Origin: Nodosilinea sp. P-1105 | Lineage (GTDB): Bacteria > Cyanobacteriota > Cyanobacteriia > Phormidesmidales > Phormidesmidaceae | Direction of reading: 5' to 3' | DNA length: 64,000 nucleotides | NCBI RefSeq assembly: GCF_012911975.1 | Contig: NZ_SMDQ01000001.1 | Span: 124,001-188,000, forward strand | Shown here: positions 1-64,000 of the stretch, in pieces | Position numbering within the stretch: position 1 is the stretch's first letter | Layout of the letters: each line of letters starts with the position of its first letter | Notes under the pieces: model-generated | The model's input: only the letters and a program-made list of their open reading frames with translations | Database searches by the model: none | What the model was told of the DNA's origin: nothing | Program-made: the position numbers and the translations under genes

Positions 1-1
1 C

Positions 2-421
2 GCCTTTAGCAAAAGCAATGGCAACCTGGGGGAAACCGGCTGCGTCGGCTGGATGTTTGATCAAAAAGGAGTGGTCACCATCGCTGAGCCCGGCAACGAA
101 GACACCCTGCTGGAAGCCGCCATGGCCGGTAGTGCTGAGTCCTATGAACCCACGGACCTGGATGACGACACCCCCGGCGCCGATGTGTTTTGCGATCCTG
201 CTGATTTGGAACAGCTGGACACCGCCCTGAAGACCCATGGTTACCCGGTCAAGCAAGTGGAACTGCGGTGGATCCCCAGTAACACTGTGATGGTCGACGA
301 CCCGGATCAAGCCCGCTTGCTGCTGAAACTGATGGACGCCCTGGAGGACTTGGACGACGTGCAGTCGGTCACGGCCAATTTTGACCTGGCGGAGGAACTA
401 CTAGAGGCGATGGCCGCCTAG
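2..421 (+). CDS. YebC/PmpR family regulatory protein, C-terminal part
   Basis: Frame 2 is open from the left edge and reads ...GNLGETGCVGWMFDQ, the conserved middle of YebC/PmpR proteins, then about 120 residues to a TAG at 419-421. The acidic C-terminal domain ending near QSVTANFDLAEELLEAMAA is also typical. Family members are cytoplasmic DNA-binding regulators, and some act as translation factors that relieve ribosome stalling on proline-rich stretches. The N-terminal part lies outside the window, so this is an edge truncation and not a broken gene. An internal ATG at 53 is not the start, because the conserved sequence continues upstream of it. Confidence 0.93.
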   Translation, partial: AFSKSNGNLGETGCVGWMFDQKGVVTIAEPGNEDTLLEAAMAGSAESYEPTDLDDDTPGADVFCDPADLEQLDTALKTHGYPVKQVELRWIPSNTVMVDDPDQARLLLKLMDALEDLDDVQSVTANFDLAEELLEAMAA

Positions 422-426
422 GGCAA

Positions 427-640
427 GATCCGAAATCCCCTCCTTTGGAGGCCTGCGCTGAGCCTGTCGAAGTGGGTAGGGGTGGGTCAACTCCAGCCCG
501 AAAGAACCCACCCCGCCCTCCGGGCACCCCTCCCAGGAGGGGACCACCCCGCCCTTTCCTGCGGAACGCTTTTCCTCGGAACGCTTTTCCTCGGAACGCT
601 TCGCGAACGCGAACGCGAACGGGCACCCCGCCGTGGGAGC
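427..640. repeat. Dispersed intergenic repeat, family 1, copy a
   Basis: The gap between the YebC-type gene and the PP2C gene is almost filled by a GC-rich repeat that begins with CCCCTCCTTTGGAGGCCTG and runs through GAGCCTGTCGAAGTGGGTAG. A second block repeats CGGAACGCTTTTCCT and then TTCGCGAACGCGAACG. Related copies sit at 14341-14506, 24899-25037 (inverted), 29577-29710 and 34846-34926. Its ends are complementary, so the whole unit could fold into a long hairpin. Open frames through it are repeat read-through and not genes. Confidence 0.85.
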
Positions 641-701
641 AGGGCTGTTTCATGCTTGTGAGCAAAAAACTAGTCAACAGCCTTAACCTGAAAACCGGCC
701 G

Positions 702-1538
702 TTAAGTCTGGCGATCGTAGCAGCACAACACCAACGTTTTATCATCATCCGTTTTTTGATTCAGCCGCTCGGAAGTCAAAAAGCTAACTAAATAGGCGTC
801 ATCCGCCTCAGGATGAGGCGTCTCCCACAGATACTCCTCCAGGGGGCGAAAGAAGGGGGTAAACGGCTGCCAGTCTTTAAAGCGCAGGGCCACCCGCTCA
901 ATGCCATCGGTGGCCGCACAGATAAACTGCGGCGGTTCTGTGACCACCCGCACCTGCATGGCCTCCAGGGCATTGGCAGCGGTAACAAAGGTGGTCTGGT
1001 TGGCAAATTCCCCCCGATCTGGCTGAAACATCAGGTGGTACTGGGGCTCCGCTGGCATGCCGATGGAGCGGGTACCCTGGGGGGTACAGCGAACCACCAT
1101 AAACCCATCGCCAATTTGCATCGCCGCTATCCAATCTGGGGTGGCCAGGAAGGCCAGCAGGGTGCAGGCCAGATCATCGATGGCATAGCCCTGGCTATCC
1201 GCCTGTTGCTGCAGTCGCGATCGCACCCGCGTTACCACCTTCAAAAACAAATTTTGAATCAGCTCTGCCGAGGGCGACTCTGGCCAGCGCTGCCACGATC
1301 GCTGGTGCTTTTGCAGCCACGCTTCACTGGCCGTCAAAAAATTCAAACTGGTGGATACCGCCAGCTTGGCTCCCACATCGGCATGGGGGGCACTGCCCGC
1401 CCCATCGGCTACGGCCCCCACAATCACCCCCTGGCGATCGCCCGTTGGCACCATCACCGCCCCATAGTCCTGACAGGGCTGCTGCTGCTGTTGATGGCGA
1501 GTGCCAGTGGCCGATCGGGCAATTGCTCTCCAACCCAC
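702..1538 (-). CDS. PP2C-family serine/threonine protein phosphatase
   Basis: A 278-residue cytoplasmic protein with the PP2C signature set: QDYGAV near residue 23, VADGAGS near 43 (metal-binding Asp-Gly), IGDGFMVV in the middle and ATDGIERV towards the end. PP2C enzymes remove phosphate from Ser/Thr using two metal ions. The start is a GTG, and the next in-frame residues GWRAIARSATGTRH match the usual N-terminus of this bacterial subgroup. It lies 9 bp downstream of a VWA gene on the same strand, so the two are probably one transcript. TerY-type VWA proteins and PP2C phosphatases often occur with a Ser/Thr kinase as a third member; none is visible here. The substrate is unknown. Confidence 0.88.
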   Translation of the reverse strand: MGWRAIARSATGTRHQQQQQPCQDYGAVMVPTGDRQGVIVGAVADGAGSAPHADVGAKLAVSTSLNFLTASEAWLQKHQRSWQRWPESPSAELIQNLFLKVVTRVRSRLQQQADSQGYAIDDLACTLLAFLATPDWIAAMQIGDGFMVVRCTPQGTRSIGMPAEPQYHLMFQPDRGEFANQTTFVTAANALEAMQVRVVTEPPQFICAATDGIERVALRFKDWQPFTPFFRPLEEYLWETPHPEADDAYLVSFLTSERLNQKTDDDKTLVLCCYDRQT

Positions 1539-1547
1539 AATGGTTTC

Positions 1548-2204
1548 CTATGTCGTGATTTGACCCCATTCCACCGGGGGTAGGGCCAGGGCCTCCCCCA
1601 CCTTGCTGCTCGACACCCGTTTCATCGAGGTGCTCAGCCAGACAAACATAGGGCTAAAGTCGAGCCCCTTCAGCAGGAGTGGCGGTCGCTCGGCTGGGGC
1701 AATCTGGCTGAGGGTCTTCATATCCGCCCCCTCGACCCCCACCGCAAAGAAGCAGAACTTGCGAGCCGCTTCCCCGGCCCGAATTTTTTCGGCTGCCGTT
1801 TGCCAAACATCGGTGGGGGCCCCATCGGTAATCAAAAAAATCCAGGGCCGATAGTACTGAATGCCATTGGTTTTATACACTTCTTTGCGCCCTTCCAGTA
1901 ATTCCAGGGCGTATTCAACCGCCCCTCCAATGGGGGTTAGCCCATCAGCCACCAACTCGGGGGGCGTCAGGTGGTCAATGGTGGTAAAGTCCTGCACCAG
2001 TCGCACCGGGCCAAAGGCGACAATCGCCACTTCTACACTCAGGGCTGCCTTGGTGTCTTTCAGCACATCTTGCTTAAACACCTGTACCCCCTGGCTCAGC
2101 TGCTGGATCGGCTCCCCCGCCATGGAGTTAGAGGTATCCAGCAGCAAGATCACCGGGCAGCGGTTCTCTGGGTTTTCAACGAATTCGGGTAAGCCTACCG
2201 GCAT
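1548..2204 (-). CDS. VWA domain protein, TerY-like
   Basis: A 218-residue von Willebrand factor A protein. The MIDAS metal site is visible: DTSNSM near residue 23 (DxSxS), a Thr in the GLTPIGGAV segment and LITDGAPTD near residue 130. The size and sequence fit the TerY-like group, small cytoplasmic VWA proteins named from tellurite-resistance clusters. The ATG at 2204 is preceded by a purine-rich GGGGGAA stretch. It is the first gene of a pair with the PP2C phosphatase. No other ter genes (TerD/TerC type) are seen, so a tellurite role should not be assumed; a phospho-signalling pair is the better inference. Confidence 0.88.
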   Translation of the reverse strand: MPVGLPEFVENPENRCPVILLLDTSNSMAGEPIQQLSQGVQVFKQDVLKDTKAALSVEVAIVAFGPVRLVQDFTTIDHLTPPELVADGLTPIGGAVEYALELLEGRKEVYKTNGIQYYRPWIFLITDGAPTDVWQTAAEKIRAGEAARKFCFFAVGVEGADMKTLSQIAPAERPPLLLKGLDFSPMFVWLSTSMKRVSSSKVGEALALPPVEWGQITT

Positions 2205-2305
2205 GGAATTCCCCCTTCGACGTCAAGCTACCGTCTGATTTGTCATGGGCTAATCATATTAGCCGATGGGTCACTCCCCAAGGCAGCAGCGAAGATTCTT
2301 AGCAA

Positions 2306-3610
2306 TCAAGCCCTGGTTAATTCCTCAATCACGATCGCGGCCAGCTTGTCTGAGGCTCCCGGTTTCCCCCGCACCGCTAGCAGGTCCTGGCCCATGGCCT
2401 CTAGCTGCTGCGGCTGCTCCAGGTAGTTCACGGCTTGCTTGGCCACCTGGTCCGGGGTTAAAGGCCCAATCAGCTCCGGCACAACCTCTCGGCCTGCCCA
2501 AATGTTGGGCCAGGCGAACCGCTGTCCTTCTCGGTAAATTCGCTTTAGCACCAGGCGGTTGATCACCCTAGCCAGGGGATTGCCTACCCCTGGCAAGTTC
2601 ATCAGCATACCGGGGATGCCATCCCAGGCTTTCATCGCCTCCAGCTTTTGGGTGGGCAGCAGGACGATCATCGGCACCCCCAGGGCACCCAACTCGGCGG
2701 TGTTGGCCCCCACAGTGGTCAGACACAGGCGAAATTGACTGAGCAGGTCGTAGGCCGGGTGGGTCTGCCACAGCAGTACCTCCAGCCCAGCGGGGGTACG
2801 CAGCTTCGGTAAGGGAGAATCGGCCTCCACCAGGGTGGCTAGGGGGGCGGCAGGTTGGCCCAGGACCTCTCCCTGCAACAGGCCAATGTCAGGGTTTTGG
2901 CCCGGATCAGCCAACTGGGCCAACGTTGCTAGGGGCAACATCGGGGCCACGGGAATCACAAATTTGGTCTGGGGCCGTTGTTGCTGCATGGCCGCCGCCA
3001 CCATTAGAGCAAAGGGCAAACCCACACTCAGCTTATTTTTCTTAGACCCCGGCATCAGTCCGACCAGGTCATCGCCGGGCTCTAGGCCCAGCTCCTGGCG
3101 AATCGACTGGGTGGCGGTGGCGTCGGCCCCAACATCGGCCATCAAATCGCCAATCACCGCGCACTTGGGGCGAGATTGGGTGGGTACGGCCGCCATCACC
3201 TTAGGGGTCATACAGCCAAACCGGTCGATCCAGCGGTGCCAGCGGGCCTCCCACTCGGCATAGACCACCGTGCGATAGCCCAGGCGTTTACCAATCACCA
3301 GGGGGTAGACCTGGTCTCCCCCTAAAAACACCACCACCCCCTGGGGACGCCAATCCCAGTTGGTGGCCGTTTTACCCCTCAGCAAAAAGGGGAAGAAATG
3401 GTTTGCCCCCTGCACCCGGTCCACCTCTGGGAAGCCACGGACAATGTCAGCTTCACGGCCCGAGGCATTGGTACAGGGGGATAGGACCACAGAAATACGA
3501 GCTTGGGCGGAGCCAGGCAGCTGCGATCGCAGGGCTTTAACCACCGGTCTGACCCAGGTCGATACCTCCCCCGGCCCATTGGACAAAATTAAAATATCGT
3601 AGGGAACCAT
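2306..3610 (-). CDS. Lipid-A-disaccharide synthase-related protein
   Basis: A 434-residue protein starting MVPYDILILSNGPGEVSTW, which matches a cyanobacterial/plastid-lineage family related to LpxB glycosyltransferases. The GPGEVSTW segment and the later VGLMPGSKKNKL and TTVGANTAELGALGVP blocks correspond to the nucleotide-sugar-binding fold (GT-B). True LpxB joins UDP-diacylglucosamine to lipid X in the inner leaflet of the cytoplasmic membrane. The reaction of this related family has not been settled, so it is better not named lpxB. The ATG at 3610 is clear. It is transcribed alone and away from the pentapeptide gene. A short perfect palindrome (GGCTAAT/ATTAGCC, 2248-2264) follows its 3' end, but without a T-tract. 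Confidence 0.85.
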   Translation of the reverse strand: MVPYDILILSNGPGEVSTWVRPVVKALRSQLPGSAQARISVVLSPCTNASGREADIVRGFPEVDRVQGANHFFPFLLRGKTATNWDWRPQGVVVFLGGDQVYPLVIGKRLGYRTVVYAEWEARWHRWIDRFGCMTPKVMAAVPTQSRPKCAVIGDLMADVGADATATQSIRQELGLEPGDDLVGLMPGSKKNKLSVGLPFALMVAAAMQQQRPQTKFVIPVAPMLPLATLAQLADPGQNPDIGLLQGEVLGQPAAPLATLVEADSPLPKLRTPAGLEVLLWQTHPAYDLLSQFRLCLTTVGANTAELGALGVPMIVLLPTQKLEAMKAWDGIPGMLMNLPGVGNPLARVINRLVLKRIYREGQRFAWPNIWAGREVVPELIGPLTPDQVAKQAVNYLEQPQQLEAMGQDLLAVRGKPGASDKLAAIVIEELTRA

Positions 3611-3821
3611 AATCGAATACGGGGCGGCATCTGGATTGTTCTGTTACCGTCAATCAATGCCACAATAACCTGATGAACAGGCACTATGCCCTATGGACAT
3701 AACGAGGGGAGATCCAATGGGTTAATTCACATCAGCAAAATCGTCTAAGCATCGCAATCAAATGTTGAGCCCTAGAGCGCTACTCATTCGACTTGACACC
3801 AGACTCACGCTGTGACTGACC

Positions 3822-4637
3822 GTGGCTAATTTTGAACATCTCAACATTTTAAAACAGGGTGTTCCACAGTGGAATAACTGGAGACAAGACCATGACGCCC
3901 CCAGCCCTGACTTTCGGGATGCGGAACTCAGCCAGATCAACCTGAAACGGGCTAACCTGACCGGAGCTGACTTCAGCGGTGCCGACCTTAGAGAGGCCAA
4001 CCTCAGTCAGGCCATGCTGCGTCAGGCTAACTTTAGTCGAGCGGATTTAAGTCGGGCCAATTTGTCAGAATCCCATCTACATGGGGCCGAGTTGAGCCGG
4101 GCCAACCTCAGTGAGGTGACGCTGTTTCGGGCGATTCTGATTAAAGCCACCTTGTTCAGAACCCTGCTCAAGAAAGCCAACCTTAAAGGAGCGATTCTGA
4201 TTGAAGCGGACTTAACCGGGGCCAAACTGATCGAAGCCAGCCTCACCGAAGCTAGTTTGATTGGGGCTTACCTGAACAACGCCACCATGGACTGGGCCGA
4301 TTTACGCCATGCTGATTTAAGTAATGCCAGCCTGCGAGGGGCGATTCTGATTCAGGCCAACCTGCATGGGGCCACCCTGATGGAAGTCATTCTGACGCGG
4401 GCCGTACTGATTCGGGCCAACCTCAGCCAGGCCGACTGTAGCCATGGCAACCTCAAGGCCACCAATTTAAGCTACGCCAACCTCAGCCGCACTAACCTCA
4501 GCTATGCCAACCTCAGCGAGGCTAACCTCAGCCACACCTTACCGGGGTTGGCCAAGCTTTGCCATACCATCCTGCCCCGAGGGATTAAGCTAGACCCCAA
4601 CCGTGACTGCCAGACCCTGGGCCTGATTAACAAGTAG
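3822..4637 (+). CDS. Pentapeptide repeat protein
   Basis: A 271-residue protein in which nearly everything from about residue 28 to 245 is built of A(D/N)LXX pentapeptides (RANLTGADFSGADL and so on), which fold as a right-handed quadrilateral beta helix. There is no signal peptide or membrane segment, so it is probably cytosolic. The start is a GTG that gives the N-terminus MANFEHLN; no ATG lies upstream in frame. Short DNA motifs such as GCGATTCTGATT recur inside the gene, as expected of a repeat protein. Cyanobacteria have many such proteins, mostly of unknown function. Some relatives mimic DNA and protect gyrase, but nothing here points to that role. Confidence 0.92.
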   Translation: MANFEHLNILKQGVPQWNNWRQDHDAPSPDFRDAELSQINLKRANLTGADFSGADLREANLSQAMLRQANFSRADLSRANLSESHLHGAELSRANLSEVTLFRAILIKATLFRTLLKKANLKGAILIEADLTGAKLIEASLTEASLIGAYLNNATMDWADLRHADLSNASLRGAILIQANLHGATLMEVILTRAVLIRANLSQADCSHGNLKATNLSYANLSRTNLSYANLSEANLSHTLPGLAKLCHTILPRGIKLDPNRDCQTLGLINK

Positions 4638-4676
4638 AGGCTCACCCTTCTGACTTTTGCCTTCTGCCTTCCCATA

Positions 4677-5504
4677 CTAGTCTTGCTGGTGAGCAAACTG
4701 GTGAGCTCCAATCGCAGCCAACCCTCCAGCCACCGCCACTAACACTGGAATGGTAAACCAGGGAAACTCCAGCACTGGCTTGTAGGCGGCCGCCCGCAGC
4801 CCCAACGTGGTGTAAGTCAGGGGCAACAGATAGACAATCCCCTTCAAGGTCAGGGGTAGGGTACTGGGGTCAAAGAAGGTCCCCCCCAAGAAGGACATGG
4901 GCACAATCAGAAAGTTGTTGAAAAGACCCACGCTTTCCAGGGACTTCACATTCAGTCCCACAATTACCCCCAGCCCCGCAAAGACGGCGCAGTTGAGCAC
5001 CACCAGCAACAAAAACAGCGGGTTCAAGAAGCTCCAAAACCGGCCGGTAAATAGCACCGCCACCAGGATCACGGCTCCAGCGGTCATCATACCTCGCACA
5101 ATCCCCGCCAGCATCTTACCCAGGTGCAACGCCAGGGGATGCACTGGGTACAGCAGCATTTCTTCAAAGGTCTTGGTGAACAGGCGATCGCCACAGATGG
5201 AAAAGGTCGTGCCTCCAAAGCTAATCACCATAGACGACAGGGCTACCATCCCCGGCAAAATAAATTCCAGGTAGGTATCCCCAACCGGGGGCGTAGACAC
5301 CTGGTCAATGGCGCTGCCCAGCCCCAGACCAAAAGCCAGGATGTAGATCAGCGGCGACACCAACCCCGAGGCCGCCACCTGGGGAATCCGCACCCGCAGA
5401 TCCAACCAGTCGCCCCAGAAAATCGTCAACGTATCGCTCCACAGGGTGCGCAGGGATAGCCGTACCGTTTGACGAGCCTTGGAGGTAGAAAGGGTATTTA
5501 CCAC
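4677..5504 (-). CDS. ABC-2 type transporter permease
   Basis: A 275-residue integral membrane protein with about six hydrophobic segments and the ABC-2 layout (long central SMVISFGGTTFSICGDRLFTKTFEEMLLYPV loop region). It resembles the permeases of drug, polyketide or polysaccharide exporters of the DrrB/NodJ type. The N-terminal 35 residues are cytoplasmic and basic. A GTG at 5504 is the likely start. It is downstream of an ATP-binding gene (5730-6677), with a 56-residue membrane protein between them, forming a probable three-gene exporter operon. The substrate cannot be told from the sequence. Confidence 0.9.
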   Translation of the reverse strand: MVNTLSTSKARQTVRLSLRTLWSDTLTIFWGDWLDLRVRIPQVAASGLVSPLIYILAFGLGLGSAIDQVSTPPVGDTYLEFILPGMVALSSMVISFGGTTFSICGDRLFTKTFEEMLLYPVHPLALHLGKMLAGIVRGMMTAGAVILVAVLFTGRFWSFLNPLFLLLVVLNCAVFAGLGVIVGLNVKSLESVGLFNNFLIVPMSFLGGTFFDPSTLPLTLKGIVYLLPLTYTTLGLRAAAYKPVLEFPWFTIPVLVAVAGGLAAIGAHQFAHQQD

Positions 5505-5562
5505 AACACTATCCTGTAACCTTTCTTAATAGTTTACGCCCTGGGGGACTTCCCGCCAAAAG

Positions 5563-5733
5563 TCAGCGCAGTTCCCAATAGCGGCTGCCCCACACACAGA
5601 CCCCTGCACCTAGAAACGCTAAGGCCGCCAACCCTGTCGCTAGGGTGGGGGGCAAATCCGTAGCCCCCTGTACCAGCCCCAACCCCCACACCTGAGCCCA
5701 AAGAATAGAGGTTGAGGAGCGCACTGAGGTCAT
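5563..5733 (-). CDS. Small membrane protein between ABC exporter genes
   Basis: A 56-codon frame, MTSVRSSTSILWAQVWG...YWELR, whose ATG overlaps the TGA of the upstream ATPase gene as ATGA. This strongly suggests translational coupling. It carries two hydrophobic stretches (about residues 10-24 and 31-48) separated by a short polar LPPT turn and has a basic/aromatic end, so it probably forms a helical hairpin in the inner membrane. It could be an accessory subunit of the exporter encoded on both sides. No family is recognised, and it is short enough that chance cannot be fully excluded. Confidence 0.6.
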   Translation of the reverse strand: MTSVRSSTSILWAQVWGLGLVQGATDLPPTLATGLAALAFLGAGVCVWGSRYWELR

Positions 5734-6677
5734 CCTCGGCCTCCCAGGGGGCCTGCCACCTGAACGGGGGTATCGGCCCCGAGCTGGCGCGTTACCTCTA
5801 AATAAACATGCTCTAGTTTCACCGGGTGGCGCGCAATGGAGTCGAGGGGAACACCGTCGAACCGATCCAGGAGATCCTTTAGAGTCAGCTTGTCGGGTAC
5901 CCAGAAGGCCAGATCGCCGCCATAGTTGCGATGGGTATAGCCCAGGTGTCGGGCGCGGGCAATCGCCTGTTCGGGGTCTGCGGTCTCTATGGTCACAATT
6001 TCATGGGCCGGAATCTGCGATCGCAGATCCCCTAAGGTGCCCTCAGCCAACAGTTGCCCCTCTCGCAAAATGCCGACCCGCTGGCACAGTCGCTCCACTT
6101 CGTCGAACAGATGGGTGGTCAGCAGCACCGTCACCCCCATCGCCTTGAACTGGCGAATCAACTGCCAGAGGTCATGGCGGGCTTCAATATCTAGGCCAGT
6201 GGTGGGTTCATCCAAAATCACCAGTCTGGGTCGATGTAACATCGCGGCCGCCAGACTCAGCCGCCGCTGCATGCCACCGCTCAGCCGTTCCACCGGGGTG
6301 TACTTTTGGCTCAGCAGGTCCACCGCCTCCAGGCAGACCTCAATCCGCTGACGACATTCCTGGCGAGACAGGCCATACAACCGCCCTAGGAAAGCCAAAT
6401 TGTCGCGGCAGGTGAGGCTGGTGTACAGCAAGTTGCTCTGGGGCACGATGCCCACCGCCCGCTTAGTGCTGTGGCCAGCCGGCTTACCGTCAATCATGAC
6501 CGTGCCCGAGTCGGCCTGCAAAAGCCCGCAAATAATGTTGATCGTGGTGGTTTTGCCGGCCCCGTTCGGTCCCAGCAATCCGTAGATTTCCCCAGGTTGC
6601 AAGGCCAGACTGAGATCTTGCAGAACTGGCTTAGAGCCATAGTGCTTGCAGAGGCGATCGAGGATAAGCATAGGCAT
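5730..6677 (-). CDS. ABC transporter ATP-binding protein
   Basis: A 315-residue ATPase with a complete motif set: Walker A GPNGAGKTT near residue 38, Q-loop, signature LSGGMQRRLSLAAA near 138, Walker B LVILDEPTTGLD and switch His in TTHLFDEVERL. The C-terminal region of about 90 residues (AHEIVTIETADPEQAIARAR...) is the DrrA/CcmA-type extension found with ABC-2 permeases. It powers export through the membrane partner encoded at 4677-5504. The first gene of the operon starts with ATG at 6677, and its stop codon overlaps the start of the small membrane protein. A multidrug, polysaccharide or lipid exporter are all possible. Confidence 0.93.
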   Translation of the reverse strand: MPMLILDRLCKHYGSKPVLQDLSLALQPGEIYGLLGPNGAGKTTTINIICGLLQADSGTVMIDGKPAGHSTKRAVGIVPQSNLLYTSLTCRDNLAFLGRLYGLSRQECRQRIEVCLEAVDLLSQKYTPVERLSGGMQRRLSLAAAMLHRPRLVILDEPTTGLDIEARHDLWQLIRQFKAMGVTVLLTTHLFDEVERLCQRVGILREGQLLAEGTLGDLRSQIPAHEIVTIETADPEQAIARARHLGYTHRNYGGDLAFWVPDKLTLKDLLDRFDGVPLDSIARHPVKLEHVYLEVTRQLGADTPVQVAGPLGGRG

Positions 6678-6794
6678 TTATTTAAACGTCGAGGTATGAA
6701 ATCTCTTGGGTAACCCTGGTTAGACCCCCTTGCCGTTAGCTATGCTCAAGACTGGAGGCAAGGAAAGCCCTTGTATCTTATCAGTGAGGACCCT

Positions 6795-7184
6795 ATGGCT
6801 GGTGACCGTGAACTTGTTTTAGCCGCGAACCAGACGTTTTATCGGTCCTTCGAGAAGAAGGACCTGGAGGCAATGGAAGCACTATGGTCGAAAGGGATGG
6901 GCTGCCTTTGTATTCATCCTGGACGCGACGCCCTGAAAGGCTGGGATGACATCCGTGACGCCTGGGCCCGCATCTTTAAGAACACCAGCTACTTAGAAAT
7001 TGATACTGATATTTTGACCGTGGAAGTTAGTGGCGACCTGGCCTACGTGGTGCTGATAGAAAATGTTCTGCAAATTAGCAATGGTCGCCGCCTGGAAGCC
7101 CGATCGATGGCCACTAACGGGTTTGAGCGCATGGCCGGGCGCTGGTACATGATTCATCACCATGGCAGCCCCGTGATTGACTAG
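6795..7184 (+). CDS. NTF2-like / SnoaL-type domain protein
   Basis: A protein of about 129 residues with the alpha+beta cone fold pattern: N-terminal helix NQTFYRSFEKKDLEAMEALWS, the CIHPGRDALKGWDDIRDAW turn and C-terminal strands ending NGFERMAGRWYMIHHHGSPV. This subgroup (ketosteroid-isomerase-like, often annotated nuclear transport factor 2 family) is widespread in cyanobacteria, algae and plants, and its role is poorly defined. The ATG at 6795 is chosen over an upstream codon at 6771 because a GTGAGGA element lies 7 bases ahead of it. It is transcribed convergently with dusA. Confidence 0.82.
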   Translation: MAGDRELVLAANQTFYRSFEKKDLEAMEALWSKGMGCLCIHPGRDALKGWDDIRDAWARIFKNTSYLEIDTDILTVEVSGDLAYVVLIENVLQISNGRRLEARSMATNGFERMAGRWYMIHHHGSPVID

Positions 7185-7278
7185 TACCACCTGGCAGAAA
7201 TACGGCCATCGTTATCGAGGGTGGCAGGTGTCAGGTGTCAGGTATCAGAAATGGTTGGCTGACTTATGCCGCAGACCA

Positions 7279-8286
7279 CTAGTAACTCATTACCGCTGCC
7301 AGGGCCCGCTGCACCACCTCCACCCCAGCCCCAGGCTTACAGGATTGCTCCGTTAACATTCGCTTCCACTGACGGCTGCCCGGCTGCCCGGTAAACAACA
7401 TCAGCATATGGCGGGTAATTTTGTTCAGCTTCAGCCCCTGACTGGTCCAGTGATCAATGTAGGGTAGCATTGCCTCCACCACCTGCTGGCGGCTAGGTGG
7501 TGGGCTGGGGCCGGCAAAGTACTGCTGATCGACCGTGGCAAACAGATAGGGATTGTCGTAGGCGGCCCGACCAATCATCACCCCATCCACCTGGGTCAAC
7601 TGCTCTGTCACCTGGGCCAGGTGGGTAAAGCCACCATTAATCTCAATCCACAGCTGGGGGAAGTCCTGCTTGAGTCGGTGTACCTCGCCATAGCGCAGGG
7701 GGGGAATGGTGCGATTGTCTTTGGGGCTGAGCCCTTGCAGCCAGGCTTTGCGGGCATGGACGGTAAAGTGGCGGCAGCCGGTTTGGGCGACGGTGGCCAC
7801 AAACTGGGCCATGTGGTCATAGCTATCCAGCTCGTCCACCCCGATGCGGTGCTTAACGCTGACCGGCAGGGGGCTAGCTGCCATCATGGCGGCGATGACG
7901 TCGGCGACCCGCTGGGGCTGGGCCATCAGGCAAGCGCCAAAGTTGCCGTTTTGGACGCGATCGCTGGGGCAACCCACATTTAAATTAATCGCGTCATAGC
8001 CGTAGGCCACCGCCGCCCGGGCCGCTTCCGCCAGCAACCTGGGGTCGTCGCCCCCCACTTGCAGTACCAGAGGTTTTTCGTCGGCGGTAAAACCAAGTAG
8101 GTGATCGCGATCGCCGTGGTAAATCGCCTGGGCCGTCACCATTTCGGTGTACAGCAGGGTGCGCCGAGTGATCTGCCGCATGACGTAACGGTAGTGGCGA
8201 TCGGTGCGATCCATCATCGGGGCCACACTCAGGGGCACCTCAATGGCGGCGGTTGAGGGTACAGGTGAGGTCAAAGGGGCGATCAT
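7279..8286 (-). CDS. dusA: tRNA-dihydrouridine(20/20a) synthase DusA
   Basis: A 335-residue flavoenzyme that reduces uridine to dihydrouridine in the tRNA D-loop using FMN and NADPH. Visible motifs are VAPMMDRTDRHYRY at the N-terminus, LYTEMVTAQA, LQVGGDDP, INLNVGCPSDRVQNGNFGACLM (catalytic Cys in the NVGCPS block), VSVKHRIGVDE and DGVMIGRAAYDNPYLF. The length and the DRTDRHYR signature fit DusA and not DusB or DusC. It starts with ATG at 8286 and runs divergently from the DUF2237 gene, with about 140 bp between them holding both promoters. Confidence 0.95.
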   Translation of the reverse strand: MIAPLTSPVPSTAAIEVPLSVAPMMDRTDRHYRYVMRQITRRTLLYTEMVTAQAIYHGDRDHLLGFTADEKPLVLQVGGDDPRLLAEAARAAVAYGYDAINLNVGCPSDRVQNGNFGACLMAQPQRVADVIAAMMAASPLPVSVKHRIGVDELDSYDHMAQFVATVAQTGCRHFTVHARKAWLQGLSPKDNRTIPPLRYGEVHRLKQDFPQLWIEINGGFTHLAQVTEQLTQVDGVMIGRAAYDNPYLFATVDQQYFAGPSPPPSRQQVVEAMLPYIDHWTSQGLKLNKITRHMLMLFTGQPGSRQWKRMLTEQSCKPGAGVEVVQRALAAVMSY

Positions 8287-8425
8287 CCGGGCTAACTCAG
8301 GCGGCGTAACCCATCCAGCCTATCCTATCTCGTCTGGGATTTTAGCGGTTTCCCGCTGCCCCTCTCCCCGCCCGCCCAGGAACCGTAGTACAACAGGGGA
8401 AAGTACTGCTGCGAGACAACTACCC

Positions 8426-8809
8426 ATGACTAACTCCGCCACCACCCAAGCTAGCAACGTGTTGGGTACCCCCCTGGGCACCTGCTGCACCGCCCCCATG
8501 ACCGGCTTTTACCGGGATGGCTGCTGCAATACCGGCGCTGGCGACATGGGCGCCCATGTGGTCTGTGCCCAAATGACGGAGGCGTTTTTGACCTTCACCC
8601 AACAGCAGGGTAATGATCTGTCGACCCCCATGCCAGCGTTTCAGTTTCCAGGGCTAAAACCCGGCGATCGCTGGTGTCTCTGTGCCCCCCGCTGGCAGGA
8701 AGCCCTGGACGCTGGCGTGGCTCCCCCGGTGGTGTTGGAGGCCACCCACGCCTCGGCCCTGGAATATGTTTCTATGGCGGAACTGAAAGCTCACGCAGTA
8801 GGGTCTTAA
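8426..8809 (+). CDS. DUF2237 family protein
   Basis: A 127-residue protein matching DUF2237: NVLGTPLGTCCTAPMTGFYR at the N-terminus, DGCCNTGAGDMGAHVVCAQM, then FSRPGDRW-like PGLKPGDRWCLCAPRW and EATHASALEYV at the end. The many conserved cysteines and histidines hint at metal binding, but no activity is established for the family. The ATG at 8426 is chosen because the conserved domain begins about ten residues later; the longer open frame upstream to 8204 overlaps dusA and is not credible. Confidence 0.9.
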   Translation: MTNSATTQASNVLGTPLGTCCTAPMTGFYRDGCCNTGAGDMGAHVVCAQMTEAFLTFTQQQGNDLSTPMPAFQFPGLKPGDRWCLCAPRWQEALDAGVAPPVVLEATHASALEYVSMAELKAHAVGS

Positions 8810-8909
8810 CCGTTAGCCAGCAAAGCTCCCAGGGGTATTGGTCCACTGGCAAAACCTTGGGAGTCATCTCAGTCAGGAACCTGGAATCTAGGTCGAATGT
8901 ACTGATACG

Positions 8910-9491
8910 CTAAGACTTATGGGGTTGAGGCTGAATCGATGCCAAATCCTCCCGAAATTCAAACACGCCCGATCGCCAATCAAAGAAGTCTGGGGCTCGA
9001 CGGGTTAAATAGCGCACCAGAAACAACGGCACCAAAAACACAAAGCAGACCGGAAGCTGATTGCGAAACTTATCCCGCTGCTGGTTGAGGTTGCGGAGAA
9101 TGGGCGGTACTCCTTTCCAGCTATAGCCTCGACTTTCTGCAGCTGTCCAACCACTTTGTCGTTTGGTTTCTTCATAGTCCAACAGCGAATGTTCTAGTCC
9201 TTGGACAAATACCACATCGGCAGGATGTTCAGCCAGGAAGCTCTCTGCTCGGCTAAAGAAATCGCCTTCTGGCAATGGTTCAGTTAAGGTCAACACGTCA
9301 CAATGCTTGCGGGGTAAGTCACGGGTCAAATCCTTGATCAACCGATTGCCCCGATCAGGTGAACAGCGCACAAAAATAATGCCGAATCCCTGCTGTCGCC
9401 GCACCGCTCGTAACAGGGCCTGGTACTCTTGGTCGGCGTCGTAGTCAGGTAAGTCCGATAAATCGAGATGCTCTAGGGGATCTAACACCAT
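8910..9491 (-). CDS. Partner protein of P-loop ATPase, probably shortened
   Basis: A 193-residue protein starting 3 bp after the ATPase stop codon. It reads like the N-terminal domain of cyanobacterial tetratricopeptide-repeat proteins encoded next to such ATPases: LPDYDADQEYQALLRA, GFGIIFVRCSP, DVVFVQGLEHS, WKGVPPILRNLNQQRDKFR, VCFVFLVPLFL and RRAPDFFDWRSGVFEF. In those proteins, as I recall them, a long TPR region follows; here the frame stops about 17 residues after the DWRSGVFEF block and nothing TPR-like lies downstream. The fold resembles a degenerate P-loop NTPase. It is either a short natural form or a truncated relic matching the broken ATPase upstream. Confidence 0.6.
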   Translation of the reverse strand: MVLDPLEHLDLSDLPDYDADQEYQALLRAVRRQQGFGIIFVRCSPDRGNRLIKDLTRDLPRKHCDVLTLTEPLPEGDFFSRAESFLAEHPADVVFVQGLEHSLLDYEETKRQSGWTAAESRGYSWKGVPPILRNLNQQRDKFRNQLPVCFVFLVPLFLVRYLTRRAPDFFDWRSGVFEFREDLASIQPQPHKS

Positions 9492-9494
9492 GAC

Positions 9495-10873
9495 CTAGCC
9501 CTCCTGGAGAGATGACTGATAGCGCTCGACGGCTCGCTCAAACGCCTCGATTTTACGAATTAAAGGATGTACATCATGCCAACGCACAGTGCGGAAATCG
9601 TCATCGCTCTCTTCGACGGTGCGATATTCTAACACACAACGGTTAAACAACAGACCCCGATAGTCATCATCGTTAGGAATCCGCTTAGTTTGGGCCACTT
9701 CCGCTAATTTGTCCCAGTCCACCTCGTCCACTGTATTGCGATAGTCATCCCGCCCTTTGGCCATGGCGCGTAGCATGGCTGGTCGTCGAATCGGCAGTTG
9801 GTCGGTCCAGTTCAAGGCCGTTTGCACCAACTGCATCAGCTCTCGCATGTGACCACCACTGATTAAGCACAAGCTATCCAACACCGCTTCACTTTCAAAT
9901 ACCTCTGGCACCAGGGCCATAGCTGTGAACTCCCCTATCCGTTGCTGAATCAATTGCTTCATCGTGGCTAGGCCTGGTGGATAGATAGCTCCATCCTGCG
10001 ATCGCACCATCACCATTGGCAGCACATGGCAATTGCCATAGTTATCCCGCAATTGAGAGGCTCGATTGGAATAGACCAGAGAAATCGGCACCGTGTAGAT
10101 TACATTGCAGGCTAACCGACACATTTGACTGCTGTGGTCAATAAAAATCTCGTCGTGGTTATTCTTGCCATTTTCACGGGGAATCAGCCCAATGCGATCC
10201 AAATTATCGGCAATAATCACCAGTTCCTGGGCGTGTAGATTTCGCTGAGCCTCACCAATAAATTCATTCAGCGCCTCAATCAGGGATACAGAGTGAATAT
10301 CCACCTGATCGCGAATTCTCTGGCGCGTACTCGGTACCTGACGCAGGGTCGCCGTTAGTTTGGCAAATTGGGCAATCTGCCCATCGACTTGTAATTTGTC
10401 GAACTCCACCTCCGTCAGAGCTAGATCTTTCAGCGATTGCCAGCGAGACCTCAGCCAGTTCACCAGCGGTCCTGGATCGGCTTCTTTTTTCAACGACTCT
10501 AATAGATGACGGGTACAGGACAGCAAAATATCGGTGTACTGCACGTCCATATCATCCAGGTCATCGGTGGCTTCAAAATAGACGACCTTGCACTGTTCTC
10601 GTTCTAGATACTGGCGCAGTCGACGTAACTCTGTGGATTTGCCTACCCTCGGTGCCCGGTATAGAGCTGATATGTCGGCTGATCCGAGAGGACAATATTT
10701 TTGCCCACCTCATTGATGATGTTCTCCTGTCCGCGCACATCATGGCAGGTGACATAGAAAGGGCTATCTGGCTCCAACGGGCGCTTGGGGTCGAAGGCGT
10801 TATAAATTTGGACAAGAAGATCTTCGCTCACAGCAGCATGGTTCAATAGCGTGCAGACACCGATTACCGCCAT
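9495..10873 (-). pseudogene. P-loop ATPase with frameshift in Walker A motif
   Basis: Two overlapping frames make one ATPase. The first (ATG at 10873) reads MAVIGVCTLLNHAAVSEDLL...QLYTGHRG and hits TAG at about 10643. The second continues VGKSTELRRLRQYLE into a frame that runs to 9495. One extra G in the GAGGGTAGG stretch near 10646-10650 would restore GHRGVGKST, the Walker A loop, and a protein of about 459 residues. LVIIADNLDRI around 10210-10240 is the Walker B-like strand. Either the gene is a recent pseudogene, the homopolymer is phase-variable, or this is an assembly error. The downstream partner follows at 3 bp. Similar two-gene units occur in many cyanobacteria; a role in defence or stress signalling is only a guess. 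Confidence 0.75.
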
Positions 10874-11068
10874 TTTAAGGGATGAGTCCAGTCAGTGAGT
10901 AGCCAGATTACGCGCAACCAGCTGCTACCACTGTCGAGGCTGAGGATCTTATGAACGCTTTTTATCAAGAGAACGTCCTGACCCCGAACTCACGTTAGAA
11001 CACTCTGAATTTTCCCAATCCTTGTCACAGCTATTTTCCCAGTTTATCCTTTTGCCTTCTGCCTTTTG

Positions 11069-11932
11069 CTATATCCGCATACTCAAATCGAGCCAGGGGG
11101 AGCGGGTGATGGGGGCACTGCTGGAAATATAGTCCACCCCGGTCAGGGCGATGGGGCGCAGGGTGTCTAGGGTAACGTTGCCCGAGGCTTCAATTTTGAT
11201 TTTGGGGTTGCCCTGGCGAATCCGCTGCACTGCTTGCCCCAGGGTATCCAAATCCATGTTATCCAGCATAATGATGTCTATCCCGCAGGCCACGGCCTCT
11301 GCCACCTGCGCCAGGGTGGTGGTTTCCACCTCGATCGCCAGGGGGTAGGGCACGTTCTGGCGCACCTGGGCGACGGCGGCCTGGATGCCCCCTGCTACGG
11401 CGATGTGGTTGTCTTTGAGCATGATCGCATCGTCCAGGCCCAGGCGGTGGTTTAGGGCACCCCCCACCCGGACGGCGTACTTTTCGAGCTGGCGCAGGCC
11501 AGGGGTAGTTTTGCGGGTATCCACCAGCTGGGCCGGTAAATCCGCGATCGCATCGACATAGTTCCGGGTGGCCGTGGCAATGCCGCTCAGGGCCATGGCC
11601 AGGTTGAGGGCAACCCGCTCCCCCATCAATAGGGCGTTCAGCGGGCCAGTCAGGTGGGCGATCGCGGTGCCAGCGGGGCAGGGGGTACCTTCGGCCACCT
11701 GAGCTTCAAACTCAATGGTGGCATCCAGCAGCTGAAATACCCGGGCCGCGATCGGTAAGCCGGCAATCACCCCAGGGGCTTTGGCCACCCACACCGCTTT
11801 ACCGGGTTTTTGGGCCATGGCCCCGAGGCCAAGGGTGCTCCAGTCCCCTCGACCCAAGTCTTCCTGTAGCCAGGTTTGGAGGTGGGGGTCGAGGGCGATC
11901 GCCGGAATCGGTAAGGGTAAAGGCAGAAACAT
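11069..11932 (-). CDS. nadC: Nicotinate-nucleotide pyrophosphorylase (carboxylating)
   Basis: A 287-residue quinolinate phosphoribosyltransferase, the third step of de novo NAD synthesis, which converts quinolinate and PRPP to nicotinate mononucleotide and CO2. The family motifs are EDLGRGDWST near the N-terminus, ERVALNLAMALSGIATATR, DTRKTTPGLRQLEKYAVRVGG, NHRLGLDDAIMLKDNH, EVETTTLAQ, IMLDNMD and EASGNVTLDT. The ATG at 11932 is preferred to a GTG three codons earlier. It is monocistronic as far as can be seen; a family 2 repeat sits in its upstream region at 11955-12023. Confidence 0.96.
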   Translation of the reverse strand: MFLPLPLPIPAIALDPHLQTWLQEDLGRGDWSTLGLGAMAQKPGKAVWVAKAPGVIAGLPIAARVFQLLDATIEFEAQVAEGTPCPAGTAIAHLTGPLNALLMGERVALNLAMALSGIATATRNYVDAIADLPAQLVDTRKTTPGLRQLEKYAVRVGGALNHRLGLDDAIMLKDNHIAVAGGIQAAVAQVRQNVPYPLAIEVETTTLAQVAEAVACGIDIIMLDNMDLDTLGQAVQRIRQGNPKIKIEASGNVTLDTLRPIALTGVDYISSSAPITRSPWLDLSMRI

Positions 11933-11954
11933 CGATAGCACTACACGCAGATTT

Positions 11955-12023
11955 ATACCAAGTCCAGCTCAGGATCTGGCGTTTTCCCACAGGTAGAACG
12001 CCAGGTCTGGACTTGGATTTGAT
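11955..12023. repeat. Dispersed inverted repeat, family 2, copy A
   Basis: A unit of about 69 bp with imperfectly complementary ends: CCAAGTCCAGCTCAGGATCT on the left and CCAGGTCTGGACTTGG on the right around a CCCACAGG centre. The reverse complement of 22551-22621 matches it closely. Weaker copies are at 21288-21356 and 37158-37218. It lies between nadC and the cysteine hydrolase gene. Confidence 0.8.
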
Positions 12024-12077
12024 TTAGTTTAGAGGAATTCTAAATCCATTAACACTGCCGTTTGTTTCCGGCATCCG

Positions 12078-12773
12078 TCAGCTGGTGGTGGTGGATAGAG
12101 GACTTGCCCCTAATCCGGCCAACACCTGGTCGGCAGTGGCCGTCCAACCGACCGTCCCTCCCTGGGCCCGCACCATCGCCAGGGTAGCCTGCTTAAACTC
12201 TGGGACATAGCTCTCGGTGGCATCGTCCACCAGCAGGCACTCATAGCCGCGATCGTTAGCGTCCCGCATGGTGGTCTGCACACAGACCTCAGTGGTCACC
12301 CCTGCCAGAATCAGGTGGCTGATGTCGTAGGTTTGCAACAAAAACCCCAAGTGGGTGTTGTAGAACGCCCCCTTGCCTGGCTTCGTAATCACCGTTTCCT
12401 GCGGTAAAGGAGCCAGTTCAGGAATAATGGCGCTGCCTGGCTCCCCCAGCACTAACATTCGCCCCATGGGGCCGCGATCGCCGATAGTGAGATCCCTTCG
12501 GCCCCGCTGCAACTTAGCCGGGGGACAGTCCGCCAGATTGGGACGGTGCCCTTCTACGGTTTGAAAAATCGTTAGCCCCTGCTGTCGAAACGCTTGCTGC
12601 AACCGCTGCACCGTTGGCACAATCGTCCGCAGGCGCGATACGTCATGGCCCAGGGCATCGCCAAAGCCACCCGGGTCTAAAAAATCCCGCTGCATATCCA
12701 TGATCACCAGGGCCAGCTTCGACGAATCCGGCACCACATAGGGATACGGTTGAGCCTGGATTGTTACCAACAT
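12078..12773 (-). CDS. Isochorismatase-family cysteine hydrolase
   Basis: A 231-residue cytosolic hydrolase. The catalytic Asp is in VIMDMQRDF (D26), a Lys is in the ITKPGKGAFYNTHL block (about K131-K134), and the nucleophile Cys is in AGVTTEVCVQTTMRDA (C164), with the family's cis-peptide Val-Thr before it. The DPGGFGDALGHD segment and the C-terminal DATESYVPEFKQATLAM resemble enzymes that hydrolyse small amides such as biuret or ureidoacrylate, but the exact substrate cannot be assigned. The ATG at 12773 is chosen over a TTG two codons upstream. It stands alone, divergent from glgC. Confidence 0.88.
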   Translation of the reverse strand: MLVTIQAQPYPYVVPDSSKLALVIMDMQRDFLDPGGFGDALGHDVSRLRTIVPTVQRLQQAFRQQGLTIFQTVEGHRPNLADCPPAKLQRGRRDLTIGDRGPMGRMLVLGEPGSAIIPELAPLPQETVITKPGKGAFYNTHLGFLLQTYDISHLILAGVTTEVCVQTTMRDANDRGYECLLVDDATESYVPEFKQATLAMVRAQGGTVGWTATADQVLAGLGASPLSTTTS

Positions 12774-12953
12774 AAACAAATAATGTACATCTACTAAGAT
12801 CTGAGCTGGCGAGAATTTAGACGATCATACCTGGAGTAATTACCAAAATACAGGTCTAGACTGAAAACTCTGCCCATGGGTACATGCTGGTTTGCCATCA
12901 CTATTTCACCCTGACAATAAGGGCCTAGGCTAAGCAAATTAAAGGATAGTCTT

Positions 12954-14246
12954 ATGATGAAACGTGTGTTAGGAATTGTGCTGGGGGGCGGCGCTGGAAC
13001 TCGCCTTTATCCACTCACGAAAACCCGTGCCAAACCTGCGGTGCCCCTGGGCGGCAAGCATCGATTGATAGATATTCCCATCAGCAATTGTATCAACTCA
13101 GATATTCTAAAGATTTATGTACTGACTCAGTTTAATTCTGCCTCTCTGAACCAACACATAGCAAGAGCCTATGGATTTTCTGGATTTCAACAGGGTTTTG
13201 TGGATGTTCTGGCAGCCCAGCAGACCCCCGAAAATCGGGAGTGGTTTCAGGGCACAGCCGACGCCGTCAGGCAGTACCTGTGGTTGTTCAAGAGTTTAGA
13301 TGTGGATGAATATCTAATCCTCTCCGGCGACCATCTGTACCGCATGGATTATCGGGATTTTGTCCAGCACCACCGTGATAGCAATGCAGATATCACCCTG
13401 TCGGTTTTGCCGATCGATCAAACCCGAGCCTCCAGCTTTGGCTTAATGAAGATCGACCAAACTGGACGGATCATTGACTTTAGTGAAAAGCCCCAGGGGG
13501 AGGCCTTGCAGCACATGCAGGCAGACACCACGGTGTTGGGACTAAATTCCGAGGAAGCTCGGGTGAAACCCTACATTGCCTCCATGGGAATTTACCTATT
13601 CAAACGGGAGGTATTGATCAATTTACTGAGTCAGAACCCTGACCACACTGACTTTGGCAAAGAGATCATTCCTACCTCTGCTAGGTCGCTGAATGTGCAA
13701 GCCTACCTGTTTAATGACTATTGGGAAGATATTGGCACCATTGAATCTTTTTATAACGCAAATCTGGCCCTGGTCAAACAGCCAAAGCCGGCGTTTAGCT
13801 TCTATGACGAGTCTGCCCCAATTTACACACGGGCGCGCTATCTACCCCCGACCAAATATCTAGAGTGTGAGATCAGTCAGTCGATGATCAGTGAGGGCTG
13901 TGTACTTAAGGACTGTCGGATTTCTAATTCTGTGATTGGTATTCGTTCTCGAATTGAATCTGGCTGCACAATTACCAATAGCTTGATCATGGGGGCTGAT
14001 TATTACCAGTCAGGGTTTGAACAGCAGGGCCAGTGTAACCTTAACCCTGTTTCCTTAGGGATCGGGGCGGGCAGCACCATCGACAACGTCATCGTCGATA
14101 AAAATGCTCGCATCGGCTGCGATGTGCACATCGTGAATAAAGAGCGCATACAAGAGGCTGATCGAGAGGATTTGGGGTTCTGCATTCGCAGCGGCATTGT
14201 GACTGTGATGCGGGGGGCGACTATCCCCAATGGCACTGTCATTTAG
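12954..14246 (+). CDS. glgC: Glucose-1-phosphate adenylyltransferase
   Basis: A 430-residue ADP-glucose pyrophosphorylase, the regulated first step of glycogen synthesis, making ADP-glucose from glucose-1-phosphate and ATP. The N-terminal nucleotidyltransferase domain has [30 protein letters not shown] and FSEKPQGE (glucose-1-phosphate Lys). The C-terminal left-handed beta helix ends with [20 protein letters not shown], which carries the Lys/Arg activator region (3-phosphoglycerate in cyanobacteria). The length is exactly that of cyanobacterial enzymes. AAGGA lies 7 bases before the ATG at 12954. The glycogen-debranching-type gene at 60472 is the only other glycogen-related gene in the window. 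Confidence 0.97.
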
Positions 14247-14340
14247 GCAAGGGGTCGAGGAAGGTTCTACGGGGTACATCAGGCTAGTGCAGCGTCAAGT
14301 CTTGAATTTAGGGTTTCCAGATGTAGAGATTTGGTGCCGC

Positions 14341-14506
14341 CAAGGTCCGAAATCCCCTCCTTTGGAGGCCTGTGCTGAGCTTGCCGAAGTAGGTAGGGGT
14401 GGGTCAAGCAAGCCCGAGGGGACCCACCCCGCCCTTTCCTGCGGAACGCTTTTCCTCGGAACGCTTCGCGAACGCGAACGGGCACCCCTCCGTGGGAGGG
14501 GATGGT
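14341..14506. repeat. Dispersed intergenic repeat, family 1, copy b
   Basis: This is the closest relative of copy a: CCCCTCCTTTGGAGGCCTG, then GAGCTTGCCGAAGTAGGTAG, GCCCGAGGGGACCCACCCCG and CGGAACGCTTTTCCTCGGAA, ending CCTCCGTGGGAGGGG. It occupies the middle of the 517-bp gap between glgC and the gene at 14764. The rest of the gap (14507-14763) shows no gene or recognisable site beyond a short AT-rich stretch that could hold the downstream promoter. Confidence 0.85.
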
Positions 14507-14763
14507 AAGTCCTGATGTGTTGAAGCAAACTCCCTGAAGATAAAAGGCTTTTGCAAACCGCTCACCCTAATTTTTAGCCTTGACAGACCACTAGCTTGTC
14601 GCGGAAGATTTGCTGAATAGTTGGTCGGGATGCATCTCGCTTAGGGTGAACGTTCCGATCACGGGTATAGGTTTTTCACGGCAGCGGACGTCGATTTGAG
14701 GCAGTATTGAGTTAAGGAGAACAAAGGTTAGCTGCTTGACCGCCAACCTTCGGGAAACAGGTA

Positions 14764-15399
14764 ATGGTACAAAGTCTGGCTATCAGTAATTTGACGTTAC
14801 CTCAGTTGGAGGAAGCCAAGCACCTCAAGCTGGCGGATGACCCAGACTTTTTTACCGAGTGGCGGCAGCAGTTGCCCGATCTCAATGATGAGGAAACACG
14901 CTACCTTGATCAGGTGCAGAGAGAGTATTTTGACCAAACCCGGAATGGGCAGATCTCTGAAGGGCTTGTCAAGCTGGTTGTCATCTCTCCACTGCTGCAT
15001 TTGGCGGGGTTTTATCGGCGACCGTTCGAAGTCAGGTTGGAGGAATCAGTACAGGTTGAAGCGACTGAGGCCAATGAGGTGTGGAGAGGGCGGATTGATG
15101 CCCTGGTGATTCAGGATTATTTTTGGGTTTTGGTGGTTGGGGCTAAGCACTCAGCATTCGGAATCGATATCGCCATTCCCCAAGCTTTGGGATACATGCT
15201 GGCAAATCCCAATCCGGATCGATTTACCTATGGACTGATCACGAACGGAAGCAGTTTTGCGTTTTTGAAGCTGGCTCAGACTCCTGATCCTGTTTACGAG
15301 ATCTCCGATGTCATGCTGTTGCTGCCGGGGCGGAATGTTCTGCACCAGGTGCTACAGGTGATGAAGGGCTTGGGAGAGCAAGTGACTAAAGAAATGTAG
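14764..15399 (+). CDS. Type I restriction HsdR-N-like nuclease-fold protein, catalytic Glu missing
   Basis: A 211-residue stand-alone relative of the HsdR N-terminal PD-(D/E)XK domain, a family common in cyanobacteria without other restriction genes. The core is WRGRIDALVIQDYFWVLVVGAKHSAFG. D112 is present and K128 is present, but the usual Glu of the E-x-K pair is Gly (G126), so cleavage activity is doubtful. The frame stays open in phase for 33 codons after the TAG at 15397-15399 up to TAA at 15499-15501, which could mean the original protein was longer. The ATG at 14764 begins MVQSLAISNLTLPQLEEAKHL, close to the family's usual start. No methylase or specificity gene is nearby. Confidence 0.78.
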   Translation: MVQSLAISNLTLPQLEEAKHLKLADDPDFFTEWRQQLPDLNDEETRYLDQVQREYFDQTRNGQISEGLVKLVVISPLLHLAGFYRRPFEVRLEESVQVEATEANEVWRGRIDALVIQDYFWVLVVGAKHSAFGIDIAIPQALGYMLANPNPDRFTYGLITNGSSFAFLKLAQTPDPVYEISDVMLLLPGRNVLHQVLQVMKGLGEQVTKEM

Positions 15400-15620
15400 G
15401 AGATTACGCCTCAGCAGCTCAGTGTGGCTGAACTCCAAGCTCTCAGGTCCATCATTGGGGGCTCAGTTAGTCGCGATCATGTTCACCATAGCGAGGCCTA
15501 AAGCTTGCCACACAAGATGTCTGCACGGGCGAGGTGCTATGGAGGTTTGTCCCCTTTGAGGGATGGCACCTGAATGGCTGTTGACTAAGGTAAAAATAAC
15601 TGTTGAAATCAGCTCAAATT

Positions 15621-15989
15621 ATGGATAAGCACAACAAGAATCCTAGCCCTAACACGTCTAACTCTGATGACATTCGCCAGCCCTTGACCCCTGAGGAAGT
15701 CTCCCCCGAGCAGCAAGCGGCCCATCGCCAGGTGCTCTATAACAGCAATCCCACCGTAAACCCTGGAGATCAGGTAAACGAAGAGAAGTCTTTGCAGGAG
15801 AAGGCTCAGCAAGTGGCGGTTAATGTCGGGGACATTGTCGGCGATCGCGTTGTGGTTCCCACCTACTTTGTGGTTGATGACCCTGAGGAAGGCAAAAAAG
15901 CTCTACACCACGTGAAAGACGCCGAGGAAATTTCCGACGTTATTCGCCAGGCCCGGGTCGATGAATCCGGCGATCGCCAGTGGTGGTAA
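15621..15989 (+). CDS. Hypothetical acidic protein
   Basis: A 122-residue soluble protein with no recognised family. The first 60 residues are polar and low in hydrophobic residues (NKNPSPNTSNSDDIRQPLTPEEV...), so probably disordered. The second half, VGDRVVVPTYFVVDDPEEGKKALHHVKDAEEI, looks folded. The ATG at 15621 is chosen over a TTG at 15603. A strong intrinsic terminator follows at 16019-16047, which supports expression as a single-gene transcript. The GCGATCGC octamer occurs inside the gene, as in neighbouring native genes. Confidence 0.72.
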   Translation: MDKHNKNPSPNTSNSDDIRQPLTPEEVSPEQQAAHRQVLYNSNPTVNPGDQVNEEKSLQEKAQQVAVNVGDIVGDRVVVPTYFVVDDPEEGKKALHHVKDAEEISDVIRQARVDESGDRQWW

Positions 15990-16018
15990 TCCATCCGTGG
16001 TCTTGCGATCGCGCATTG

Positions 16019-16047
16019 CAGGGACGGACCGAGTTCGTCCCTTTTTT
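16019..16047 (+). terminator. Rho-independent terminator
   Basis: The stem GGGACG (16021-16026) pairs with CGTCCC (16036-16041) around a 9-base loop and is followed directly by six Ts (16042-16047). It ends the transcript of the gene at 15621-15989 and overlaps the 3' end of the convergent SDR gene. Confidence 0.85.
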
Positions 16048-16957
16048 ATGGCCTAGGCTCCTGGGTCATAGTCTGCAAAACCGCCCGCAGCCCCGCCTCA
16101 ATTCCCCGGGGACGATACCCCAGCCCCAGGGCTAACCGGCTGTGGGTCGACACATCCGCCGGTCGAGCCGCTGGCATCGCCACATCCCCCTGGCGACTGG
16201 GCACAATCAACCCCGCCTCTAGCTGAAACACCGCCGCCATCTTCAGACCAAAGTCGTAGCGGCTCAGGCGCTCTGGTCCCCCCAGGTGCAGTAGCCCCGA
16301 CGCCTTTTCCAGGGCCAGCAACAGGCCCTGGGCCACATCCTCCCCATGGGCGGGGGTGCGAAACTCGTCGATGAACAACCGCAGCGGCTGTCTGGCGGCC
16401 AGGGTACGAAGGAACCCCTGCAAAAAACATTCAGCGGTGGGGGTGGCAGGGCCATACAGCAGCGGTAGCCGACAAATGACCGCCTGGGGATGCAGGCACT
16501 GAATCAGCTGTTCTGCGGCCAGCTTGTGCTGACCATAACGGTTGATCGGGTTGGGGGCACTGGTTTCATCGTAGGGCGCTCCCTGGCCATCAAACACCTG
16601 GTCCGTGGAGGTGAACACCAGGGGAATCCCCCGCTGGCCACAATAGGTAGCCAGGGTGCGAGTCGCCTCCACATTGACCGTGTAGGAGACCTCCGGCTGC
16701 TGTTCGCAGCGGTTGGGCTGGGAAAGGGCGGCGGTGTGAATCACCGCATCCGGGGCCAGGGCTTGAAGCCACGCCATCAGGGCATCAGTATCGGTGAGAT
16801 CGACCCAGTGCAGGCCCACCCCCGGCAGATCAATGGGGTGGCGGTGGTAGGTGCCCTCCACCTGCCAGGTGGCCTGGGCCAGGCGAGCCAGGGGCCAGCC
16901 CAAAAAGCCACTAACCCCGGTGATCAGTAAACGCCGTTGCCCCGATAGTTGAGTCAA
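16046..16957 (-). CDS. SDR-family NAD(P)-dependent reductase, RmlD-like
   Basis: A 303-residue extended short-chain dehydrogenase. The Rossmann motif TGVSGFLGWPLARLA lies at the N-terminus, with VIHTAALSQPNRCE and the catalytic pair in INRYGQHKLAAEQLI (YxxxK) preceded by the FTSTDQVFDG Ser/Thr. This layout resembles dTDP-4-dehydrorhamnose reductase (RmlD), which completes dTDP-rhamnose synthesis, but no rmlABC gene is nearby, so a general sugar-nucleotide reductase is a safer name. A TTG at 16957 with GGGGGGCAGG just upstream is the probable start; no ATG is available. It lies 24 bp after the DUF4058 gene and may be co-transcribed with it. Confidence 0.85.
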   Translation of the reverse strand: MTQLSGQRRLLITGVSGFLGWPLARLAQATWQVEGTYHRHPIDLPGVGLHWVDLTDTDALMAWLQALAPDAVIHTAALSQPNRCEQQPEVSYTVNVEATRTLATYCGQRGIPLVFTSTDQVFDGQGAPYDETSAPNPINRYGQHKLAAEQLIQCLHPQAVICRLPLLYGPATPTAECFLQGFLRTLAARQPLRLFIDEFRTPAHGEDVAQGLLLALEKASGLLHLGGPERLSRYDFGLKMAAVFQLEAGLIVPSRQGDVAMPAARPADVSTHSRLALGLGYRPRGIEAGLRAVLQTMTQEPRP

Positions 16958-16981
16958 CCTGCCCCCCTGCCGCTACGATCC

Positions 16982-17770
16982 CTAATGATACCCGGCCTGC
17001 TTCAGCACGTCGTCTAACCAAGCCTGGGTATCCGGAGAGAGAGCTGGGGCCGGGGGCGGCTGGGTGTAGTCAAGCCTGGCATGGTAGCGACCGCGATTAT
17101 AGACCCCATTCAACACCGACTGCAGGTCAAGCAAAATCGGCCCATGGGGTGGTTTGAGGGGGATGGGAATCGTGGGCAAAGGCGCTTGTAACCAAACACC
17201 GTACAAATCGGCCGCAGGGCGCTGGTCACTGGCACTAATCAAAATTCGATAAGGGGTGTCAGCGGTGTGGCCTCCCACCGCCATCGGCTGCCCCCCGCGC
17301 AACAGGTCTAGCTCTACCAGGTGGGTCAGGCTGCCTAGAATCTGCCTGCGCTTTGCTTCGTAGGCATTGCGCCCTGGGCCAGGGCGCTTGTTGGCCGGAG
17401 ACAGCAGCTCAATGGCCGTTACCACCGCACCGGTTTCAAGTTCGCGAATTTCTAAATAACGTTCCTTCACCGTCTCTGGTAAGGGGACCGTCACCCGCTG
17501 GGGACGAGCCTGCACCGCCACCGATGCCGTAGCGGGATTTACCCCCGTCGGCAGATCGGCAGCTTGCGCCACCACGGCGTCAGGAATGCCAATCAGCATA
17601 CTGCCATCGGTCTGACTGAGGTAGGTGCGCACCTCCACCTCGACATAGTAAGCGGAGTCTAGCAAGACCTCGATCGCATCGGCCATAGCCACCACGAATC
17701 GACTTTGGAACGATGCCCAAAAAGCAGGCTGTTCAAGATACAGATCCATACCCGGCAGCGGCGACGGCAT
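16982..17770 (-). CDS. DUF4058 family protein
   Basis: A 262-residue protein of the cyanobacteria-rich DUF4058 family, recognised by MPSPLPGMDLYLE at the N-terminus, RYLEIRELETGAVVTAIELLSPANKRPG in the middle and the LVELDLLRGGQPM segment. The ...VVTAIELLSPANK... strand plus the upstream Asp resembles the Uma2/PD-(D/E)XK nuclease core, and the family is often found near Uma2 genes, as here (divergent at 17857). No function is demonstrated. The ATG at 17770 is chosen over a preceding TTG. Confidence 0.88.
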   Translation of the reverse strand: MPSPLPGMDLYLEQPAFWASFQSRFVVAMADAIEVLLDSAYYVEVEVRTYLSQTDGSMLIGIPDAVVAQAADLPTGVNPATASVAVQARPQRVTVPLPETVKERYLEIRELETGAVVTAIELLSPANKRPGPGRNAYEAKRRQILGSLTHLVELDLLRGGQPMAVGGHTADTPYRILISASDQRPAADLYGVWLQAPLPTIPIPLKPPHGPILLDLQSVLNGVYNRGRYHARLDYTQPPPAPALSPDTQAWLDDVLKQAGYH

Positions 17771-17856
17771 CAACTTACCTCACTCTACTGTTCCTTTATT
17801 CTATGGGCATGGGGAGGTATTATAGGTCTGCAATACCACCCTCGCCAGCTTATCCC

Positions 17857-18417
17857 GTGGTTCATACTGCTAAAACCCAAATCACGCTCCAAGACTTTCT
17901 GGCCTCACCGGAGGTGGGCAACCGTTGCGAACTTGTTGATGGAGACGTTATTCCCAAGGTGGCCCCAAAGCGCTTTCACTCAAAAACCCAGCGAGCGCTG
18001 CTGCGCTACCTCGAAGCCTGGGGCGACAGTAAAGGAGAGATCGGCGTAGAGTGGGCGGTGCAGCTCACCCGACGGGGAAAAGACTGGGTACCTGTGCCCG
18101 ATCTATCCTTTGTCTATGCTGAGCGCCTACCCGCCGACCTGGGGGATGAGGCCTGCCCGGTACCAGTCGATTTAGCCGTTGAAATCATTTCCCCAGAGCA
18201 AGCTTTTGGCGTTATAGCCGAAAAAGCTACCGATTATCTGGCGGCGGGGGTGGTGCGAGTGTGGGTGGTAGACCCCAAAGCCAAAACCATTACGGTTTTT
18301 GCCCCGGCTGCATTGCCTATGACCTACCGGGGCGATCGCACCCTGAACGATGACTATTTTCCCGATTTGAGCATTACCCCTAATGAGTTGTTCGAGCGGG
18401 CGGGTTTGCTGGGCTAG
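17857..18417 (+). CDS. Uma2 family (DUF820) putative nuclease
   Basis: About 186 residues: VVHTAKTQITLQDFLASPE, CELVDGDVI, VPVPDLSFVYAERL, VDLAVEIISPEQ and RVWVVDPKAKTITVF. This is the Uma2 fold, a PD-(D/E)XK-like nuclease family massively expanded in cyanobacteria, with unknown biological targets. The start is uncertain. The GTG at 17857 places the N-terminus about eight residues before TLQDFL, as in most family members; an ATG at 17803 in the same frame is the alternative. It is divergent from the DUF4058 gene and ends just before a strong hairpin. Confidence 0.82.
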   Translation: MVHTAKTQITLQDFLASPEVGNRCELVDGDVIPKVAPKRFHSKTQRALLRYLEAWGDSKGEIGVEWAVQLTRRGKDWVPVPDLSFVYAERLPADLGDEACPVPVDLAVEIISPEQAFGVIAEKATDYLAAGVVRVWVVDPKAKTITVFAPAALPMTYRGDRTLNDDYFPDLSITPNELFERAGLLG

Positions 18418-18423
18418 CTGCTG

Positions 18424-18464
18424 GTGAGCTGTATCTCGCCCTTCTAGGGCGGGGTACAGCTCAC
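18424..18464. terminator. Long hairpin between convergent genes
   Basis: An 18-bp stem, 18424-18441 with 18447-18464, starting GTGAGCTGTA and closing TACAGCTCAC, contains only two G-T wobble pairs and a 5-base loop. There is no T-tract, but the position between the Uma2 gene (+) and the P-type ATPase gene (-) fits a two-way terminator. Confidence 0.6.
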
Positions 18465-18552
18465 AACTCTATCTACCTTTCTGTACTATTGTTCAATGCA
18501 CAGCAATAATTTTTCACCTTGAACTTTGCATTTTGAATTCCGCGTAGCGGTA

Positions 18553-21261
18553 CTAGTTTTTTGCACCAGGCTTGGTCACGGCGTTGATCGCCAGGGGTAC
18601 CAGGGCCGCGACGGCAATTACCCCATAATCTCCCAGGGCCAGGGGGGTGATGTGCAAAATGTCCCCCAGGGCCGGAATCGCCAGGGGCAGCAGTTGCAGG
18701 GCCAGGGAGCCCACCACCGCTACGGCCAAGAAAGGGTTAGGGGCCAGGGGGGAACGGCCAGGGGGCAGGCGGGTTTCGGTGCGGCAGGTGAGGGCATGGA
18801 GCACCTGGGCCAGGGTTAACCCCATAAAGGCGATGGTGCTGGCGGCGATCCCGGCCCCGTACTGAGACAGCCCATAGCCATAGGCCCCCAGGGCAGCGAC
18901 AGAAATGACGCTGGCTTCCCAGGCCATGCGGCCAAAGTCGCTGGTTTTGATAATCGGTTCATTGGCGGGGCGGGGGGATTGCTCTAGCACCGTGGGGTCG
19001 GCGGGTTCCAGGGCCAGACCCAGGCCTGGAAAAATATCGGTGACCAGGTTCAGCCACAGCAGTTGAATGGCGTTGAGGGGTTCCCCCAGGCCCACCAGGG
19101 TGGCCACCGCCACCACGACAATTTCGCTCAGGTTGGTGGCCAGTAGGTAGTGGACCGCCTTGCGGATGTTGGTGTAAATGGTGCGGCCCTGGGCGATCGC
19201 GTCAATCAGGGTACCTAAGTTATCGTCCTGGATAATCACATCGGCCACATCGTGGACCCCATCGGCTTTGCCAGACCCCATGGCCAGACCCACATTGGCC
19301 GCCTTGAGGGCGGGGGTATCGTTGATGCCATCGCCGGTCATGGCCACCACCTTCTGGGCCGATTGCAGGGTGCGCACCACCAACAGCTTATCGGCGGGGG
19401 TGATGCGGGCAAAGATATCGATGCGGTGGGTCAAGGCATGGCGATCGCCGTCGGTCAGGGCCGCCAGGTCATAGGCATCGACAATGGCCAATTCGCCGTT
19501 GCGGCCGAGGTTAACCTGCTCGCCGATCGCCTTGGCGGTGGACCGCTGGTCCCCGGTGACCATCACCGTGTCAATGCCCGCCCGGTGGAAAGCGGCGATC
19601 AGGTCTGGAACCTCTTCCCGGACCGGGTCGGCCAGGCCTACCAGCCCCAACCAGATCAGGTCTTGCTCGTAGTGGGTGGGGGCAAGGCTGTCTAGGGCAG
19701 GGGCGGCTTCTAGGGGGCGATCGCCGATCGCCAGGACCCGCAGGGCCTGGTTCGCCATCGTCTGATTACGGAGCTTGAGGGCGTGGCGATCGGCCCCTTG
19801 CAAAGGCATTACCTGGTCATTCACCAACCAGTGGCTACAGCGCTCCAGCACCTGACTGGGGCTACCCTTGACCGCCACCAGCCCCTCGCCAGTGGCAGTA
19901 CGGTGCAGGGTACTCATTAACATTCGATCTTCCTGGCGGGGGGTCAGGGCCACCAGGGGAAACCGCTGGCGGAGAGAATCAACCGCTATTCCAGACTCTA
20001 GGGCCAGGGCGACCAGGGCATTTTCGGTGGCTGACCCCTGGATCTGGGCATCCCCCTCTAGCCCAGGTAACACCTGGCTTTCGTTACAGAGCACCGCCGC
20101 CGTCAGTAAGCGATCAAAAGCAGGGGTCGTGATCGCCAGGCCAGGGAGATCCACCGCCACCACCGGCACATCCCCCTGGCCCAGGGCCACCGCCTGCACT
20201 GCCATGTGGTTGGCGGTAATGGTGCCAGTTTTGTCGAGACAGACCACCTGCACCGCCCCCAGGGTTTCCACAGCGTTGAGGGCGCGAATCAGAATCTTGT
20301 GCCGTCGCATGGCTTGAATCCCCAGAGCCAGGGTGGTGGTGGCTACCGCCGGTAGCCCCTCAGGCACAGCGGCCACCGCCAGGGAAATAGCAATTTTTAG
20401 GGTGTGCAGCAGGCCATAGCCCCGTAGCGCCCCCACAGCAAAAATCCCAGCGCAGACGCCGCTGCAAAGCAGCACCAGTTGACCGCTCACCCGCCCCAGC
20501 TGCTGTTGGAGGGGGGTATCTAGGGTGTCGGTGCTGTTGACTAGGGCCTGGATCTGGCCAATTTCAGTGTCGGTGCCCGTGGCGACGACGATCGCTTGCC
20601 CCACCCCCCGAGTCACCAGGGTGCCCTTAAACACCAGGTTGCACCGGTCCGCCAGGGGCACATCCTCGGCCAGTTGCCCCGGCTGTTTGGTGACGGGCAA
20701 GCTTTCCCCGGTCAGGGCCGATTCATCTAGGGCCAGGCGATCGCTGTCAACCAGGCGAGCATCAGCGGCCACCGCCTGCCCCGCCCGCAACAGCAACAGA
20801 TCGCCAGGGACCACCTGAGTCGCGTCTAGGGTCAGGTCTTGACCATCCCGCCGCACCAGGGCGGTGGGGGGCAGTTCGTCCTGTAACGCCCGAATAATCC
20901 GTTCGGACTGGCTCTCGGTGGTATAGCCAATGATTGCGTTGATCACCACGACCCCCATAATCACCACCGCATCAATCGGGTTGCCGGTGGCCACCGACAG
21001 CAGTGCCGCCACGGACAAGAGCCCCACCGGCCAGCTGATAAACTGCTCGACCCACAGGCCCAGGGCCGAGCGGCATTGGCTGGCGGCGAGAGCGTTGGGT
21101 CCATACCGTTCCAGGCGATCGCGGGCAGTTTCGGGACTCAAACCGCGATCGCCATCCACCTCCCACTGATTCAGCACGGCTTCCAGGGGCAAACTGTGCC
21201 AGGCCACTGAAGCAGCCTGGGCCGTAGGGGTGTCCTGGCGGGTATTGAGGTCAAAGGCCAT
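18553..21261 (-). CDS. P-type cation-transporting ATPase (type II)
   Basis: A 902-residue membrane pump. The N-terminal actuator region has TGES (184-187), M4 has the ion-binding PEGLP (300-304), the phosphorylated Asp is D343 in CLDKTGTIT, and the hinge reads AMTGDGINDTPALKAANVG. Roughly ten membrane segments are visible, with LLWLNLVTDIFPGLGLALEP in M6. The N-terminal WHSLPLEAVLNQWEVD is the cation ATPase N-domain. It resembles cyanobacterial PacL/Pma1-type pumps for Ca2+ or monovalent cations; the M6 sequence differs from classical calcium pumps, so the ion is left open. It starts with ATG and is transcribed as a single gene. Confidence 0.93.
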   Translation of the reverse strand: MAFDLNTRQDTPTAQAASVAWHSLPLEAVLNQWEVDGDRGLSPETARDRLERYGPNALAASQCRSALGLWVEQFISWPVGLLSVAALLSVATGNPIDAVVIMGVVVINAIIGYTTESQSERIIRALQDELPPTALVRRDGQDLTLDATQVVPGDLLLLRAGQAVAADARLVDSDRLALDESALTGESLPVTKQPGQLAEDVPLADRCNLVFKGTLVTRGVGQAIVVATGTDTEIGQIQALVNSTDTLDTPLQQQLGRVSGQLVLLCSGVCAGIFAVGALRGYGLLHTLKIAISLAVAAVPEGLPAVATTTLALGIQAMRRHKILIRALNAVETLGAVQVVCLDKTGTITANHMAVQAVALGQGDVPVVAVDLPGLAITTPAFDRLLTAAVLCNESQVLPGLEGDAQIQGSATENALVALALESGIAVDSLRQRFPLVALTPRQEDRMLMSTLHRTATGEGLVAVKGSPSQVLERCSHWLVNDQVMPLQGADRHALKLRNQTMANQALRVLAIGDRPLEAAPALDSLAPTHYEQDLIWLGLVGLADPVREEVPDLIAAFHRAGIDTVMVTGDQRSTAKAIGEQVNLGRNGELAIVDAYDLAALTDGDRHALTHRIDIFARITPADKLLVVRTLQSAQKVVAMTGDGINDTPALKAANVGLAMGSGKADGVHDVADVIIQDDNLGTLIDAIAQGRTIYTNIRKAVHYLLATNLSEIVVVAVATLVGLGEPLNAIQLLWLNLVTDIFPGLGLALEPADPTVLEQSPRPANEPIIKTSDFGRMAWEASVISVAALGAYGYGLSQYGAGIAASTIAFMGLTLAQVLHALTCRTETRLPPGRSPLAPNPFLAVAVVGSLALQLLPLAIPALGDILHITPLALGDYGVIAVAALVPLAINAVTKPGAKN

Positions 21262-21287
21262 AGAAAGGCGGGGACAAAGGAATTAAA

Positions 21288-21356
21288 ACAAATCCCAAGT
21301 CAGCCCTGGGGGGTTGCCTGGAGACAAATCCCAGATTCCGAGCTGGACTTGATATA
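21288..21356. repeat. Dispersed inverted repeat, family 2, copy B
   Basis: A diverged copy: CAAATCCCAAGTCAGCCCTG on one side and CCGAGCTGGACTTGATAT on the other. It has the same orientation as the copy at 22551-22621, so the Rieske oxygenase gene lies between two direct copies. Confidence 0.65.
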
Positions 21357-21450
21357 CATTAACCCTAGCCTAGGACGCCAGGGAGGCGCTGGAGCAAAGC
21401 TGCATCACAATGCAATATGTTTTGTACGAGATCCCCTTTCCCCTGCGATG

Positions 21451-22506
21451 TCAAGCTCTCCACTTGAGCTGCTGGGTTTTTACCGGCGAGACAAACTCCC
21501 GATCTTCCTGCTGCGATCGCTGGTATTCCTGCTTCAGTTGGTAGTACCAGCGGGCCAGGGTGTCAGAATCCTTAATCAGCCGTAGCACTGATTCGTACTG
21601 CAACCCCTGTTGTTGTTTGATCACCACGTCTCGATCTTGTTTCAAAAAGCTGTGGATAAAAAACGGCAGCAGGGGCTTCAGCACATTTCCCCAGGGCAGG
21701 TGCCAATAAAATTGGAAGGTGACATCGGTTTGGTCTTCGGTTATGGGGGTGACGGTGGTCAAATTGACGACGCGATACTGGTCCGTAGTGGTTTCTTCCG
21801 TGCGTACCCCTGGCAGGTAAAAGCTGATTTCGTTGTGGGGCACCCCCCCGATCAACCAATAGGCCCGACCCATGTTAGCCATCCGGTGCTTGCGCATGGT
21901 GAAGCCATAGGGAGAGGGATCAAACCACTTGATTTCCTCGTTCAGGCTGTCGCTCCGCCACCACCAGGAGCGATGCACAAAGGGGGAGTGGGCCGGGTCC
22001 AGTAACCCCACCACCGCATGATCCAGGTAGCAGGGAAACCGCATAGTGTAGCTAATAGCCGGTAGCTGGGTGTCGTCAAAGCCAGGTACCCGAGGCACAT
22101 CAAACCGAGGCGGTCTAACCGGGTGGCGATCGCCATCGGGCATGTAAATCCAGATATTGCCCTGCACCTCTTTCAGGTCATACCGCGGCACATCGAACCG
22201 GCTCAGGTCCATCGCCTGTTCAGGCATCAGAGACGGAATATCGATGCACTGGCCGTTGGCGTTAAATCGCCAGCCATGGTAACAGCACTGGATGGTGTCA
22301 CCGTCGTACCGGCCACAGCTCAGGGGTACGGCCCGGTGGGGGCAAATATCGCGAATGGCAAAGGCTTGGCCCTGGCGGGTACGACCGAACAAAATCGGTT
22401 CATTCAGCAGCACCTTAGCAACCACCTGGCCGCGCTTCAGCTCGCGACTGGGCAGGGCGTGATACCAAATATTCCGTAGCAGGTAGATGTCGTTGGCGGC
22501 GACCAC
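21451..22506 (-). CDS. Rieske 2Fe-2S aromatic ring-hydroxylating oxygenase
   Basis: A 351-residue non-haem iron oxygenase subunit. The Rieske cluster ligands are C55, H57, C74 and H77 in CPHRAVPLSCGRYDGDTIQC and CYHGW. The mononuclear iron site is in LDHAVVGLLDPAHSPFVH (Asp/His/His). A hydrophobic stretch near KPLLPFFIHSFL follows. The layout is close to PaO/LLS1-like and vanillate-demethylase-like oxygenases of cyanobacteria. Substrates of such proteins include pheophorbide, chlorophyll derivatives and aromatic acids; none can be chosen here. The GTG at 22506 starts MVAANDIYLLRNIWYH. No reductase gene is adjacent, so electrons probably come from a general ferredoxin. Confidence 0.9.
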   Translation of the reverse strand: MVAANDIYLLRNIWYHALPSRELKRGQVVAKVLLNEPILFGRTRQGQAFAIRDICPHRAVPLSCGRYDGDTIQCCYHGWRFNANGQCIDIPSLMPEQAMDLSRFDVPRYDLKEVQGNIWIYMPDGDRHPVRPPRFDVPRVPGFDDTQLPAISYTMRFPCYLDHAVVGLLDPAHSPFVHRSWWWRSDSLNEEIKWFDPSPYGFTMRKHRMANMGRAYWLIGGVPHNEISFYLPGVRTEETTTDQYRVVNLTTVTPITEDQTDVTFQFYWHLPWGNVLKPLLPFFIHSFLKQDRDVVIKQQQGLQYESVLRLIKDSDTLARWYYQLKQEYQRSQQEDREFVSPVKTQQLKWRA

Positions 22507-22550
22507 AGTATTTTCTCAACCTCAAGACGATAACAGGATGGCTTGATCTA

Positions 22551-22621
22551 AACCAAATCCCAGTCCAGACCTGGAGTTCTGCCTGTGGGAAAAGGCCAGA
22601 TCCCGAGCTGGACTTGGTATA
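22551..22621. repeat. Dispersed inverted repeat, family 2, copy C
   Basis: AACCAAATCCCAGTCCAGAC leads into CTGCCTGTGGGAAAAGGCC and ends GAGCTGGACTTGGTATAT. Its reverse complement is nearly identical to 11955-12023, and the ends can pair to form a hairpin. It fills most of the space between the DUF3122 and Rieske genes. Confidence 0.8.
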
Positions 22622-22672
22622 TCTATTGGTGGGACAACGCCAGGGCTGGACTGGGTACAGACCGCATAATCG

Positions 22673-23215
22673 CTACGATTGAGACATCGTTGCCATTGTT
22701 TGCCACTCTTTGAGCAGTGCCGCTGGAATGTTGAGCGTAATCGCTTCCCCGTTTAGGGTAGGGAGTGCCAACTGTAGGGGAATTTCGGCCCGCAGCTCTG
22801 GCAGTAAAGGCTGTAAGTCGTATTGTCCCACATTGGGCTTGGGGGCCCCCTGGTCGGTAAACATTTGGCCAAAATCCCCCGCTGCCGTCCAGGTCTGACC
22901 CAGGGAATTTGTCAGGGTAAGCGGTTGGCTGCGATCTATGGCGGCCAGGCCAGGGAAGCCCACCAGTCGCAAGGCAAGGCTGGTATGACCATCGGGACGG
23001 ATGCGCTTGAAGGCGATCGCCTGCCACTGGTTTCTATTTTGATCTTGCAATGTTTGCCGAGACTGATACACTACCTGACCCGGGGCTTCTTCGAGTTGGC
23101 GAATCGTGGCCATAGCAGGCGGAGAGCTTAACCATCCCCAGCCAAAGGCAATGGCCAACAGCAGCAGACTCAGCTTGGATACCCAAGGAAATATTGTTTG
23201 CCGCCAGTATTTCAT
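22673..23215 (-). CDS. DUF3122 family exported protein
   Basis: A 180-residue protein with an N-terminal signal (basic MKYWRQ, hydrophobic LSLLLLAIAFGWGWL, then SSPPAMA before the mature domain), so it is likely exported to the periplasm or thylakoid lumen. The mature part ATIRQLEEAPGQVVYQSRQTLQD...ALRLVGFPG...DFGQMFTDQGAPKPNVGQYDL matches the cyanobacterial DUF3122 family, whose function is unknown. It precedes the Rieske gene in the same direction with a repeat between them; a shared transcript is possible. Confidence 0.88.
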   Translation of the reverse strand: MKYWRQTIFPWVSKLSLLLLAIAFGWGWLSSPPAMATIRQLEEAPGQVVYQSRQTLQDQNRNQWQAIAFKRIRPDGHTSLALRLVGFPGLAAIDRSQPLTLTNSLGQTWTAAGDFGQMFTDQGAPKPNVGQYDLQPLLPELRAEIPLQLALPTLNGEAITLNIPAALLKEWQTMATMSQS

Positions 23216-23618
23216 AGAGACATATCCTCAAAGCAAGACAGCAGACTTATGACAACCATGGCTGAGGGGGCAGGTGCCAGGGGACAGACGACGGGAAGGG
23301 TTGGTCGACCTCTGCCGCAGGGTATTAGCATCAGCACAAGGCTATGATTGCTTTCAATATAGCTAAATGGCTATATAGCTGCAAGGCAGTTTGATCGGTA
23401 CTGGGGTTTGAGGTTATGGAACAGTGATGCCCGCCGGTAGGACGGCGAGTTAACAGCAAAGTCTTCCCTGAGGCCGGTCCACGGGCCTGCCTGCCTCATC
23501 CAGAACCAGCCGCCGAGAACCACCTGGGAATAACTAGGAAAATCTCGAATTTTAGCGATTCATCCGGCACAATAGGGAGCAATGGCCCTAGCGCCCCCCC
23601 TGCTCAAGATTGTGCCCA
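23216..23618. other. Intergenic region upstream of the TIR-ATPase gene
   Basis: About 400 bp without a credible reading frame. The left part is AT-rich, with a short repeated TATAGCT motif (near 23360-23382), and probably holds promoters. From 23425 to 23535 the sequence becomes GC-rich, with possible hairpins (CGCCG/CGGCG at about 23433-23449; GAGGC/GCCTC at about 23471-23500). A small structured RNA is conceivable, but no known RNA family is recognised. Confidence 0.4.
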
Positions 23619-24839
23619 ATGCCTGATGCCGCTCCGCCCCATGACTTTTTTGTCAGCTACAACAGCGCTGACAAAGCCTGGGCCGAATGGATCGCCTGGA
23701 TTTTGGAAGATGCTGGCCATAGCGTTATCTATCAGGGCTGGGACTTTCGTCCAGGGGGTAACTTTATCCTGGATATGCAACGGGCTACTGGCTGCGATCG
23801 CACCATTGCCGTGTTATCCGAAGATTACCTAAACGCGACCTATACCCAGCCAGAATGGGCTGCTGCCTTGAAGCAAGATGCCGAGTCCATCGAGCGAAAG
23901 CTGATTCCCATTCGAGTTAAACCCTGTCAGCCCCAGGGCTTGCTAGCCCCGATTGTGTATGTCGATTTGGTGGGCAAGTCCCAGGATGAGGCTAGGGAAG
24001 CCGTTCTCAACGCCTTGCCCGATCGACTAAAACCTGCCAAGGAACCAGGGTTTCCTGGCTTGGAAGACAAGGCGTTTCCCGCAGAGCCTACACTTTCAAC
24101 CCAAGATTTGAGCCGTAGTCACGCGAAAGGGGCTATGTCGAATCCCTTTCTGCCATTGTCTGGAGCGGTGGAAAACCCGGCCCAGTTTTTCAATGGCGAA
24201 CCCACCCTTAGCCGTATCTTTGAGCTGCTAAATAGTGGCAGTAGTGTGGCGTTGATCGGCGATCGCAACCTGGGCAAATCATCGATTTTGCGCGCCGTCC
24301 ACCGGCAAGTCCCAGAGCGACTGCACCGCCCCCGCCAAACGGTGCTAATCAACCTGACCCGCATCTACAGCGAAGATGACTTTTACCATGCCCTCTGCGA
24401 AGCAATTGGGGTTCCCCCCTGCAACGGTCGCGAGCTAGACCGGATTCTTAGCCCCAAGCGCCTGCTACTGCTGCTGGATGAAGTGGAACGCATTAGCCAG
24501 GACGACTTTAGTCGCCGGGTGCGCGAGCAACTGCGGGGCCTGGCCGAAGGTGGCGATGCCCCCCTTAAACTGGTAATTGCCGCCAGCACCCCCCTGGCGC
24601 GCCTGTTTCCCGATAGCCACGCAGAAGGGATGGTGTCGCCTTTTGAGGATGTTTGTATCGAAGAATATCTGCAACCCTGGTCTCCAGAGGTGATGCGGGC
24701 GTTTATCCGCGATCGCCTGGCCACCACCCCAGTCACCTTCAGTGACAATGAGATCACCCACTGCCTCACCGCCTCTGCCGGTAAACCCAAACAGCTAATG
24801 CGCCTCTGCAACGACTGCTTTCGCACCAAACTCCCGTAG
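23619..24839 (+). CDS. TIR domain - AAA/STAND-type ATPase protein
   Basis: A 406-residue soluble protein. Residues 8 to about 135 form a TIR domain: HDFFVSYNSADKAWAEWIAW, YQGWDFRPGG, IAVLSEDYLNATYTQPEW. The Glu of PEW (E79) sits where catalytic NADase TIR domains have theirs. After a linker, a P-loop ATPase domain follows, with Walker A IGDRNLGKSSIL (K220) and Walker B LLLLLDEVERI (D287/E288), resembling Orc1/Cdc6-like or STAND modules. Bacterial TIR-NTPase proteins often sense phage and destroy or convert NAD; that role is inferred. The ATG at 23619 is chosen over a TTG at 23610. A 952-residue membrane ATPase gene follows 221 bp downstream on the same strand. Confidence 0.88.
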   Translation: MPDAAPPHDFFVSYNSADKAWAEWIAWILEDAGHSVIYQGWDFRPGGNFILDMQRATGCDRTIAVLSEDYLNATYTQPEWAAALKQDAESIERKLIPIRVKPCQPQGLLAPIVYVDLVGKSQDEAREAVLNALPDRLKPAKEPGFPGLEDKAFPAEPTLSTQDLSRSHAKGAMSNPFLPLSGAVENPAQFFNGEPTLSRIFELLNSGSSVALIGDRNLGKSSILRAVHRQVPERLHRPRQTVLINLTRIYSEDDFYHALCEAIGVPPCNGRELDRILSPKRLLLLLDEVERISQDDFSRRVREQLRGLAEGGDAPLKLVIAASTPLARLFPDSHAEGMVSPFEDVCIEEYLQPWSPEVMRAFIRDRLATTPVTFSDNEITHCLTASAGKPKQLMRLCNDCFRTKLP

Positions 24840-24898
24840 GGCATCGTTTCACCTTGTTCCTGTCATGACTATCTCAACGGCAAACTCCCTAGCAACTG

Positions 24899-25037
24899 AT
24901 CCCCCATCCCCTCCTCGGAGGGGTGCCCGGAGGGAGGGGTGGGTCCCCCAGACTGAGCTAACCCACCCCTGCCTACTTCGGCAAGTTACCCCTTTGGGGT
25001 CGCTGCGCGAACAGCACAGGCCTCCCCAGGAGGGGAT
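24899..25037. repeat. Dispersed intergenic repeat, family 1, copy c (inverted)
   Basis: This is the reverse complement of the family 1 unit. It starts CCCATCCCCTCCTCGGAGGG and ends CACAGGCCTCCCCAGGAGGG. It contains an extra block of about 30 bp (GGGGTCGCTGCGCGAACAG) shared only with copy e at 34846-34926, which defines a subtype. It separates the TIR-ATPase gene from the membrane ATPase gene. Confidence 0.85.
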
Positions 25038-25060
25038 GTTGGAAGCGGAGGTGCCCTGCC

Positions 25061-27919
25061 ATGACTAAAGACGACCTGGCCAACCTGCGCCTGGACCTGG
25101 CCCCCAAACTCGATCGCCCCCTGTCGCTGTGGAACCCCCTCGACTACCTGCGGCTGCTGTTTTGGGTGTTTTATTTTCCCCAGGCGTTGCGGTGGTATGT
25201 GGATCGCTTTGGCGGCAGTTACATACTAAATGGCGAATTTAGCTGGCGCGAAAAGATGTATATCCTACGTGATGCCTTAAGTAGCAATTGGGTGCAGCGC
25301 CGCCTTATGATCCAAGGAATATTACTTACAATCTCGATGTCGCTATTACTGGGACTACTAGCAGAGCAAGCCGGGATTCCTATTAGGTGGCTCATTGTAA
25401 TAGGAGGTCTAGTAGGGAGCGTGATGGGGATTTCAGTATTGAGCGCAGCGAGAGGGGTAGCGAGAGGTATATCTGAAGGCATGGCGTTTGTTATTACCTT
25501 TTCTGCTGTATTTCCTGTAACGGAAGCTGTAGCAAAAGATATAGTGCTCGGCGTAGCAGAATACTTATTAAAAGACCCTGCTAGAGTCATTGCATTTGTC
25601 ATATCTGAATTCATGTCAATAGGAGGGGTAGAAACAGTTGCATCAAGCATTTCATTCGTTGCAGCCTTGAGCGCATCTTATGGAGTAGTTTTGAGCGTGG
25701 CGACAGGCATGGCGTTGAGAATGGAATTCAGTTATGTCAAAATCATAAATTCTTTAACTTTCTCAGCCTTGATGTCAACTGCGTTAATTGGGGTAACTGG
25801 TAGTGTCGCGGCAAGCAATTTTCGGGAAGCTTCTGTAACAGAGTTCGGCACGTTCATCGGTTCTCTCATCTTCACAGGAGCCATGCTTTCCTACATGGCA
25901 GGATTTACAGTGCTTACCCTGGCTTCAGCAATTATTATTGATGTGGTGTTTTCACGGCCTGACAGCTGGCTCATTGCCATGTTGCTAAGTCCATTTTTTT
26001 GCGAAAGGCATATCCCAAAAGCTGGCTCAGTTACACTATTGTCGCTACCCTTCATTTGCCGGTACTTGCGAAAAAATATGAATGAAAGCTGGGAAGCTAG
26101 TCTTGAAAACACCGATCAAATTATAACTTATACTCGTCAATTTATCCCTGTTATTAGCCTTTTTAACGAACATTTAGCTAAAACACCTACTTGTCAACTA
26201 GTCGAACACATGGCTCAGCTGGCCGAGAGCTCTTTTGCATGGTCTTTAATTAAATTCAATTCCATATCCTTGGATGCAGCTCTTAAATATAAGAGGTCGT
26301 TCTTTCATTCATTTGTTATATATCCTCCTCTCCGCTTTGATACCCCCGCCCGTGCTGTGGCCGCTGGCTTCTGGCTTCTCCATGAAGAACAAGCCGCCGC
26401 CGCCGTCAAAGCTTTCGTAAACATTCGCAATATTCGCCATGGCGAAGAAATGTATGGCCTTGCCTGGCTCCTCGCTCGCTTCGATGCTGCTAGGATGGTC
26501 AAGGAAATTGCCGCCATCGAGCTGCCTGAACTCCCCCAGGATTGCACCTTCCGTTCTCAAACCTGGGCCGCCATCCATCGGTTTTACCAGGTTGTCAAAG
26601 ATACCAAAACTGTCCAGATCAGCGCCTCCCGCACTGCCCGCGCTTTCGCCACCAATCGTGCCCTTGGCGAACTGCAACACATTATTGAAAACGAAGCCGA
26701 CCTGCCCGAAGCCGAACGTTCCCTGGTGATCGAAATTGCCAAAACCTGGCGTAATGCCTTGCTGGAAATCACCGCTGAAGTAGGCGATCTGGCGATTACC
26801 CAGCCGGTGCAAAATCCCTACGTCATCGGCGATCCCGTCGAGGGGGAGCAGTTTGTAGGCCGCGACGACATCATGCGGCAACTCCAAGAGCTGTGGATGA
26901 TGGCCGAAGATCACAATCTGCAATCGGTGGTGATCTTCGGCCATCGCCGCATGGGTAAAACCTCCATTCTCAAAAACATCGAGTCTCGGCTGGGTTCAGG
27001 TATCCATATCGCCTACGTCAACCTGCTGCAAAGCGCCATGGCCGAAAACCTCAGCGATGTGCTGTCTGCCATCAGCGACCAGGTGGCGGCGACCCTGGTC
27101 ATTGCGCCCCCCAGGGATGCCGACATGGAAACCAGCCCGGCCCGCAGCTTCCAGCGGTTTATGCAGCGGGCCACCGACGCCCTTGCCGACGGCAAGGGGC
27201 TAATTATTGCCCTAGATGAGTTCGAGAAAATTGAAGAACTGATCGACGCCGGTAAGCTAGAGGCCAGCTTTTTGGCCTACCTGCGGGGGCTGGTGCAGGA
27301 TAGCCCCAGGGTGGGCTTTGCCTTTGCCGGGCTGCACACCCTGGAAGAAATGTCCGCCGACTACTTTCAGCCCTTTTTCGCCAGCGTCATTCCGATCAAA
27401 GTCGATTTCTTTCAGCCCACTACGGTGCAAGACCTGCTGCCCAACCCCGGCGGCGACTTCCCCCTCGACTACGACTACGATGCCCTCGATGCCATCTGGG
27501 AACTCACCGCTGGCCAGCCCTACCTCACCCAACTGGTGGGCTTCCAACTGGTGCGCCGCTACAACGACCAGGTGTTCGAGCGCCAGCAGTCCCGCGAGCC
27601 TAAATTCATGGTCGCAGACGTGCAGGCGGTGATCGACCAGCCCGACTTCTTTGACAAGGGCAAGCCCTACTTCCAGGGGGTGTGGGCTCAGGCGGGCCAG
27701 GACCCAGCCGGTCAGCAGGCGCTGCTGGCGGCCCTGGCTCCCCACCCGGATGGACTACCCATAGAAGCCCTCTGGGAAGCGGTTGACCTGGACGAGGCCG
27801 CCTGCGCGGCGGCTGTACAAACCCTAGAAAATCACGATGTGGTGCGCCAAGACCAGGGGCAGGTAGCGATTATTGTTGAGGTGTTTCGCCGCTGGGTATT
27901 GCAGACGCATCTACAATAA
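25061..27919 (+). CDS. Membrane protein with C-terminal P-loop ATPase domain
   Basis: A 952-residue protein. Residues about 80-330 hold a run of hydrophobic segments (for example MIQGILLTISMSLLLGLL, WLIVIGGLVGSVMGISVL and the Ala/Gly/Val-rich 190-295), so this part is in the membrane. Residues about 340-580 look like a soluble helical region. Residues about 595-950 form an ATPase domain: FVGRDDIMRQLQ, Walker A FGHRRMGKTSIL (K633), Walker B LIIALDEFEKI (D719/E720) and a C-terminal winged-helix-like end (GLPIEALWEAVDLDEAACAA). GGAGG lies about a dozen bases before the ATG. The membrane half uses AT-rich codons unlike the rest. Paired with the TIR-ATPase gene, it could be a membrane effector or anchor. 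The family is not characterised to my knowledge. Confidence 0.82.
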   Translation: MTKDDLANLRLDLAPKLDRPLSLWNPLDYLRLLFWVFYFPQALRWYVDRFGGSYILNGEFSWREKMYILRDALSSNWVQRRLMIQGILLTISMSLLLGLLAEQAGIPIRWLIVIGGLVGSVMGISVLSAARGVARGISEGMAFVITFSAVFPVTEAVAKDIVLGVAEYLLKDPARVIAFVISEFMSIGGVETVASSISFVAALSASYGVVLSVATGMALRMEFSYVKIINSLTFSALMSTALIGVTGSVAASNFREASVTEFGTFIGSLIFTGAMLSYMAGFTVLTLASAIIIDVVFSRPDSWLIAMLLSPFFCERHIPKAGSVTLLSLPFICRYLRKNMNESWEASLENTDQIITYTRQFIPVISLFNEHLAKTPTCQLVEHMAQLAESSFAWSLIKFNSISLDAALKYKRSFFHSFVIYPPLRFDTPARAVAAGFWLLHEEQAAAAVKAFVNIRNIRHGEEMYGLAWLLARFDAARMVKEIAAIELPELPQDCTFRSQTWAAIHRFYQVVKDTKTVQISASRTARAFATNRALGELQHIIENEADLPEAERSLVIEIAKTWRNALLEITAEVGDLAITQPVQNPYVIGDPVEGEQFVGRDDIMRQLQELWMMAEDHNLQSVVIFGHRRMGKTSILKNIESRLGSGIHIAYVNLLQSAMAENLSDVLSAISDQVAATLVIAPPRDADMETSPARSFQRFMQRATDALADGKGLIIALDEFEKIEELIDAGKLEASFLAYLRGLVQDSPRVGFAFAGLHTLEEMSADYFQPFFASVIPIKVDFFQPTTVQDLLPNPGGDFPLDYDYDALDAIWELTAGQPYLTQLVGFQLVRRYNDQVFERQQSREPKFMVADVQAVIDQPDFFDKGKPYFQGVWAQAGQDPAGQQALLAALAPHPDGLPIEALWEAVDLDEAACAAAVQTLENHDVVRQDQGQVAIIVEVFRRWVLQTHLQ

Positions 27920-27940
27920 ACAAAACCAATAAATGAAATA

Positions 27941-28062
27941 CAGCAATTCTCATTTTGGTAAATTGGCCGTTCGCCCTGAGCCTGTCGAAGGGTGAACGGG
28001 CTTCGACAAGCTCAGCCTGAGCGGTCTTTCGTCAATCAGTCAAGTCATACTGAGAATTGCTG
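27941..28062. mobile_element. 122-bp MITE-like element with target-site duplication
   Basis: The ends are perfect 12-bp inverted repeats, CAGCAATTCTCA at 27941-27952 and TGAGAATTGCTG at 28051-28062. The same 9 bases, AATGAAATA, flank it on both sides (27932-27940 and 28063-28071), as expected of a target duplication. The interior contains an inverted pair around CTGAGCCTGTCGAAG and CTTCGACAAGCTCAG. It has no coding capacity, so it would need a transposase supplied in trans. Confidence 0.8.
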
Positions 28063-28088
28063 AATGAAATACCCTGGGGTTGACAGTG

Positions 28089-28247
28089 ATGGTTCTCCTG
28101 AACGAATTGGCCAATCGAATCGCCCTGGACGACCCCGAAGAACGGCGCGTACTCAGTCGGGTGTCTTGGGAACAGTATCAAGCCCTGGTGGCCGATTTAG
28201 CAGCAGCCAAGACCTTTCAGCAGGGACTGCGAGCCCAGAGCCAGTAA
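28089..28247 (+). CDS. Short ORF resembling a Uma2 N-terminus
   Basis: A 52-residue frame, MVLLNELANRIALDDPEERRVLSRVSWEQYQALVADLAA..., just downstream of the MITE. The segment RVSWEQYQALVADLAAA looks like the first helix of Uma2-family proteins (SWxxYExLLxDL), so this may be the remnant of such a gene or a small protein in its own right. The sequence around its stop is duplicated (AGAGCCAGTAAG twice, 28236-28262), which may be how it was cut short. Confidence 0.45.
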   Translation: MVLLNELANRIALDDPEERRVLSRVSWEQYQALVADLAAAKTFQQGLRAQSQ

Positions 28248-28322
28248 GCCAGAGCCAGTAAGATCAGCGGGGGACAATCTGGATCAATGCCTCCATAATG
28301 GATCTATCCCAGCAAGAACCCT

Positions 28323-28598
28323 ATGGACGCTTTTTCACCTCTGCCTCCCGACTGGACCCAGGCCGCCACCCACGCCACCGAATTTTGTTGCCCCCGCTGT
28401 GGGGCCAGCAGCCAGCAAGCCAAGGCGGTGTGGATCAACCGGCGATCGCCGGTTTATGGAGAGCACCACCGACGCAAATGGCAAGAGTTTTACCACTGTG
28501 GGGAATGCGAAACCCCCTGGTGGGCCTGGAGCAGCGATCGCCCCCCCTCCCCCTACGACGCTGAAACCAGCACCCTGGATGACGATGGATTGTTTTAG
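28323..28598 (+). CDS. Zinc-ribbon-like hypothetical protein
   Basis: A 91-residue soluble protein with two Cys pairs, CPRCGASSQQ near residue 23 and YHCGECETPWWAW near residue 58, spaced as in a zinc ribbon. It ends in an acidic tail (ETSTLDDDGLF). Similar short proteins are common in cyanobacteria with no assigned role. The stop codon is 2 bp before the ribokinase ATG, so the two are very likely co-transcribed. Confidence 0.7.
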   Translation: MDAFSPLPPDWTQAATHATEFCCPRCGASSQQAKAVWINRRSPVYGEHHRRKWQEFYHCGECETPWWAWSSDRPPSPYDAETSTLDDDGLF

Positions 28599-28600
28599 CC

Positions 28601-29560
28601 ATGGCCAGCCCCACCCTACATATCCTGGGCAGCTTGAATATGGATCTGGTGTGCCAGGCTCCCCGGTTGCCAGCCCCGGGCGAAACGGTGCTGGGCAGCC
28701 AGTTTGTCACCGTGCCAGGGGGCAAAGGTGCTAACCAGGCGGTGGCCGCCGCTCGACTGGGAGCAGTCGTGCGGCTGGTGGGTCGGGTGGGGGATGATGC
28801 CTTTGGGCCACCTCTGCTGACCAGTTTGAACCAGGCGGGGGTTGATACGACAGCGGTGACCATAGACCCCACTACCGCCACCGGAATTGCCACCATCGTG
28901 GTGGACCAGGCCGGGGATAATCAAATTGTGGTGGTACCAGGGGCGAATGGCCAGGTGGACGCCACCGATGTGGCCCGGCTGATGGCCCAGGTCCACCCCC
29001 AGGACTGGCTGCTGCTTCAGTTTGAAATTCCCCTGGATGCGGTGATGGCGGCAGCAGCAGCGGCAAAAGCGAAAGGGGCCAGGGTGATGGTCGACCCAGC
29101 CCCGGCCCAGCCCCAGCTGCCCGATACAGTTTTGGCCAATATCGACATCATTACCCCTAACCAACTAGAGGCCAGCCACCTGGTCGGGTTTGAGGTCAAC
29201 GACATCCCCAGCGCCTGTCAAGCCGCCCAAGCCCTAGTGCAGCGGGGGGTGGCGGTGGCGATCGTTAAGCTGGGAGCCCAGGGGACGGTGGTGGCCACCC
29301 CAGAGACCTGGTTTCACCAGCCCGCCTTGGCGGTGCCGGTGGTCGATACGGTAGCTGCCGGAGACGCCTTTAATGGCGGGTTAGCCACCGCCCTGGGGGC
29401 AGGGCAGTCCCTAGTTGCGGCCTGTGAATTCGCCACAGCAGTAGCCGCCTGTGCGGTGATGGCCCCAGGGGCGCAGGCGGCTATGCCCAGCCGCCCCCAG
29501 GTGGAGGCGGTGATGGCGAAGGGAGCGGCCCCAAGTGGCCCCGAAAGTTACGGTGAATGA
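28601..29560 (+). CDS. rbsK: Ribokinase
   Basis: A 319-residue PfkB-family sugar kinase that phosphorylates ribose to ribose-5-phosphate with ATP. N-terminal GSLNMDLV, then the substrate signature TVPGGKGANQAVAAARLG, LLQFEIPLDAV, VDPAPAQ, ITPNQLEA and the catalytic signature VDTVAAGDAFNGGLATAL (anion-hole GAGD variant AAGD, with catalytic Asp). These fit ribokinase better than fructokinase or adenosine kinase. It starts with ATG 2 bp after the zinc-ribbon-like gene. No ribose transporter is adjacent, so it may serve nucleoside salvage. Confidence 0.9.
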   Translation: MASPTLHILGSLNMDLVCQAPRLPAPGETVLGSQFVTVPGGKGANQAVAAARLGAVVRLVGRVGDDAFGPPLLTSLNQAGVDTTAVTIDPTTATGIATIVVDQAGDNQIVVVPGANGQVDATDVARLMAQVHPQDWLLLQFEIPLDAVMAAAAAAKAKGARVMVDPAPAQPQLPDTVLANIDIITPNQLEASHLVGFEVNDIPSACQAAQALVQRGVAVAIVKLGAQGTVVATPETWFHQPALAVPVVDTVAAGDAFNGGLATALGAGQSLVAACEFATAVAACAVMAPGAQAAMPSRPQVEAVMAKGAAPSGPESYGE

Positions 29561-29576
29561 ATCATTTGACCTGGCC

Positions 29577-29710
29577 AAGGTCCAAAATCCCCTCCTGGGA
29601 GGCCTGTGCTGAGCTTGCCGAAGTAGGCAGGGGTGGGTCAAGCAAATCCGAAGAACCCACCCCGCCCTCCGGGCACCCCTCCGTGGGAGGGGACCACCCC
29701 GCCCTTTCCT
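29577..29710. repeat. Dispersed intergenic repeat, family 1, copy d
   Basis: CCCCTCCTGGGAGGCCTGTG, GAGCTTGCCGAAGTAGGCAG, AACCCACCCCGCCCTCCGGG and CACCCCTCCGTGGGAGGGG. It lies between the convergent rbsK and hoxH genes. It is followed to 29772 by a run of CCTTCTGCCTTT-type words ending TTCTGTACTA, similar to the ends of the mobile elements at 44614 and 59034. Confidence 0.85.
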
Positions 29711-29779
29711 GTTCAACTGAACACGAGGAAAGGATAGCGAGCCTTCTGCCTTTTGCCTTTCGCCTTCTGCCTTTCTGTA

Positions 29780-31204
29780 CTACCGATAAACCTCTTTGAT
29801 CACACCGCCATCCGCCGCCATCAGTTGCACATGCAGGGGCATTTGCCCCGCCGCATGGGTCGAGCACGAGAGACAAGGGTCATAGCAACGGATGCCTGCC
29901 TCTACCCGGTTCAAAAATCCTTCTGGGATATCTTCGCTGTGGATGTAGTGCTTGGCGATTTGGGTGACGGTTTTGTTCATGGCCAGGTTATTCTGGCCCG
30001 TGGCGATGATCAGGTTCACCTTCTGGATCAGGCCGTTGTCGTCCACCTTGTAGTGGTGGAATAGGGTGCCGCGAGGGGCCTCACTGACGCCCACGGCCTC
30101 CAGGGCGTTCACCCCAGCATGGGATCGCACCCGGGGGGACATAATCTCGGGGTCATCCATCAACAGCTGGATATGTTCCAGGCAGGCCAGAATTTCCACC
30201 AGCCGAGCGTAGTGATACAGGAACGACGAGGTGGGGACGCCGCCAGCATAGTCCCGCAGGGCTTGCAGTTCAGTGTCGGCTTGGGGGGTGCCGATGCGAT
30301 CGCAGATATTCAGCCGCGCCAACGGACCCACCCGATAGATGCCATCCGGGTACCCCCTGGGCTTGTAGTAAGGGAACTTCAGGTAAGACCAGTTCTCTAC
30401 CGCTTCCCCCAAAAAGTCTTGGTAATCATCTTCCCTGAGGCCATCGGCCACAATATTGCCGTGGCTATCGGTAAACCGCAGATGGCCGTCGTAGTGCTCC
30501 CACTGGCCATCTTTTCCCACTAGGCCCATAAATAGGGAGGGAAATTCGCCGAACACCTCCACCTCTGCTTGCATAGGGCCAGTGATCAACCCCTTGAAAA
30601 TATCCAGGGCCTTGTGAATGGTGGCAAAGGATTCCGGCAGGCGATCGACAATCCAGGCTCGCCCCTCTTCGCTCAGGGGTTCTCGCACGCCGCCGGGTAC
30701 GGTCCAGGCGGCATGGATTTTGCGACCCCCCAGAATCTCAATCACCTTTTGGCCAAACTGGCGCAGACGGATGCCTGCCCGAGCCAGGTCGGGGTCGGCG
30801 GCAATCAGGCCGAATACATTTCGCTTGGCCGGGTCACTATCCCAACCCAGCAGAAAGTCAGGACTGCTGAGGTGGAAGAAGGACAGGGCATGGGACTGGG
30901 TGATCTGGCCCAGGTTCATCAGGCGACGTAGTTTATCCGCCGCTTTAGGAATTTGTACCGCTAGAATCTTATCCCCAGTCTTGGCCGAGCAAATCAGGTG
31001 GCTCACTGGGCAAATGCCACAAATCCGGGCTGTGATTCCCGCCATCTCCGTATAGGGGCGACCCTCACAAAATTTCTCAAACCCCCGGTATTCCACCACA
31101 TGAAACTGGGCATTAGACACTTCACCCGCATCATCCAAAAAGACCGAAATCTTGGCGTGGCCTTCAATGCGGGTAACGGGGTCGATAACTACGGTTTTTG
31201 CCAT
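29780..31204 (-). CDS. hoxH: Bidirectional NiFe hydrogenase large subunit HoxH
   Basis: A 474-residue catalytic subunit of the NAD(P)-linked hydrogenase. The four Ni-Fe site cysteines are in [10 protein letters not shown] near the N-terminus and [10 protein letters not shown] near the C-terminus. After the CSTH block about 24 residues remain ([12 protein letters not shown]...), the peptide removed by the HoxW protease during maturation. The ATG at 31204 ([18 protein letters not shown]) is preceded by a GGAGA site, so a 14-residue extension upstream is rejected. It is the last gene of the hox operon. The enzyme forms or consumes H2 in the cytoplasm, linked to fermentation and to redox relief when photosynthesis starts. 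Confidence 0.97.
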
Positions 31205-31267
31205 GGTTGTTCTCCGGCCTTTAAGAAAGGATCGATAGCGGCGCACGGCAGTGCGCCGCTATCGCGA

Positions 31268-31501
31268 TTACGTGTCGTACATCAACCCTTCGATCGCTTC
31301 CGGGTTTTCTTCCAGGTACTTATCGAAGTTGGTTTTCTTCGGTTGCTGGTGCTGGTGGGAGACTTCGGCCCGCATTTCTTCAACGGCGTCCCAAGCGGCG
31401 GCGGCCTCGGAGGACGTTTCCCCTTTTTCTGCGGTCACCTGGTGGGCGTAGTCAATCGCCTTTTGCAGCTCTTCGTTGAACTCTTTGCTGTCAACGCTCA
31501 T
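31268..31501 (-). CDS. CP12-like protein without cysteines
   Basis: A 77-residue protein located between hoxY and hoxH. It has the CP12 core AAAAWDAVEEMRAEVSHQ (canonical AWDxVEEL) and the C-terminal YLEENPEAIEGLMYDT, which aligns with the CP12 end YCDDNPEADECxxYD. Both C-terminal cysteines are replaced (Leu and Gly), and there is no N-terminal Cys pair. Canonical CP12 uses these disulfides to lock GAPDH and phosphoribulokinase in the dark, so this form cannot respond to thioredoxin in the same way. GAGGA lies 7 bases before the ATG at 31501. Its place in the operon suggests a link to hydrogenase or to an NAD(P)-binding partner. Confidence 0.85.
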   Translation of the reverse strand: MSVDSKEFNEELQKAIDYAHQVTAEKGETSSEAAAAWDAVEEMRAEVSHQHQQPKKTNFDKYLEENPEAIEGLMYDT

Positions 31502-31521
31502 AGATAGGTTCCTCAAACTAA

Positions 31522-32073
31522 CTAACCAAACTTAATCATCTCGCGACCTGCCATTTCAGGCTGTTGCCCATGTAGCAGCGGTTCAATGGTAGCCCGGATG
31601 CGATCCGCTGAGGGAGGGCAGCCGGGCATAAAGATATCGACCGGTACCACTTCGTGCACCGGGGTCACCCGGTCGATCAGCTCGGGCACAATGCCCGGGG
31701 CGTGGGGCAGTTGGGCGTTGGCATCCGCCAGTTCCAGGTAGCCCCGCTTCAACACCCCCTCGGCACTGTTGCGCAGCATGTTGCGCATGGCGGGCACATT
31801 GGCGGTGACGGCACAGTCTCCAAAGGAAATGAGCAGTTTGGTGTTGCGCCGTACCTGATAGATCAATTCCAGGTTGTCTTCGTTGGCCACAGCCCCTTCC
31901 ACCAGGCAGACATCCACAGCCTCGGGGTAGTGCTTCAGGTCGCAGCCCACGGGGCTATAGACCACCTCTACCTGGTCCGCCAGGTCGATCAAAAACTCAT
32001 CCAGGTCTAAAAACGACATGTGACAGCCCGAGCAACCCGCCAGCCAAACCGTGGCAAACCTTATCTTGTCCAT
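31522..32073 (-). CDS. hoxY: Bidirectional NiFe hydrogenase small subunit HoxY
   Basis: A 183-residue small subunit carrying the proximal Fe-S cluster: LAGCSGCHMSFLD at the N-terminus, a further Cys in the PVGCDLK segment, FGDCAVTANVPAMRN and MPGCPPSADRIRATI. It passes electrons between HoxH and the diaphorase part. The ATG at 32073 (MDKIRFATVWLAG) is the start because the conserved sequence begins there; it overlaps the end of hoxU by 13 bases, a sign of translational coupling. The longer open frame to 32280 is a hoxU shadow. Confidence 0.96.
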   Translation of the reverse strand: MDKIRFATVWLAGCSGCHMSFLDLDEFLIDLADQVEVVYSPVGCDLKHYPEAVDVCLVEGAVANEDNLELIYQVRRNTKLLISFGDCAVTANVPAMRNMLRNSAEGVLKRGYLELADANAQLPHAPGIVPELIDRVTPVHEVVPVDIFMPGCPPSADRIRATIEPLLHGQQPEMAGREMIKFG

Positions 32074-32777
32074 TGGTGCTTCTCCCGGGCGGTGTACAAA
32101 AATTCTAACTTGTCGGCATCGGCCTGCTTTTCGCCAGTGGTGCTGCCCTGTTTGAAGATGGCCCCCGTGGGGCAGGCATCCACACATTTGCCGCAGGAGG
32201 TACAGGCGTCCACCTCCCCCCAGGGTTGGTTTAGACCTGAGACAATGTAGCAGGCGGCCCCCCGCTGGGCCACATCCCACACATGGGCCCCTTCTACCTC
32301 GTCGCAGACGCGGACGCAGCGGGTGCAGAGGATGCAGCGGTTGTGGTCAATGCCAAACAGGGGATGGGACAGGTCAACGCCGCGATCGGGGAAGCGGTAG
32401 GGGAAGCGGCTGTGGTCCATGCCCACCTCGATGGCCACATCTTGTAGCTCACAGTTGCCGTTGGCCACGCAGATAGAGCACACATGGTTGCCCTCAGCAA
32501 AAATTAGCTCCACCGCCATGCGGCGATACTCTTGCAGTTTCGGGGTCTGAGTGTGGATCACCATGCCTTCCCACACCTCGGTGACACAGGCGGGCAGCAG
32601 CTTGTTTAAGCCCTCAATTTCCACCAGGCAAAGGCGGCAAGCCCCCACCGGGGTCAACCCCTCCAGATGGCAGAGTTTGGGGATGGGTACTGCCGCTTCT
32701 TTGGCCGCATCCATAATGCTAGTGCCCGCCTCTACGGCAATATCCTTGCCATCAATACTTAGGGTTCTTACGGCCAT
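32061..32777 (-). CDS. hoxU: Bidirectional hydrogenase diaphorase subunit HoxU
   Basis: A 238-residue iron-sulfur protein homologous to the N-terminal part of complex I NuoG. In order it has a plant-ferredoxin-type [2Fe-2S] site (CHLEGLTPVGACRLC), the His/Cys cluster region (HVCSICVANGNCELQD) and two [4Fe-4S] motifs (CILCTRCVRVC and CTSCGKCVDACPTG). It wires HoxF to HoxY. The ATG at 32777 has AAGGAGAT eight bases upstream. A 31-codon frame (32752-32847) overlaps its start. Confidence 0.96.
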   Translation of the reverse strand: MAVRTLSIDGKDIAVEAGTSIMDAAKEAAVPIPKLCHLEGLTPVGACRLCLVEIEGLNKLLPACVTEVWEGMVIHTQTPKLQEYRRMAVELIFAEGNHVCSICVANGNCELQDVAIEVGMDHSRFPYRFPDRGVDLSHPLFGIDHNRCILCTRCVRVCDEVEGAHVWDVAQRGAACYIVSGLNQPWGEVDACTSCGKCVDACPTGAIFKQGSTTGEKQADADKLEFLYTAREKHQWTR

Positions 32778-32847
32778 GGTTAATCTCCTTAAGGTGCAGC
32801 ACTTCGGCGTTACCGTGCCGGGGAATGATCACGCGCTGATAGCTCAT
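32752..32847 (-). CDS. 31-codon ORF between hoxF and hoxU, alcohol-dehydrogenase-like N-terminus
   Basis: MSYQRVIIPRHGNAEVLHL followed by a short tail, ending inside hoxU. A strong site CGGAGG lies 6 bases before its ATG at 32847. The first 19 residues look like the start of zinc-type/quinone oxidoreductases of the MDR family (typical pattern xxVVIxxxGGPEVL). It may be the stump of an oxidoreductase gene once located between hoxF and hoxU, now reduced to a leader that couples translation into hoxU (overlap of 26 bases). Some cyanobacterial hox operons have an extra ORF at this place. Confidence 0.45.
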   Translation of the reverse strand: MSYQRVIIPRHGNAEVLHLKEINHGRKNPKY

Positions 32848-32944
32848 GGCAACCTCCGGGCGGTTCCAGAATCCAGGGTTCTAGGGAGGGACTTGGGTAA
32901 AGAGTCGGGGGTTAGGGCAGCATCCTGGGGTCTTTGGTCTGGCA

Positions 32945-34585
32945 TCATGCGTTCACCTCGCTGGGGGTGGCTTGGCCGTTGAGGGCGCTCAGGTAGTCAG
33001 GCTCGACTAGCAGTTCCTCATACTCCTCCCGGAAATATTTCAGGGTGCTGAGGACGGGGTTGGGCGCAGTTTGGCCCAGGCCGCAGAGACTGGTATCGCG
33101 CACCATTTCGCACAGGGCTTCCATTTTGGTCAAATCGGCAGCGGTGGCCTGGCGCTTGAGAATTTTAGACAGCATGGCATAGAGCTGTACGGTGCCGGTG
33201 CGGCAGGGGACACACTTGCCGCAGGTTTCTCCCCGGCAGAACTCCATGTAGAACTGGGCAATGCCTACCATGCTGGTGGCGTCATCCATCACCACCATGC
33301 CCCCAGACCCCATCATCGAGCCCACTTGCCGCAGAGAGTCGTAGTCCACCGGGGTATCCAGCATGGACTTGGGAATGCAGCCGCCGGAAGGACCCCCAGT
33401 TTGGACGGCTTTCACCTCGCCGTCGGGCACACCGCCACCCATCTCTTCCACAATTTGCCGCAGGGTAATGCCCATGGGTACTTCGATCAGGCCGTTGTTG
33501 CGGATTTTGCCGGTGAGGGCAAAGATTTTGGTGCCCTTGCTGTTGTCGGTGCCGATGTTGGCGTACCAGTCGGCCCCGTTGCGAATAATCGCCGTGATAT
33601 TGGCCAGGGTCTCGACGTTGTTGATCAAGGTAGGGTAGTCATAGAGGCCCTTTTCGGCAGGGTATGGGGGCCGAGGCACCGGGTTGCCTCGCCCGCCTTC
33701 GATGGACTGAATCAGGGCGGTTTCTTCGCCGCAGACAAAGGCCCCGGCCCCAATGCGGATATCGATTTTGAAGTCAAAGGGGGAGTCGAAGATCTGGCTG
33801 CCCAGCAGGCCATACTTTTTGGCCTGCTGAATCCCTTTTTGCAGTCGGGCGATCGCCAGTGGATACTCGGCCCGCACATAGATGTAGCCGTGGTTGGCCC
33901 CGACGGCGTAGCCTGCGATCGCCATCCCCTCCAGCACCAGGTGCGGATCGCTCTCTAGAATGCTGCGGTCCATGAAGGCCCCGGGGTCACCCTCATCCCC
34001 ATTGCAGATGATGTACTTCTGGCCCTCGGGCATTTTGGCCACCGTGGCCCACTTTAGTCCAGTGGGGTAGCCGCCCCCGCCCCGCCCCCGCAGGCCGCTC
34101 TGGGAAACCTGATCCACCACCTCAGCGGGGGTCATTTCGTAGATGGCCTTGTGCAACGCCTGGTAGCCCCCCACCGCAATGTAGTCCTCAATCCGTTCGG
34201 GATCAATTTTGCCGCTGTACTCTCTTACCACCCGCATCTGACGGGCAAAAAATGGATGCTGAGGATCCCCTTGAATCGGCTTGGCCTCGCCACCGGTCAT
34301 TGCCTCAATGATGCTGGCAGCTTCGTCAGGCACCACCTCTTCATACAGCCGATCATCCGGGTCTATCTGCACCAGCGGCCCCCGGCCACAAAACCCCATG
34401 CAACCTACCCCCACCACCTCCACCCGATCGTCCAGGTGCTGGTCTTTGACCGCCTGTTGCAGGTTGCCATAGATACCCATGGCGTCTGCGGCCCGACAGC
34501 CCGTGGAGGTACAACAGTGGACTCGCACCGGTTTCTGGCGATCGCGCTCAGCCTTGGCAATATCTTGGAGGGTTTGTAGGTCCAT
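32945..34585 (-). CDS. hoxF: Bidirectional hydrogenase diaphorase subunit HoxF
   Basis: A 546-residue NADH/FMN-binding subunit, homologous to NuoE-NuoF. Residues 1 to about 110 are a thioredoxin-like [2Fe-2S] domain (CCTSTGC and GVGCMGFCGRGP). The FMN/NAD site follows (GLRGRGGGGYPTGLKW, CNGDEGDPGAFMDR and GAGAFVCGEETAL) and the C-terminal [4Fe-4S] motif is GETCGKCVPCRTG. It oxidises NAD(P)H or reduces NAD(P)+ for the hydrogenase. The ATG at 34585 with AAGGA upstream starts MDLQTLQDIAKAERD; the frame stays open further upstream only because it runs through repeats, and that extension is not credible. Confidence 0.96.
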   Translation of the reverse strand: MDLQTLQDIAKAERDRQKPVRVHCCTSTGCRAADAMGIYGNLQQAVKDQHLDDRVEVVGVGCMGFCGRGPLVQIDPDDRLYEEVVPDEAASIIEAMTGGEAKPIQGDPQHPFFARQMRVVREYSGKIDPERIEDYIAVGGYQALHKAIYEMTPAEVVDQVSQSGLRGRGGGGYPTGLKWATVAKMPEGQKYIICNGDEGDPGAFMDRSILESDPHLVLEGMAIAGYAVGANHGYIYVRAEYPLAIARLQKGIQQAKKYGLLGSQIFDSPFDFKIDIRIGAGAFVCGEETALIQSIEGGRGNPVPRPPYPAEKGLYDYPTLINNVETLANITAIIRNGADWYANIGTDNSKGTKIFALTGKIRNNGLIEVPMGITLRQIVEEMGGGVPDGEVKAVQTGGPSGGCIPKSMLDTPVDYDSLRQVGSMMGSGGMVVMDDATSMVGIAQFYMEFCRGETCGKCVPCRTGTVQLYAMLSKILKRQATAADLTKMEALCEMVRDTSLCGLGQTAPNPVLSTLKYFREEYEELLVEPDYLSALNGQATPSEVNA

Positions 34586-34613
34586 GGGAGTGTTCCTTGG
34601 GGGGGAGGTGAAG

Positions 34614-34675
34614 GGGTGGATGGGTGGATGGGTGGATGGGGGGATGGGTGGATGGGTGGATGGGTGGATGGGTAG
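34614..34675. repeat. Tandem GGATGGGT octamers
   Basis: About seven to eight head-to-tail copies of the 8-mer GGATGGGT (one degenerate, GGATGGGG) directly upstream of hoxF within the hox operon. The same unit is amplified at 53784-53858 and in short runs at 39744-39800; the complementary form occurs at 40110-40170. It belongs to the short tandem repeats typical of filamentous cyanobacteria. Confidence 0.9.
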
Positions 34676-34840
34676 GGGCGGACCTGTGTGTCCGCCCTGG
34701 CGGGGGAATGGAGGCGGTGAGGAATTTTGAATTTTGGATTCTTCCCTTTTCGTTTTTCGTTCTTCAAATACGTAGGGGCGGACCTGTGTGTCCGCCCTGG
34801 CGGGGGAATGGAGGCGGTGAGGAATTTTGGATTTTGGATT
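34672..34840. repeat. Two direct copies of a palindrome-bearing repeat, family 3
   Basis: A block of about 60 bp starting GTAGGGGCGGACCTGTGTGT and ending GAGGCGGTGAGGAATTTTG occurs at 34672-34731 and again at 34772-34831. The inner GGGCGGAC...GTCCGCCC is self-complementary. Relatives of the core, with A or T changes, are at 39949-39985 and 40037-40075 in the opposite orientation. The copies separate hoxE from hoxF and do not encode protein. Confidence 0.85.
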
Positions 34841-34845
34841 TTGGC

Positions 34846-34926
34846 ATCCCCTCCTGGGAGGCCTGTGCTGTTCGTGTAGCGGCCCCGGAGGGGCAACTTG
34901 CCGAAGTAGGCAGGGGTGGGTCAGCT
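34846..34926. repeat. Dispersed intergenic repeat, family 1, copy e
   Basis: CATCCCCTCCTGGGAGGCCT, the insert GTTCGTGTAGCGGCCCCGGA, then CTTGCCGAAGTAGGCAGGGG. It shares the extra block with copy c. After it, 34927-35001 holds GATTTTGGATT words and GCACGGGCTACGCCCTACGT, which recurs at 53900-53922. Confidence 0.8.
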
Positions 34927-35001
34927 CGATTTTGGATTTTGGATTCTTCCTTTTGCTACGCACGGGCTACGCCCTACGTTCTTCAACTACGCCCTACCCA
35001 A

Positions 35002-35550
35002 TCACCCCTCCCCTTCCCAGACTTTGACCTTGGCGACGGCCTGCTCGGGGGAGAGCTTGCCGCCGACGGTGCCATCAAACACTACGGCGGGGGCGATACC
35101 GCAGGCCCCCAGACAGCGGGCGGCCATTAGGGAGACCTTGCCGTCGGGGGTGGTTTCACCCAGTTCAATGCCCAATTCTTCCTGTAATTTCTCCATCACT
35201 TTGTCCCCACCTTTGACGTAGCAGGCGGTGCCCATACACACCACACAGGTGTGAGCGCCGCTGGGTTTAAGGGAAAACAGGTGATAGAACGTGGCGACGC
35301 CATACACCTTGCTGAGGGGAAGCTTCAGGCCATGGGCAATGTGCTGAAGCACATCTTCTTCTAAAAAACCAAAGGCTTCTTGGGCCACATGGAGGACTTC
35401 GATCAAGGCATCGGGCTGATGCTGGTGCCGCTTCATGGTGATGTCGAGGCGCTTGAAGCGGAGATCGGGTTTGGCCTTGGCTTTGGTCGGTTGGGCAGCC
35501 GATTTGGCTTGGGCAGACTCAACCTGCGAGGTAGTGGCGGTAGGTGGCAT
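35002..35550 (-). CDS. hoxE: Bidirectional hydrogenase subunit HoxE
   Basis: A 182-residue [2Fe-2S] protein homologous to NuoE. The first 45 residues are an Ala/Lys-rich extension; the conserved part runs from HQHQPDALIEVLHVAQEAFG through YGVATFYHLFSLKPSG. The cluster cysteines are in CVVCMGTACYVKGG and AARCLGACGIAPA. It is the first gene of the hox operon and thought to take part in electron exchange with ferredoxin or NAD(P)H. The ATG at 35550 is the only start. About 416 bp of repeats separate it from hoxF, an unusually wide gap for this operon. Confidence 0.95.
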   Translation of the reverse strand: MPPTATTSQVESAQAKSAAQPTKAKAKPDLRFKRLDITMKRHQHQPDALIEVLHVAQEAFGFLEEDVLQHIAHGLKLPLSKVYGVATFYHLFSLKPSGAHTCVVCMGTACYVKGGDKVMEKLQEELGIELGETTPDGKVSLMAARCLGACGIAPAVVFDGTVGGKLSPEQAVAKVKVWEGEG

Positions 35551-36084
35551 AGCGAAAACCGTTAAACATTAAATCTAGCGTTGCAGTGACGGTTAATCCT
35601 CCAATAAAGCGTTGATCAGAAACCTCAAAAACAGACTATCAAAGCCTTCAGTAGACCTAAAAATAATTAAGGTTTTATTCAGGCTTGTTATGCCTTTTGT
35701 AAAGCGATCAGCAGTGGGCTGGCTACACGGTCTGAGCCATAGTTTTCGGCGATCTGGTTGGACTGTCGGGGGAGCCGTTATCATCTCCTGACACACTGTG
35801 GTAGATGTCGTGAACATCCTCCTAGAGACAGCTTAGCCGCTTGGCTCTGTGGTATTTAGCTATAGCTGGTTGGCGTAACCTCAGAGGGTTTTCGGATGTC
35901 TATAGACGTTTTAATCAGAACCCAATCTGAACTTTCTAGACCTCTTTCACCAATCTTACTTAAGCCCTTTAATTTAACAATCTAGGGGTTGCAAAAGTCC
36001 TTTGGTTGGGCTTTTGAACCCACGTTCACGTTATCTGATCCCACCAGAAAAAGCGGGGTCAATTTACAGAAATACACTAAATGG
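35551..36084. other. Upstream region of the hox operon
   Basis: A 534-bp stretch between hoxE and the ABC permease gene, AT-richer than its surroundings. The hox promoter must lie here; on the minus strand the sequence just upstream of hoxE includes TAGATTTAATGTTTAAC, a plausible promoter core. LexA and AbrB-type regulators are known to bind hox promoters in other cyanobacteria, but I cannot point to a definite box. A 74-codon frame at 35593-35817 (minus) has no family features and is not counted as a gene. Confidence 0.4.
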
Positions 36085-37128
36085 CTACTGCTTCAATGTT
36101 CGGGGATCAAGAGCATCTCGCAGACCATCCCCCAGCAGGTTAAAGGCCAGGGACGTCACCACAATCAGAATGGCTGGGGGCCACACCAGCCAGGGTTGCA
36201 GCACCAAAATTGAGGCGTTGGTGGCCAGGCTGAGCATGTTACCCCAAGAGGCATCCGGCTGCTGAATGCCCAGGCCAATGAAGCTGAGCACGGCTTCGGC
36301 CAGAATGAAGCCGGGAATGGCCAGGGTAGCGGCAATGATACCGTAGGTGGCGGTTTGGGGCAGAATGTGGCGGGTAATAATGTACAGAGGCTGGCCCCCC
36401 ATCACTCGACTAGCCTGAACAAAGTCTTGCTCTTTGATGGAAAGCACCTGGCCGCGAATCACCCGGGCTAGGCCCGCCCAGCCAATCAATGAGGTAATCA
36501 GCACAATCAAGAGAAATCGCTGGGTACTGGAAATGCCGGGGGGCAGCACCGCCGCCAGGGCCACCAGCAGGTAAATGCCGGGGATGGTCATCATCACTTC
36601 CACCAGCCGCATCAGCACCGCATCTACGGCACCACCAAAATAGCCGGCTAGGCCGCCGACAATCATACCCAGGGGAAAAGAAATAGCAATGCCAATCAGC
36701 CCCACACTGAGGCTGACCCGACTGCCATGCACCAGGCGGCTAAATTGATCTCGGGCTTGCTCGTCGGTCCCCAGCAGGTTCAGGCGACCGGGGCCAGCGG
36801 TATCAAACAACTTCAGTTGGCCAGCTTCGTTACGGTGCAACAGCCGGATGGGGGAGGGCTGGCTGCGATCGACCACCAACTCGCGATCGCCAGTTACCAA
36901 ATCCACCGGCCCCTGGGTGGTGGGATACACATGGGGGAAAAACCGCCCCGTGTCCGCATCGCGCCAGTAGATTTGGGTGGGGGGCAGCAAGGAGCCATTT
37001 AGCTGGGCCTCGTAGGGGCTGTAGGGGGCAACAAAGCCAGCCCCTAAGGCGGCCAGATACAGGACAATCAGCAGCATTGCCCCGAGTTGGGCCAGGCGAT
37101 TGGTTTTAAGCTTGCGCCACCAGGTCAT
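36085..37128 (-). CDS. Oligopeptide/dipeptide-type ABC transporter permease
   Basis: A 347-residue inner-membrane permease of the DppC/OppC group. An N-terminal membrane segment (LAQLGAMLLIVLYLAALGAGF) is followed by a large external loop of about 100 residues and then five more segments. The EAA loop reads EQDFVQASRVMGGQPLYIITRHILPQ, and the C-terminal FNLLGDGLRDALDPR is typical. The long loop after the first segment is a cyanobacterial feature. The genes for the partner permease, ATPases and binding protein are not in the window, so this is an orphan component. It starts with ATG at 37128. Confidence 0.9.
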   Translation of the reverse strand: MTWWRKLKTNRLAQLGAMLLIVLYLAALGAGFVAPYSPYEAQLNGSLLPPTQIYWRDADTGRFFPHVYPTTQGPVDLVTGDRELVVDRSQPSPIRLLHRNEAGQLKLFDTAGPGRLNLLGTDEQARDQFSRLVHGSRVSLSVGLIGIAISFPLGMIVGGLAGYFGGAVDAVLMRLVEVMMTIPGIYLLVALAAVLPPGISSTQRFLLIVLITSLIGWAGLARVIRGQVLSIKEQDFVQASRVMGGQPLYIITRHILPQTATYGIIAATLAIPGFILAEAVLSFIGLGIQQPDASWGNMLSLATNASILVLQPWLVWPPAILIVVTSLAFNLLGDGLRDALDPRTLKQ

Positions 37129-37157
37129 AGCCAGAATTAAGGTTAGAAGTGTATGCG

Positions 37158-37218
37158 GTCCAGTTTGGTACCTGGAGACTTACCACAGGCAGAGCTCCAG
37201 GCCTGAACTTGGATTGGG
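37158..37218. repeat. Dispersed inverted repeat, family 2, copy D
   Basis: A degenerate copy: GTCCAGTTTGGTACCTGGAG on the left, ACCACAGGCAGAGCTCCAGG in the centre and CCTGAACTTGG on the right. It fills the gap between the HD-domain gene and the ABC permease gene. Confidence 0.6.
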
Positions 37219-37219
37219 T

Positions 37220-38068
37220 TTAGATGTGGATTACGGTTTGCTCGTTCTCCACCATAAACACATTTGAATAAAGGTTAGCAATGATTTGCTTGCCTTCTTG
37301 GGTTAGGGACAGGTAACGTAACCCATCTTGGATGTAAGGATGCACCACATTCCAGTAGAACTTGGGGTAGTTGGCTCGCAAATCGCCAGGGTTCTGATAG
37401 CCCAGGTACTTGTTCTGGCCGGTTTCCTCGAATTCATAGAATAGGGCCGCAATTTTCTTCAGATAGCGCGGATCGCTCAACTGGCCAATCAAGTCAGCGG
37501 CGCGGACTAGCCCCGGAAAGTTTTGGGTGTCCTGGTGGTCTTCTTCCTTGGGCACCGGAAAGCGAGTCAGCTCAATATTGTGCTTCACCACACTGGCCTC
37601 AATCAGTGGGTTGGCGCCGAACCGCTCTTCAATAAATTGCTTGCCCCGGTCCACATGGTAGGGGGTGAGGGAAGCGTCAGAAGCCCCCGGCTGCAGCATC
37701 ACCATTTCATCCCCCTGACCGGTGGAGTACAGGTGGTTGCGGTCCTGGTCGCAGCGGCAGACCCCTTTGACGTAGCCAATGTCATGGCACACCAGGGAAA
37801 TAATAAAGTGCAGCCAATCTTTACAGGTGACGCCCCCTTCCCGGATGTGCTTGCCCCGCAGCAACTCCTGACCCACCAGGGTAACTAGAATGGTGTGTTC
37901 GACATTGTGGTAAAGGGCATCACTATTGGCAATGTTTTCTAGGGCCATACTGCCGGCCCAGGCAATAATGTCTTCGTAGTCGGGATTCTGACCGCCATAG
38001 GTGCGGTGGTAGCCAATCCGCAACTTGGTCACAAAGTCGCTGATTAGGATTTCGGTGGCGTTAAACAT
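37220..38068 (-). CDS. HD-domain phosphohydrolase
   Basis: A 282-residue cytoplasmic protein with the HD metal ligands H58 (YHNVEHT), H95-D96 (LVCHDIGYVKG), a further His in ASVVKHNIELTRF and an Asp in RAADLIGQ. The CHDIGYVKGVC region and overall size match a cyanobacterial group annotated as HD or cNMP phosphodiesterase-like proteins, perhaps acting on nucleotides or cyclic nucleotides. No regulatory domain is attached. The ATG at 38068 starts MFNATEILISDFV. The substrate is unknown. Confidence 0.85.
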   Translation of the reverse strand: MFNATEILISDFVTKLRIGYHRTYGGQNPDYEDIIAWAGSMALENIANSDALYHNVEHTILVTLVGQELLRGKHIREGGVTCKDWLHFIISLVCHDIGYVKGVCRCDQDRNHLYSTGQGDEMVMLQPGASDASLTPYHVDRGKQFIEERFGANPLIEASVVKHNIELTRFPVPKEEDHQDTQNFPGLVRAADLIGQLSDPRYLKKIAALFYEFEETGQNKYLGYQNPGDLRANYPKFYWNVVHPYIQDGLRYLSLTQEGKQIIANLYSNVFMVENEQTVIHI

Positions 38069-38362
38069 GCCTAAGACCTGCCTTCTCTGAGTCGAATGGG
38101 GTTAACCACTGGCGTGAGGGGGAGAGTGACGACAGGGTCCGAACGATACTCACGCAACTGATTACTTGTTGTATTACACCAAACCGGGTTGATATAGCGC
38201 TGTGATTCCAATCAGCTCCACCGCTGGCATTCCCTTAAACAATCGGGCCTGGGGGCGCGATCCCTAGCCCAATCAACGATCCCAGGGATGACAGAGTTTA
38301 AGCCATAATGGAAAATAAACATTTCGTAACCTTTTTTGGTCACCGCATCCAAGGATCCCGTT

Positions 38363-39688
38363 GTGCACAATATCCACGCTCCCCAATCTGGGCTGCCATC
38401 CCAAACCCCAACAACCAACGGAGATGAGCCAACCTCACATGACTCGGCTACAATCGCCGGGCCAGTGGCGTCTAAAGGGCGCTGGTGGGGGGTGCTGGCA
38501 GGCCTTGGAGCCGGGGTGCTGTTAACCCTCCTGGGTACCCGTCTATGGGGCGATCGCGCTGCCCCAGTCAACGATGCTGACCCTCAACCCGAGGTGGCTG
38601 TCGCCTCCCAAACCGTTACCGTGGCCCCCGTGGAATCTGCCACCGTCGCCGATACCCTGACGGTGAATGGGACGGTGCAAGCGATCGATCTGCTGACGGT
38701 GTCGCCCCAGGCCAGTGGCCTGCAAATTCAACAAATCTTGGTGCGGGAAGGGGATCAGGTGACCGCCGGACAGGTGTTGGCTACCCTGGATGATGCCACC
38801 CTGCAAGCCGATCTGCGCCAGGCCCAGGCCCAGCTGTCGGTCTCCCAGGCCCAGGTGACCCAGCGACGGGCGGCCTTATCCCAGGCCCAGGCCAGTCTGT
38901 CAGAATCCCAGCAAAACCTGGAGCGGCTGCGCACCCTGGCTGAACAGGGGGCCATTAGCCAGCAGGAGTTAACCCGTCAACAGACCGAGGTGGTCACGGC
39001 CCAAGAGGCCATCAGCCTGTCGCGAGCGGAGGTGGACAGTGCCGAGGCGGGGGTGCGATCGCAGCAAGCCACCATCGACCGATTGCAAACCCAGCTCAAC
39101 CAAACCACCGTCCGTGCCCCCGTAGCCGGGGTGGTGGCCGAACGCCAGGCCACCGTCGGCGATGTCTCTGCCTCTGGCACTTCAATTGTTACCCTGATTC
39201 AAGACAATCAACTGAAACTGGTCGCCGAAGTGCCCCAGGCTCAGTTAGAGCAAGTTTCTGTGGGGGCTCCCGTGGCCATTCGATCCAGGGCTGATAGCCG
39301 CATTCAACTGCAGGGTACCGTCCAGTCCATCGATCCTCTGGTGGAAGCTGAAACCCGCGTCGCCCGAGTCAACATCGCCCTGCCAGCCAGCGACCTGCTG
39401 CGGCCCGGCATCTTCCTGCGCGGCGAAATCACCACCAGCTCCCGTCAGGGGCTGACCATTCCCGCCGCCGCCCTACAGCCCCAACCCGACGGCACCACCC
39501 AGGTGTTTGTGCTGGGGGAAGGGGATGTGGTGGAGGCCCGCACCGTGGAAACAGGTAACCGCATCGCCGCCAACGGCGACCAAGCCGCCCGGGTGGAGAT
39601 TCGCGAAGGGCTGACCGCCGGGGAACAGGTAGTCACCTCTGGCGTCGGGTTCTTAGAAGACGGTGATGTGGTTAGGGTGGGGGAGTGA
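38363..39688 (+). CDS. RND efflux periplasmic adaptor subunit
   Basis: About 441 residues. A single membrane segment near the N-terminus (WGVLAGLGAGVLLTLLGTRLWG) anchors it. Then come the first lipoyl half (QILVREGDQVTAGQVLATLDD), a coiled-coil hairpin rich in Gln/Ala (ADLRQAQAQLSVSQAQVTQRRAA...), the second lipoyl half (VRAPVAGVVAERQATVGD) and beta-barrel domains. It bridges the pump encoded at 40183 to an outer-membrane channel. A GTG at 38363 is preferred because AAGGA lies 7 bases upstream; a TTG at 38336 is the alternative. There is no TolC-type gene in the window. Confidence 0.9.
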   Translation: MHNIHAPQSGLPSQTPTTNGDEPTSHDSATIAGPVASKGRWWGVLAGLGAGVLLTLLGTRLWGDRAAPVNDADPQPEVAVASQTVTVAPVESATVADTLTVNGTVQAIDLLTVSPQASGLQIQQILVREGDQVTAGQVLATLDDATLQADLRQAQAQLSVSQAQVTQRRAALSQAQASLSESQQNLERLRTLAEQGAISQQELTRQQTEVVTAQEAISLSRAEVDSAEAGVRSQQATIDRLQTQLNQTTVRAPVAGVVAERQATVGDVSASGTSIVTLIQDNQLKLVAEVPQAQLEQVSVGAPVAIRSRADSRIQLQGTVQSIDPLVEAETRVARVNIALPASDLLRPGIFLRGEITTSSRQGLTIPAAALQPQPDGTTQVFVLGEGDVVEARTVETGNRIAANGDQAARVEIREGLTAGEQVVTSGVGFLEDGDVVRVGE

Positions 39689-40182
39689 TGAAGTGATGAA
39701 GTGATGAAGTGATGGGGTGGTGGGGTGGTGGGGTGGTGGGGTAATGGGTGGATGGGTGGATGGGCGCTGCCCTGAGCTTGTCGAAGGGTGGATGGGTAGC
39801 GAGCCTAGAATTTACCGGTGACTGCACCAGTCTCTGTAACGCCTGATGTGGCCTACGCCCCTTCCTGGCTGCCCCACCACTGACCCACCCCCTCCGAGGA
39901 GTGGACAGGCCCAATTTCCCCCCATCCACCCTCCCCCACCTACAACTTCATCGCTAGGGCAGACACACAGGTCTGCCCCTACCCCATTCCCATCCACCCA
40001 TCCACCTCCCCACCTTCCCCACCTCCCCACCTACAATTTCATCGCTAGGGCAGACACACAGGTCTGCCCCTACCCCATTCCCATCCCCCCTACCCTGCGG
40101 GAAGCCACTCCGCGTCTACACCCATCCACCCTTCATCTCCCCACTTCTTCACCCGCCCACCCATCCACCCATCCACTCCCCT
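39689..40182. repeat. Repeat-filled spacer inside the RND efflux operon
   Basis: These 494 bp hold several repeats: GAAGTGATGA units (39687-39716), GGTGGTGGGG units (39713-39742), GGATGGGT units (39744-39800), a TGAGCTTGTCGAAGG word (39773-39787), and two copies of a unit of about 57 bp containing GGGCAGACACACAGGTCTGC (39940-39997 and 40031-40087). ATCCACCC-type octamers follow up to the permease start. The word CGCGTCTACACCC at about 40110 recurs at 58591-58603. No gene is present. Confidence 0.85.
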
Positions 40183-43100
40183 ATGAACCTCTCCGGCTGG
40201 TCTATCCGACGTCCCATTCCAATCATCGTCCTCTTTCTGGTGCTGACCCTGGCCGGGTTGGTGTCCTTTGGGCGGTTGGGCATCGACGAAAACCCGAACA
40301 TTGAGTTTCCGGCCATTACTGTCACCGTCACCCAGACCGGGGCGGGGCCAGAGGAACTAGAGAACCAGGTCACCCGGCCGATCGAAGATGCGGTGTCAGG
40401 GCTGGGGGACATTGACGAGATTCGCTCTACGGTGAGGGATGGGTCATCTACAACGGTGATTTCGTTCGTGCTGGGGACCAATGTGGACCGGGCCACCAAC
40501 GATGTGCGGGACGCGGTCACTCGCATTCGCCAGGACTTGCCGGGGGGGATTCAAGAGCCGGTGATTCAGCGGCTGGAGTTTGGTGGCGGCGTGGTGATGA
40601 CCTACGCTGTGAATTCCTCCCAGCGCTCTGTGGAGGAGCTCAGTGACCTGGTGGATCGCACCATTAGCCAGGAAATTCTGACGGTACCGGGGGTAGCGCG
40701 GGTGGACCGGGTGGGGGGGGTTGACCCGGAAGTTCGCGTTGACCTGGACCCGGAGCAGCTGGACGCCCTGGGCATTACCGCCACCCAGGTGAATGATCAG
40801 ATTCGTGCCCTCAACATCAATTTGCCCAGCGGGCGGGCCACCCTGGGGGGCCAAGAGCAGAGCTTTCGCACCCTGGGCAGTGCTGAGACCGTGGAAGCCC
40901 TGCAATCGGCAAGAGTCACCCTACCGAGTGGCACGACGGTTCCTATCACCAGTCTGGGGCAGGTTGACCTGGGCTATGCCGAGGCGCGCCAGGCCGCCCA
41001 GCTCAGCAATCAGCCGGTGGTGGCCTTTCAGATTTTCCGCAGCACGGGCAGCATTCTGGTGTCGGTGGAGGACGGAGTAATAGCGGCGGTAGAACGGCTG
41101 AATCAAACCCTGCCCGAGGACATCGATATCGAGCTGATCTTCACCCGGGCCACAGACATTCGTGACTCCTACCAGGCCTCCATCAACGCTCTGATCCTGG
41201 GCTGTATCCTGGCGGTGGTGGTGGTGGGCTGCTTTCTGCGGGACTGGCGAGCGACGCTAATTACGGCCACGGCGCTGCCCCTGTCGATTATCCCGACCTT
41301 TCTGGTGCTGCGCTGGTTTGACTACACCCTTAATAGCATGACCCTGCTGGCCCTGACCCTGGCCGTAGGGAATTTGGTCGACGATGCGATCGTGGAAATT
41401 GAGAATGTGGAGCGCCACATTCGCATGGGTAAGCGGCCTTTCCAGGCGGCCCTGGATTCCACGGCAGAGGTGGGCCTGGCGGTGTTGACCACCACCGCCA
41501 CCATCGTGGCCGTGTTCTTGCCGGTAGCGTTTATGGGCGGGGTGCCGGGACAGTTCTTCCAACCCTTTGGGGTGACGGTGGCCACGGCGACGATTTTCTC
41601 TACGGTGGTGGCCCGACTGGTGACACCGATGATGGCTGCCTATTTGCTCAAATCTAAACCCCGCACCATCCAGGCCGGGGAATCAATGGAGGCCTTTAGC
41701 GGCAGACCAGGGCCGTACCGGGGTCTCCTGGGCTGGGCCTTGCGGCACCGGGGGCTGACCCTGGCGATCGCCCTGGTGTTCTTCATCGGCAGTCTGCGGC
41801 TGGTGCCCTTCATCCCCACTAACTTGTTTGACGCCAGCGATGCCGGTCTGTCCACCATCACCGTGGAACTACCGCCCGGGGCTACCCTGGCCGATACCCA
41901 GCAGGTCACCACCCGGCTGACTGAAGAACTGCTGGCTAATCCGGCGGTGGATGCGGTGCTGGCTACAGAGGGTGGCGAGGACGGCGTTAACCGGGCCACG
42001 GTCTTCGCCCGTCTGTTGCCCCGCAATCAGCGGGATGTTTCCCAGAACCAGTTTGAGCAGCAGATTCGTCCTCTGTTTGCCGAAGTCCCTGGGGCTCGCA
42101 TCACCTTCCAGAGCCAGGGGGCAGGGGGTGAAAGCCAGGACCTGACCGTGGTGCTGAAGAGTGATGACCCAGTGGCCCTGCGTCAGGTGTCGGACTCACT
42201 GACGCGGGAGATGCGGCAAGTTCCGGGGTTGGTGGATGTCAGCTCCACCGCCAGCCTGGTGCGGCCCGAGGTACAAATCGTGCCGGATATAGAGCGGGCA
42301 GCGGATTTGGGGGTGACCGTGCAGGCGATCGCCTCTACTGCTTCCCTGGCCACCCTGGGAGACAGCGATGCCAACCTGGCCGACTTTAACCTCGAAGACC
42401 GGCAAATCCCAATCCGGGTGCAAATCGACCCTGCTTTCCGCGACGACCCCACCCTGCTGGAGACCCTGCGGGTGCCCAGCCAGAATGGCCGCCTGGTGCC
42501 TTTGGCGGCCGTAGCTGACGTCCGCTTCGGCAGTGGCCCCGCCCAGATCGACCGCTTTGACCGGTCTCGCCAGGTCACTGTGGGGGGCAACCTGGTGGAT
42601 ATTACCCTGGGCCAGGCCATGGCCCTGGTGGATGACCTGCCCACCATGCAAAATCTGCCCGCCAGCGTTACCCAACAACCTGCCGGGGAAGCCGAGATCA
42701 TGCGGGATATCTTTAGTCGCTTTGCCCTGGCCCTGGGCACAGCGGTGCTAATGATCTTTGCGGTGCTGGTGCTGCTGTACAACAGTTTTATCTACCCGGT
42801 GGCGGTAATGGCGGCCCTGCCCCTATCTGTGGGCGGGGCGCTGATGGGTCTGCTGATTTTCCAAAAGCCCCTGGGTCTGTTTGCCCTGATCGGCATTGTG
42901 CTGCTGATGGGCCTGGTGACCAAAAATGCGATTCTGCTGGTGGACTATGCCCTGATGGCCAAGCAGCAGGGCAAATCCCGTAAGACAGCGGTGATGGAAG
43001 CTGGGGTGACCCGCCTGCGCCCGATTCTGATGACCTCCATTTCCACCATGGCCGGGATGGTGCCCATTGCCCTGGAACTGGGGGCCGGAGGGGAAACCCG

Positions 43101-43305
43101 CAGCCCCATGGCGATCGCGGTGATCGGCGGCTTTACCACTTCTACCCTGCTGACCCTGGTGGTGGTGCCGGTGCTATTTACGTATATTGACCGGGCCAAT
43201 GGGGCGATCGCCAAGCTTTTCGATGGTCTGACCGGCCAAGATTCTGGCTCCCCCCCGCCGCCGCCCCCAGAGCCTGCGACGAAGGAATATACCCTGAGCA
43301 AATAG
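40183..43305 (+). CDS. RND efflux transporter permease
   Basis: A 1040-residue proton-driven pump of the AcrB/HAE1-like group. N-terminal MNLSGWSIRRPIPIIVLFLVLTLAGL begins the first of about twelve membrane helices. TM4 contains the proton-relay Asp pair in GNLVDDAIVEIENVERH, and two large periplasmic loops follow TM1 and TM7. The C-terminal half repeats the fold, with GLVTKNAILLVDYAL and the tail GSPPPPPPEPATK, which is Pro-rich and cytoplasmic. It exports hydrophobic compounds or metals; the substrate cannot be read from the sequence. It starts with ATG at 40183 after the repeat-filled spacer. Confidence 0.95.
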   Translation: MNLSGWSIRRPIPIIVLFLVLTLAGLVSFGRLGIDENPNIEFPAITVTVTQTGAGPEELENQVTRPIEDAVSGLGDIDEIRSTVRDGSSTTVISFVLGTNVDRATNDVRDAVTRIRQDLPGGIQEPVIQRLEFGGGVVMTYAVNSSQRSVEELSDLVDRTISQEILTVPGVARVDRVGGVDPEVRVDLDPEQLDALGITATQVNDQIRALNINLPSGRATLGGQEQSFRTLGSAETVEALQSARVTLPSGTTVPITSLGQVDLGYAEARQAAQLSNQPVVAFQIFRSTGSILVSVEDGVIAAVERLNQTLPEDIDIELIFTRATDIRDSYQASINALILGCILAVVVVGCFLRDWRATLITATALPLSIIPTFLVLRWFDYTLNSMTLLALTLAVGNLVDDAIVEIENVERHIRMGKRPFQAALDSTAEVGLAVLTTTATIVAVFLPVAFMGGVPGQFFQPFGVTVATATIFSTVVARLVTPMMAAYLLKSKPRTIQAGESMEAFSGRPGPYRGLLGWALRHRGLTLAIALVFFIGSLRLVPFIPTNLFDASDAGLSTITVELPPGATLADTQQVTTRLTEELLANPAVDAVLATEGGEDGVNRATVFARLLPRNQRDVSQNQFEQQIRPLFAEVPGARITFQSQGAGGESQDLTVVLKSDDPVALRQVSDSLTREMRQVPGLVDVSSTASLVRPEVQIVPDIERAADLGVTVQAIASTASLATLGDSDANLADFNLEDRQIPIRVQIDPAFRDDPTLLETLRVPSQNGRLVPLAAVADVRFGSGPAQIDRFDRSRQVTVGGNLVDITLGQAMALVDDLPTMQNLPASVTQQPAGEAEIMRDIFSRFALALGTAVLMIFAVLVLLYNSFIYPVAVMAALPLSVGGALMGLLIFQKPLGLFALIGIVLLMGLVTKNAILLVDYALMAKQQGKSRKTAVMEAGVTRLRPILMTSISTMAGMVPIALELGAGGETRSPMAIAVIGGFTTSTLLTLVVVPVLFTYIDRANGAIAKLFDGLTGQDSGSPPPPPPEPATKEYTLSK

Positions 43306-43410
43306 CGGCCCAGGCCGTATAATGGGGAAGCGAGTTTTGAGTACTGAGTTTTGAGTTCGGGCGGCAATCCTAATTCAAAACTTAAAATTTACAGCTCAAA
43401 ATTTCTCCCT

Positions 43411-43482
43411 GCGGGTGTAGTTCAGTGGTAGAACGTCAGCTTCCCAAGCTGAATGTCGTGAGTTCGAGTCTCATCACCCGCT
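43411..43482 (+). tRNA. tRNA-Gly (anticodon CCC)
   Basis: A 72-base cloverleaf. Acceptor GCGGGTG (43411-43417) pairs with CACCCGC (43475-43481). The D arm is GTTC...GAAC, the anticodon stem is TCAGC/GCTGA with loop TTCCCAA giving anticodon CCC, and the T arm GTGAG/CTCAT has loop TTCGAGT. CCA is not encoded. A 15-bp hairpin follows, and beyond it lies a broken integrase, consistent with past integration at this tRNA. Confidence 0.95.
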
Positions 43483-43490
43483 TTAATCTG

Positions 43491-43524
43491 AAGAGCCCTG
43501 GAAACATTTGTTTCCAGGGCTCTT
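43491..43524 (+). terminator. 15-bp perfect hairpin after tRNA-Gly
   Basis: AAGAGCCCTGGAAAC (43491-43505) pairs perfectly with GTTTCCAGGGCTCTT (43510-43524) around a 4-base ATTT loop. It probably ends or protects the tRNA transcript. The T-tract is weak. Confidence 0.7.
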
Positions 43525-43682
43525 AAAGTTCTTGATGGAACTCGTCAACCCTCAAAATCGTCGAAAATTGGGGTAAGCGTTAGGTCATTTTGCACCACTT
43601 TAAGCCCATTATTGGGGTAAGTTTGGGGTAGAGTCGAGATGGCCAAAAGCAGTACACATGCATTAATTTTGCGGAGATGCCC

Positions 43683-44013
43683 ATGACTAGCTCCCCTAAG
43701 AAACGCAAAGCATCCAAAAGCATCCAAGGGAACCGTTCAGGTCAAGTCGTCAAATAACCGCTTGCAACTGGTTTCCTCCTATGGCGGGCAGCGTCACTAC
43801 CTAAGCCTTGAGCTGCCTGACACGGTCATTAATCGAAGGATTGTCGAGGCCAAGGCAAAGCTTATAGAAGCTGATATGGCTTTCGATAGGTTGAATCCGT
43901 ATCCGTTTCTTGGTGTGGCTGGCAAGCTCAAAAAACCTAAGTCAGTAGCGACAGATGGACTGAATGACATCAATCCGTTTTCGTTACAGGAGCGAGATGC
44001 CATTATTCAAGCT
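43683..44013 (+). pseudogene. Tyrosine integrase remnant (frameshifted, internally deleted)
   Basis: The ATG at 43683 has a GGAG site and begins MTSSPKKRKASKS, then runs out of frame at TAA after about 24 codons. A shift of one base gives GTVQVKSSNNRLQLVSSYGG and RHYLSLELPDTVINRR, the arm-binding N-terminus of cyanobacterial phage-type integrases. The cause is visible: AGCATCCAAA is duplicated in tandem (43709-43728), adding 10 bases. The frame then jumps from DRLNPY to PFLGVAGKLKKPKS and DINPFSLQERDAIIQA, segments that lie much further along in intact integrases, so the core-binding domain is deleted. The catalytic domain is missing and replaced by transposase sequence. It is non-functional. 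Confidence 0.8.
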
Positions 44014-44633
44014 CTGGAGCGAACCATGCCCAATCTGGAGATGAATCCAGGGCGCTGTGAAAAGGTCGAGTTTGAGTACATCCGTCATGGCACCCAGACC
44101 TTAATTGCCTTGCTGAATGTCGCGACCGAACAGATCGACCAGGCCAGCGTCGGGGATGCCCGGACGGAGGCTGATTTAGATGTTCATCTCAAAGCCCTCC
44201 TTGGCCCAGCACCCACCGCCCCAAAAATTCACCTCGTGATGGATTGTCTCAACACCCATCAATCCGAGTCCTTGGTGCGCTTAGTCGCTGAACTTGAACC
44301 TGAGCCCATTGAGCTAGGCGAAAAGGGTAAATCGGGCATCCTGGCCTCAATGGCCACTCGCTCGGATTTCTTGCAAGACCCCTCCCATCGGCTGGTCGTG
44401 CATTTCACCCCTAAACAGTGCTCCTGGCTCAATCAAATCGAAGTCTGGTTCAGCATCCTGGTGCACAAACTCCTACGCCGCTCTAGCTTCACCAGTCAGG
44501 CTGACCTCAAAGCCAAGATCCTCGCCTTCGTAGACTACTTTAATCGCACCTTGGCCAAGCCCTTCAAGTGGAATTATACCGGTAAGCCCTTAGTCTCGTG
44601 AATGATAGACTCATTTCTGCCTTAGAGTACTAG
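44008..44633 (+). mobile_element. Truncated IS630-family element (transposase 3' part and right end)
   Basis: From about 44008 the frame reads LERTMPNLEMNPGRCEKVEF, EYIRHGTQTLIALLNVAT, HLVMDCLNTHQSES (second catalytic Asp), GEKGKSGILASMATR, FTPKQCSWLNQIEVWFSIL (third catalytic residue, Glu) and FVDYFNRTLAKPFKWNYTG, stopping at 44601. These are the conserved blocks of IS630-type DDE transposases. The first catalytic Asp and everything before it are missing, so it is inactive. It is fused in frame to the integrase remnant; the join falls in IQALER, which both partners could share. TTTCTGCCTTAGAGTACTAG at 44614-44633 is the probable right terminal repeat, because the same end bounds the MITE at 59034-59129. 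Confidence 0.8.
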
Positions 44634-44916
44634 TCATGGAAATGACATGGGCTTGACATGATTTTGTCAACTGAATTGACTAATATATATTGGACAAATT
44701 TCGCAATCACTAAACCCATGGGTTAGTTAATAGCTTTTACGAAGCAGTGGATCCTCAATGGTAGCAGTCTAATGTTAACCTGGTTGAGTACTCAGGCGCT
44801 GGGTGTTTTAACCAAGACACTTGCCCTGAGATAGATATTTACTGCTCTGAAATCGCCTAGAGTAGGTACGCGAAAGCTTGTTTTGTGATGTCAGATGACG
44901 TATTGGAGTATTCAAA

Positions 44917-45093
44917 ATGCGAATGAAGCTTTGGGCTACATTGCCTGTTTTAATTAGTCTGTCTGTGCTTGGGGTAGCTTGTGATGGTGGTGGCGACATG
45001 GCTCCCCCTCCGGAAGAAGCACCCCCGACTGAGCCGATGGAAACCCCTGAAGACCCAGCTGACCCGGCTGACCCAGGCGGCGAAACCCCATAG
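44917..45093 (+). CDS. Small putative lipoprotein
   Basis: A 58-residue frame: a basic start (MRMK), a hydrophobic stretch (LWATLPVLISLSVLGVA), then Cys22 followed by DGGGDM and a Pro/Glu/Asp-rich tail (APPPEEAPPTEPMETPEDPADPADPGGETP). This is the layout of a bacterial lipoprotein with a short acidic, disordered mature part. The lipobox is slightly unusual (Gly at -3). GGAG lies 9 bases before the ATG, and a strong hairpin follows the stop. Similar tiny lipoproteins are common in cyanobacteria; no function is known. Confidence 0.72.
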   Translation: MRMKLWATLPVLISLSVLGVACDGGGDMAPPPEEAPPTEPMETPEDPADPADPGGETP

Positions 45094-45122
45094 GTAGCAG
45101 ATAGACCGGTGAATAGATTCGG

Positions 45123-45171
45123 TGCATTTGGCTAGTCGTGGTAGATCTACCTGAGACAACAGCCAAATGTA
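45123..45171. terminator. Hairpin between convergent lipoprotein and cupredoxin genes
   Basis: An outer stem TGCATTTGGCT (45123-45133) with AGCCAAATGTA (45161-45171) encloses the perfect palindrome GGTAGATCTACC (45140-45151). An ACCGGT word lies at each outer side. It has no clear T-tract, but lies exactly where two transcripts meet. Confidence 0.6.
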
Positions 45172-45215
45172 CCGGTCATAGTGTCTACACTGAGCCGATT
45201 GAAGTACCTGACCAG

Positions 45216-45707
45216 TTACCCTTGAATGGTAATCTGGCCGGTCATACCGGCTTCGGCATGGCCAGGAATTGTACAACGTAAGTCATATTGGCCAGGTCTT
45301 TGGGGAACAAATACCCATTCTGCCCTAGCCCCAGGCTTCAGTTCCAGTTCGTGGATGGCCCCTTTAACTTCGACCCCAGCCGCCTCAACTTTTTGGGTCC
45401 AAATGCCGTCAGCAAAATCTTTAGCGGTAAAGTAATGCTTTTGATCGCTCGGGTTATCTAGCACCAACTTGTAGCGCTGCCCTGTTGTAAAGTCGAACTG
45501 GTTGGGCTGAAAGACGAGCTGGCCGTCGGCAGCCCCTAAGTGAACCAAGACGGTTTCGGCGGGGGCTGAGGCCGCGATCGCCATTCCACCCCACCCTAAC
45601 CATCCCATCCAGACCACCAAACTGAGACTTAGGCCTAGGACCCAAAGGGGGCGGAGGATGTCTCTGAGAGTCAGCATGGCTATCCGTACCGTGTATTTTA
45701 ATGGCAT
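45216..45707 (-). CDS. Cupredoxin (plastocyanin-like copper protein)
   Basis: A 163-residue protein with a signal/anchor segment (LWVLGLSLSLVVWMGWLGWGGMAIAASA) and a mature domain of about 115 residues. Type 1 copper ligands are visible: H91 (KHYFTAKDF), C145, H150 and M155 in LRCTIPGHAEAGMTG (C-x4-H-x4-M). It is longer than plastocyanin and has a loop WTQKVEAAGVEVKGAIHELEL, so a separate periplasmic or lumenal cupredoxin is likely. It might carry electrons or handle copper. ATG at 45707; ATG at 45677 is an alternative start that would shorten the basic N-region. It lies 13 bp after the gene at 45721. Confidence 0.88.
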   Translation of the reverse strand: MPLKYTVRIAMLTLRDILRPLWVLGLSLSLVVWMGWLGWGGMAIAASAPAETVLVHLGAADGQLVFQPNQFDFTTGQRYKLVLDNPSDQKHYFTAKDFADGIWTQKVEAAGVEVKGAIHELELKPGARAEWVFVPQRPGQYDLRCTIPGHAEAGMTGQITIQG

Positions 45708-45720
45708 TTAATCGGAAAGC

Positions 45721-46176
45721 TTAATCTAAAAAATTGCGATCGTCATCCAGGCAAGCATCCCAACTGGCCGATAGCACGTCAACGACCATGGCCTCAAAGG
45801 CCGCAGTATTAGCAGTGCGGGTTAAATGATCTTTCATCGGGTTTGACATGGGGATCAAACGCAACCGTCGATTATCTTGTACCAGGTCAAAATAACTCTG
45901 ATCAGCACCAGCTTTGCCAATTTCTAGAAAATCAAAGCTGTAAACGTTGATATAAAGGGTATGATTGGCGACGAGCGTAGCCTGCTGGCTGTCAGCAAAC
46001 ACCTCCATAACCAGCCCCTGGCCCTCAGCCATTACCCTATCGTCCTGTAAATGACGGTAGCTTACCTGGCTCAGGTCTTGCAGTAGTCTCAGCATGTCGT
46101 TTTTATTAACGACGACGCCAGTATCTACTAGACAAGGGGCCGGCATGCTCAAGTCACTAACACGCTCGTGATTCAT
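45721..46176 (-). CDS. Hypothetical cyanobacterial protein
   Basis: A 151-residue soluble protein with no recognised domain. It begins MNHERVSDLSMPAPCLVDTG and continues VVVNKNDMLRLLQDLSQVSYRHLQDDRVMAEGQGLVMEVFAD, with alternating strands (TLYINVYSFDFLEIG) and an acidic end (DACLDDDRNFLD). The even spread of hydrophobic residues suggests a compact alpha/beta fold. ATG at 46176 is chosen; a GTG five codons upstream is possible. It lies directly ahead of the cupredoxin gene and may be co-transcribed with it. Confidence 0.7.
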   Translation of the reverse strand: MNHERVSDLSMPAPCLVDTGVVVNKNDMLRLLQDLSQVSYRHLQDDRVMAEGQGLVMEVFADSQQATLVANHTLYINVYSFDFLEIGKAGADQSYFDLVQDNRRLRLIPMSNPMKDHLTRTANTAAFEAMVVDVLSASWDACLDDDRNFLD

Positions 46177-46405
46177 GGTGTTTTTAACCACGCTACGTCA
46201 GCTCAATAAGCCGGGCTGATAACCATTTTGTTGGTCACTTTTGTCCGTGCTGCTCTATATCCACGATACTCGATCTCGTAGGGAATGATCCGTTCAGGAT
46301 TGACCTGGTTGTTCTGTAAAGTGGGTCTATTTGTGGCAAATCCTCTCGGCATAAGCCTTTTGACCCAGAAATTCAAATCTGCGGAATTTCTCTAAGAGGT
46401 ATTGT

Positions 46406-47254
46406 ATGGCTGACCAGTCACCCTCAGAGTCGGGGGCACGGGCAACTTCGGATGGAGCGGCTATGGAACGACCACCTCAGCCCCCAAGACCTAGCCTGGG
46501 GGCTCGGTTGGGGGGAGCCATTTTGTTCTACACCCGTTTACCGCTGCCCCGCTGGTGGCCGCCACAGTTTGAGGGAATTGCCGCGTTAGCGCCGACCGTG
46601 GGGTTAGGGCTGGGGGCATGTCTGGCCCTAGGGATTGTGGGGTTGGCCGGCTTAGGGATGCCGAGCCTAACCCGCAGTGCACTGGTGGTGGGGCTATGGC
46701 TGTGGCTGACTGCTGGGCTACACTTGGATGGTGCCATGGATACCGCAGATGGCCTGGCTGTTCTTGACCCCCGGCGACGGCTGACGGTGATGGCTGACAG
46801 TCATACGGGGGCCTTTGGGGTGATGGTGGCGATCGCTATTTTGGGCTTAAAGACAGTTGCCCTGGCAGAGCTCGATCAGGCAGGGCCATGGTTGTTGGTG
46901 GCGGCGCCCCTGTGGGGGCGCTGGGGGCAGTTGCTAGCGATCGCCCGTTACCCCTATCTCAAAGCCCAAGGCAAGGGCGCCCTACACCGCCAGTTCCTGC
47001 GCCTACCGCACGACCTATGGCTAGGAACACTGCCCCTGTTAGGGTTTTATGGGCTGTGGTTCGGTAGCTGGGCCCTGGGGTACCCTGTCGCCAGCCTTTC
47101 CCTGGGGCTGGTCAGCTTCGGGGGCGGCGCTGGGCTAGCCTGGTTGACTGGATACTGGCTCTACCGTCGTCTGGGGGGCCATACCGGTGACACCTACGGG
47201 GCCGTGGTGGAGTGGACCGAGGCCCTGGTGCTGGGTTTGGCCACGGTTCTGTAG
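46406..47254 (+). CDS. cobS: Adenosylcobinamide-GDP ribazoletransferase
   Basis: A 282-residue integral membrane enzyme that joins adenosylcobinamide-GDP to alpha-ribazole, the last assembly step of the cobalamin (here probably pseudocobalamin) nucleotide loop. The N-terminal 30 residues are polar; then GGAILFYTRLPLP, the metal-binding HLDGAMDTADGLA, DSHTGAFGVMV and several membrane helices. AGAGG lies 6 bases before the ATG. No other cobalamin gene or cobalamin riboswitch is visible, so it is an isolated copy. Confidence 0.94.
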   Translation: MADQSPSESGARATSDGAAMERPPQPPRPSLGARLGGAILFYTRLPLPRWWPPQFEGIAALAPTVGLGLGACLALGIVGLAGLGMPSLTRSALVVGLWLWLTAGLHLDGAMDTADGLAVLDPRRRLTVMADSHTGAFGVMVAIAILGLKTVALAELDQAGPWLLVAAPLWGRWGQLLAIARYPYLKAQGKGALHRQFLRLPHDLWLGTLPLLGFYGLWFGSWALGYPVASLSLGLVSFGGGAGLAWLTGYWLYRRLGGHTGDTYGAVVEWTEALVLGLATVL

Positions 47255-47279
47255 CTTATGGCTTAGTCAACAAAGGGTG

Positions 47280-47321
47280 AACGGTCTACGGTGAGCAGTC
47301 AACGGCTCACCTTAAACCGTT
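47280..47321. terminator. Two-part hairpin after cobS
   Basis: Nested stems AACGGT/ACCGTT (47280-47285 with 47316-47321) and GGTGAGC/GCTCACC (47290-47296 with 47305-47311), between the convergent cobS and zinc-ribbon genes. No strong T-tract. Confidence 0.55.
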
Positions 47322-47387
47322 TACCGCTCACCGTGAACCCTGCCAGTCCGACATCTTTAACTTGCTTGATAGAAACTTGATAGACCA

Positions 47388-47747
47388 CTAATTGCCGAGC
47401 AACACGAGGGCTAAACTGACCAGCAGCAACCCTGCCAACGCCACCGCCCCCCGGTGACGGCGCAACCATTCACTGACCTGTTGCCCTAGGGGTAGCGGGG
47501 GGAGCTCAGCCTCTAAGTCAGCATTCTGTGACCGGTAAAGGGTGCAGGTTTGGGCATGGGGCCGCTGGGGAAAGTTGCAGGTGTCATCGGCATCATAGCG
47601 ACAGGTGGCACAGAGGGACTGACTGTCGCGATCGCTGCGATGAAGGGGAATACCAGGATGTCCATGGGCTTTGAAGGTGAGCCCACAACTAGGGCACTGA
47701 ATGGTTGTTGATTCGATCGCCGTTTGACAGCGGGGGCACGATGGCAT
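47388..47747 (-). CDS. Zinc-ribbon membrane-anchored protein
   Basis: A 119-residue protein. An N-terminal zinc ribbon (CPRCQTAIESTTIQCPSCGL, four Cys) is followed by a second Cys cluster (LCATCRYDADDTCNFPQRPHAQTCTLY), a linker, and one C-terminal membrane helix (GAVALAGLLLVSLALVLLG) after basic LRRHR. So it is a tail-anchored protein with its metal-binding part in the cytoplasm. Such proteins are frequent in cyanobacteria, with no known role. ATG at 47747. Confidence 0.78.
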   Translation of the reverse strand: MPSCPRCQTAIESTTIQCPSCGLTFKAHGHPGIPLHRSDRDSQSLCATCRYDADDTCNFPQRPHAQTCTLYRSQNADLEAELPPLPLGQQVSEWLRRHRGAVALAGLLLVSLALVLLGN

Positions 47748-47820
47748 AGCACAATCTTCAGCAAAGGCAAGGAATTCGGTATAAGCGGGCGTTAACGTCA
47801 GCTCTCCCTTAGCCCTAGGG

Positions 47821-47857
47821 TAAACAAAAGCGGCATAGGATGGTTACCCTATACCGC
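47821..47857 (-). terminator. Terminator-like hairpin downstream of the RRM gene
   Basis: GCGGCATAGG (47830-47839) pairs with CCTATACCGC (47848-47857). On the minus strand the stem is followed by CTTTTGTTTA. It lies about 220 bp after the stop of the RNA-binding protein gene, so that message would have a long 3' tail. The rest of 47748-48080 shows no gene. Confidence 0.5.
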
Positions 47858-48080
47858 TGTATCGTATAGCTGAGCTATATAACTGCTATACCACCGCGAT
47901 TATTCTGTTGTACCAGCCTGCGATACCAGTACGTGGTGCCAGTTCGTTGCGCTAGTACCCTGGAGCATAAATTGCCCAACCTTTCTGGGTACCTAGCACC
48001 TGGAGTCTGACACCCTGATACCCTCAGTAACGGCGACGATAGTTCTGCCAGACCGCACTAGGTGATCGGCAATGAACAGT

Positions 48081-48401
48081 CTACCAGCGAGAAAACTCCC
48101 GACTGCCTCCATCGCGACTGCCCCCAAAACTGCCTCGGGAGCCACCAGAGCCGCGCTTTTCTTTGGGGCGAGCCTTGTTAACCCGTAGCTCGCGGCCCAT
48201 CCACTCAGCTCCGTCGAGCGCCTCAATGGCAGCGTCCTCGTCGGCTTCTTTCTCCATTTCGACAAAGGCAAATCCACGGGGACGACCGGTTTCTCGGTCG
48301 GTGGGTACTGTCACCCGGCTCACAGCCCCATACTCAGAGAAGACTTCGGTAATATCCCCTTCTGTAGCACTGTAGGCTAAGTTCCCTACATAAATCGACA
48401 T
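48081..48401 (-). CDS. RRM-domain RNA-binding protein (Rbp type)
   Basis: A 106-residue protein with one RNA recognition motif: RNP2 IYVGNL at residues 3-8 and RNP1 RGFAFVEM near residue 44, then ALDGAEWMGRELRVNKARPK and a Gly/Ser/Arg-rich tail (GSGGSRGSFGGSRDGGSREF). This is the cyanobacterial RbpA-like family, often induced by cold and linked to mRNA localisation or stability. A leader of about 210 bp between it and the next gene upstream (48402-48613) could hold a regulated 5' UTR, as is usual for such genes, but I see no defined element. Confidence 0.93.
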   Translation of the reverse strand: MSIYVGNLAYSATEGDITEVFSEYGAVSRVTVPTDRETGRPRGFAFVEMEKEADEDAAIEALDGAEWMGRELRVNKARPKEKRGSGGSRGSFGGSRDGGSREFSRW

Positions 48402-48613
48402 GGTACATCAACTCCAAATTAGACATGAAATGTAGACAAGTTCGATTCGGAGTGGTACACATCGATGACCCGTCGATTAACCGGGGGCTGAGATCAGACT
48501 GTGATTAACCAGTCTACCGAAAGCAAAACATGTTACCCGCTTACTCTAGCACAAGCATTCTAGACAGACATACTTCTGTAACACAGTGTCAGCAAGAGTT
48601 ATAGGCCCTAGCC

Positions 48614-48913
48614 CTAGCGTCTGCCATAGAATGAAACCTCTACATCAGCGCACCAACCGGCTGCCATGTTTTCGTAGAGGAAAACCCGCTCCACGCGATA
48701 ATAGACCCCGTCTCGAAAGACACAGTCACCAATCCGGGGAATAATCGGGTAGGTGGCAAACCAAAGCGCGTCTTTAATCGGGGCACTGGGGCTATTGCTC
48801 CGGGCCGCCAGATAAAAGACCTGGACTTTGTATCCCTTGCCTGCCGATACACTAGCCGTTGTACTGTCGCTGGGCTTGCTGCTCCCTTTGCTGGAAGATT
48901 TCTTGGTCGCCAC
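48614..48913 (-). CDS. Hypothetical protein downstream of cphA
   Basis: About 99 residues from a GTG at 48913: a Lys/Ser-rich start (VATKKSSSKGSSKPSDSTT), then a compact domain YKVQVFYLAARSNSPSAPIKDALWFATYP and RIGDCVFRDGVYYRVERVFLYENM, ending WCADVEVSFYGRR. An alternative TTG start at 48961 lies only 3 bp after the cphA stop. No family is recognised; the DGVYYRVERVFL strand pair suggests a small beta-rich fold. The close spacing to cphA suggests co-transcription. Confidence 0.6.
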   Translation of the reverse strand: MATKKSSSKGSSKPSDSTTASVSAGKGYKVQVFYLAARSNSPSAPIKDALWFATYPIIPRIGDCVFRDGVYYRVERVFLYENMAAGWCADVEVSFYGRR

Positions 48914-48964
48914 GATCGCTGAGCCTGCTACAACTAGGTTGATCGATATAGTAGTCGACAAGCG

Positions 48965-51670
48965 CTAACTGTGAACATTTACGAATTGATCGCTCACGGG
49001 TTCTGATAGGACGGTATCTCCCTCAGGCTGAGGGATGCCGACCTCATCCACCTCTGGCGGCAGCGGATTACGAGCGTTGATCAGGCCGATGGCCCGACTT
49101 ACACTCTCTGGCAAAATCACCACCAGACTGCCCGCTGCTGCGCTGTCGAGGGCAGTGTTAATCGCCTCAGTTTCGTCCAGGATAGTGCGATAGGGGGCCG
49201 AAGACTCGATTTCCTCAATGCCGTGGGTAATCCACTTGGCGGCATCGCCTCGGGGCCGACCCCGGGTGTCATCATCTTCTTTGATAATAATCTCGTCAAA
49301 CATCTGGGCGGCCAATCGGCCCAGGGTAATGAAGTCATCATCTCGGCGATCGCCAGGTCCCCCCACAACCCCCACACAGGGGCCAGGCCAGTTTTTCACA
49401 AAGCCCCCCAGGGCTTCGTAGCTGGCTGGATTGTGGGCATAGTCCACCAGGGCATGGAACTGACCCAAATTAAATAGGTTCATGCGCCCTGGGGTTTGCT
49501 GAGAGGACGCCTGGAAACTGTGCAGCGCCTGACGAATGTGGTCAATATCCACCCCCTGGACAAAGGCGGCCAGGCTAGCGGCTAGGGCATTGGCAATCTG
49601 GAATGGAGCCATTCCCCCCATGGTCAGCGGCACTTTCTCGGCCTGCTCGATGCGCAACAGCCAGTCCCCCTTCAGGATAGACAGGTAGCCATTTTCGTAG
49701 ATGGCCGCCAAGCCCCCCTGCTGGGTATGGTTGCGGACCAGGTCGTTATGGGGATCCATGGAGAAGTAGGCCACTTGACTTTTCACCCGCTGGGCCATCG
49801 CCGACACCAGCGGATCATCAGCATTGAGCACGGCATAACCGCTGGGTCGGGTAGTTTCGGCCACCACACTCTTGAGGTGGGCTAAATCTTCGACCGTTTC
49901 AATGTCACCGATGCCCAGGTGGTCAGCCGCCACATTTAGCACCACCCCAATGTCGCAATCTTTAAAAGCCAGCCCCGATCGCAAAATGCCCCCTCGGGCG
50001 GTTTCGAGCACCGCCACCTCTACCGTGGGGTCCTGGAGGATCACCTGAGCACTCTGAGGCCCCGTGGTATCCCCTGGTTCCACGAGGTTGTCACCAATGT
50101 AGATGCCGTCGGTGGTGGTGTAGCCCACCACCTGGCCCGTTTGCCGGAAAATATGGGCAATCAGGCGGGTGGTGGTGGTTTTGCCGTTGGTACCGGTGAT
50201 CGCTACCACCGGAATGCGGGCGGGAGTACCGGGGGGGAACAGCATATGCAGAATGGGTTCGGCCACATTGCGGGCAATGCCTTCGCTGGGGCAAACATGC
50301 ATGCGCAGACCTGGGGCAGCGTTCACCTCAACCACGACACCATCAACCTGACGCAGGGGCCTGGAAATATCGGTGGTCACAATGTCAATGCCGGCAATAT
50401 CCAGACCAATGATTTTGGCGATGCGCTGGGCCACCCACAGGTTGTCAGGATGAATGTCATCGGTACGGTCAATGGCAATTCCCCCGGTACTGAGGTTGGC
50501 GGTGGCTCGCAGATAGCACACCTCGCCTGCTGGCAAGACGGTGTCCAGGCTATAGCCGAAGCGATCGAGCAGCTGCCAGGTGGTGCGGTCTACCTCAATC
50601 CGGGTTAGCAGGTTGTCGTGACCTTCACCCCGCCGGGGATCTTGATTGGTCAGGTCAATCAATTCTTCAATGGTGGAGTGACCATCACCGACCACATGGG
50701 CAGGCACCCGCTCGGCCACAGCAATCACCCGACCGTTAATCACCAGTACCCGGTGGTCGCGTCCCCGATAAAAACGCTCAACAATCACGCCTTTAGAGAT
50801 ATCTTTGGCCGCTTCATAGGCCTCTTCCGCATCGCCATAGGTGTCAATATCAATGGTGATACCCCGTCCATGGTTGCCATCTAGGGGCTTAATCACAATC
50901 GGGAATCCGCCCACATCTTCAATGGCGTTTTCTAGCTCATCTAAATAGTAAATGACAGTGCCTCGGGGGACGGGCACCCCTGCATTCCGTAGAATTTGTT
51001 TAGTGCCTTCTTTATCGCAGGCTAACTCCACCCCCAGGATGCTCGTTTTGCTGCTGAGGGTAGCCTGTATCCGTTGTTGGTAGCGGCCATACCCCAGTTG
51101 AATCATGGCTCGGGTTGGCAACTGCATCCAGGGAATATCCGCACTCTCAGCGGCTTGTACGATCGCGTCGGTACTGGGGCCAAGGGCAGCCTCCTGGCGG
51201 AACTCCTTTAAGTCAGCCAGGTCTTGTTCGAGTTCGGCGCTTGGGTAGTGGCCGGTTTCCACCAAACTATTGCACAGCCGCACAGCCGCACGAGCCGCAT
51301 AGCGCCCCGCCTGCTCGTTTTGATACTCAAACACCACCTGGTAAACCCCAGGGTCTACCACACTACGGGTACGGCCAAACCCCACAGGCATACCGGCGAT
51401 GGTTTGTAGCTCTAGGGCAATGTGCTCAACAATGTGACCCATATAGGTGCCCTGGCGCACCCGACTGAGAAAGCCGCCCCGATGCCCTGGCGAGCAAAAA
51501 TGCTCAATTAGGCTGGGCAGGGTATCCGCAAGGGCCTCATAAAATCCGGGAACTTGGTCGGAGGGGCGATCGGCTAGATCTTCTAAATCAAGCCGAATCA
51601 GAATCAAATTGGGATGGCGGATACTCCAATAGTTAGGGCCTCGCAAAGTCTGGGTTTTCAGAATACGCAT
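48965..51670 (-). CDS. cphA: Cyanophycin synthetase
   Basis: A 901-residue enzyme that builds cyanophycin, a polymer of Asp backbone with Arg side chains used as a nitrogen store. The N-terminal domain starts MRILKTQTLRGPNYWS. The middle ATP-grasp part adds Arg or Asp (GGFPIVIKPLDGNHGRGITIDI and EVNAAPGLRMH). The C-terminal Mur-ligase part has the P-loop VVAITGTNGKTTTTRLI. Length and domain order match CphA1. cphB (cyanophycinase), which often sits next to it, is absent; a DUF1995 gene lies upstream. ATG at 51670. Confidence 0.97.
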   Translation of the reverse strand: MRILKTQTLRGPNYWSIRHPNLILIRLDLEDLADRPSDQVPGFYEALADTLPSLIEHFCSPGHRGGFLSRVRQGTYMGHIVEHIALELQTIAGMPVGFGRTRSVVDPGVYQVVFEYQNEQAGRYAARAAVRLCNSLVETGHYPSAELEQDLADLKEFRQEAALGPSTDAIVQAAESADIPWMQLPTRAMIQLGYGRYQQRIQATLSSKTSILGVELACDKEGTKQILRNAGVPVPRGTVIYYLDELENAIEDVGGFPIVIKPLDGNHGRGITIDIDTYGDAEEAYEAAKDISKGVIVERFYRGRDHRVLVINGRVIAVAERVPAHVVGDGHSTIEELIDLTNQDPRRGEGHDNLLTRIEVDRTTWQLLDRFGYSLDTVLPAGEVCYLRATANLSTGGIAIDRTDDIHPDNLWVAQRIAKIIGLDIAGIDIVTTDISRPLRQVDGVVVEVNAAPGLRMHVCPSEGIARNVAEPILHMLFPPGTPARIPVVAITGTNGKTTTTRLIAHIFRQTGQVVGYTTTDGIYIGDNLVEPGDTTGPQSAQVILQDPTVEVAVLETARGGILRSGLAFKDCDIGVVLNVAADHLGIGDIETVEDLAHLKSVVAETTRPSGYAVLNADDPLVSAMAQRVKSQVAYFSMDPHNDLVRNHTQQGGLAAIYENGYLSILKGDWLLRIEQAEKVPLTMGGMAPFQIANALAASLAAFVQGVDIDHIRQALHSFQASSQQTPGRMNLFNLGQFHALVDYAHNPASYEALGGFVKNWPGPCVGVVGGPGDRRDDDFITLGRLAAQMFDEIIIKEDDDTRGRPRGDAAKWITHGIEEIESSAPYRTILDETEAINTALDSAAAGSLVVILPESVSRAIGLINARNPLPPEVDEVGIPQPEGDTVLSEPVSDQFVNVHS

Positions 51671-51785
51671 GGGGTGCAGTCCCTTACCGGTCGAGTGATA
51701 TTTGAGTATTATGCGGACTTTCGGACAGATTCGTCGTGCTCAATGTAGCCGTTTAGACCATTTGCAACAGAAATCTAGGGCAACC

Positions 51786-52517
51786 CTATTGGGTTAAGGC
51801 CCGAATGAAGCTCTGCAGTTCTGATAAAAAACCGCCTCGCTTGGCTTTGACAACGGATTCGCCATCCGCACCAGTGGCTGCCTCACCCAACAAAATTCGA
51901 TCTAGGGCTTCCCCAGAAGGCCGCTGGGGAAACTCGGCTAGACAGGTGTAAGCGCCAGCGTCAGTTTCCTGCCACAGCTGCCAAGGGTTAGGATAGCAGC
52001 GAAACAGTACGGCATCGGCCATGGGCCTCAGATAATACACGGCCTCCAGGGTGTTGAGAAACCGCTCCCGTAGCTGGCGACCCGCATAGCCAATGCCAAT
52101 GGTGGCGACATCCTCCAGCTTGGGGTTGAGCATGATCACAAACTTGTCCCCAGCCTGGTTACAGATATCTTCCACTTGGGAGACCTCGATGGAAGATGGC
52201 TCCACAAAAATATAGGCCTGATCGTCGGCTTCTACCTGCCCCTGGAGTTCACCAATCCCCCGCACCACAAACTCGGGATTCTGCCAATCCCGGCGGGCCA
52301 AGGCTGCCGCTCCGGCATCGGGAAAAAAGAGTTTGAAGCTCAAGCCTAGATCTTGCAGGACTGGATAAAACTGCTGGGCTACAGGCATTCCCTTTAATTC
52401 GGGGTAGACAAATTCAACGGTCATCCGGGGTACACCGGCCTGGATGGCGGCCCGGGTGGCCTCGCGGGCTTGGGCAATGGCCGTTTCCAGGCTGGTGGGA
52501 ATGTCGGTCATGGGCAT
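51786..52517 (-). CDS. DUF1995 family protein
   Basis: A 243-residue soluble protein of the DUF1995 family found in cyanobacteria and plastids: SLETAIAQAREATRAAIQAG, PRMTVEFVYPELKGMPVAQQFYPVLQ, VRGIGELQGQVEADDQAYIFVEPSS, VIMLNPKLEDVATIGIGYAGRQLRERFLNTLEAVYYLRP. A plant member, LPA3, helps photosystem II assembly; the role of the cyanobacterial protein is not settled. It starts with ATG 13 bp after the cysteine desulfurase stop, so both are probably in one transcript. Confidence 0.9.
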   Translation of the reverse strand: MPMTDIPTSLETAIAQAREATRAAIQAGVPRMTVEFVYPELKGMPVAQQFYPVLQDLGLSFKLFFPDAGAAALARRDWQNPEFVVRGIGELQGQVEADDQAYIFVEPSSIEVSQVEDICNQAGDKFVIMLNPKLEDVATIGIGYAGRQLRERFLNTLEAVYYLRPMADAVLFRCYPNPWQLWQETDAGAYTCLAEFPQRPSGEALDRILLGEAATGADGESVVKAKRGGFLSELQSFIRALTQ

Positions 52518-52530
52518 GTTGACTAAGGGG

Positions 52531-53697
52531 TTAGACAGGAGACAAAGGAAGGGTGGCCAGGGAGCGGTCTAGCACCTGCCGCAGGACCAGGGCAGTCCAG
52601 TCGATGTCGGCGGCGGTGGTGTGTCGCCCCAGAGTTAGACGAATCCCGCACTTGGCGGCACGATCGCTGTATCCCATGGCCTGCAAGATAGGGCTGGGGG
52701 AAAGCTTGCCGCTGTGACAGGCCGACCCGGCACTAATGCCAATGCCAGCCAGGTTCATCTGGCGCACCAGGGTCTTGCCGCTGACGCGATCGCCATCGGC
52801 AGACTGAATACAAAAACTAGCATGGTGAGGCAGACGCTGTCGCCTATCCCCGGTGGGGGTTAACCCTGGGATGGCCGCTAATTGATCAAATAGGCGATCG
52901 CGCAGTTGGATTAACCGCAGGGTTTCGCTGGGCATATCCCGCTGGGCCAACTCTGCCGCCACCCCAAACCCAGCGATATTGGCCACCGCTTGGGTACCCG
53001 ATCGCCAGCCAAACTCCTGACCGCCGCCCCGCAGTAGGGGCTCCAGCTCTACCCCTGGCCGCACATATAGCGCCCCGACCCCCTGGGGACCATAGATTTT
53101 GTGGCTAGACAGGGCGAGTAAATCCACCGGTAGGGTCTGCACATCAATGGGGAGTCGCCCTGCCCCCTGTACCGCATCGGTGTGGAATAACGCCCCATGA
53201 TCCCGCGTGATTTGGCCCAGGGCTTCGATGGGCTGCAGGGTACCCACCTCACTCTGGCCAAAGATAACCGACACCAGCACCGTATTGTCCCGTAGGGCTC
53301 GACGCAGGTCAGCCGGGTCCACCCGACCCTGGCGATCCACTGGCAAGCGCGTGACGTCCCACCCCTGGTAGGCGAGCTGCTGGGCTGGTTTTTCCACAGC
53401 AGAATGTTCTACGGCAGAAATAATCAGATGCTGCGGCTGGGTATAGCGCTGGGCGATCCCCATAATCGCCAGGTTGTCAGCCTCGGTCCCTCCAGCGGTA
53501 AATACCATGGCCTCTGCCGGGGCATTGACTAAAGCCGCCACCTGCAGTCGCGCCCGCTCTACCACCGTCGCGGCTCGGTTGCCCCAGGCATGCAGACTAG
53601 AGGGGTTGCCCCATTGCTCAGCCATCACCTGCTGCATGGTCGTCATCACCTCGGGCCGAGGTGGGGTAGTGGCACTGTAGTCCAGATAAATTTGCAT
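52531..53697 (-). CDS. Cysteine desulfurase, NifS/IscS-like
   Basis: A 388-residue PLP enzyme that takes sulfur from cysteine for Fe-S clusters and thiolated tRNA. It begins [35 protein letters not shown] and HTDAVQGAG bind PLP, the Schiff-base Lys is K200 ([12 protein letters not shown]) and the active-site Cys is C327 in SAGSACHSG. The loop form places it in class I (IscS/NifS). The ATG at 53697 is the real start; the open frame upstream crosses GGATGGGT tandem repeats. No iscU or nif genes are adjacent. Confidence 0.95.
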
Positions 53698-53783
53698 GGC
53701 GACCTGGAAGGTTAGCGACGAATGGAGTGGTTGGACGGTGGCGCTGTCACGGTACAGGTTAATCCTAGCAGGGTGGGGAGTGG

Positions 53784-53858
53784 AGGAGTGGATGGGTGGA
53801 TGGGTGGATGGGTGGATGGGTGGATGGGTGGATGGGTGGATGGGTGGATGGGTGGATG
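53784..53858. repeat. Tandem GGATGGGT octamers
   Basis: About eight near-perfect head-to-tail copies of GGATGGGT, flanked on the right by (GAATTTTGGATTTTGGATT) words, GCACGGGCTACGCCCTACGT (53900-53922) and CTTCGTTCTT/CTTCCCTCTT units up to about 53970. The latter run into the 3' end of the DUF309 gene. Confidence 0.9.
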
Positions 53859-53937
53859 GGGAATTTTGGATTTTGGATTTTGGATTTTGGATTCTGCTGC
53901 GCACGGGCTACGCCCTACGTTCTTCCCTCTTCGTTCT

Positions 53938-54417
53938 TCATTCTTCGTTCTTCCCTCTTCGTTCTTCCTTTTGAATGTACAGGACGGGGAGAGAGAGAGT
54001 TTGGTTGTTGACCGACCAGGTAATCGTCTGCTGGGTTGGGTTGGGGACGGCGATGTCATCCACCTGGGCGGAGGCGATCGCGGCGGCGAGGGCAGCGACC
54101 TGGTCCGGGCCAGTCTGCTGTAGGGCGGTTAGCCAAGCCCAGCCGCAGTCCACTAAGGGGGCAACGGCGACCCCGGCGTAGGTGGGTTCAAAGGGGCGCA
54201 GGCGGTTGACCCCTTCCCCTAGCAAAATGCTGGCCCCCTGCCAGTTGTGGTTACCCAGGTGGTACAGCCCTACGGCAATCTGCAGAATGCCCTGGTAGAA
54301 GGGCTTTTCCTGGGTTTTGGCCTCCATCCAGATCGCTTCTAGCACATCGTGGCAGGCGTAGTAATCTCCCTGATTGAACAGGGTGATGCCAGTCTTTAGG
54401 GTCGGGTCAGATTCCAT
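53938..54417 (-). CDS. DUF309 domain protein
   Basis: A 159-residue protein. The conserved DUF309 helix is [20 protein letters not shown] (His/Glu pair typical of the family) followed by [23 protein letters not shown] and [12 protein letters not shown]. The function is unknown; an all-alpha, possibly metal-linked fold is predicted for the family. The last ten residues, [11 protein letters not shown], are encoded by the CTTCGTTCTT-type repeat, so the natural C-terminus has been replaced or extended by repeat DNA. ATG at 54417. Confidence 0.88.
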
Positions 54418-54768
54418 GGGATTTGTTTTGAACTTAAATAGATTCTATTTTTGTTTGAGTGGTTGACCAACAACCATGGCAAAAGCCGACCCTTGATGCC
54501 GCCTCAAAGTTGGTTGTACTTCACAGTTGTGCTTCACAACAGGGGGTTAGATGCGATCGCGGGTCAGGGATGGCTGAGCTGAATGACCCGTAGATGTGGC
54601 TGGGTTCTGGCTCCTGGAATCTGGCCTATTTAGAATTTCCCGGCTTAAATTTCACGCCCTTTTTTACTCTGACTCTGATTAAGTCTTTTCACTGGGCGGA
54701 TGCCAAAGTGCTGCCTAGCTCCTAGGCTGAAAAAGCCAAAGGGGAATTGTTGAAGGGGAATAAAGGGC
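54418..54768. other. Divergent promoter region
   Basis: About 350 bp between the divergent DUF309 and GGDEF-EAL genes. AT-rich stretches near 54430-54480 and 54630-54690 could hold promoters. GGTTGACCAACAACC (54461-54475) is an imperfect palindrome that might bind a regulator. No gene or known RNA is seen. Confidence 0.35.
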
Positions 54769-56679
54769 ATGGAGACTTTCGCCAATGGTGCGATCGCAGC
54801 GGCGTATTTTATTATTCCGCTGACGCTACTGCCGCTGCTGTTGACCGCCAAGCGAGCCATCTGGCTCAACCTGCTGCTGCTGGTTGCGTTTGTCTTTAGC
54901 TGCGGCGTCGGTCACATCTTCAGCGCCATGCACCGGCACAGCACCCCCTGGCACTGGATTACCGCCGGGGTGTCGTGGGCGGCAGTAATTGTTCTGCTGC
55001 GCAGCCGCAATCGATTGCGCTACCTGGGCGAAACTTTTCATCTGCTAGAAGCCACTTGGGAACAGGCGCTGACGGGCAAGCTGCTCTGCGAGCGCAGTGG
55101 CAATGACCTGAAAATGATTAAGCTTAACCCTGCCGCCAAGCTGATCACTAAAGACTTGCTCAAGCCGGGCGATCGCCTCTGCGAAAAAATGCCCGTTCAC
55201 CGGCAAGAGGTCTACCCCTATGATATGCCCCTGATTGACCTCTACTTAGAAGTCCTGGAGTCGGGCGAGGCGCGCCAATTGGAATACCAGTACAAGGGCG
55301 ACGAGATCTCGGGCTGGTACATGACCCTGGTCACGCCGCTGTCATCCGAGTTGCTCTACATGACCTTTACCGAGGTCAGTGGCGTCATCCACGACCCGCT
55401 CACTGGTCTCTACAACCGCCGGGTGCTAGAGATGGATCTCGGCCCGTGGGAGGTCTGCCTGTTCATTGACCTAGACCGCTTCAAGTTGATCAACGATCAG
55501 CGGGGCCACATTCTGGGCGATCGGCTGTTGGTGGCAGTGGCCACCGTACTCCAAGACCATGTTCAGACCTACAACGGCATTGCCGTGCGCAATGGTGGCG
55601 ACGAATTTTTGCTGCTGTTGCCTGCCTCCGACTCGGTCGAGCTCTGTCCTACCCCAGCAACGATCGCCGCCACTGTGCTCAAGGGCATCCTGGCGATCGA
55701 GATCGAGGGGGCCAATGTGGGGGCCTCCATCGGGGTGGCCAGCGGCACCATTGACGCCTTTGAAGAAGACACCCCGATTAACCGGCTGCTCCAGGCCGCC
55801 GAAACCGCCCTACGGGAAGCCAAACGCAACCGTCGCTCCAACCTGCCTCAGCACCGCATTCAGGTGTGGAATAGCGACCTGGCCCGGTTGCGGCTGCGCC
55901 AGATTACCCTCGAAGCCTATCTGGCGCAGCGCAGTAGTGAGACAGAGTTTTCGTTGGTCTACCAGCCCATCTGCAATATGCAAACTGGGGCCATTGTCGG
56001 GGCCGAAGCCCTGATTCGGTGGAATTCAGCTCGGCTGGGCCGAGTATCGCCATCGGAGTTTATTCCGGTAGCCGAGACCACCGGGCTGGTGCACCGGATC
56101 AGCGACTGGGTGCTCTGCAACGCCCTAGAGCAGTTGGCCCAATGGCAAGATATCGCTCCCCAGTTCACCCTCTCGATCAACATCAGCCCCCTAGAGCTGG
56201 AAGACGACGACTTTTTAGACCGGATCATGCAGCGGGTTTCGGGGGCGGGCATCGACAGCAACCACTTCGGTATTGAGATCACCGAGCGGGGTATCTACAG
56301 AAACCTGGATCGCTACCTGCAAAGTCTGCAAAGCTTACGCGATATGTCGCTGCGGCTCAAGGTCGATGACTTTGGCACCGGGCAGTCGGGGCTGGCCCAG
56401 CTGTTGCAGTTTCGCTTTGATGAGGTCAAAGTCGATCGTTACTTCATTCCCACCAACGCGCAGGATCTAGAGAAAGTGGCGATCTGTCGGGCGATCGCCA
56501 ACCTGTCAGAGGGCATTAACTTTACCCTGGTGGCCGAAGGCATCGAGCACAATGACCAGCGCGTTCTGATGCTGGGCCTCAAGTACCAGTACGGCCAGGG
56601 ATACCTGTTTTCTCAGCCGATGACGCCTCAAAAATTGACGACGCTGCTGGAGAAGGGGATTTGTTTGTCGCCGCAGTGA
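54769..56679 (+). CDS. Ethylene-receptor-like membrane domain - GGDEF - EAL protein
   Basis: A 636-residue protein. Residues 1-75 form three membrane helices resembling the ETR1 ethylene-binding domain: AAAYFIIPLTLLPLLL (compare AYFSIPLELIYF), then FSCGVGHIFSAMH, where C45 and H49 match the copper-binding C65/H69 spacing, then a third helix. N6 stands where ETR1 has D25. A PAS-like region (about 90-210) follows, then a GGDEF domain with intact NGGDEF near residue 275 and an EAL domain with EALIRW near 412, ERG, DDFGTG, KVDRYF and VAEGIEH. So it could both make and break cyclic di-GMP. GGAATAAAGGG precedes the ATG. Known relatives of this sensor in cyanobacteria are histidine kinases. Confidence 0.88.
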   Translation: METFANGAIAAAYFIIPLTLLPLLLTAKRAIWLNLLLLVAFVFSCGVGHIFSAMHRHSTPWHWITAGVSWAAVIVLLRSRNRLRYLGETFHLLEATWEQALTGKLLCERSGNDLKMIKLNPAAKLITKDLLKPGDRLCEKMPVHRQEVYPYDMPLIDLYLEVLESGEARQLEYQYKGDEISGWYMTLVTPLSSELLYMTFTEVSGVIHDPLTGLYNRRVLEMDLGPWEVCLFIDLDRFKLINDQRGHILGDRLLVAVATVLQDHVQTYNGIAVRNGGDEFLLLLPASDSVELCPTPATIAATVLKGILAIEIEGANVGASIGVASGTIDAFEEDTPINRLLQAAETALREAKRNRRSNLPQHRIQVWNSDLARLRLRQITLEAYLAQRSSETEFSLVYQPICNMQTGAIVGAEALIRWNSARLGRVSPSEFIPVAETTGLVHRISDWVLCNALEQLAQWQDIAPQFTLSINISPLELEDDDFLDRIMQRVSGAGIDSNHFGIEITERGIYRNLDRYLQSLQSLRDMSLRLKVDDFGTGQSGLAQLLQFRFDEVKVDRYFIPTNAQDLEKVAICRAIANLSEGINFTLVAEGIEHNDQRVLMLGLKYQYGQGYLFSQPMTPQKLTTLLEKGICLSPQ

Positions 56680-56939
56680 GGGGAGTGGGGTATACACACT
56701 TTGCAATATGCTTCTGCTGTCAACAAATTCAGGGGATAAGCTGTGGGTAGTCCCCATACTTTTGATCCTAGCGATCCCAGGCCCCAACCTACGACATTGC
56801 CTACCGCCTACACCGGGGCGATCGCCTGTTTGAGGGCTAACCGCAGTGATCCCAGACTCAGCGATGACTGAGATATAGGGGCAGATATTATCAGTAGTAT
56901 TAGTAATGCACAGCCAATCCAGGGCAAAGGTGAAACCTA

Positions 56940-58130
56940 TTGCATCGCACCGATAAAACCTACCGCTATAGCCCCCCCGCCGCTCCAGGGGAGGCCGCTG
57001 TTGGAGCAGCCATCATGGCCCAGAGCTTTGTGGTCACTGTCGAGCAAGAGCAAACCTACATAGACACCCTGGGTCACGACAACCTGCGGCTGGTACACCA
57101 GGGGAACGATATTTTGGGCGGGCTGGTGTTATTGCCCATGGGTCAATGGTTTGGCGGCCAGCGGGTGGCCATGACCGGGGTGGGCTCTGTGGCCATTGCT
57201 CCCCAGGTACGGGGGCAGGGGGCGGCCACGTTTCTGATGGGTTCAGCGGTGCAGGAGATGGCCCAGGCTGGAGTGCCAATCTCGACGCTATATCCGGCGG
57301 TGCAACGGCTTTATCAACAGGTGGGCTACGGGCTAGGGGGCACCTATTGTCTGTGGGACATAGCCACCGCCCAGCTCCCTGAGCAGCGCCCTAGCTTAGA
57401 TCGATATCCACTCGCCCTAGATCCGGATCAACTGCTACAGGCCGACCGCCAGCAGTCCTGGGGCCAAACCCATGCCGGCGGCCTCGATCGCCATCCGTTT
57501 CTGTGGCAGCGCTTGGTTAACCCTGGCGAGGGCGATAGTTTTGCCTATGGCCTGGGGTCCAGTCAATCGCCCCAAGGCTATGTGATGTATCGGCAAAACC
57601 GCGATCGCCAGGGCCAAACTACCCTAACCATTCAAGCCTGGGCGGCGGCTTCCCAAGCTGCGATCGCCAGTCTCTGGGCATTTTTAGCTCAGCACCGCTC
57701 CCAAATTGATCGGATTCAGTGGACCGGGGGCGTGGTCGATCCCCTGGCCATGGCGCTGCCAGAACAGCGGGCTAGCCTACGGTCTAGCAGCCAGTGGATG
57801 ACCCGGATTGTGACCGTAGAGACGGCCCTGGCCCAGCGGGGCTACCCTCACGGTCTGGCGGTGGAGTTGCATCTGGATATTCAGGATTCGCTGGTGGCCA
57901 CCAACCAGGGGCGCTTTGTACTGACCGTACGGCATGGTCGAGGCCAGGTAACCCCTGGGGGGTGGGGAGATCTGGTGGTTCCCATTGATGCCTTGGCCAC
58001 CCTGTTTACCGGCCTGAGGTCGGCCCAGACCCTGCGTACCCTGAAGCTCATAGACGCTACCCCAGAAGCCGCCAGCCTGGCCACGGCCTTGTTTGCCGGA
58101 GACTCCCCCTGGATGACTGACTTCTTTTAA
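56940..58130 (+). CDS. GNAT-family N-acetyltransferase, Eis-like
   Basis: A 396-residue protein with an N-terminal acetyltransferase fold and C-terminal sterol-carrier-like part, the Eis arrangement. The acetyl-CoA motif is SVAIAPQVRGQGAATFLMG (V-x-P-x-x-R-G-x-G), and ISTLYPAVQRLYQQVGYGLGG follows. The C-terminus includes HGLAVELHLDIQDSLVATNQGRFVLTV. Eis in mycobacteria acetylates aminoglycosides and other amines; the substrate here is unknown. The TTG at 56940 is taken as start because the segment EAAVGAAIMAQSF before the first ATG (57015) belongs to the fold. It lies 260 bp after the c-di-GMP gene. Confidence 0.83.
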   Translation: MHRTDKTYRYSPPAAPGEAAVGAAIMAQSFVVTVEQEQTYIDTLGHDNLRLVHQGNDILGGLVLLPMGQWFGGQRVAMTGVGSVAIAPQVRGQGAATFLMGSAVQEMAQAGVPISTLYPAVQRLYQQVGYGLGGTYCLWDIATAQLPEQRPSLDRYPLALDPDQLLQADRQQSWGQTHAGGLDRHPFLWQRLVNPGEGDSFAYGLGSSQSPQGYVMYRQNRDRQGQTTLTIQAWAAASQAAIASLWAFLAQHRSQIDRIQWTGGVVDPLAMALPEQRASLRSSSQWMTRIVTVETALAQRGYPHGLAVELHLDIQDSLVATNQGRFVLTVRHGRGQVTPGGWGDLVVPIDALATLFTGLRSAQTLRTLKLIDATPEAASLATALFAGDSPWMTDFF

Positions 58131-59033
58131 ACCGATAAACGGATAAACGGAACTGTCATTTTGTTGAATTTCAGTTTGGATTTCAATTTGGATTTTAACC
58201 CGACCCGTAACAGTCTCGTTGTAATCTACCGTTATGTAGAAAAAATGACGGCGACGTTAGATATATTCCTCGTTTCATAATTATCACATGCCTGAGATTA
58301 AACAAGCTATGATAACAGCATGAGTCAGGTCAATAATGAATTTCACCTGGCATTGAGTGCGTGACGGCAATCACTGAAAACCACGATTTTATGGTGAAAG
58401 ATAACAAATGATAAATAACGAAAAACACTGATTTCAAGCTAATAGCTTGACCAACTGTAGAAATAAATGACTTGCTATGAAGTTGTTTTTTCATGACATA
58501 TCTCTTAAATAGCCTTCTATATCGGTTCCTGGACCCATCAGGTACACCTCGCCTGAGAGAAGCCTATGGCCCACTCCCAGAGAAGCCGCTTCGCGTCTAC
58601 ACCCTAAATCCCTCTCCCAGAACGGGAGAGGGACTTTGAATCCGGCTCTCCTTCTCACATTTTGGGAGTAGGCCGTAGGATGTGCGTAGCAGGGGCTGGG
58701 GGATGTAGAGCTTGCGCTTCCCGTTCGCGAAGCGTTCCGCAGGAAAGGGTGGGCAGACTTGCAAAACTGGGATACACCCAACAAGCTTTGTCAGTCAATC
58801 AGGTTTCGAGGATATAACAGTTCAGACAGTAGATGAGGTCAGAAATATCAGCTTCTTTTAGATCTGTCACGTCGGTTTTTGATCCATTGGAATTTCAAAA
58901 GACAAATTTTAAAAGATTTTAAGTAGCCAGTACTAGGTTCTGTTAACATTCTCATCCTTGGCTCTAGTCATAGCGTGAGCCGTTTAGTCTAAAGCACTAC
59001 TGATTGGGTAGAAATGTTAAATGTCAACACGTC
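58131..59033. other. Long gene-poor region
   Basis: About 900 bp without a supportable gene. 58140-58500 is markedly AT-rich. 58550-58750 holds repeat words: AGAAGCCGCTTCGCGTCTAC, the hairpin CCCTCTCCCAGAACGGGAGA (58611-58630) and, at about 58718-58748, the family 1 block CGTTCGCGAAGCGTTCCGCA in reverse. A 97-codon frame on the minus strand (58491-58784) is made of these repeats. 58800-59030 is AT-rich and unremarkable. Confidence 0.6.
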
Positions 59034-59129
59034 CTAGTACAAAAAGGCAGAAGGCAGAAAGAAAATCTCACTCATGCAAAGGTTTGAGCTGACGGAAATA
59101 GGTGGGTTATTTCTGCCTCTGAGTACTAG
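59034..59129. mobile_element. 96-bp MITE-like element with IS630-type ends
   Basis: The left end CTAGTACAAAAAGGCAGAA (59034-59052) is an inverted match to the right end TTCTGCCTCTGAGTACTAG (59111-59129), differing only at a few inner bases. The right end also matches TTTCTGCCTTAGAGTACTAG, the probable right end of the IS630 remnant at 44614-44633. With no coding capacity, it looks like a miniature derivative of that element. It lies just upstream of the glycosyltransferase gene. Confidence 0.7.
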
Positions 59130-59257
59130 TGACTGTTATGAGTCATCGTTGGGCTGGTCTTAGGCTGAACCGTTGTTGATGAACCAAGACCCTCAGCTCT
59201 GTGCTGAGCAGGTTAGCTTCATATTTTTAGCTTCACCTTATTTTATTGAGAGGCGTT

Positions 59258-60364
59258 ATGCGCGTTGCCCAGGTTACACCGCTGTGGGAACAGGTTCCTC
59301 CTTTGGCCTATGGTGGTACAGAGTTGGTCGTGAGTTTGTTAACAGAAGAGTTGGTGCGGCGGGGGCACCAGGTGACGCTGTTTGCCTCGGGCGATTCGCA
59401 GACGCTGGCGTTGTTGGAGCCAGGATGTGAGCAGGCGCTACGCCCCCTGGGAATACTACCCCCCGCCTATGAGGGCTACGAGCAACGGCAGTTGGGCCAC
59501 GTCTTTGGCCACGCCCGCAACTTTGACATCATTCACTCCCATATGGATGCGGCGGCACTGGCCCACACCCACCGCAGCCTGACGCCAGTGGTGCACACCC
59601 TGCATGGGTCGTTTAGCGTTGCCTCTGAACAGAGTTTTGGCCAGCATCGGCGGCAGAATTTAGTCAGCGTGTCGAACTCTCAGCAGCGGCACGAGTTAGG
59701 GCTGAACTATGTGGCCACGGTATACAACGCGATCGCCATTGATCAATTCAATTTTTATCCCCAGCCCCAAGACCCGCCCTACCTGGCTTTTTTGGGGCGT
59801 ATGTCAGAAGAGAAAGGCCCTCACCTGGCGATCGCGATCGCCAAGCGCACCGGTTGGCCGCTGAAGATGGCGGGCAAACTCGATTTTGAAAACCAGGAAT
59901 TTTTTGACCGTGAGGTGGCCCCCCACATTGATGGCGAGCAAATTATGTACCTTGGTGAGGTCAGTCAATCGCAGAAAAAAGCCCTGGTAGGCGACGCCAC
60001 GGCGACGCTGTTCCCAATTACCTGGCCCGAGCCCTTTGGGCTGGTGATGGTTGAATCGATGGCCAGCGGCACTCCGGTGATTGCCATGGCCCTGGGTTCG
60101 GCTCCGGAGGTGGTGGCCCACGGTAAGACCGGGTTTCTGTGCCGCAGCGTGGAGGACTGCGTGGCGGCAGTAGAGCAAACTCACCAAATCAGTCGCCAGA
60201 CCTGTCGCGACCATGTGGCCCTTAACTTTGGCGTGGGGCGTATGGTAGACGGCTATGAGGCGGTGTACCGCAAGGTCATCAACCTGCACCACCGGCCTGC
60301 GGGTGAAAGCCGCGATCGCGTCATCAATGTACATCCCCGCCGCCCCAATCTATTGTCCACTTAA
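59258..60364 (+). CDS. Glycosyltransferase family 4 protein
   Basis: A 368-residue GT-B transferase starting MRVAQVTPLWEQVPPLAYGG, a typical N-terminus for this group. TELVVSLLTEELVRRGHQVTLFASG and HSHMDAAALAHTHRSLTPVVHTLHG form the acceptor half. In the donor half YLAFLGRMSEEKGPHLAI and the retaining EX7E motif (EPFGLVMVE, then SMASGTPVIAMALGSAPEVV) are present. It transfers a sugar from a nucleotide donor; acceptor unknown. ATG at 59258 is chosen over a TTG at 59246. The debranching-type glucosidase gene follows 107 bp downstream, suggesting joint work on a glucan or a storage sugar. Confidence 0.9.
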   Translation: MRVAQVTPLWEQVPPLAYGGTELVVSLLTEELVRRGHQVTLFASGDSQTLALLEPGCEQALRPLGILPPAYEGYEQRQLGHVFGHARNFDIIHSHMDAAALAHTHRSLTPVVHTLHGSFSVASEQSFGQHRRQNLVSVSNSQQRHELGLNYVATVYNAIAIDQFNFYPQPQDPPYLAFLGRMSEEKGPHLAIAIAKRTGWPLKMAGKLDFENQEFFDREVAPHIDGEQIMYLGEVSQSQKKALVGDATATLFPITWPEPFGLVMVESMASGTPVIAMALGSAPEVVAHGKTGFLCRSVEDCVAAVEQTHQISRQTCRDHVALNFGVGRMVDGYEAVYRKVINLHHRPAGESRDRVINVHPRRPNLLST

Positions 60365-60471
60365 CCAGGACTCAGCATAAGACAATTCGTTTGGAAAACA
60401 ATCCCGCTGTCCTGAGGGTAGGTAATGCCCTCCCTCTCTCCGCCTGCCAGATACTTTTTAAGGACATGACC

Positions 60472-62829
60472 ATGAGCGAGTCTTCCCATCAGGGCACGCC
60501 GGGGGCTGACTTAGCCGCCTCAGCCCTCAATCCTGCTTTCAATAGTGCATCTCTAAAGTCTCTAAATATTGTCGAAGTGGATGGGCGCACCTTTGCCCCG
60601 GCCCAGCAGGTGCCGATTCCCGAGTGGCCCTGCACCACCACCCGGCGACAGCAACCGACATTGACCATTAAAGACAACGACCTATTTTTGATTACCGACA
60701 CCCTAGGCAACATTGCCTGTGGTGACGATCAGGCCGCCTCTAGCTTGGGTTTGTTTTGCCGCGATACCCGGTATCTCAGCCGCCTGGATCTGCAAGTGGA
60801 GGGGCTACCGCCGATTTTGCTCAGCAGCACTTCCCAGCGGGGGTTTGCCCTGTCGGCCCTCTGCGCCAACCCCTATATTGCCGGAGAGAAGGTCACGGGT
60901 CGCGACATTCGGGCCGAGACCATTGGTATTCAGAGGGATCTAGTGCTGCAAGGGGGTCTGTTCGAGGAGCTGACCCTGACCAACTACAGCACCGAGCCGG
61001 TGACGTTTGAGCTCAGCCTCAGCTTTGACGCCGACTTTGCCGACCTGTTTGAGATTCGGGGACGGGCACGACAGCACACAGGCACGCTGCTGCGGTCCAT
61101 TCGCCTACCAGAAAACTCGGCGGCATCGATTCTGGCGCTGCCTGATGACAGCCCGCCGGGGGAAGAGGACGAACTCACCCTGGCTTACCAGGGGGTAGAC
61201 CAACTGCTGATGGAGGCGAGAATTCGGTTTTATCAGCGGCCACCCGATCAACTCAAGGGCCATACGGCGATCTGGCGGGTGGTGCTTCAGCCCCAGGCGA
61301 CAGAAGTCTTGGGGTACCGGCTGCAGCCCTTTCTCGACAGCCACCCAGCTTCTACCGTGAGCCTACCGGCCACCCTGAGCCAGGCGTTGGCAGCAGAAAC
61401 CATGGAAGAGCAGCAGTGGCGCGAAGGGGTGACCTGCATTCGCACCGACAATCGGGCCCTGAACCAGATTATCGAACGGGCCGAGCAGGATACTTACCTG
61501 CTGGGGCAAACCTTTGGCGATGGCAAGGTGCTGTCGGCGGGCATTCCCTGGTTTGCCACCCTGTTTGGCCGCGACTCGCTGATTGCGGCGATGCAGACCT
61601 TGATGTTTAACCCGGCCCTGGCGCGGCAAACCCTGATGGTGCTGGCCGAGTACCAGGGCCAAAAAACCGATGACTGGCGGGACGAAGAACCAGGTAAAAT
61701 TCTCCACGAGCTACGCTTTGGCGAGATGTCGCGCAGTGGCGAGGTACCCCACACCCCCTACTACGGCACGGTGGATGCCACTCCCCTGTGGCTGATGCTC
61801 TATGCCGACTACTACGCCTGGAAGGGCGATCGCACCTTACTCGACCAACTGTGGCCCCATGCCCTGGCCGCCATGGACTGGATCGATCGCAACCGGTCGC
61901 CCACCGGCTATGTCACTTACCTGTGCAAATCGCCGGGGGGGCTGGGCAACCAGGGGTGGAAGGACTCGGGGGACTGCATGGTGGATGCAGCGGGGAAATT
62001 GGCGACGGGGGCGATCGCCCTCTCGGAGGTACAAGGCTATGTCTACGCCGCTAAGGTGCGACTGGCCCCCCTGGCGGAACTGATGGAGCGACCGGATTTG
62101 GGCGATCGCTGGCGGATAGAGGCCCAGGCCCTCAAAAGTCGTTTTGAACAAGACTTTTGGCTGCCTGACCAGGGCTACATCGCCCTCGCCCTCGACGGAG
62201 AGGGCCACCCAGTGGACAGCATTACCTCTAACCCCGGCCACTGCCTGGGGCTGGGCATTCTCTCGCCAGAAAAAGCCCGCAGTGTGGCAGAGCGCTTGCA
62301 GGCCCCCGATATGTTTAGCGGCTGGGGCATTCGCACCCTCAGCAGCAGTTCCCCCGCGTACAACCCCATGGGCTACCACGTGGGCTCGGTGTGGCCCCAC
62401 GACAACGGCATCATTGCCGCCGGGCTGCGGGCCTTGGGCTACACCGACCAGGCCCTGGAAATTGCCCAGGGTATTTTTGACATGACCAGCCTGCAACCCT
62501 ACCAATGCCCACCGGAGCTGTTTTGCGGCTTTGATCGCACCCCTACCAACCGGCCCGTGCGCTACCCGGTGGCCTGTTCGCCCCAGGCCTGGGCCACGGG
62601 CACGGTGTTTCAGCTGTTGCAGATTATGGTGAACTTGGTGCCCGATGTGGCCAACAACTGCCTGCGAATTGTACAGCCGACACTGCCCGCTTCGGTGAGC
62701 TACATGGCGATCAACAACTTTAAGGTGGGGCAGACGCTCTTGGATCTGGAGTTTGAGCGATCGCACGAAGCCACCGCTTGCCGCGTCGTCCGCAAGCGGG
62801 GCAACCTGCGGGTAGTAATCGAGGTGTGA
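60472..62829 (+). CDS. Amylo-alpha-1,6-glucosidase / glycogen debranching-type protein
   Basis: A 785-residue protein. The N-terminal domain (FLITDTLGNIACGDDQAAS, SLGLFCRDTRYLSRLDLQV) is the GDE_N-type beta sandwich, and the C-terminal half is an (alpha/alpha)6 barrel: FATLFGRDSLIAAMQTLMFN, LHELRFGEMSRSGEVPHTPYYGTVDATPLW, GNQGWKDSGDCMVDA and GSVWPHDNGIIAAGLRALG. Family members cleave alpha-glucosidic bonds, but activity of cyanobacterial homologues is mostly unproven. The ATG at 60472 is preferred to ATG 60466 because AAGGA is 7 bases upstream of it. It pairs with the GT4 gene before it. Confidence 0.9.
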   Translation: MSESSHQGTPGADLAASALNPAFNSASLKSLNIVEVDGRTFAPAQQVPIPEWPCTTTRRQQPTLTIKDNDLFLITDTLGNIACGDDQAASSLGLFCRDTRYLSRLDLQVEGLPPILLSSTSQRGFALSALCANPYIAGEKVTGRDIRAETIGIQRDLVLQGGLFEELTLTNYSTEPVTFELSLSFDADFADLFEIRGRARQHTGTLLRSIRLPENSAASILALPDDSPPGEEDELTLAYQGVDQLLMEARIRFYQRPPDQLKGHTAIWRVVLQPQATEVLGYRLQPFLDSHPASTVSLPATLSQALAAETMEEQQWREGVTCIRTDNRALNQIIERAEQDTYLLGQTFGDGKVLSAGIPWFATLFGRDSLIAAMQTLMFNPALARQTLMVLAEYQGQKTDDWRDEEPGKILHELRFGEMSRSGEVPHTPYYGTVDATPLWLMLYADYYAWKGDRTLLDQLWPHALAAMDWIDRNRSPTGYVTYLCKSPGGLGNQGWKDSGDCMVDAAGKLATGAIALSEVQGYVYAAKVRLAPLAELMERPDLGDRWRIEAQALKSRFEQDFWLPDQGYIALALDGEGHPVDSITSNPGHCLGLGILSPEKARSVAERLQAPDMFSGWGIRTLSSSSPAYNPMGYHVGSVWPHDNGIIAAGLRALGYTDQALEIAQGIFDMTSLQPYQCPPELFCGFDRTPTNRPVRYPVACSPQAWATGTVFQLLQIMVNLVPDVANNCLRIVQPTLPASVSYMAINNFKVGQTLLDLEFERSHEATACRVVRKRGNLRVVIEV

Positions 62830-62895
62830 GGGGGTAGGAGATAATAGATGAGTAGATGAAGGGCGCTGCACTATAAACACGTAACGTAATAAAAC

Positions 62896-63666
62896 ATGGA
62901 ATTAAGGCATCATTCGTTCGAGTTTTACAATATTGCCTTTTTTGGCATCATTCTGTTTCGATATTTTTTAGTGGCAGGAGTAACTTACTGGTTTTTTTAT
63001 TCGCCGTGCAGCCAGTCATTTGCAAACCAGACACTGAAGCGTCGCTACCCTTCCTGGCGCATCATTGGCCACGATATTAAGCTTTCAGTGTTCTCAGCAG
63101 CGGTGTTTGCCCTAGCAGCGGCCGTTATTTTCTCCGCCTACCATCAGGGCTTTACTCGTCTATATACCGATCCGTATCGCTATGGGCTGTGGTATCTGGG
63201 CATAAGCTATGGGGGAGTGCTGATTTTGCAAGATACCTACTTTTACTTTACCCATCGGCTCTTTCATCACCCTAGGCTCTTCTCCTGGGTACATCAGGGG
63301 CACCATCGATCGCGCTATCCAACTCCCTGGACATCCTTTGCCTTTGACCCAACTGAGGCAGCGGGGCAATCACTATTTCTAATCGGCATCATTTGTGCCG
63401 TTCCCCTACATTTCATCACCTTAATCGCGGTCTTAAGCACCATGACTGTGTGGGCCGTATTAAATCATCTTGGCACCGATCGCCTACCGGCCTCGTTCCC
63501 GCACCACTGGCTAGGGCCGTGGGTGATTGGCCCGGCTCACCACTCTATTCATCACCTCAAATATACCGTTCACTATGGGCTTTACTTTACGTTTTGGGAT
63601 CGCCTGCTGGGCACCCAAGACCCTAGATATACCCAAGCCCTTAGCCATTGTTTGCCAGATAAGTAG
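62896..63666 (+). CDS. Fatty acid hydroxylase / sterol desaturase family protein
   Basis: A 256-residue membrane protein. Several hydrophobic segments are interrupted by the histidine clusters of the di-iron site: HRLFHH, HQGHHRSRYP near residue 133, and AHHSIHHLKY near residue 215. Members hydroxylate or desaturate lipids or carotenoids with O2. In cyanobacteria the group includes proteins of unknown lipid substrate. It begins MELRHHSFEFYNIAFFGII and has no neighbour that fixes its role. ATG at 62896; the stop at 63666 is 27 bp before the next gene. Confidence 0.88.
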   Translation: MELRHHSFEFYNIAFFGIILFRYFLVAGVTYWFFYSPCSQSFANQTLKRRYPSWRIIGHDIKLSVFSAAVFALAAAVIFSAYHQGFTRLYTDPYRYGLWYLGISYGGVLILQDTYFYFTHRLFHHPRLFSWVHQGHHRSRYPTPWTSFAFDPTEAAGQSLFLIGIICAVPLHFITLIAVLSTMTVWAVLNHLGTDRLPASFPHHWLGPWVIGPAHHSIHHLKYTVHYGLYFTFWDRLLGTQDPRYTQALSHCLPDK

Positions 63667-63693
63667 GTCGCCTAAAAAATACCAGGAGATGTG

Positions 63694-64000
63694 ATGCGAC
63701 TCAATGCCGGGTGCGAGCTTTTGTTTGAGACAGCGGAACCGACGCCGCTGATTTTGATGCTGCGATCGCGCGATGGTGATGCCCAGCGGATTATTCAAAA
63801 CCACCTCCAGTTTGACCCCCAGGTGCCCGTCATCGACTATGCGGATAGCTACGGCAACCTTTGTCAGCGGCTGGTGGCGCCCCCAGGTCAACTGCGGGTG
63901 CGCAGCACCGTCACCGCTGATGTCGCTGACAGCATTGATGTCCAGTTTGGGGCCGAGTTTGTGCCCGTGCAGGATCTGCCCGCCTACACGCTGCCGTTTC
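63694..64000 (+). CDS. Transglutaminase-family protein, N-terminal part
   Basis: Open to the right edge, 102 codons seen. MRLNAGCELLFETAEPTPLI and YADSYGNLCQRLVAPPGQLR match the beta-sandwich domain that precedes the catalytic transglutaminase-like (papain-fold) domain in bacterial proteins; the Cys-His-Asp domain would lie beyond the window. AGGAG is 5 bases before the ATG. It is probably co-transcribed with the hydroxylase gene 27 bp upstream. Truncation is only by the window edge. Confidence 0.85.
   Translation, partial: MRLNAGCELLFETAEPTPLILMLRSRDGDAQRIIQNHLQFDPQVPVIDYADSYGNLCQRLVAPPGQLRVRSTVTADVADSIDVQFGAEFVPVQDLPAYTLPF

Follow-up and report, generated by a model that had tools for sequence, protein, structure and literature searches.

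A cysteine-free CP12-family protein encoded between hoxY and hoxH in Nodosilinea sp. P-1105

Results

A CP12-family gene lies inside the hox operon

The window, a stretch of 64,000 nucleotides from Nodosilinea sp. P-1105, carries on its minus strand the genes hoxE, hoxF, hoxU, hoxY, a CP12-family gene, and hoxH, in this order (Table 1). Judged by gene order only, the succession of hoxE, F, U, Y, and H on a single strand is that of the cyanobacterial bidirectional hox operon. The CP12 gene starts 20 nt past the hoxY stop, and hoxH is the next gene downstream. The first-pass annotation had proposed a gene with its own ribosome site between hoxY and hoxH. Its coordinates were correct, with the gene on the minus strand; a Shine-Dalgarno-like sequence was found ahead of the ATG, and the neighbors were identified as hox genes by Pfam and NCBIfam. 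A plasmid origin was rejected, as the plasmid collection gave no match.

Table 1. Features of the hox region, in coordinates of the window
Feature	Positions	Strand	Remarks
hoxH, NiFe hydrogenase large subunit	29780..31204	-	Pfam NiFeSe_Hases; ATG 31204 chosen by eye; longer frame from GTG at 31246
Strong hairpin	31233..31264	-	14 pairs, no T run; in the gap between CP12 and hoxH
CP12-family gene	31268..31501	-	77 aa; ATG at 31501; stand-alone, Cys-free, CP12-0 type
Shine-Dalgarno-like TTGAGGA	31510..31516	-	Precedes the CP12 ATG; read from the sequence
hoxY, hydrogenase small subunit	31522..32073	-	Pfam Oxidored_q6; start 32073 chosen by eye; longer frame extends to 32280
hoxU, diaphorase subunit	32061..32777	-	Above NCBIfam bidirectional-hydrogenase cut-off
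hoxF, diaphorase subunit	32945..34585	-	Pfam Complex1_51K; start 34585 chosen by eye; longer frame to 34963 enters repeats
hoxE, diaphorase subunit	35002..35550	-	Above NCBIfam bidirectional-hydrogenase cut-off

Intergenic repeats, comprising an 8-nt GGTGGATG tandem and direct repeats of 69 nt and 89 nt, were seen at 34591-34954 and 39911-40090, and these seem to lengthen the hoxF frame artificially at its start. The hairpin upstream of hoxH possibly has a role in mRNA processing or stabilization. Palindromes of different sequence are also present in the CP12-hoxH gap of three other loci (L159, L165, and L080). Elsewhere in the window, the plus strand at 23610-27919 encodes a 409-aa frame, with what we take to be a TIR-like N-terminus, followed by a 952-aa frame with a match to the AAA_16 ATPase. 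These two frames could be a defence or signalling pair.

The protein retains the CP12 core and contains no cysteine

A profile search with the 77-aa protein gave a score of 81.7 bits for Pfam CP12 (PF02672), compared to a cut-off of 22.7 (E 6.6e-23). This was the sole Pfam domain above the cut-off, and no CBS domain was found in the protein. The search therefore placed the protein within the CP12 family, and the first-pass reading of a CP12 relative was borne out by this score, by sequence matches in the structure database, and by fold matches. Residues 36-42, AWDAVEE, retain the AWD_VEE core of the family. The whole translation contains no Cys, so that the N-terminal Cys pair is absent, and LEENPEAIEG stands where canonical CP12 has the C-terminal CxxxPxxxxC; the earlier observation that both pairs are gone was correct.

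The top solved relatives by sequence were the CP12 of T. elongatus (6gfo, E 1e-14) and the CBS-CP12 5nmu. An AlphaFold2 model built with 23 sequences (pLDDT 73, pTM 0.47) placed helices at residues 6-26 and 31-50, and the best nine Foldseek matches were all CP12 or CBS-CP12 chains, with 6gfo at the top and none with E < 0.001. The protein is thus predicted to form an N-terminal helical hairpin that keeps the AWD_VEE core. It shares this core with the canonical T. elongatus protein but, in the alignment, lacks both redox Cys pairs as well as the Arg of ECRIYD.

Two other known systems are close. CP12-0 is a described class of cyanobacterial CP12 without Cys pairs (class from Stanley et al. 2013; PMC3906501), so a Cys-less CP12 in itself is already known. 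A Leptolyngbya protein is the example in a figure legend of PMC3906501. The class and the window protein have in common the stand-alone domain, the AWD_VEE core, and the lack of a Cys pair and of CBS; the account of the class in the consulted sections of PMC3906501, however, includes neither a hox operon location nor a loss from a form with the N-terminal pair only. The CBS-CP12 fusions, such as 5nmu, occur in the same hoxY-hoxH slot, and the hox-linked ones that were scored likewise lack the canonical C-terminal pair. In contrast to these fusions, the window protein has no CBS domain. Descent from a degraded CBS-CP12 is not favored because the domain tree joins the window clade to the stand-alone CP12s (SH-aLRT 93, a weak result from 79 columns).

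The source genome has five CP12-family loci in all, one of which is a canonical four-Cys CP12 (L001), and two PRK-family (PF00485) loci.

CP12 domains recur between hoxY and hoxH

The survey of hox operons covered a draw of 388 genomes of the class, of which 129 yielded a HoxH; seven of the 129 had fragments only and were left out, which gave 122 genomes with a readable hoxH region. One genome from an earlier draw (G024) and 80 named loci, some from the same genomes, were added. In 47 of the 122 genomes, a CP12 domain encoded on the strand of the hox genes separated hoxY from hoxH, as a CBS-CP12 fusion in 36 and as a stand-alone gene in 11. Nine genomes without a hoxY found in the region were kept in this denominator, and one of them (L228) is counted among the 47. 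Forty of the domains scored at least 70 bits, and the seven lower ones, weak or truncated, were all in CBS frames. Three more genomes had a CP12 domain no more than 4 kb downstream of hoxH. The slot held a CP12 domain in at least one member of 12 of the 26 families and was without one in 75 of the 122 genomes. The gene was expected to recur in other hox operons, and CP12 domains did, in a minority of them.

A chance neighbor was rejected, since random placement would give about 0.4 of 122 under generous settings that ignore kinship. Pfam detected both CBS and CP12 in four fusions tested and CBS alone in a fifth, truncated one (L057, the same place as L253). The CP12 domain copy of G012 scored just at the cut-off. 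No CP12 domain was found in the nine named loci whose titles are non-cyanobacterial (L131, L136, L145, L146, L148, and L155-L158).

A FastTree tree of HoxH with 187 rows and local support groups the window's operons in a single 12-row clade, in which 11 rows have a stand-alone CP12 and one is cut off by a contig end. The CBS-CP12 label needs 16 changes on this tree, at least 10 of them on starred branches, and presence or absence of the domain needs 18. On this tree, the domain would have been gained or lost repeatedly in the slot.

Several loci differ from these arrangements. In L118 (1883-2558), the CBS and CP12 portions occupy separate reading frames in the hoxY-hoxH interval, which from its sequence appears to be a split or frameshifted fusion. 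Some genus and family members (L056, L057, L059, and L060) have a more distant hox operon (HoxH 68-71%), in which the CBS protein terminates in a shortened remnant of CP12. The hox cluster of Nodularia is described as free of extra ORFs in the consulted part of PMC3610870. Anabaena alr0765, listed as 'hypothetical' under bidirectional hydrogenase (PMC4915528, in part), is a gene that we infer to be a CBS-CP12.

Orthologues are conserved in relatives without hydrogenase

Orthologues were found, as a single copy each, in 25 of the 26 genus genomes. Seven are in a hox operon, which for G005 we infer across a contig break, and 18 are behind an RNase D-like gene; no CP12 was found around the RNase D gene in the seven hox-linked genus genomes. 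Pooled dN/dS, calculated by NG86 with undefined pairs dropped, was 0.040 for the hox-linked copies (17 of 21 pairs) and 0.033 for the RNase D-linked copies (150 of 153 pairs). These ratios indicate strong purifying selection on both sets alike. Together with the presence of the gene in 25 genomes, the source genome included, the low dN/dS excludes a chance ORF.

At thresholds of 1e-30 and 1e-60, 14 of the 18 RNase D-linked genomes gave neither HoxH nor HoxF, and all 14 keep the orthologue; some of these genomes are incomplete, such as G002 at 86%. Genomes G012, G015, G025, and G004 have an RNase D-linked orthologue and a hox operon elsewhere, with a HoxH 68-80% like that of the window. In G021, which is 87% complete, HoxF was found, and HoxH and the orthologue were not. 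At the level of the family, 34 of 63 genomes had an orthologue at E <= 1e-18. Three genomes of other genera (G032, G159, and G227) kept it with no HoxH found. Five genomes of other genera (L287-L291) have an orthologue with the N-terminal Cys pair only, at varying addresses; in L288, L290, and L291, it is upstream of apparent amino-acid ABC transporter genes, which were named by eye.

The CP12 protein seems to matter without a hydrogenase. Its partner need not be the hydrogenase because the gene is retained, under purifying selection, in the 14 genus genomes that gave neither HoxH nor HoxF. For the same reason, the action on the diaphorase suggested by the first-pass annotation is weakened. 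More broadly, the hairpin might dock on HoxEFU or HoxYH and tune the diaphorase or assembly. Many lineages place a CP12 domain between both hydrogenase subunit genes, and the repeated changes on the HoxH tree also speak for a hydrogenase target. Retention of the gene without HoxH, both in the genus and in the three genomes of other genera, and the many hox operons with no CP12 domain in the slot speak against it, and we consider it distinctly unlikely.

In the RNase D tree and the joint tree, the 18 RNase D-linked genomes form one clade (100/99 and 99/100) nested in the hox-linked ones. Such nesting suggests a move of the gene out of the hox operon at the time the native operon disappeared. 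A single clade of the seven hox-linked genus members was not rejected (p-AU 0.124 and 0.397), and the CP12 tree alone leaves the direction of movement undecided. Residue 70 is Ile in six of the seven hox-linked genus members and Pro in the 18 RNase D-linked members and three outgroups, a distribution that fits departure from the hox operon less well.

Another possible explanation is that this is a useful small CP12-0 gene that changes sites, in which case its place in the hox operon would have no special meaning. The orthologue occurs at several addresses, among them the hox operon, the site next to RNase D, and a site ahead of what look like amino-acid ABC transporter genes, which is consistent with such a moving passenger. 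However, CP12 domains of apparently separate origin share the hoxY-hoxH slot in 12 of 26 families, far above random placement, and we regard this explanation as unlikely.

Loss of the cysteine pairs follows lineage

The canonical C-terminal Cys pair was scored against a comparison set of 35 domains, our own selection from the matches. It was present in 0 of 54 hox-linked domains scored (one genome entered twice, as L150 and L245) compared to 21 of 22 stand-alone CP12s elsewhere. It was found in 3 of 13 CBS-CP12s outside hox, in 0 of 5 moved orthologues outside hox, and in 0 of 4 CP12 domains in hox regions but farther off. Fisher values for these comparisons take no account of kinship. Our own regular expressions were used, and hox-region domains below 70 bits and other domains below 60 bits were excluded; the five excluded domains are L003, L004, L005, L305, and L306. 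Because relatives of the window protein outside the hox operon are also without the C-terminal pair, its loss is a feature of the lineage and not of the hox location.

The N-terminal pair is kept in five hox-linked stand-alone copies of other genera in the same HoxH clade, and also in the five moved orthologues. No Cys was found in any of the 25 genus orthologues, including the 18 RNase D-linked ones; on this comparison, the window's genus has lost the N-terminal pair. The Arg of the canonical ECR(I/V)YD is missing in 24 of the 25 genus copies and retained in G018. These absences argue against a C-terminal tail that, independently of Cys, still allows binding of GAPDH or some other NAD(P) enzyme, as does the finding that Synechocystis mutants without the C-terminal pair resemble a cp12 deletion on glucose (PMC9514657, in part). 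In an alignment of 23 CP12s that includes paralogues, Y62, P67, A69, E71, and Y75 of the tail region never vary, as such binding would allow, but we hold it to be very unlikely.

Discussion

Our preferred reading, put forward tentatively and at slightly less than even probability, is that the protein is a redox-blind CP12 that restrains phosphoribulokinase (PRK) and is co-encoded with the hydrogenase. The N-terminal helical hairpin of this CP12-0 type protein would bind PRK, the canonical docking on GAPDH would be lost, and PRK would be braked regardless of redox state, with no thiol switch. Co-encoded with the bidirectional hydrogenase, the protein would hold down RuBP formation in dark, anoxic, reducing conditions, under which canonical CP12 could lose its hold through reduction of its disulfides. 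In other families, the CBS-CP12 fusions found at this place in the operon would perhaps have the same role plus an adenylate sensor. A link to the Calvin cycle, proposed earlier from the sequence, is still the likeliest reading, although it would run through PRK and not GAPDH because the GAPDH-docking Cys pair is missing.

Various studies, cited here for the sections consulted, bear on this reading. According to PMC9406205, GAPDH is contacted by the CxxxPxxxxC end, and the ternary complex can still assemble with some CP12s that have no N-terminal pair. CBS-CP12 acts as a PRK inhibitor with no ternary complex being formed (PMC9514657). However, PMC9623430 assigns PRK docking in Synechocystis to the N-terminal pair, and PMC9406205 gives weaker PRK binding for CP12 without the N-terminal disulfide and, for the algal system it describes, binding of GAPDH before PRK. 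The CBS-CP12 of Synechococcus PCC 7002 also failed to replace canonical CP12 in Synechocystis (PMC9514657). For the CP12 of S. elongatus PCC 7942, the sources disagree: it is without the N-terminal pair in PMC9406205 and has four Cys in PMC9514657. Judged from its gene content, the source genome already has a PRK brake, since it carries the four-Cys CP12 and three further CP12-family loci, and the counts outside the operon (pair present in none of 5 moved orthologues and in 3 of 13 CBS-CP12s) indicate that the absence of the C-terminal pair is independent of a hox location. Both points also count against a redox-blind PRK brake.

Hackenberg 2018 reportedly describes CBS-CP12 genes in several neighborhoods, some unrelated to photosynthesis, and these may include hox. 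A literature search on CP12 or CBS-CP12 with hydrogenase or hox genes, with that paper and Stanley 2013 outside its coverage, found no report of CP12 in a hox operon. The novelty of the CP12-hox link is therefore unproven.

A bolder reading, which we consider somewhat unlikely, is that the cyanobacterial bidirectional hydrogenase repeatedly uses proteins with a CP12 domain as dedicated accessories. These proteins would have been recruited between hoxY and hoxH apparently at least twice, as stand-alone and CBS-fused forms without the GAPDH dock, and would couple H2 turnover to PRK or dock on HoxEFUYH, acting as a direct hydrogen-carbon switch.

The purpose of the cyanobacterial bidirectional hydrogenase and its tie to carbon metabolism are still debated, and CP12 uses a sulfur switch to turn carbon fixation off in darkness. 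A CP12-type Calvin-cycle regulator is encoded in the hydrogenase operon of roughly one in three hox-bearing genomes in the survey (40-47 of 122), and hydrogen metabolism and carbon fixation may be under joint control. The window protein points to a CP12 that should function without the thiol switch. Hydrogen engineering that moves or deletes hox operons could take CP12 along unnoticed, and the hox-encoded CP12 offers a concrete, cheap way to probe the hydrogen-to-carbon link.
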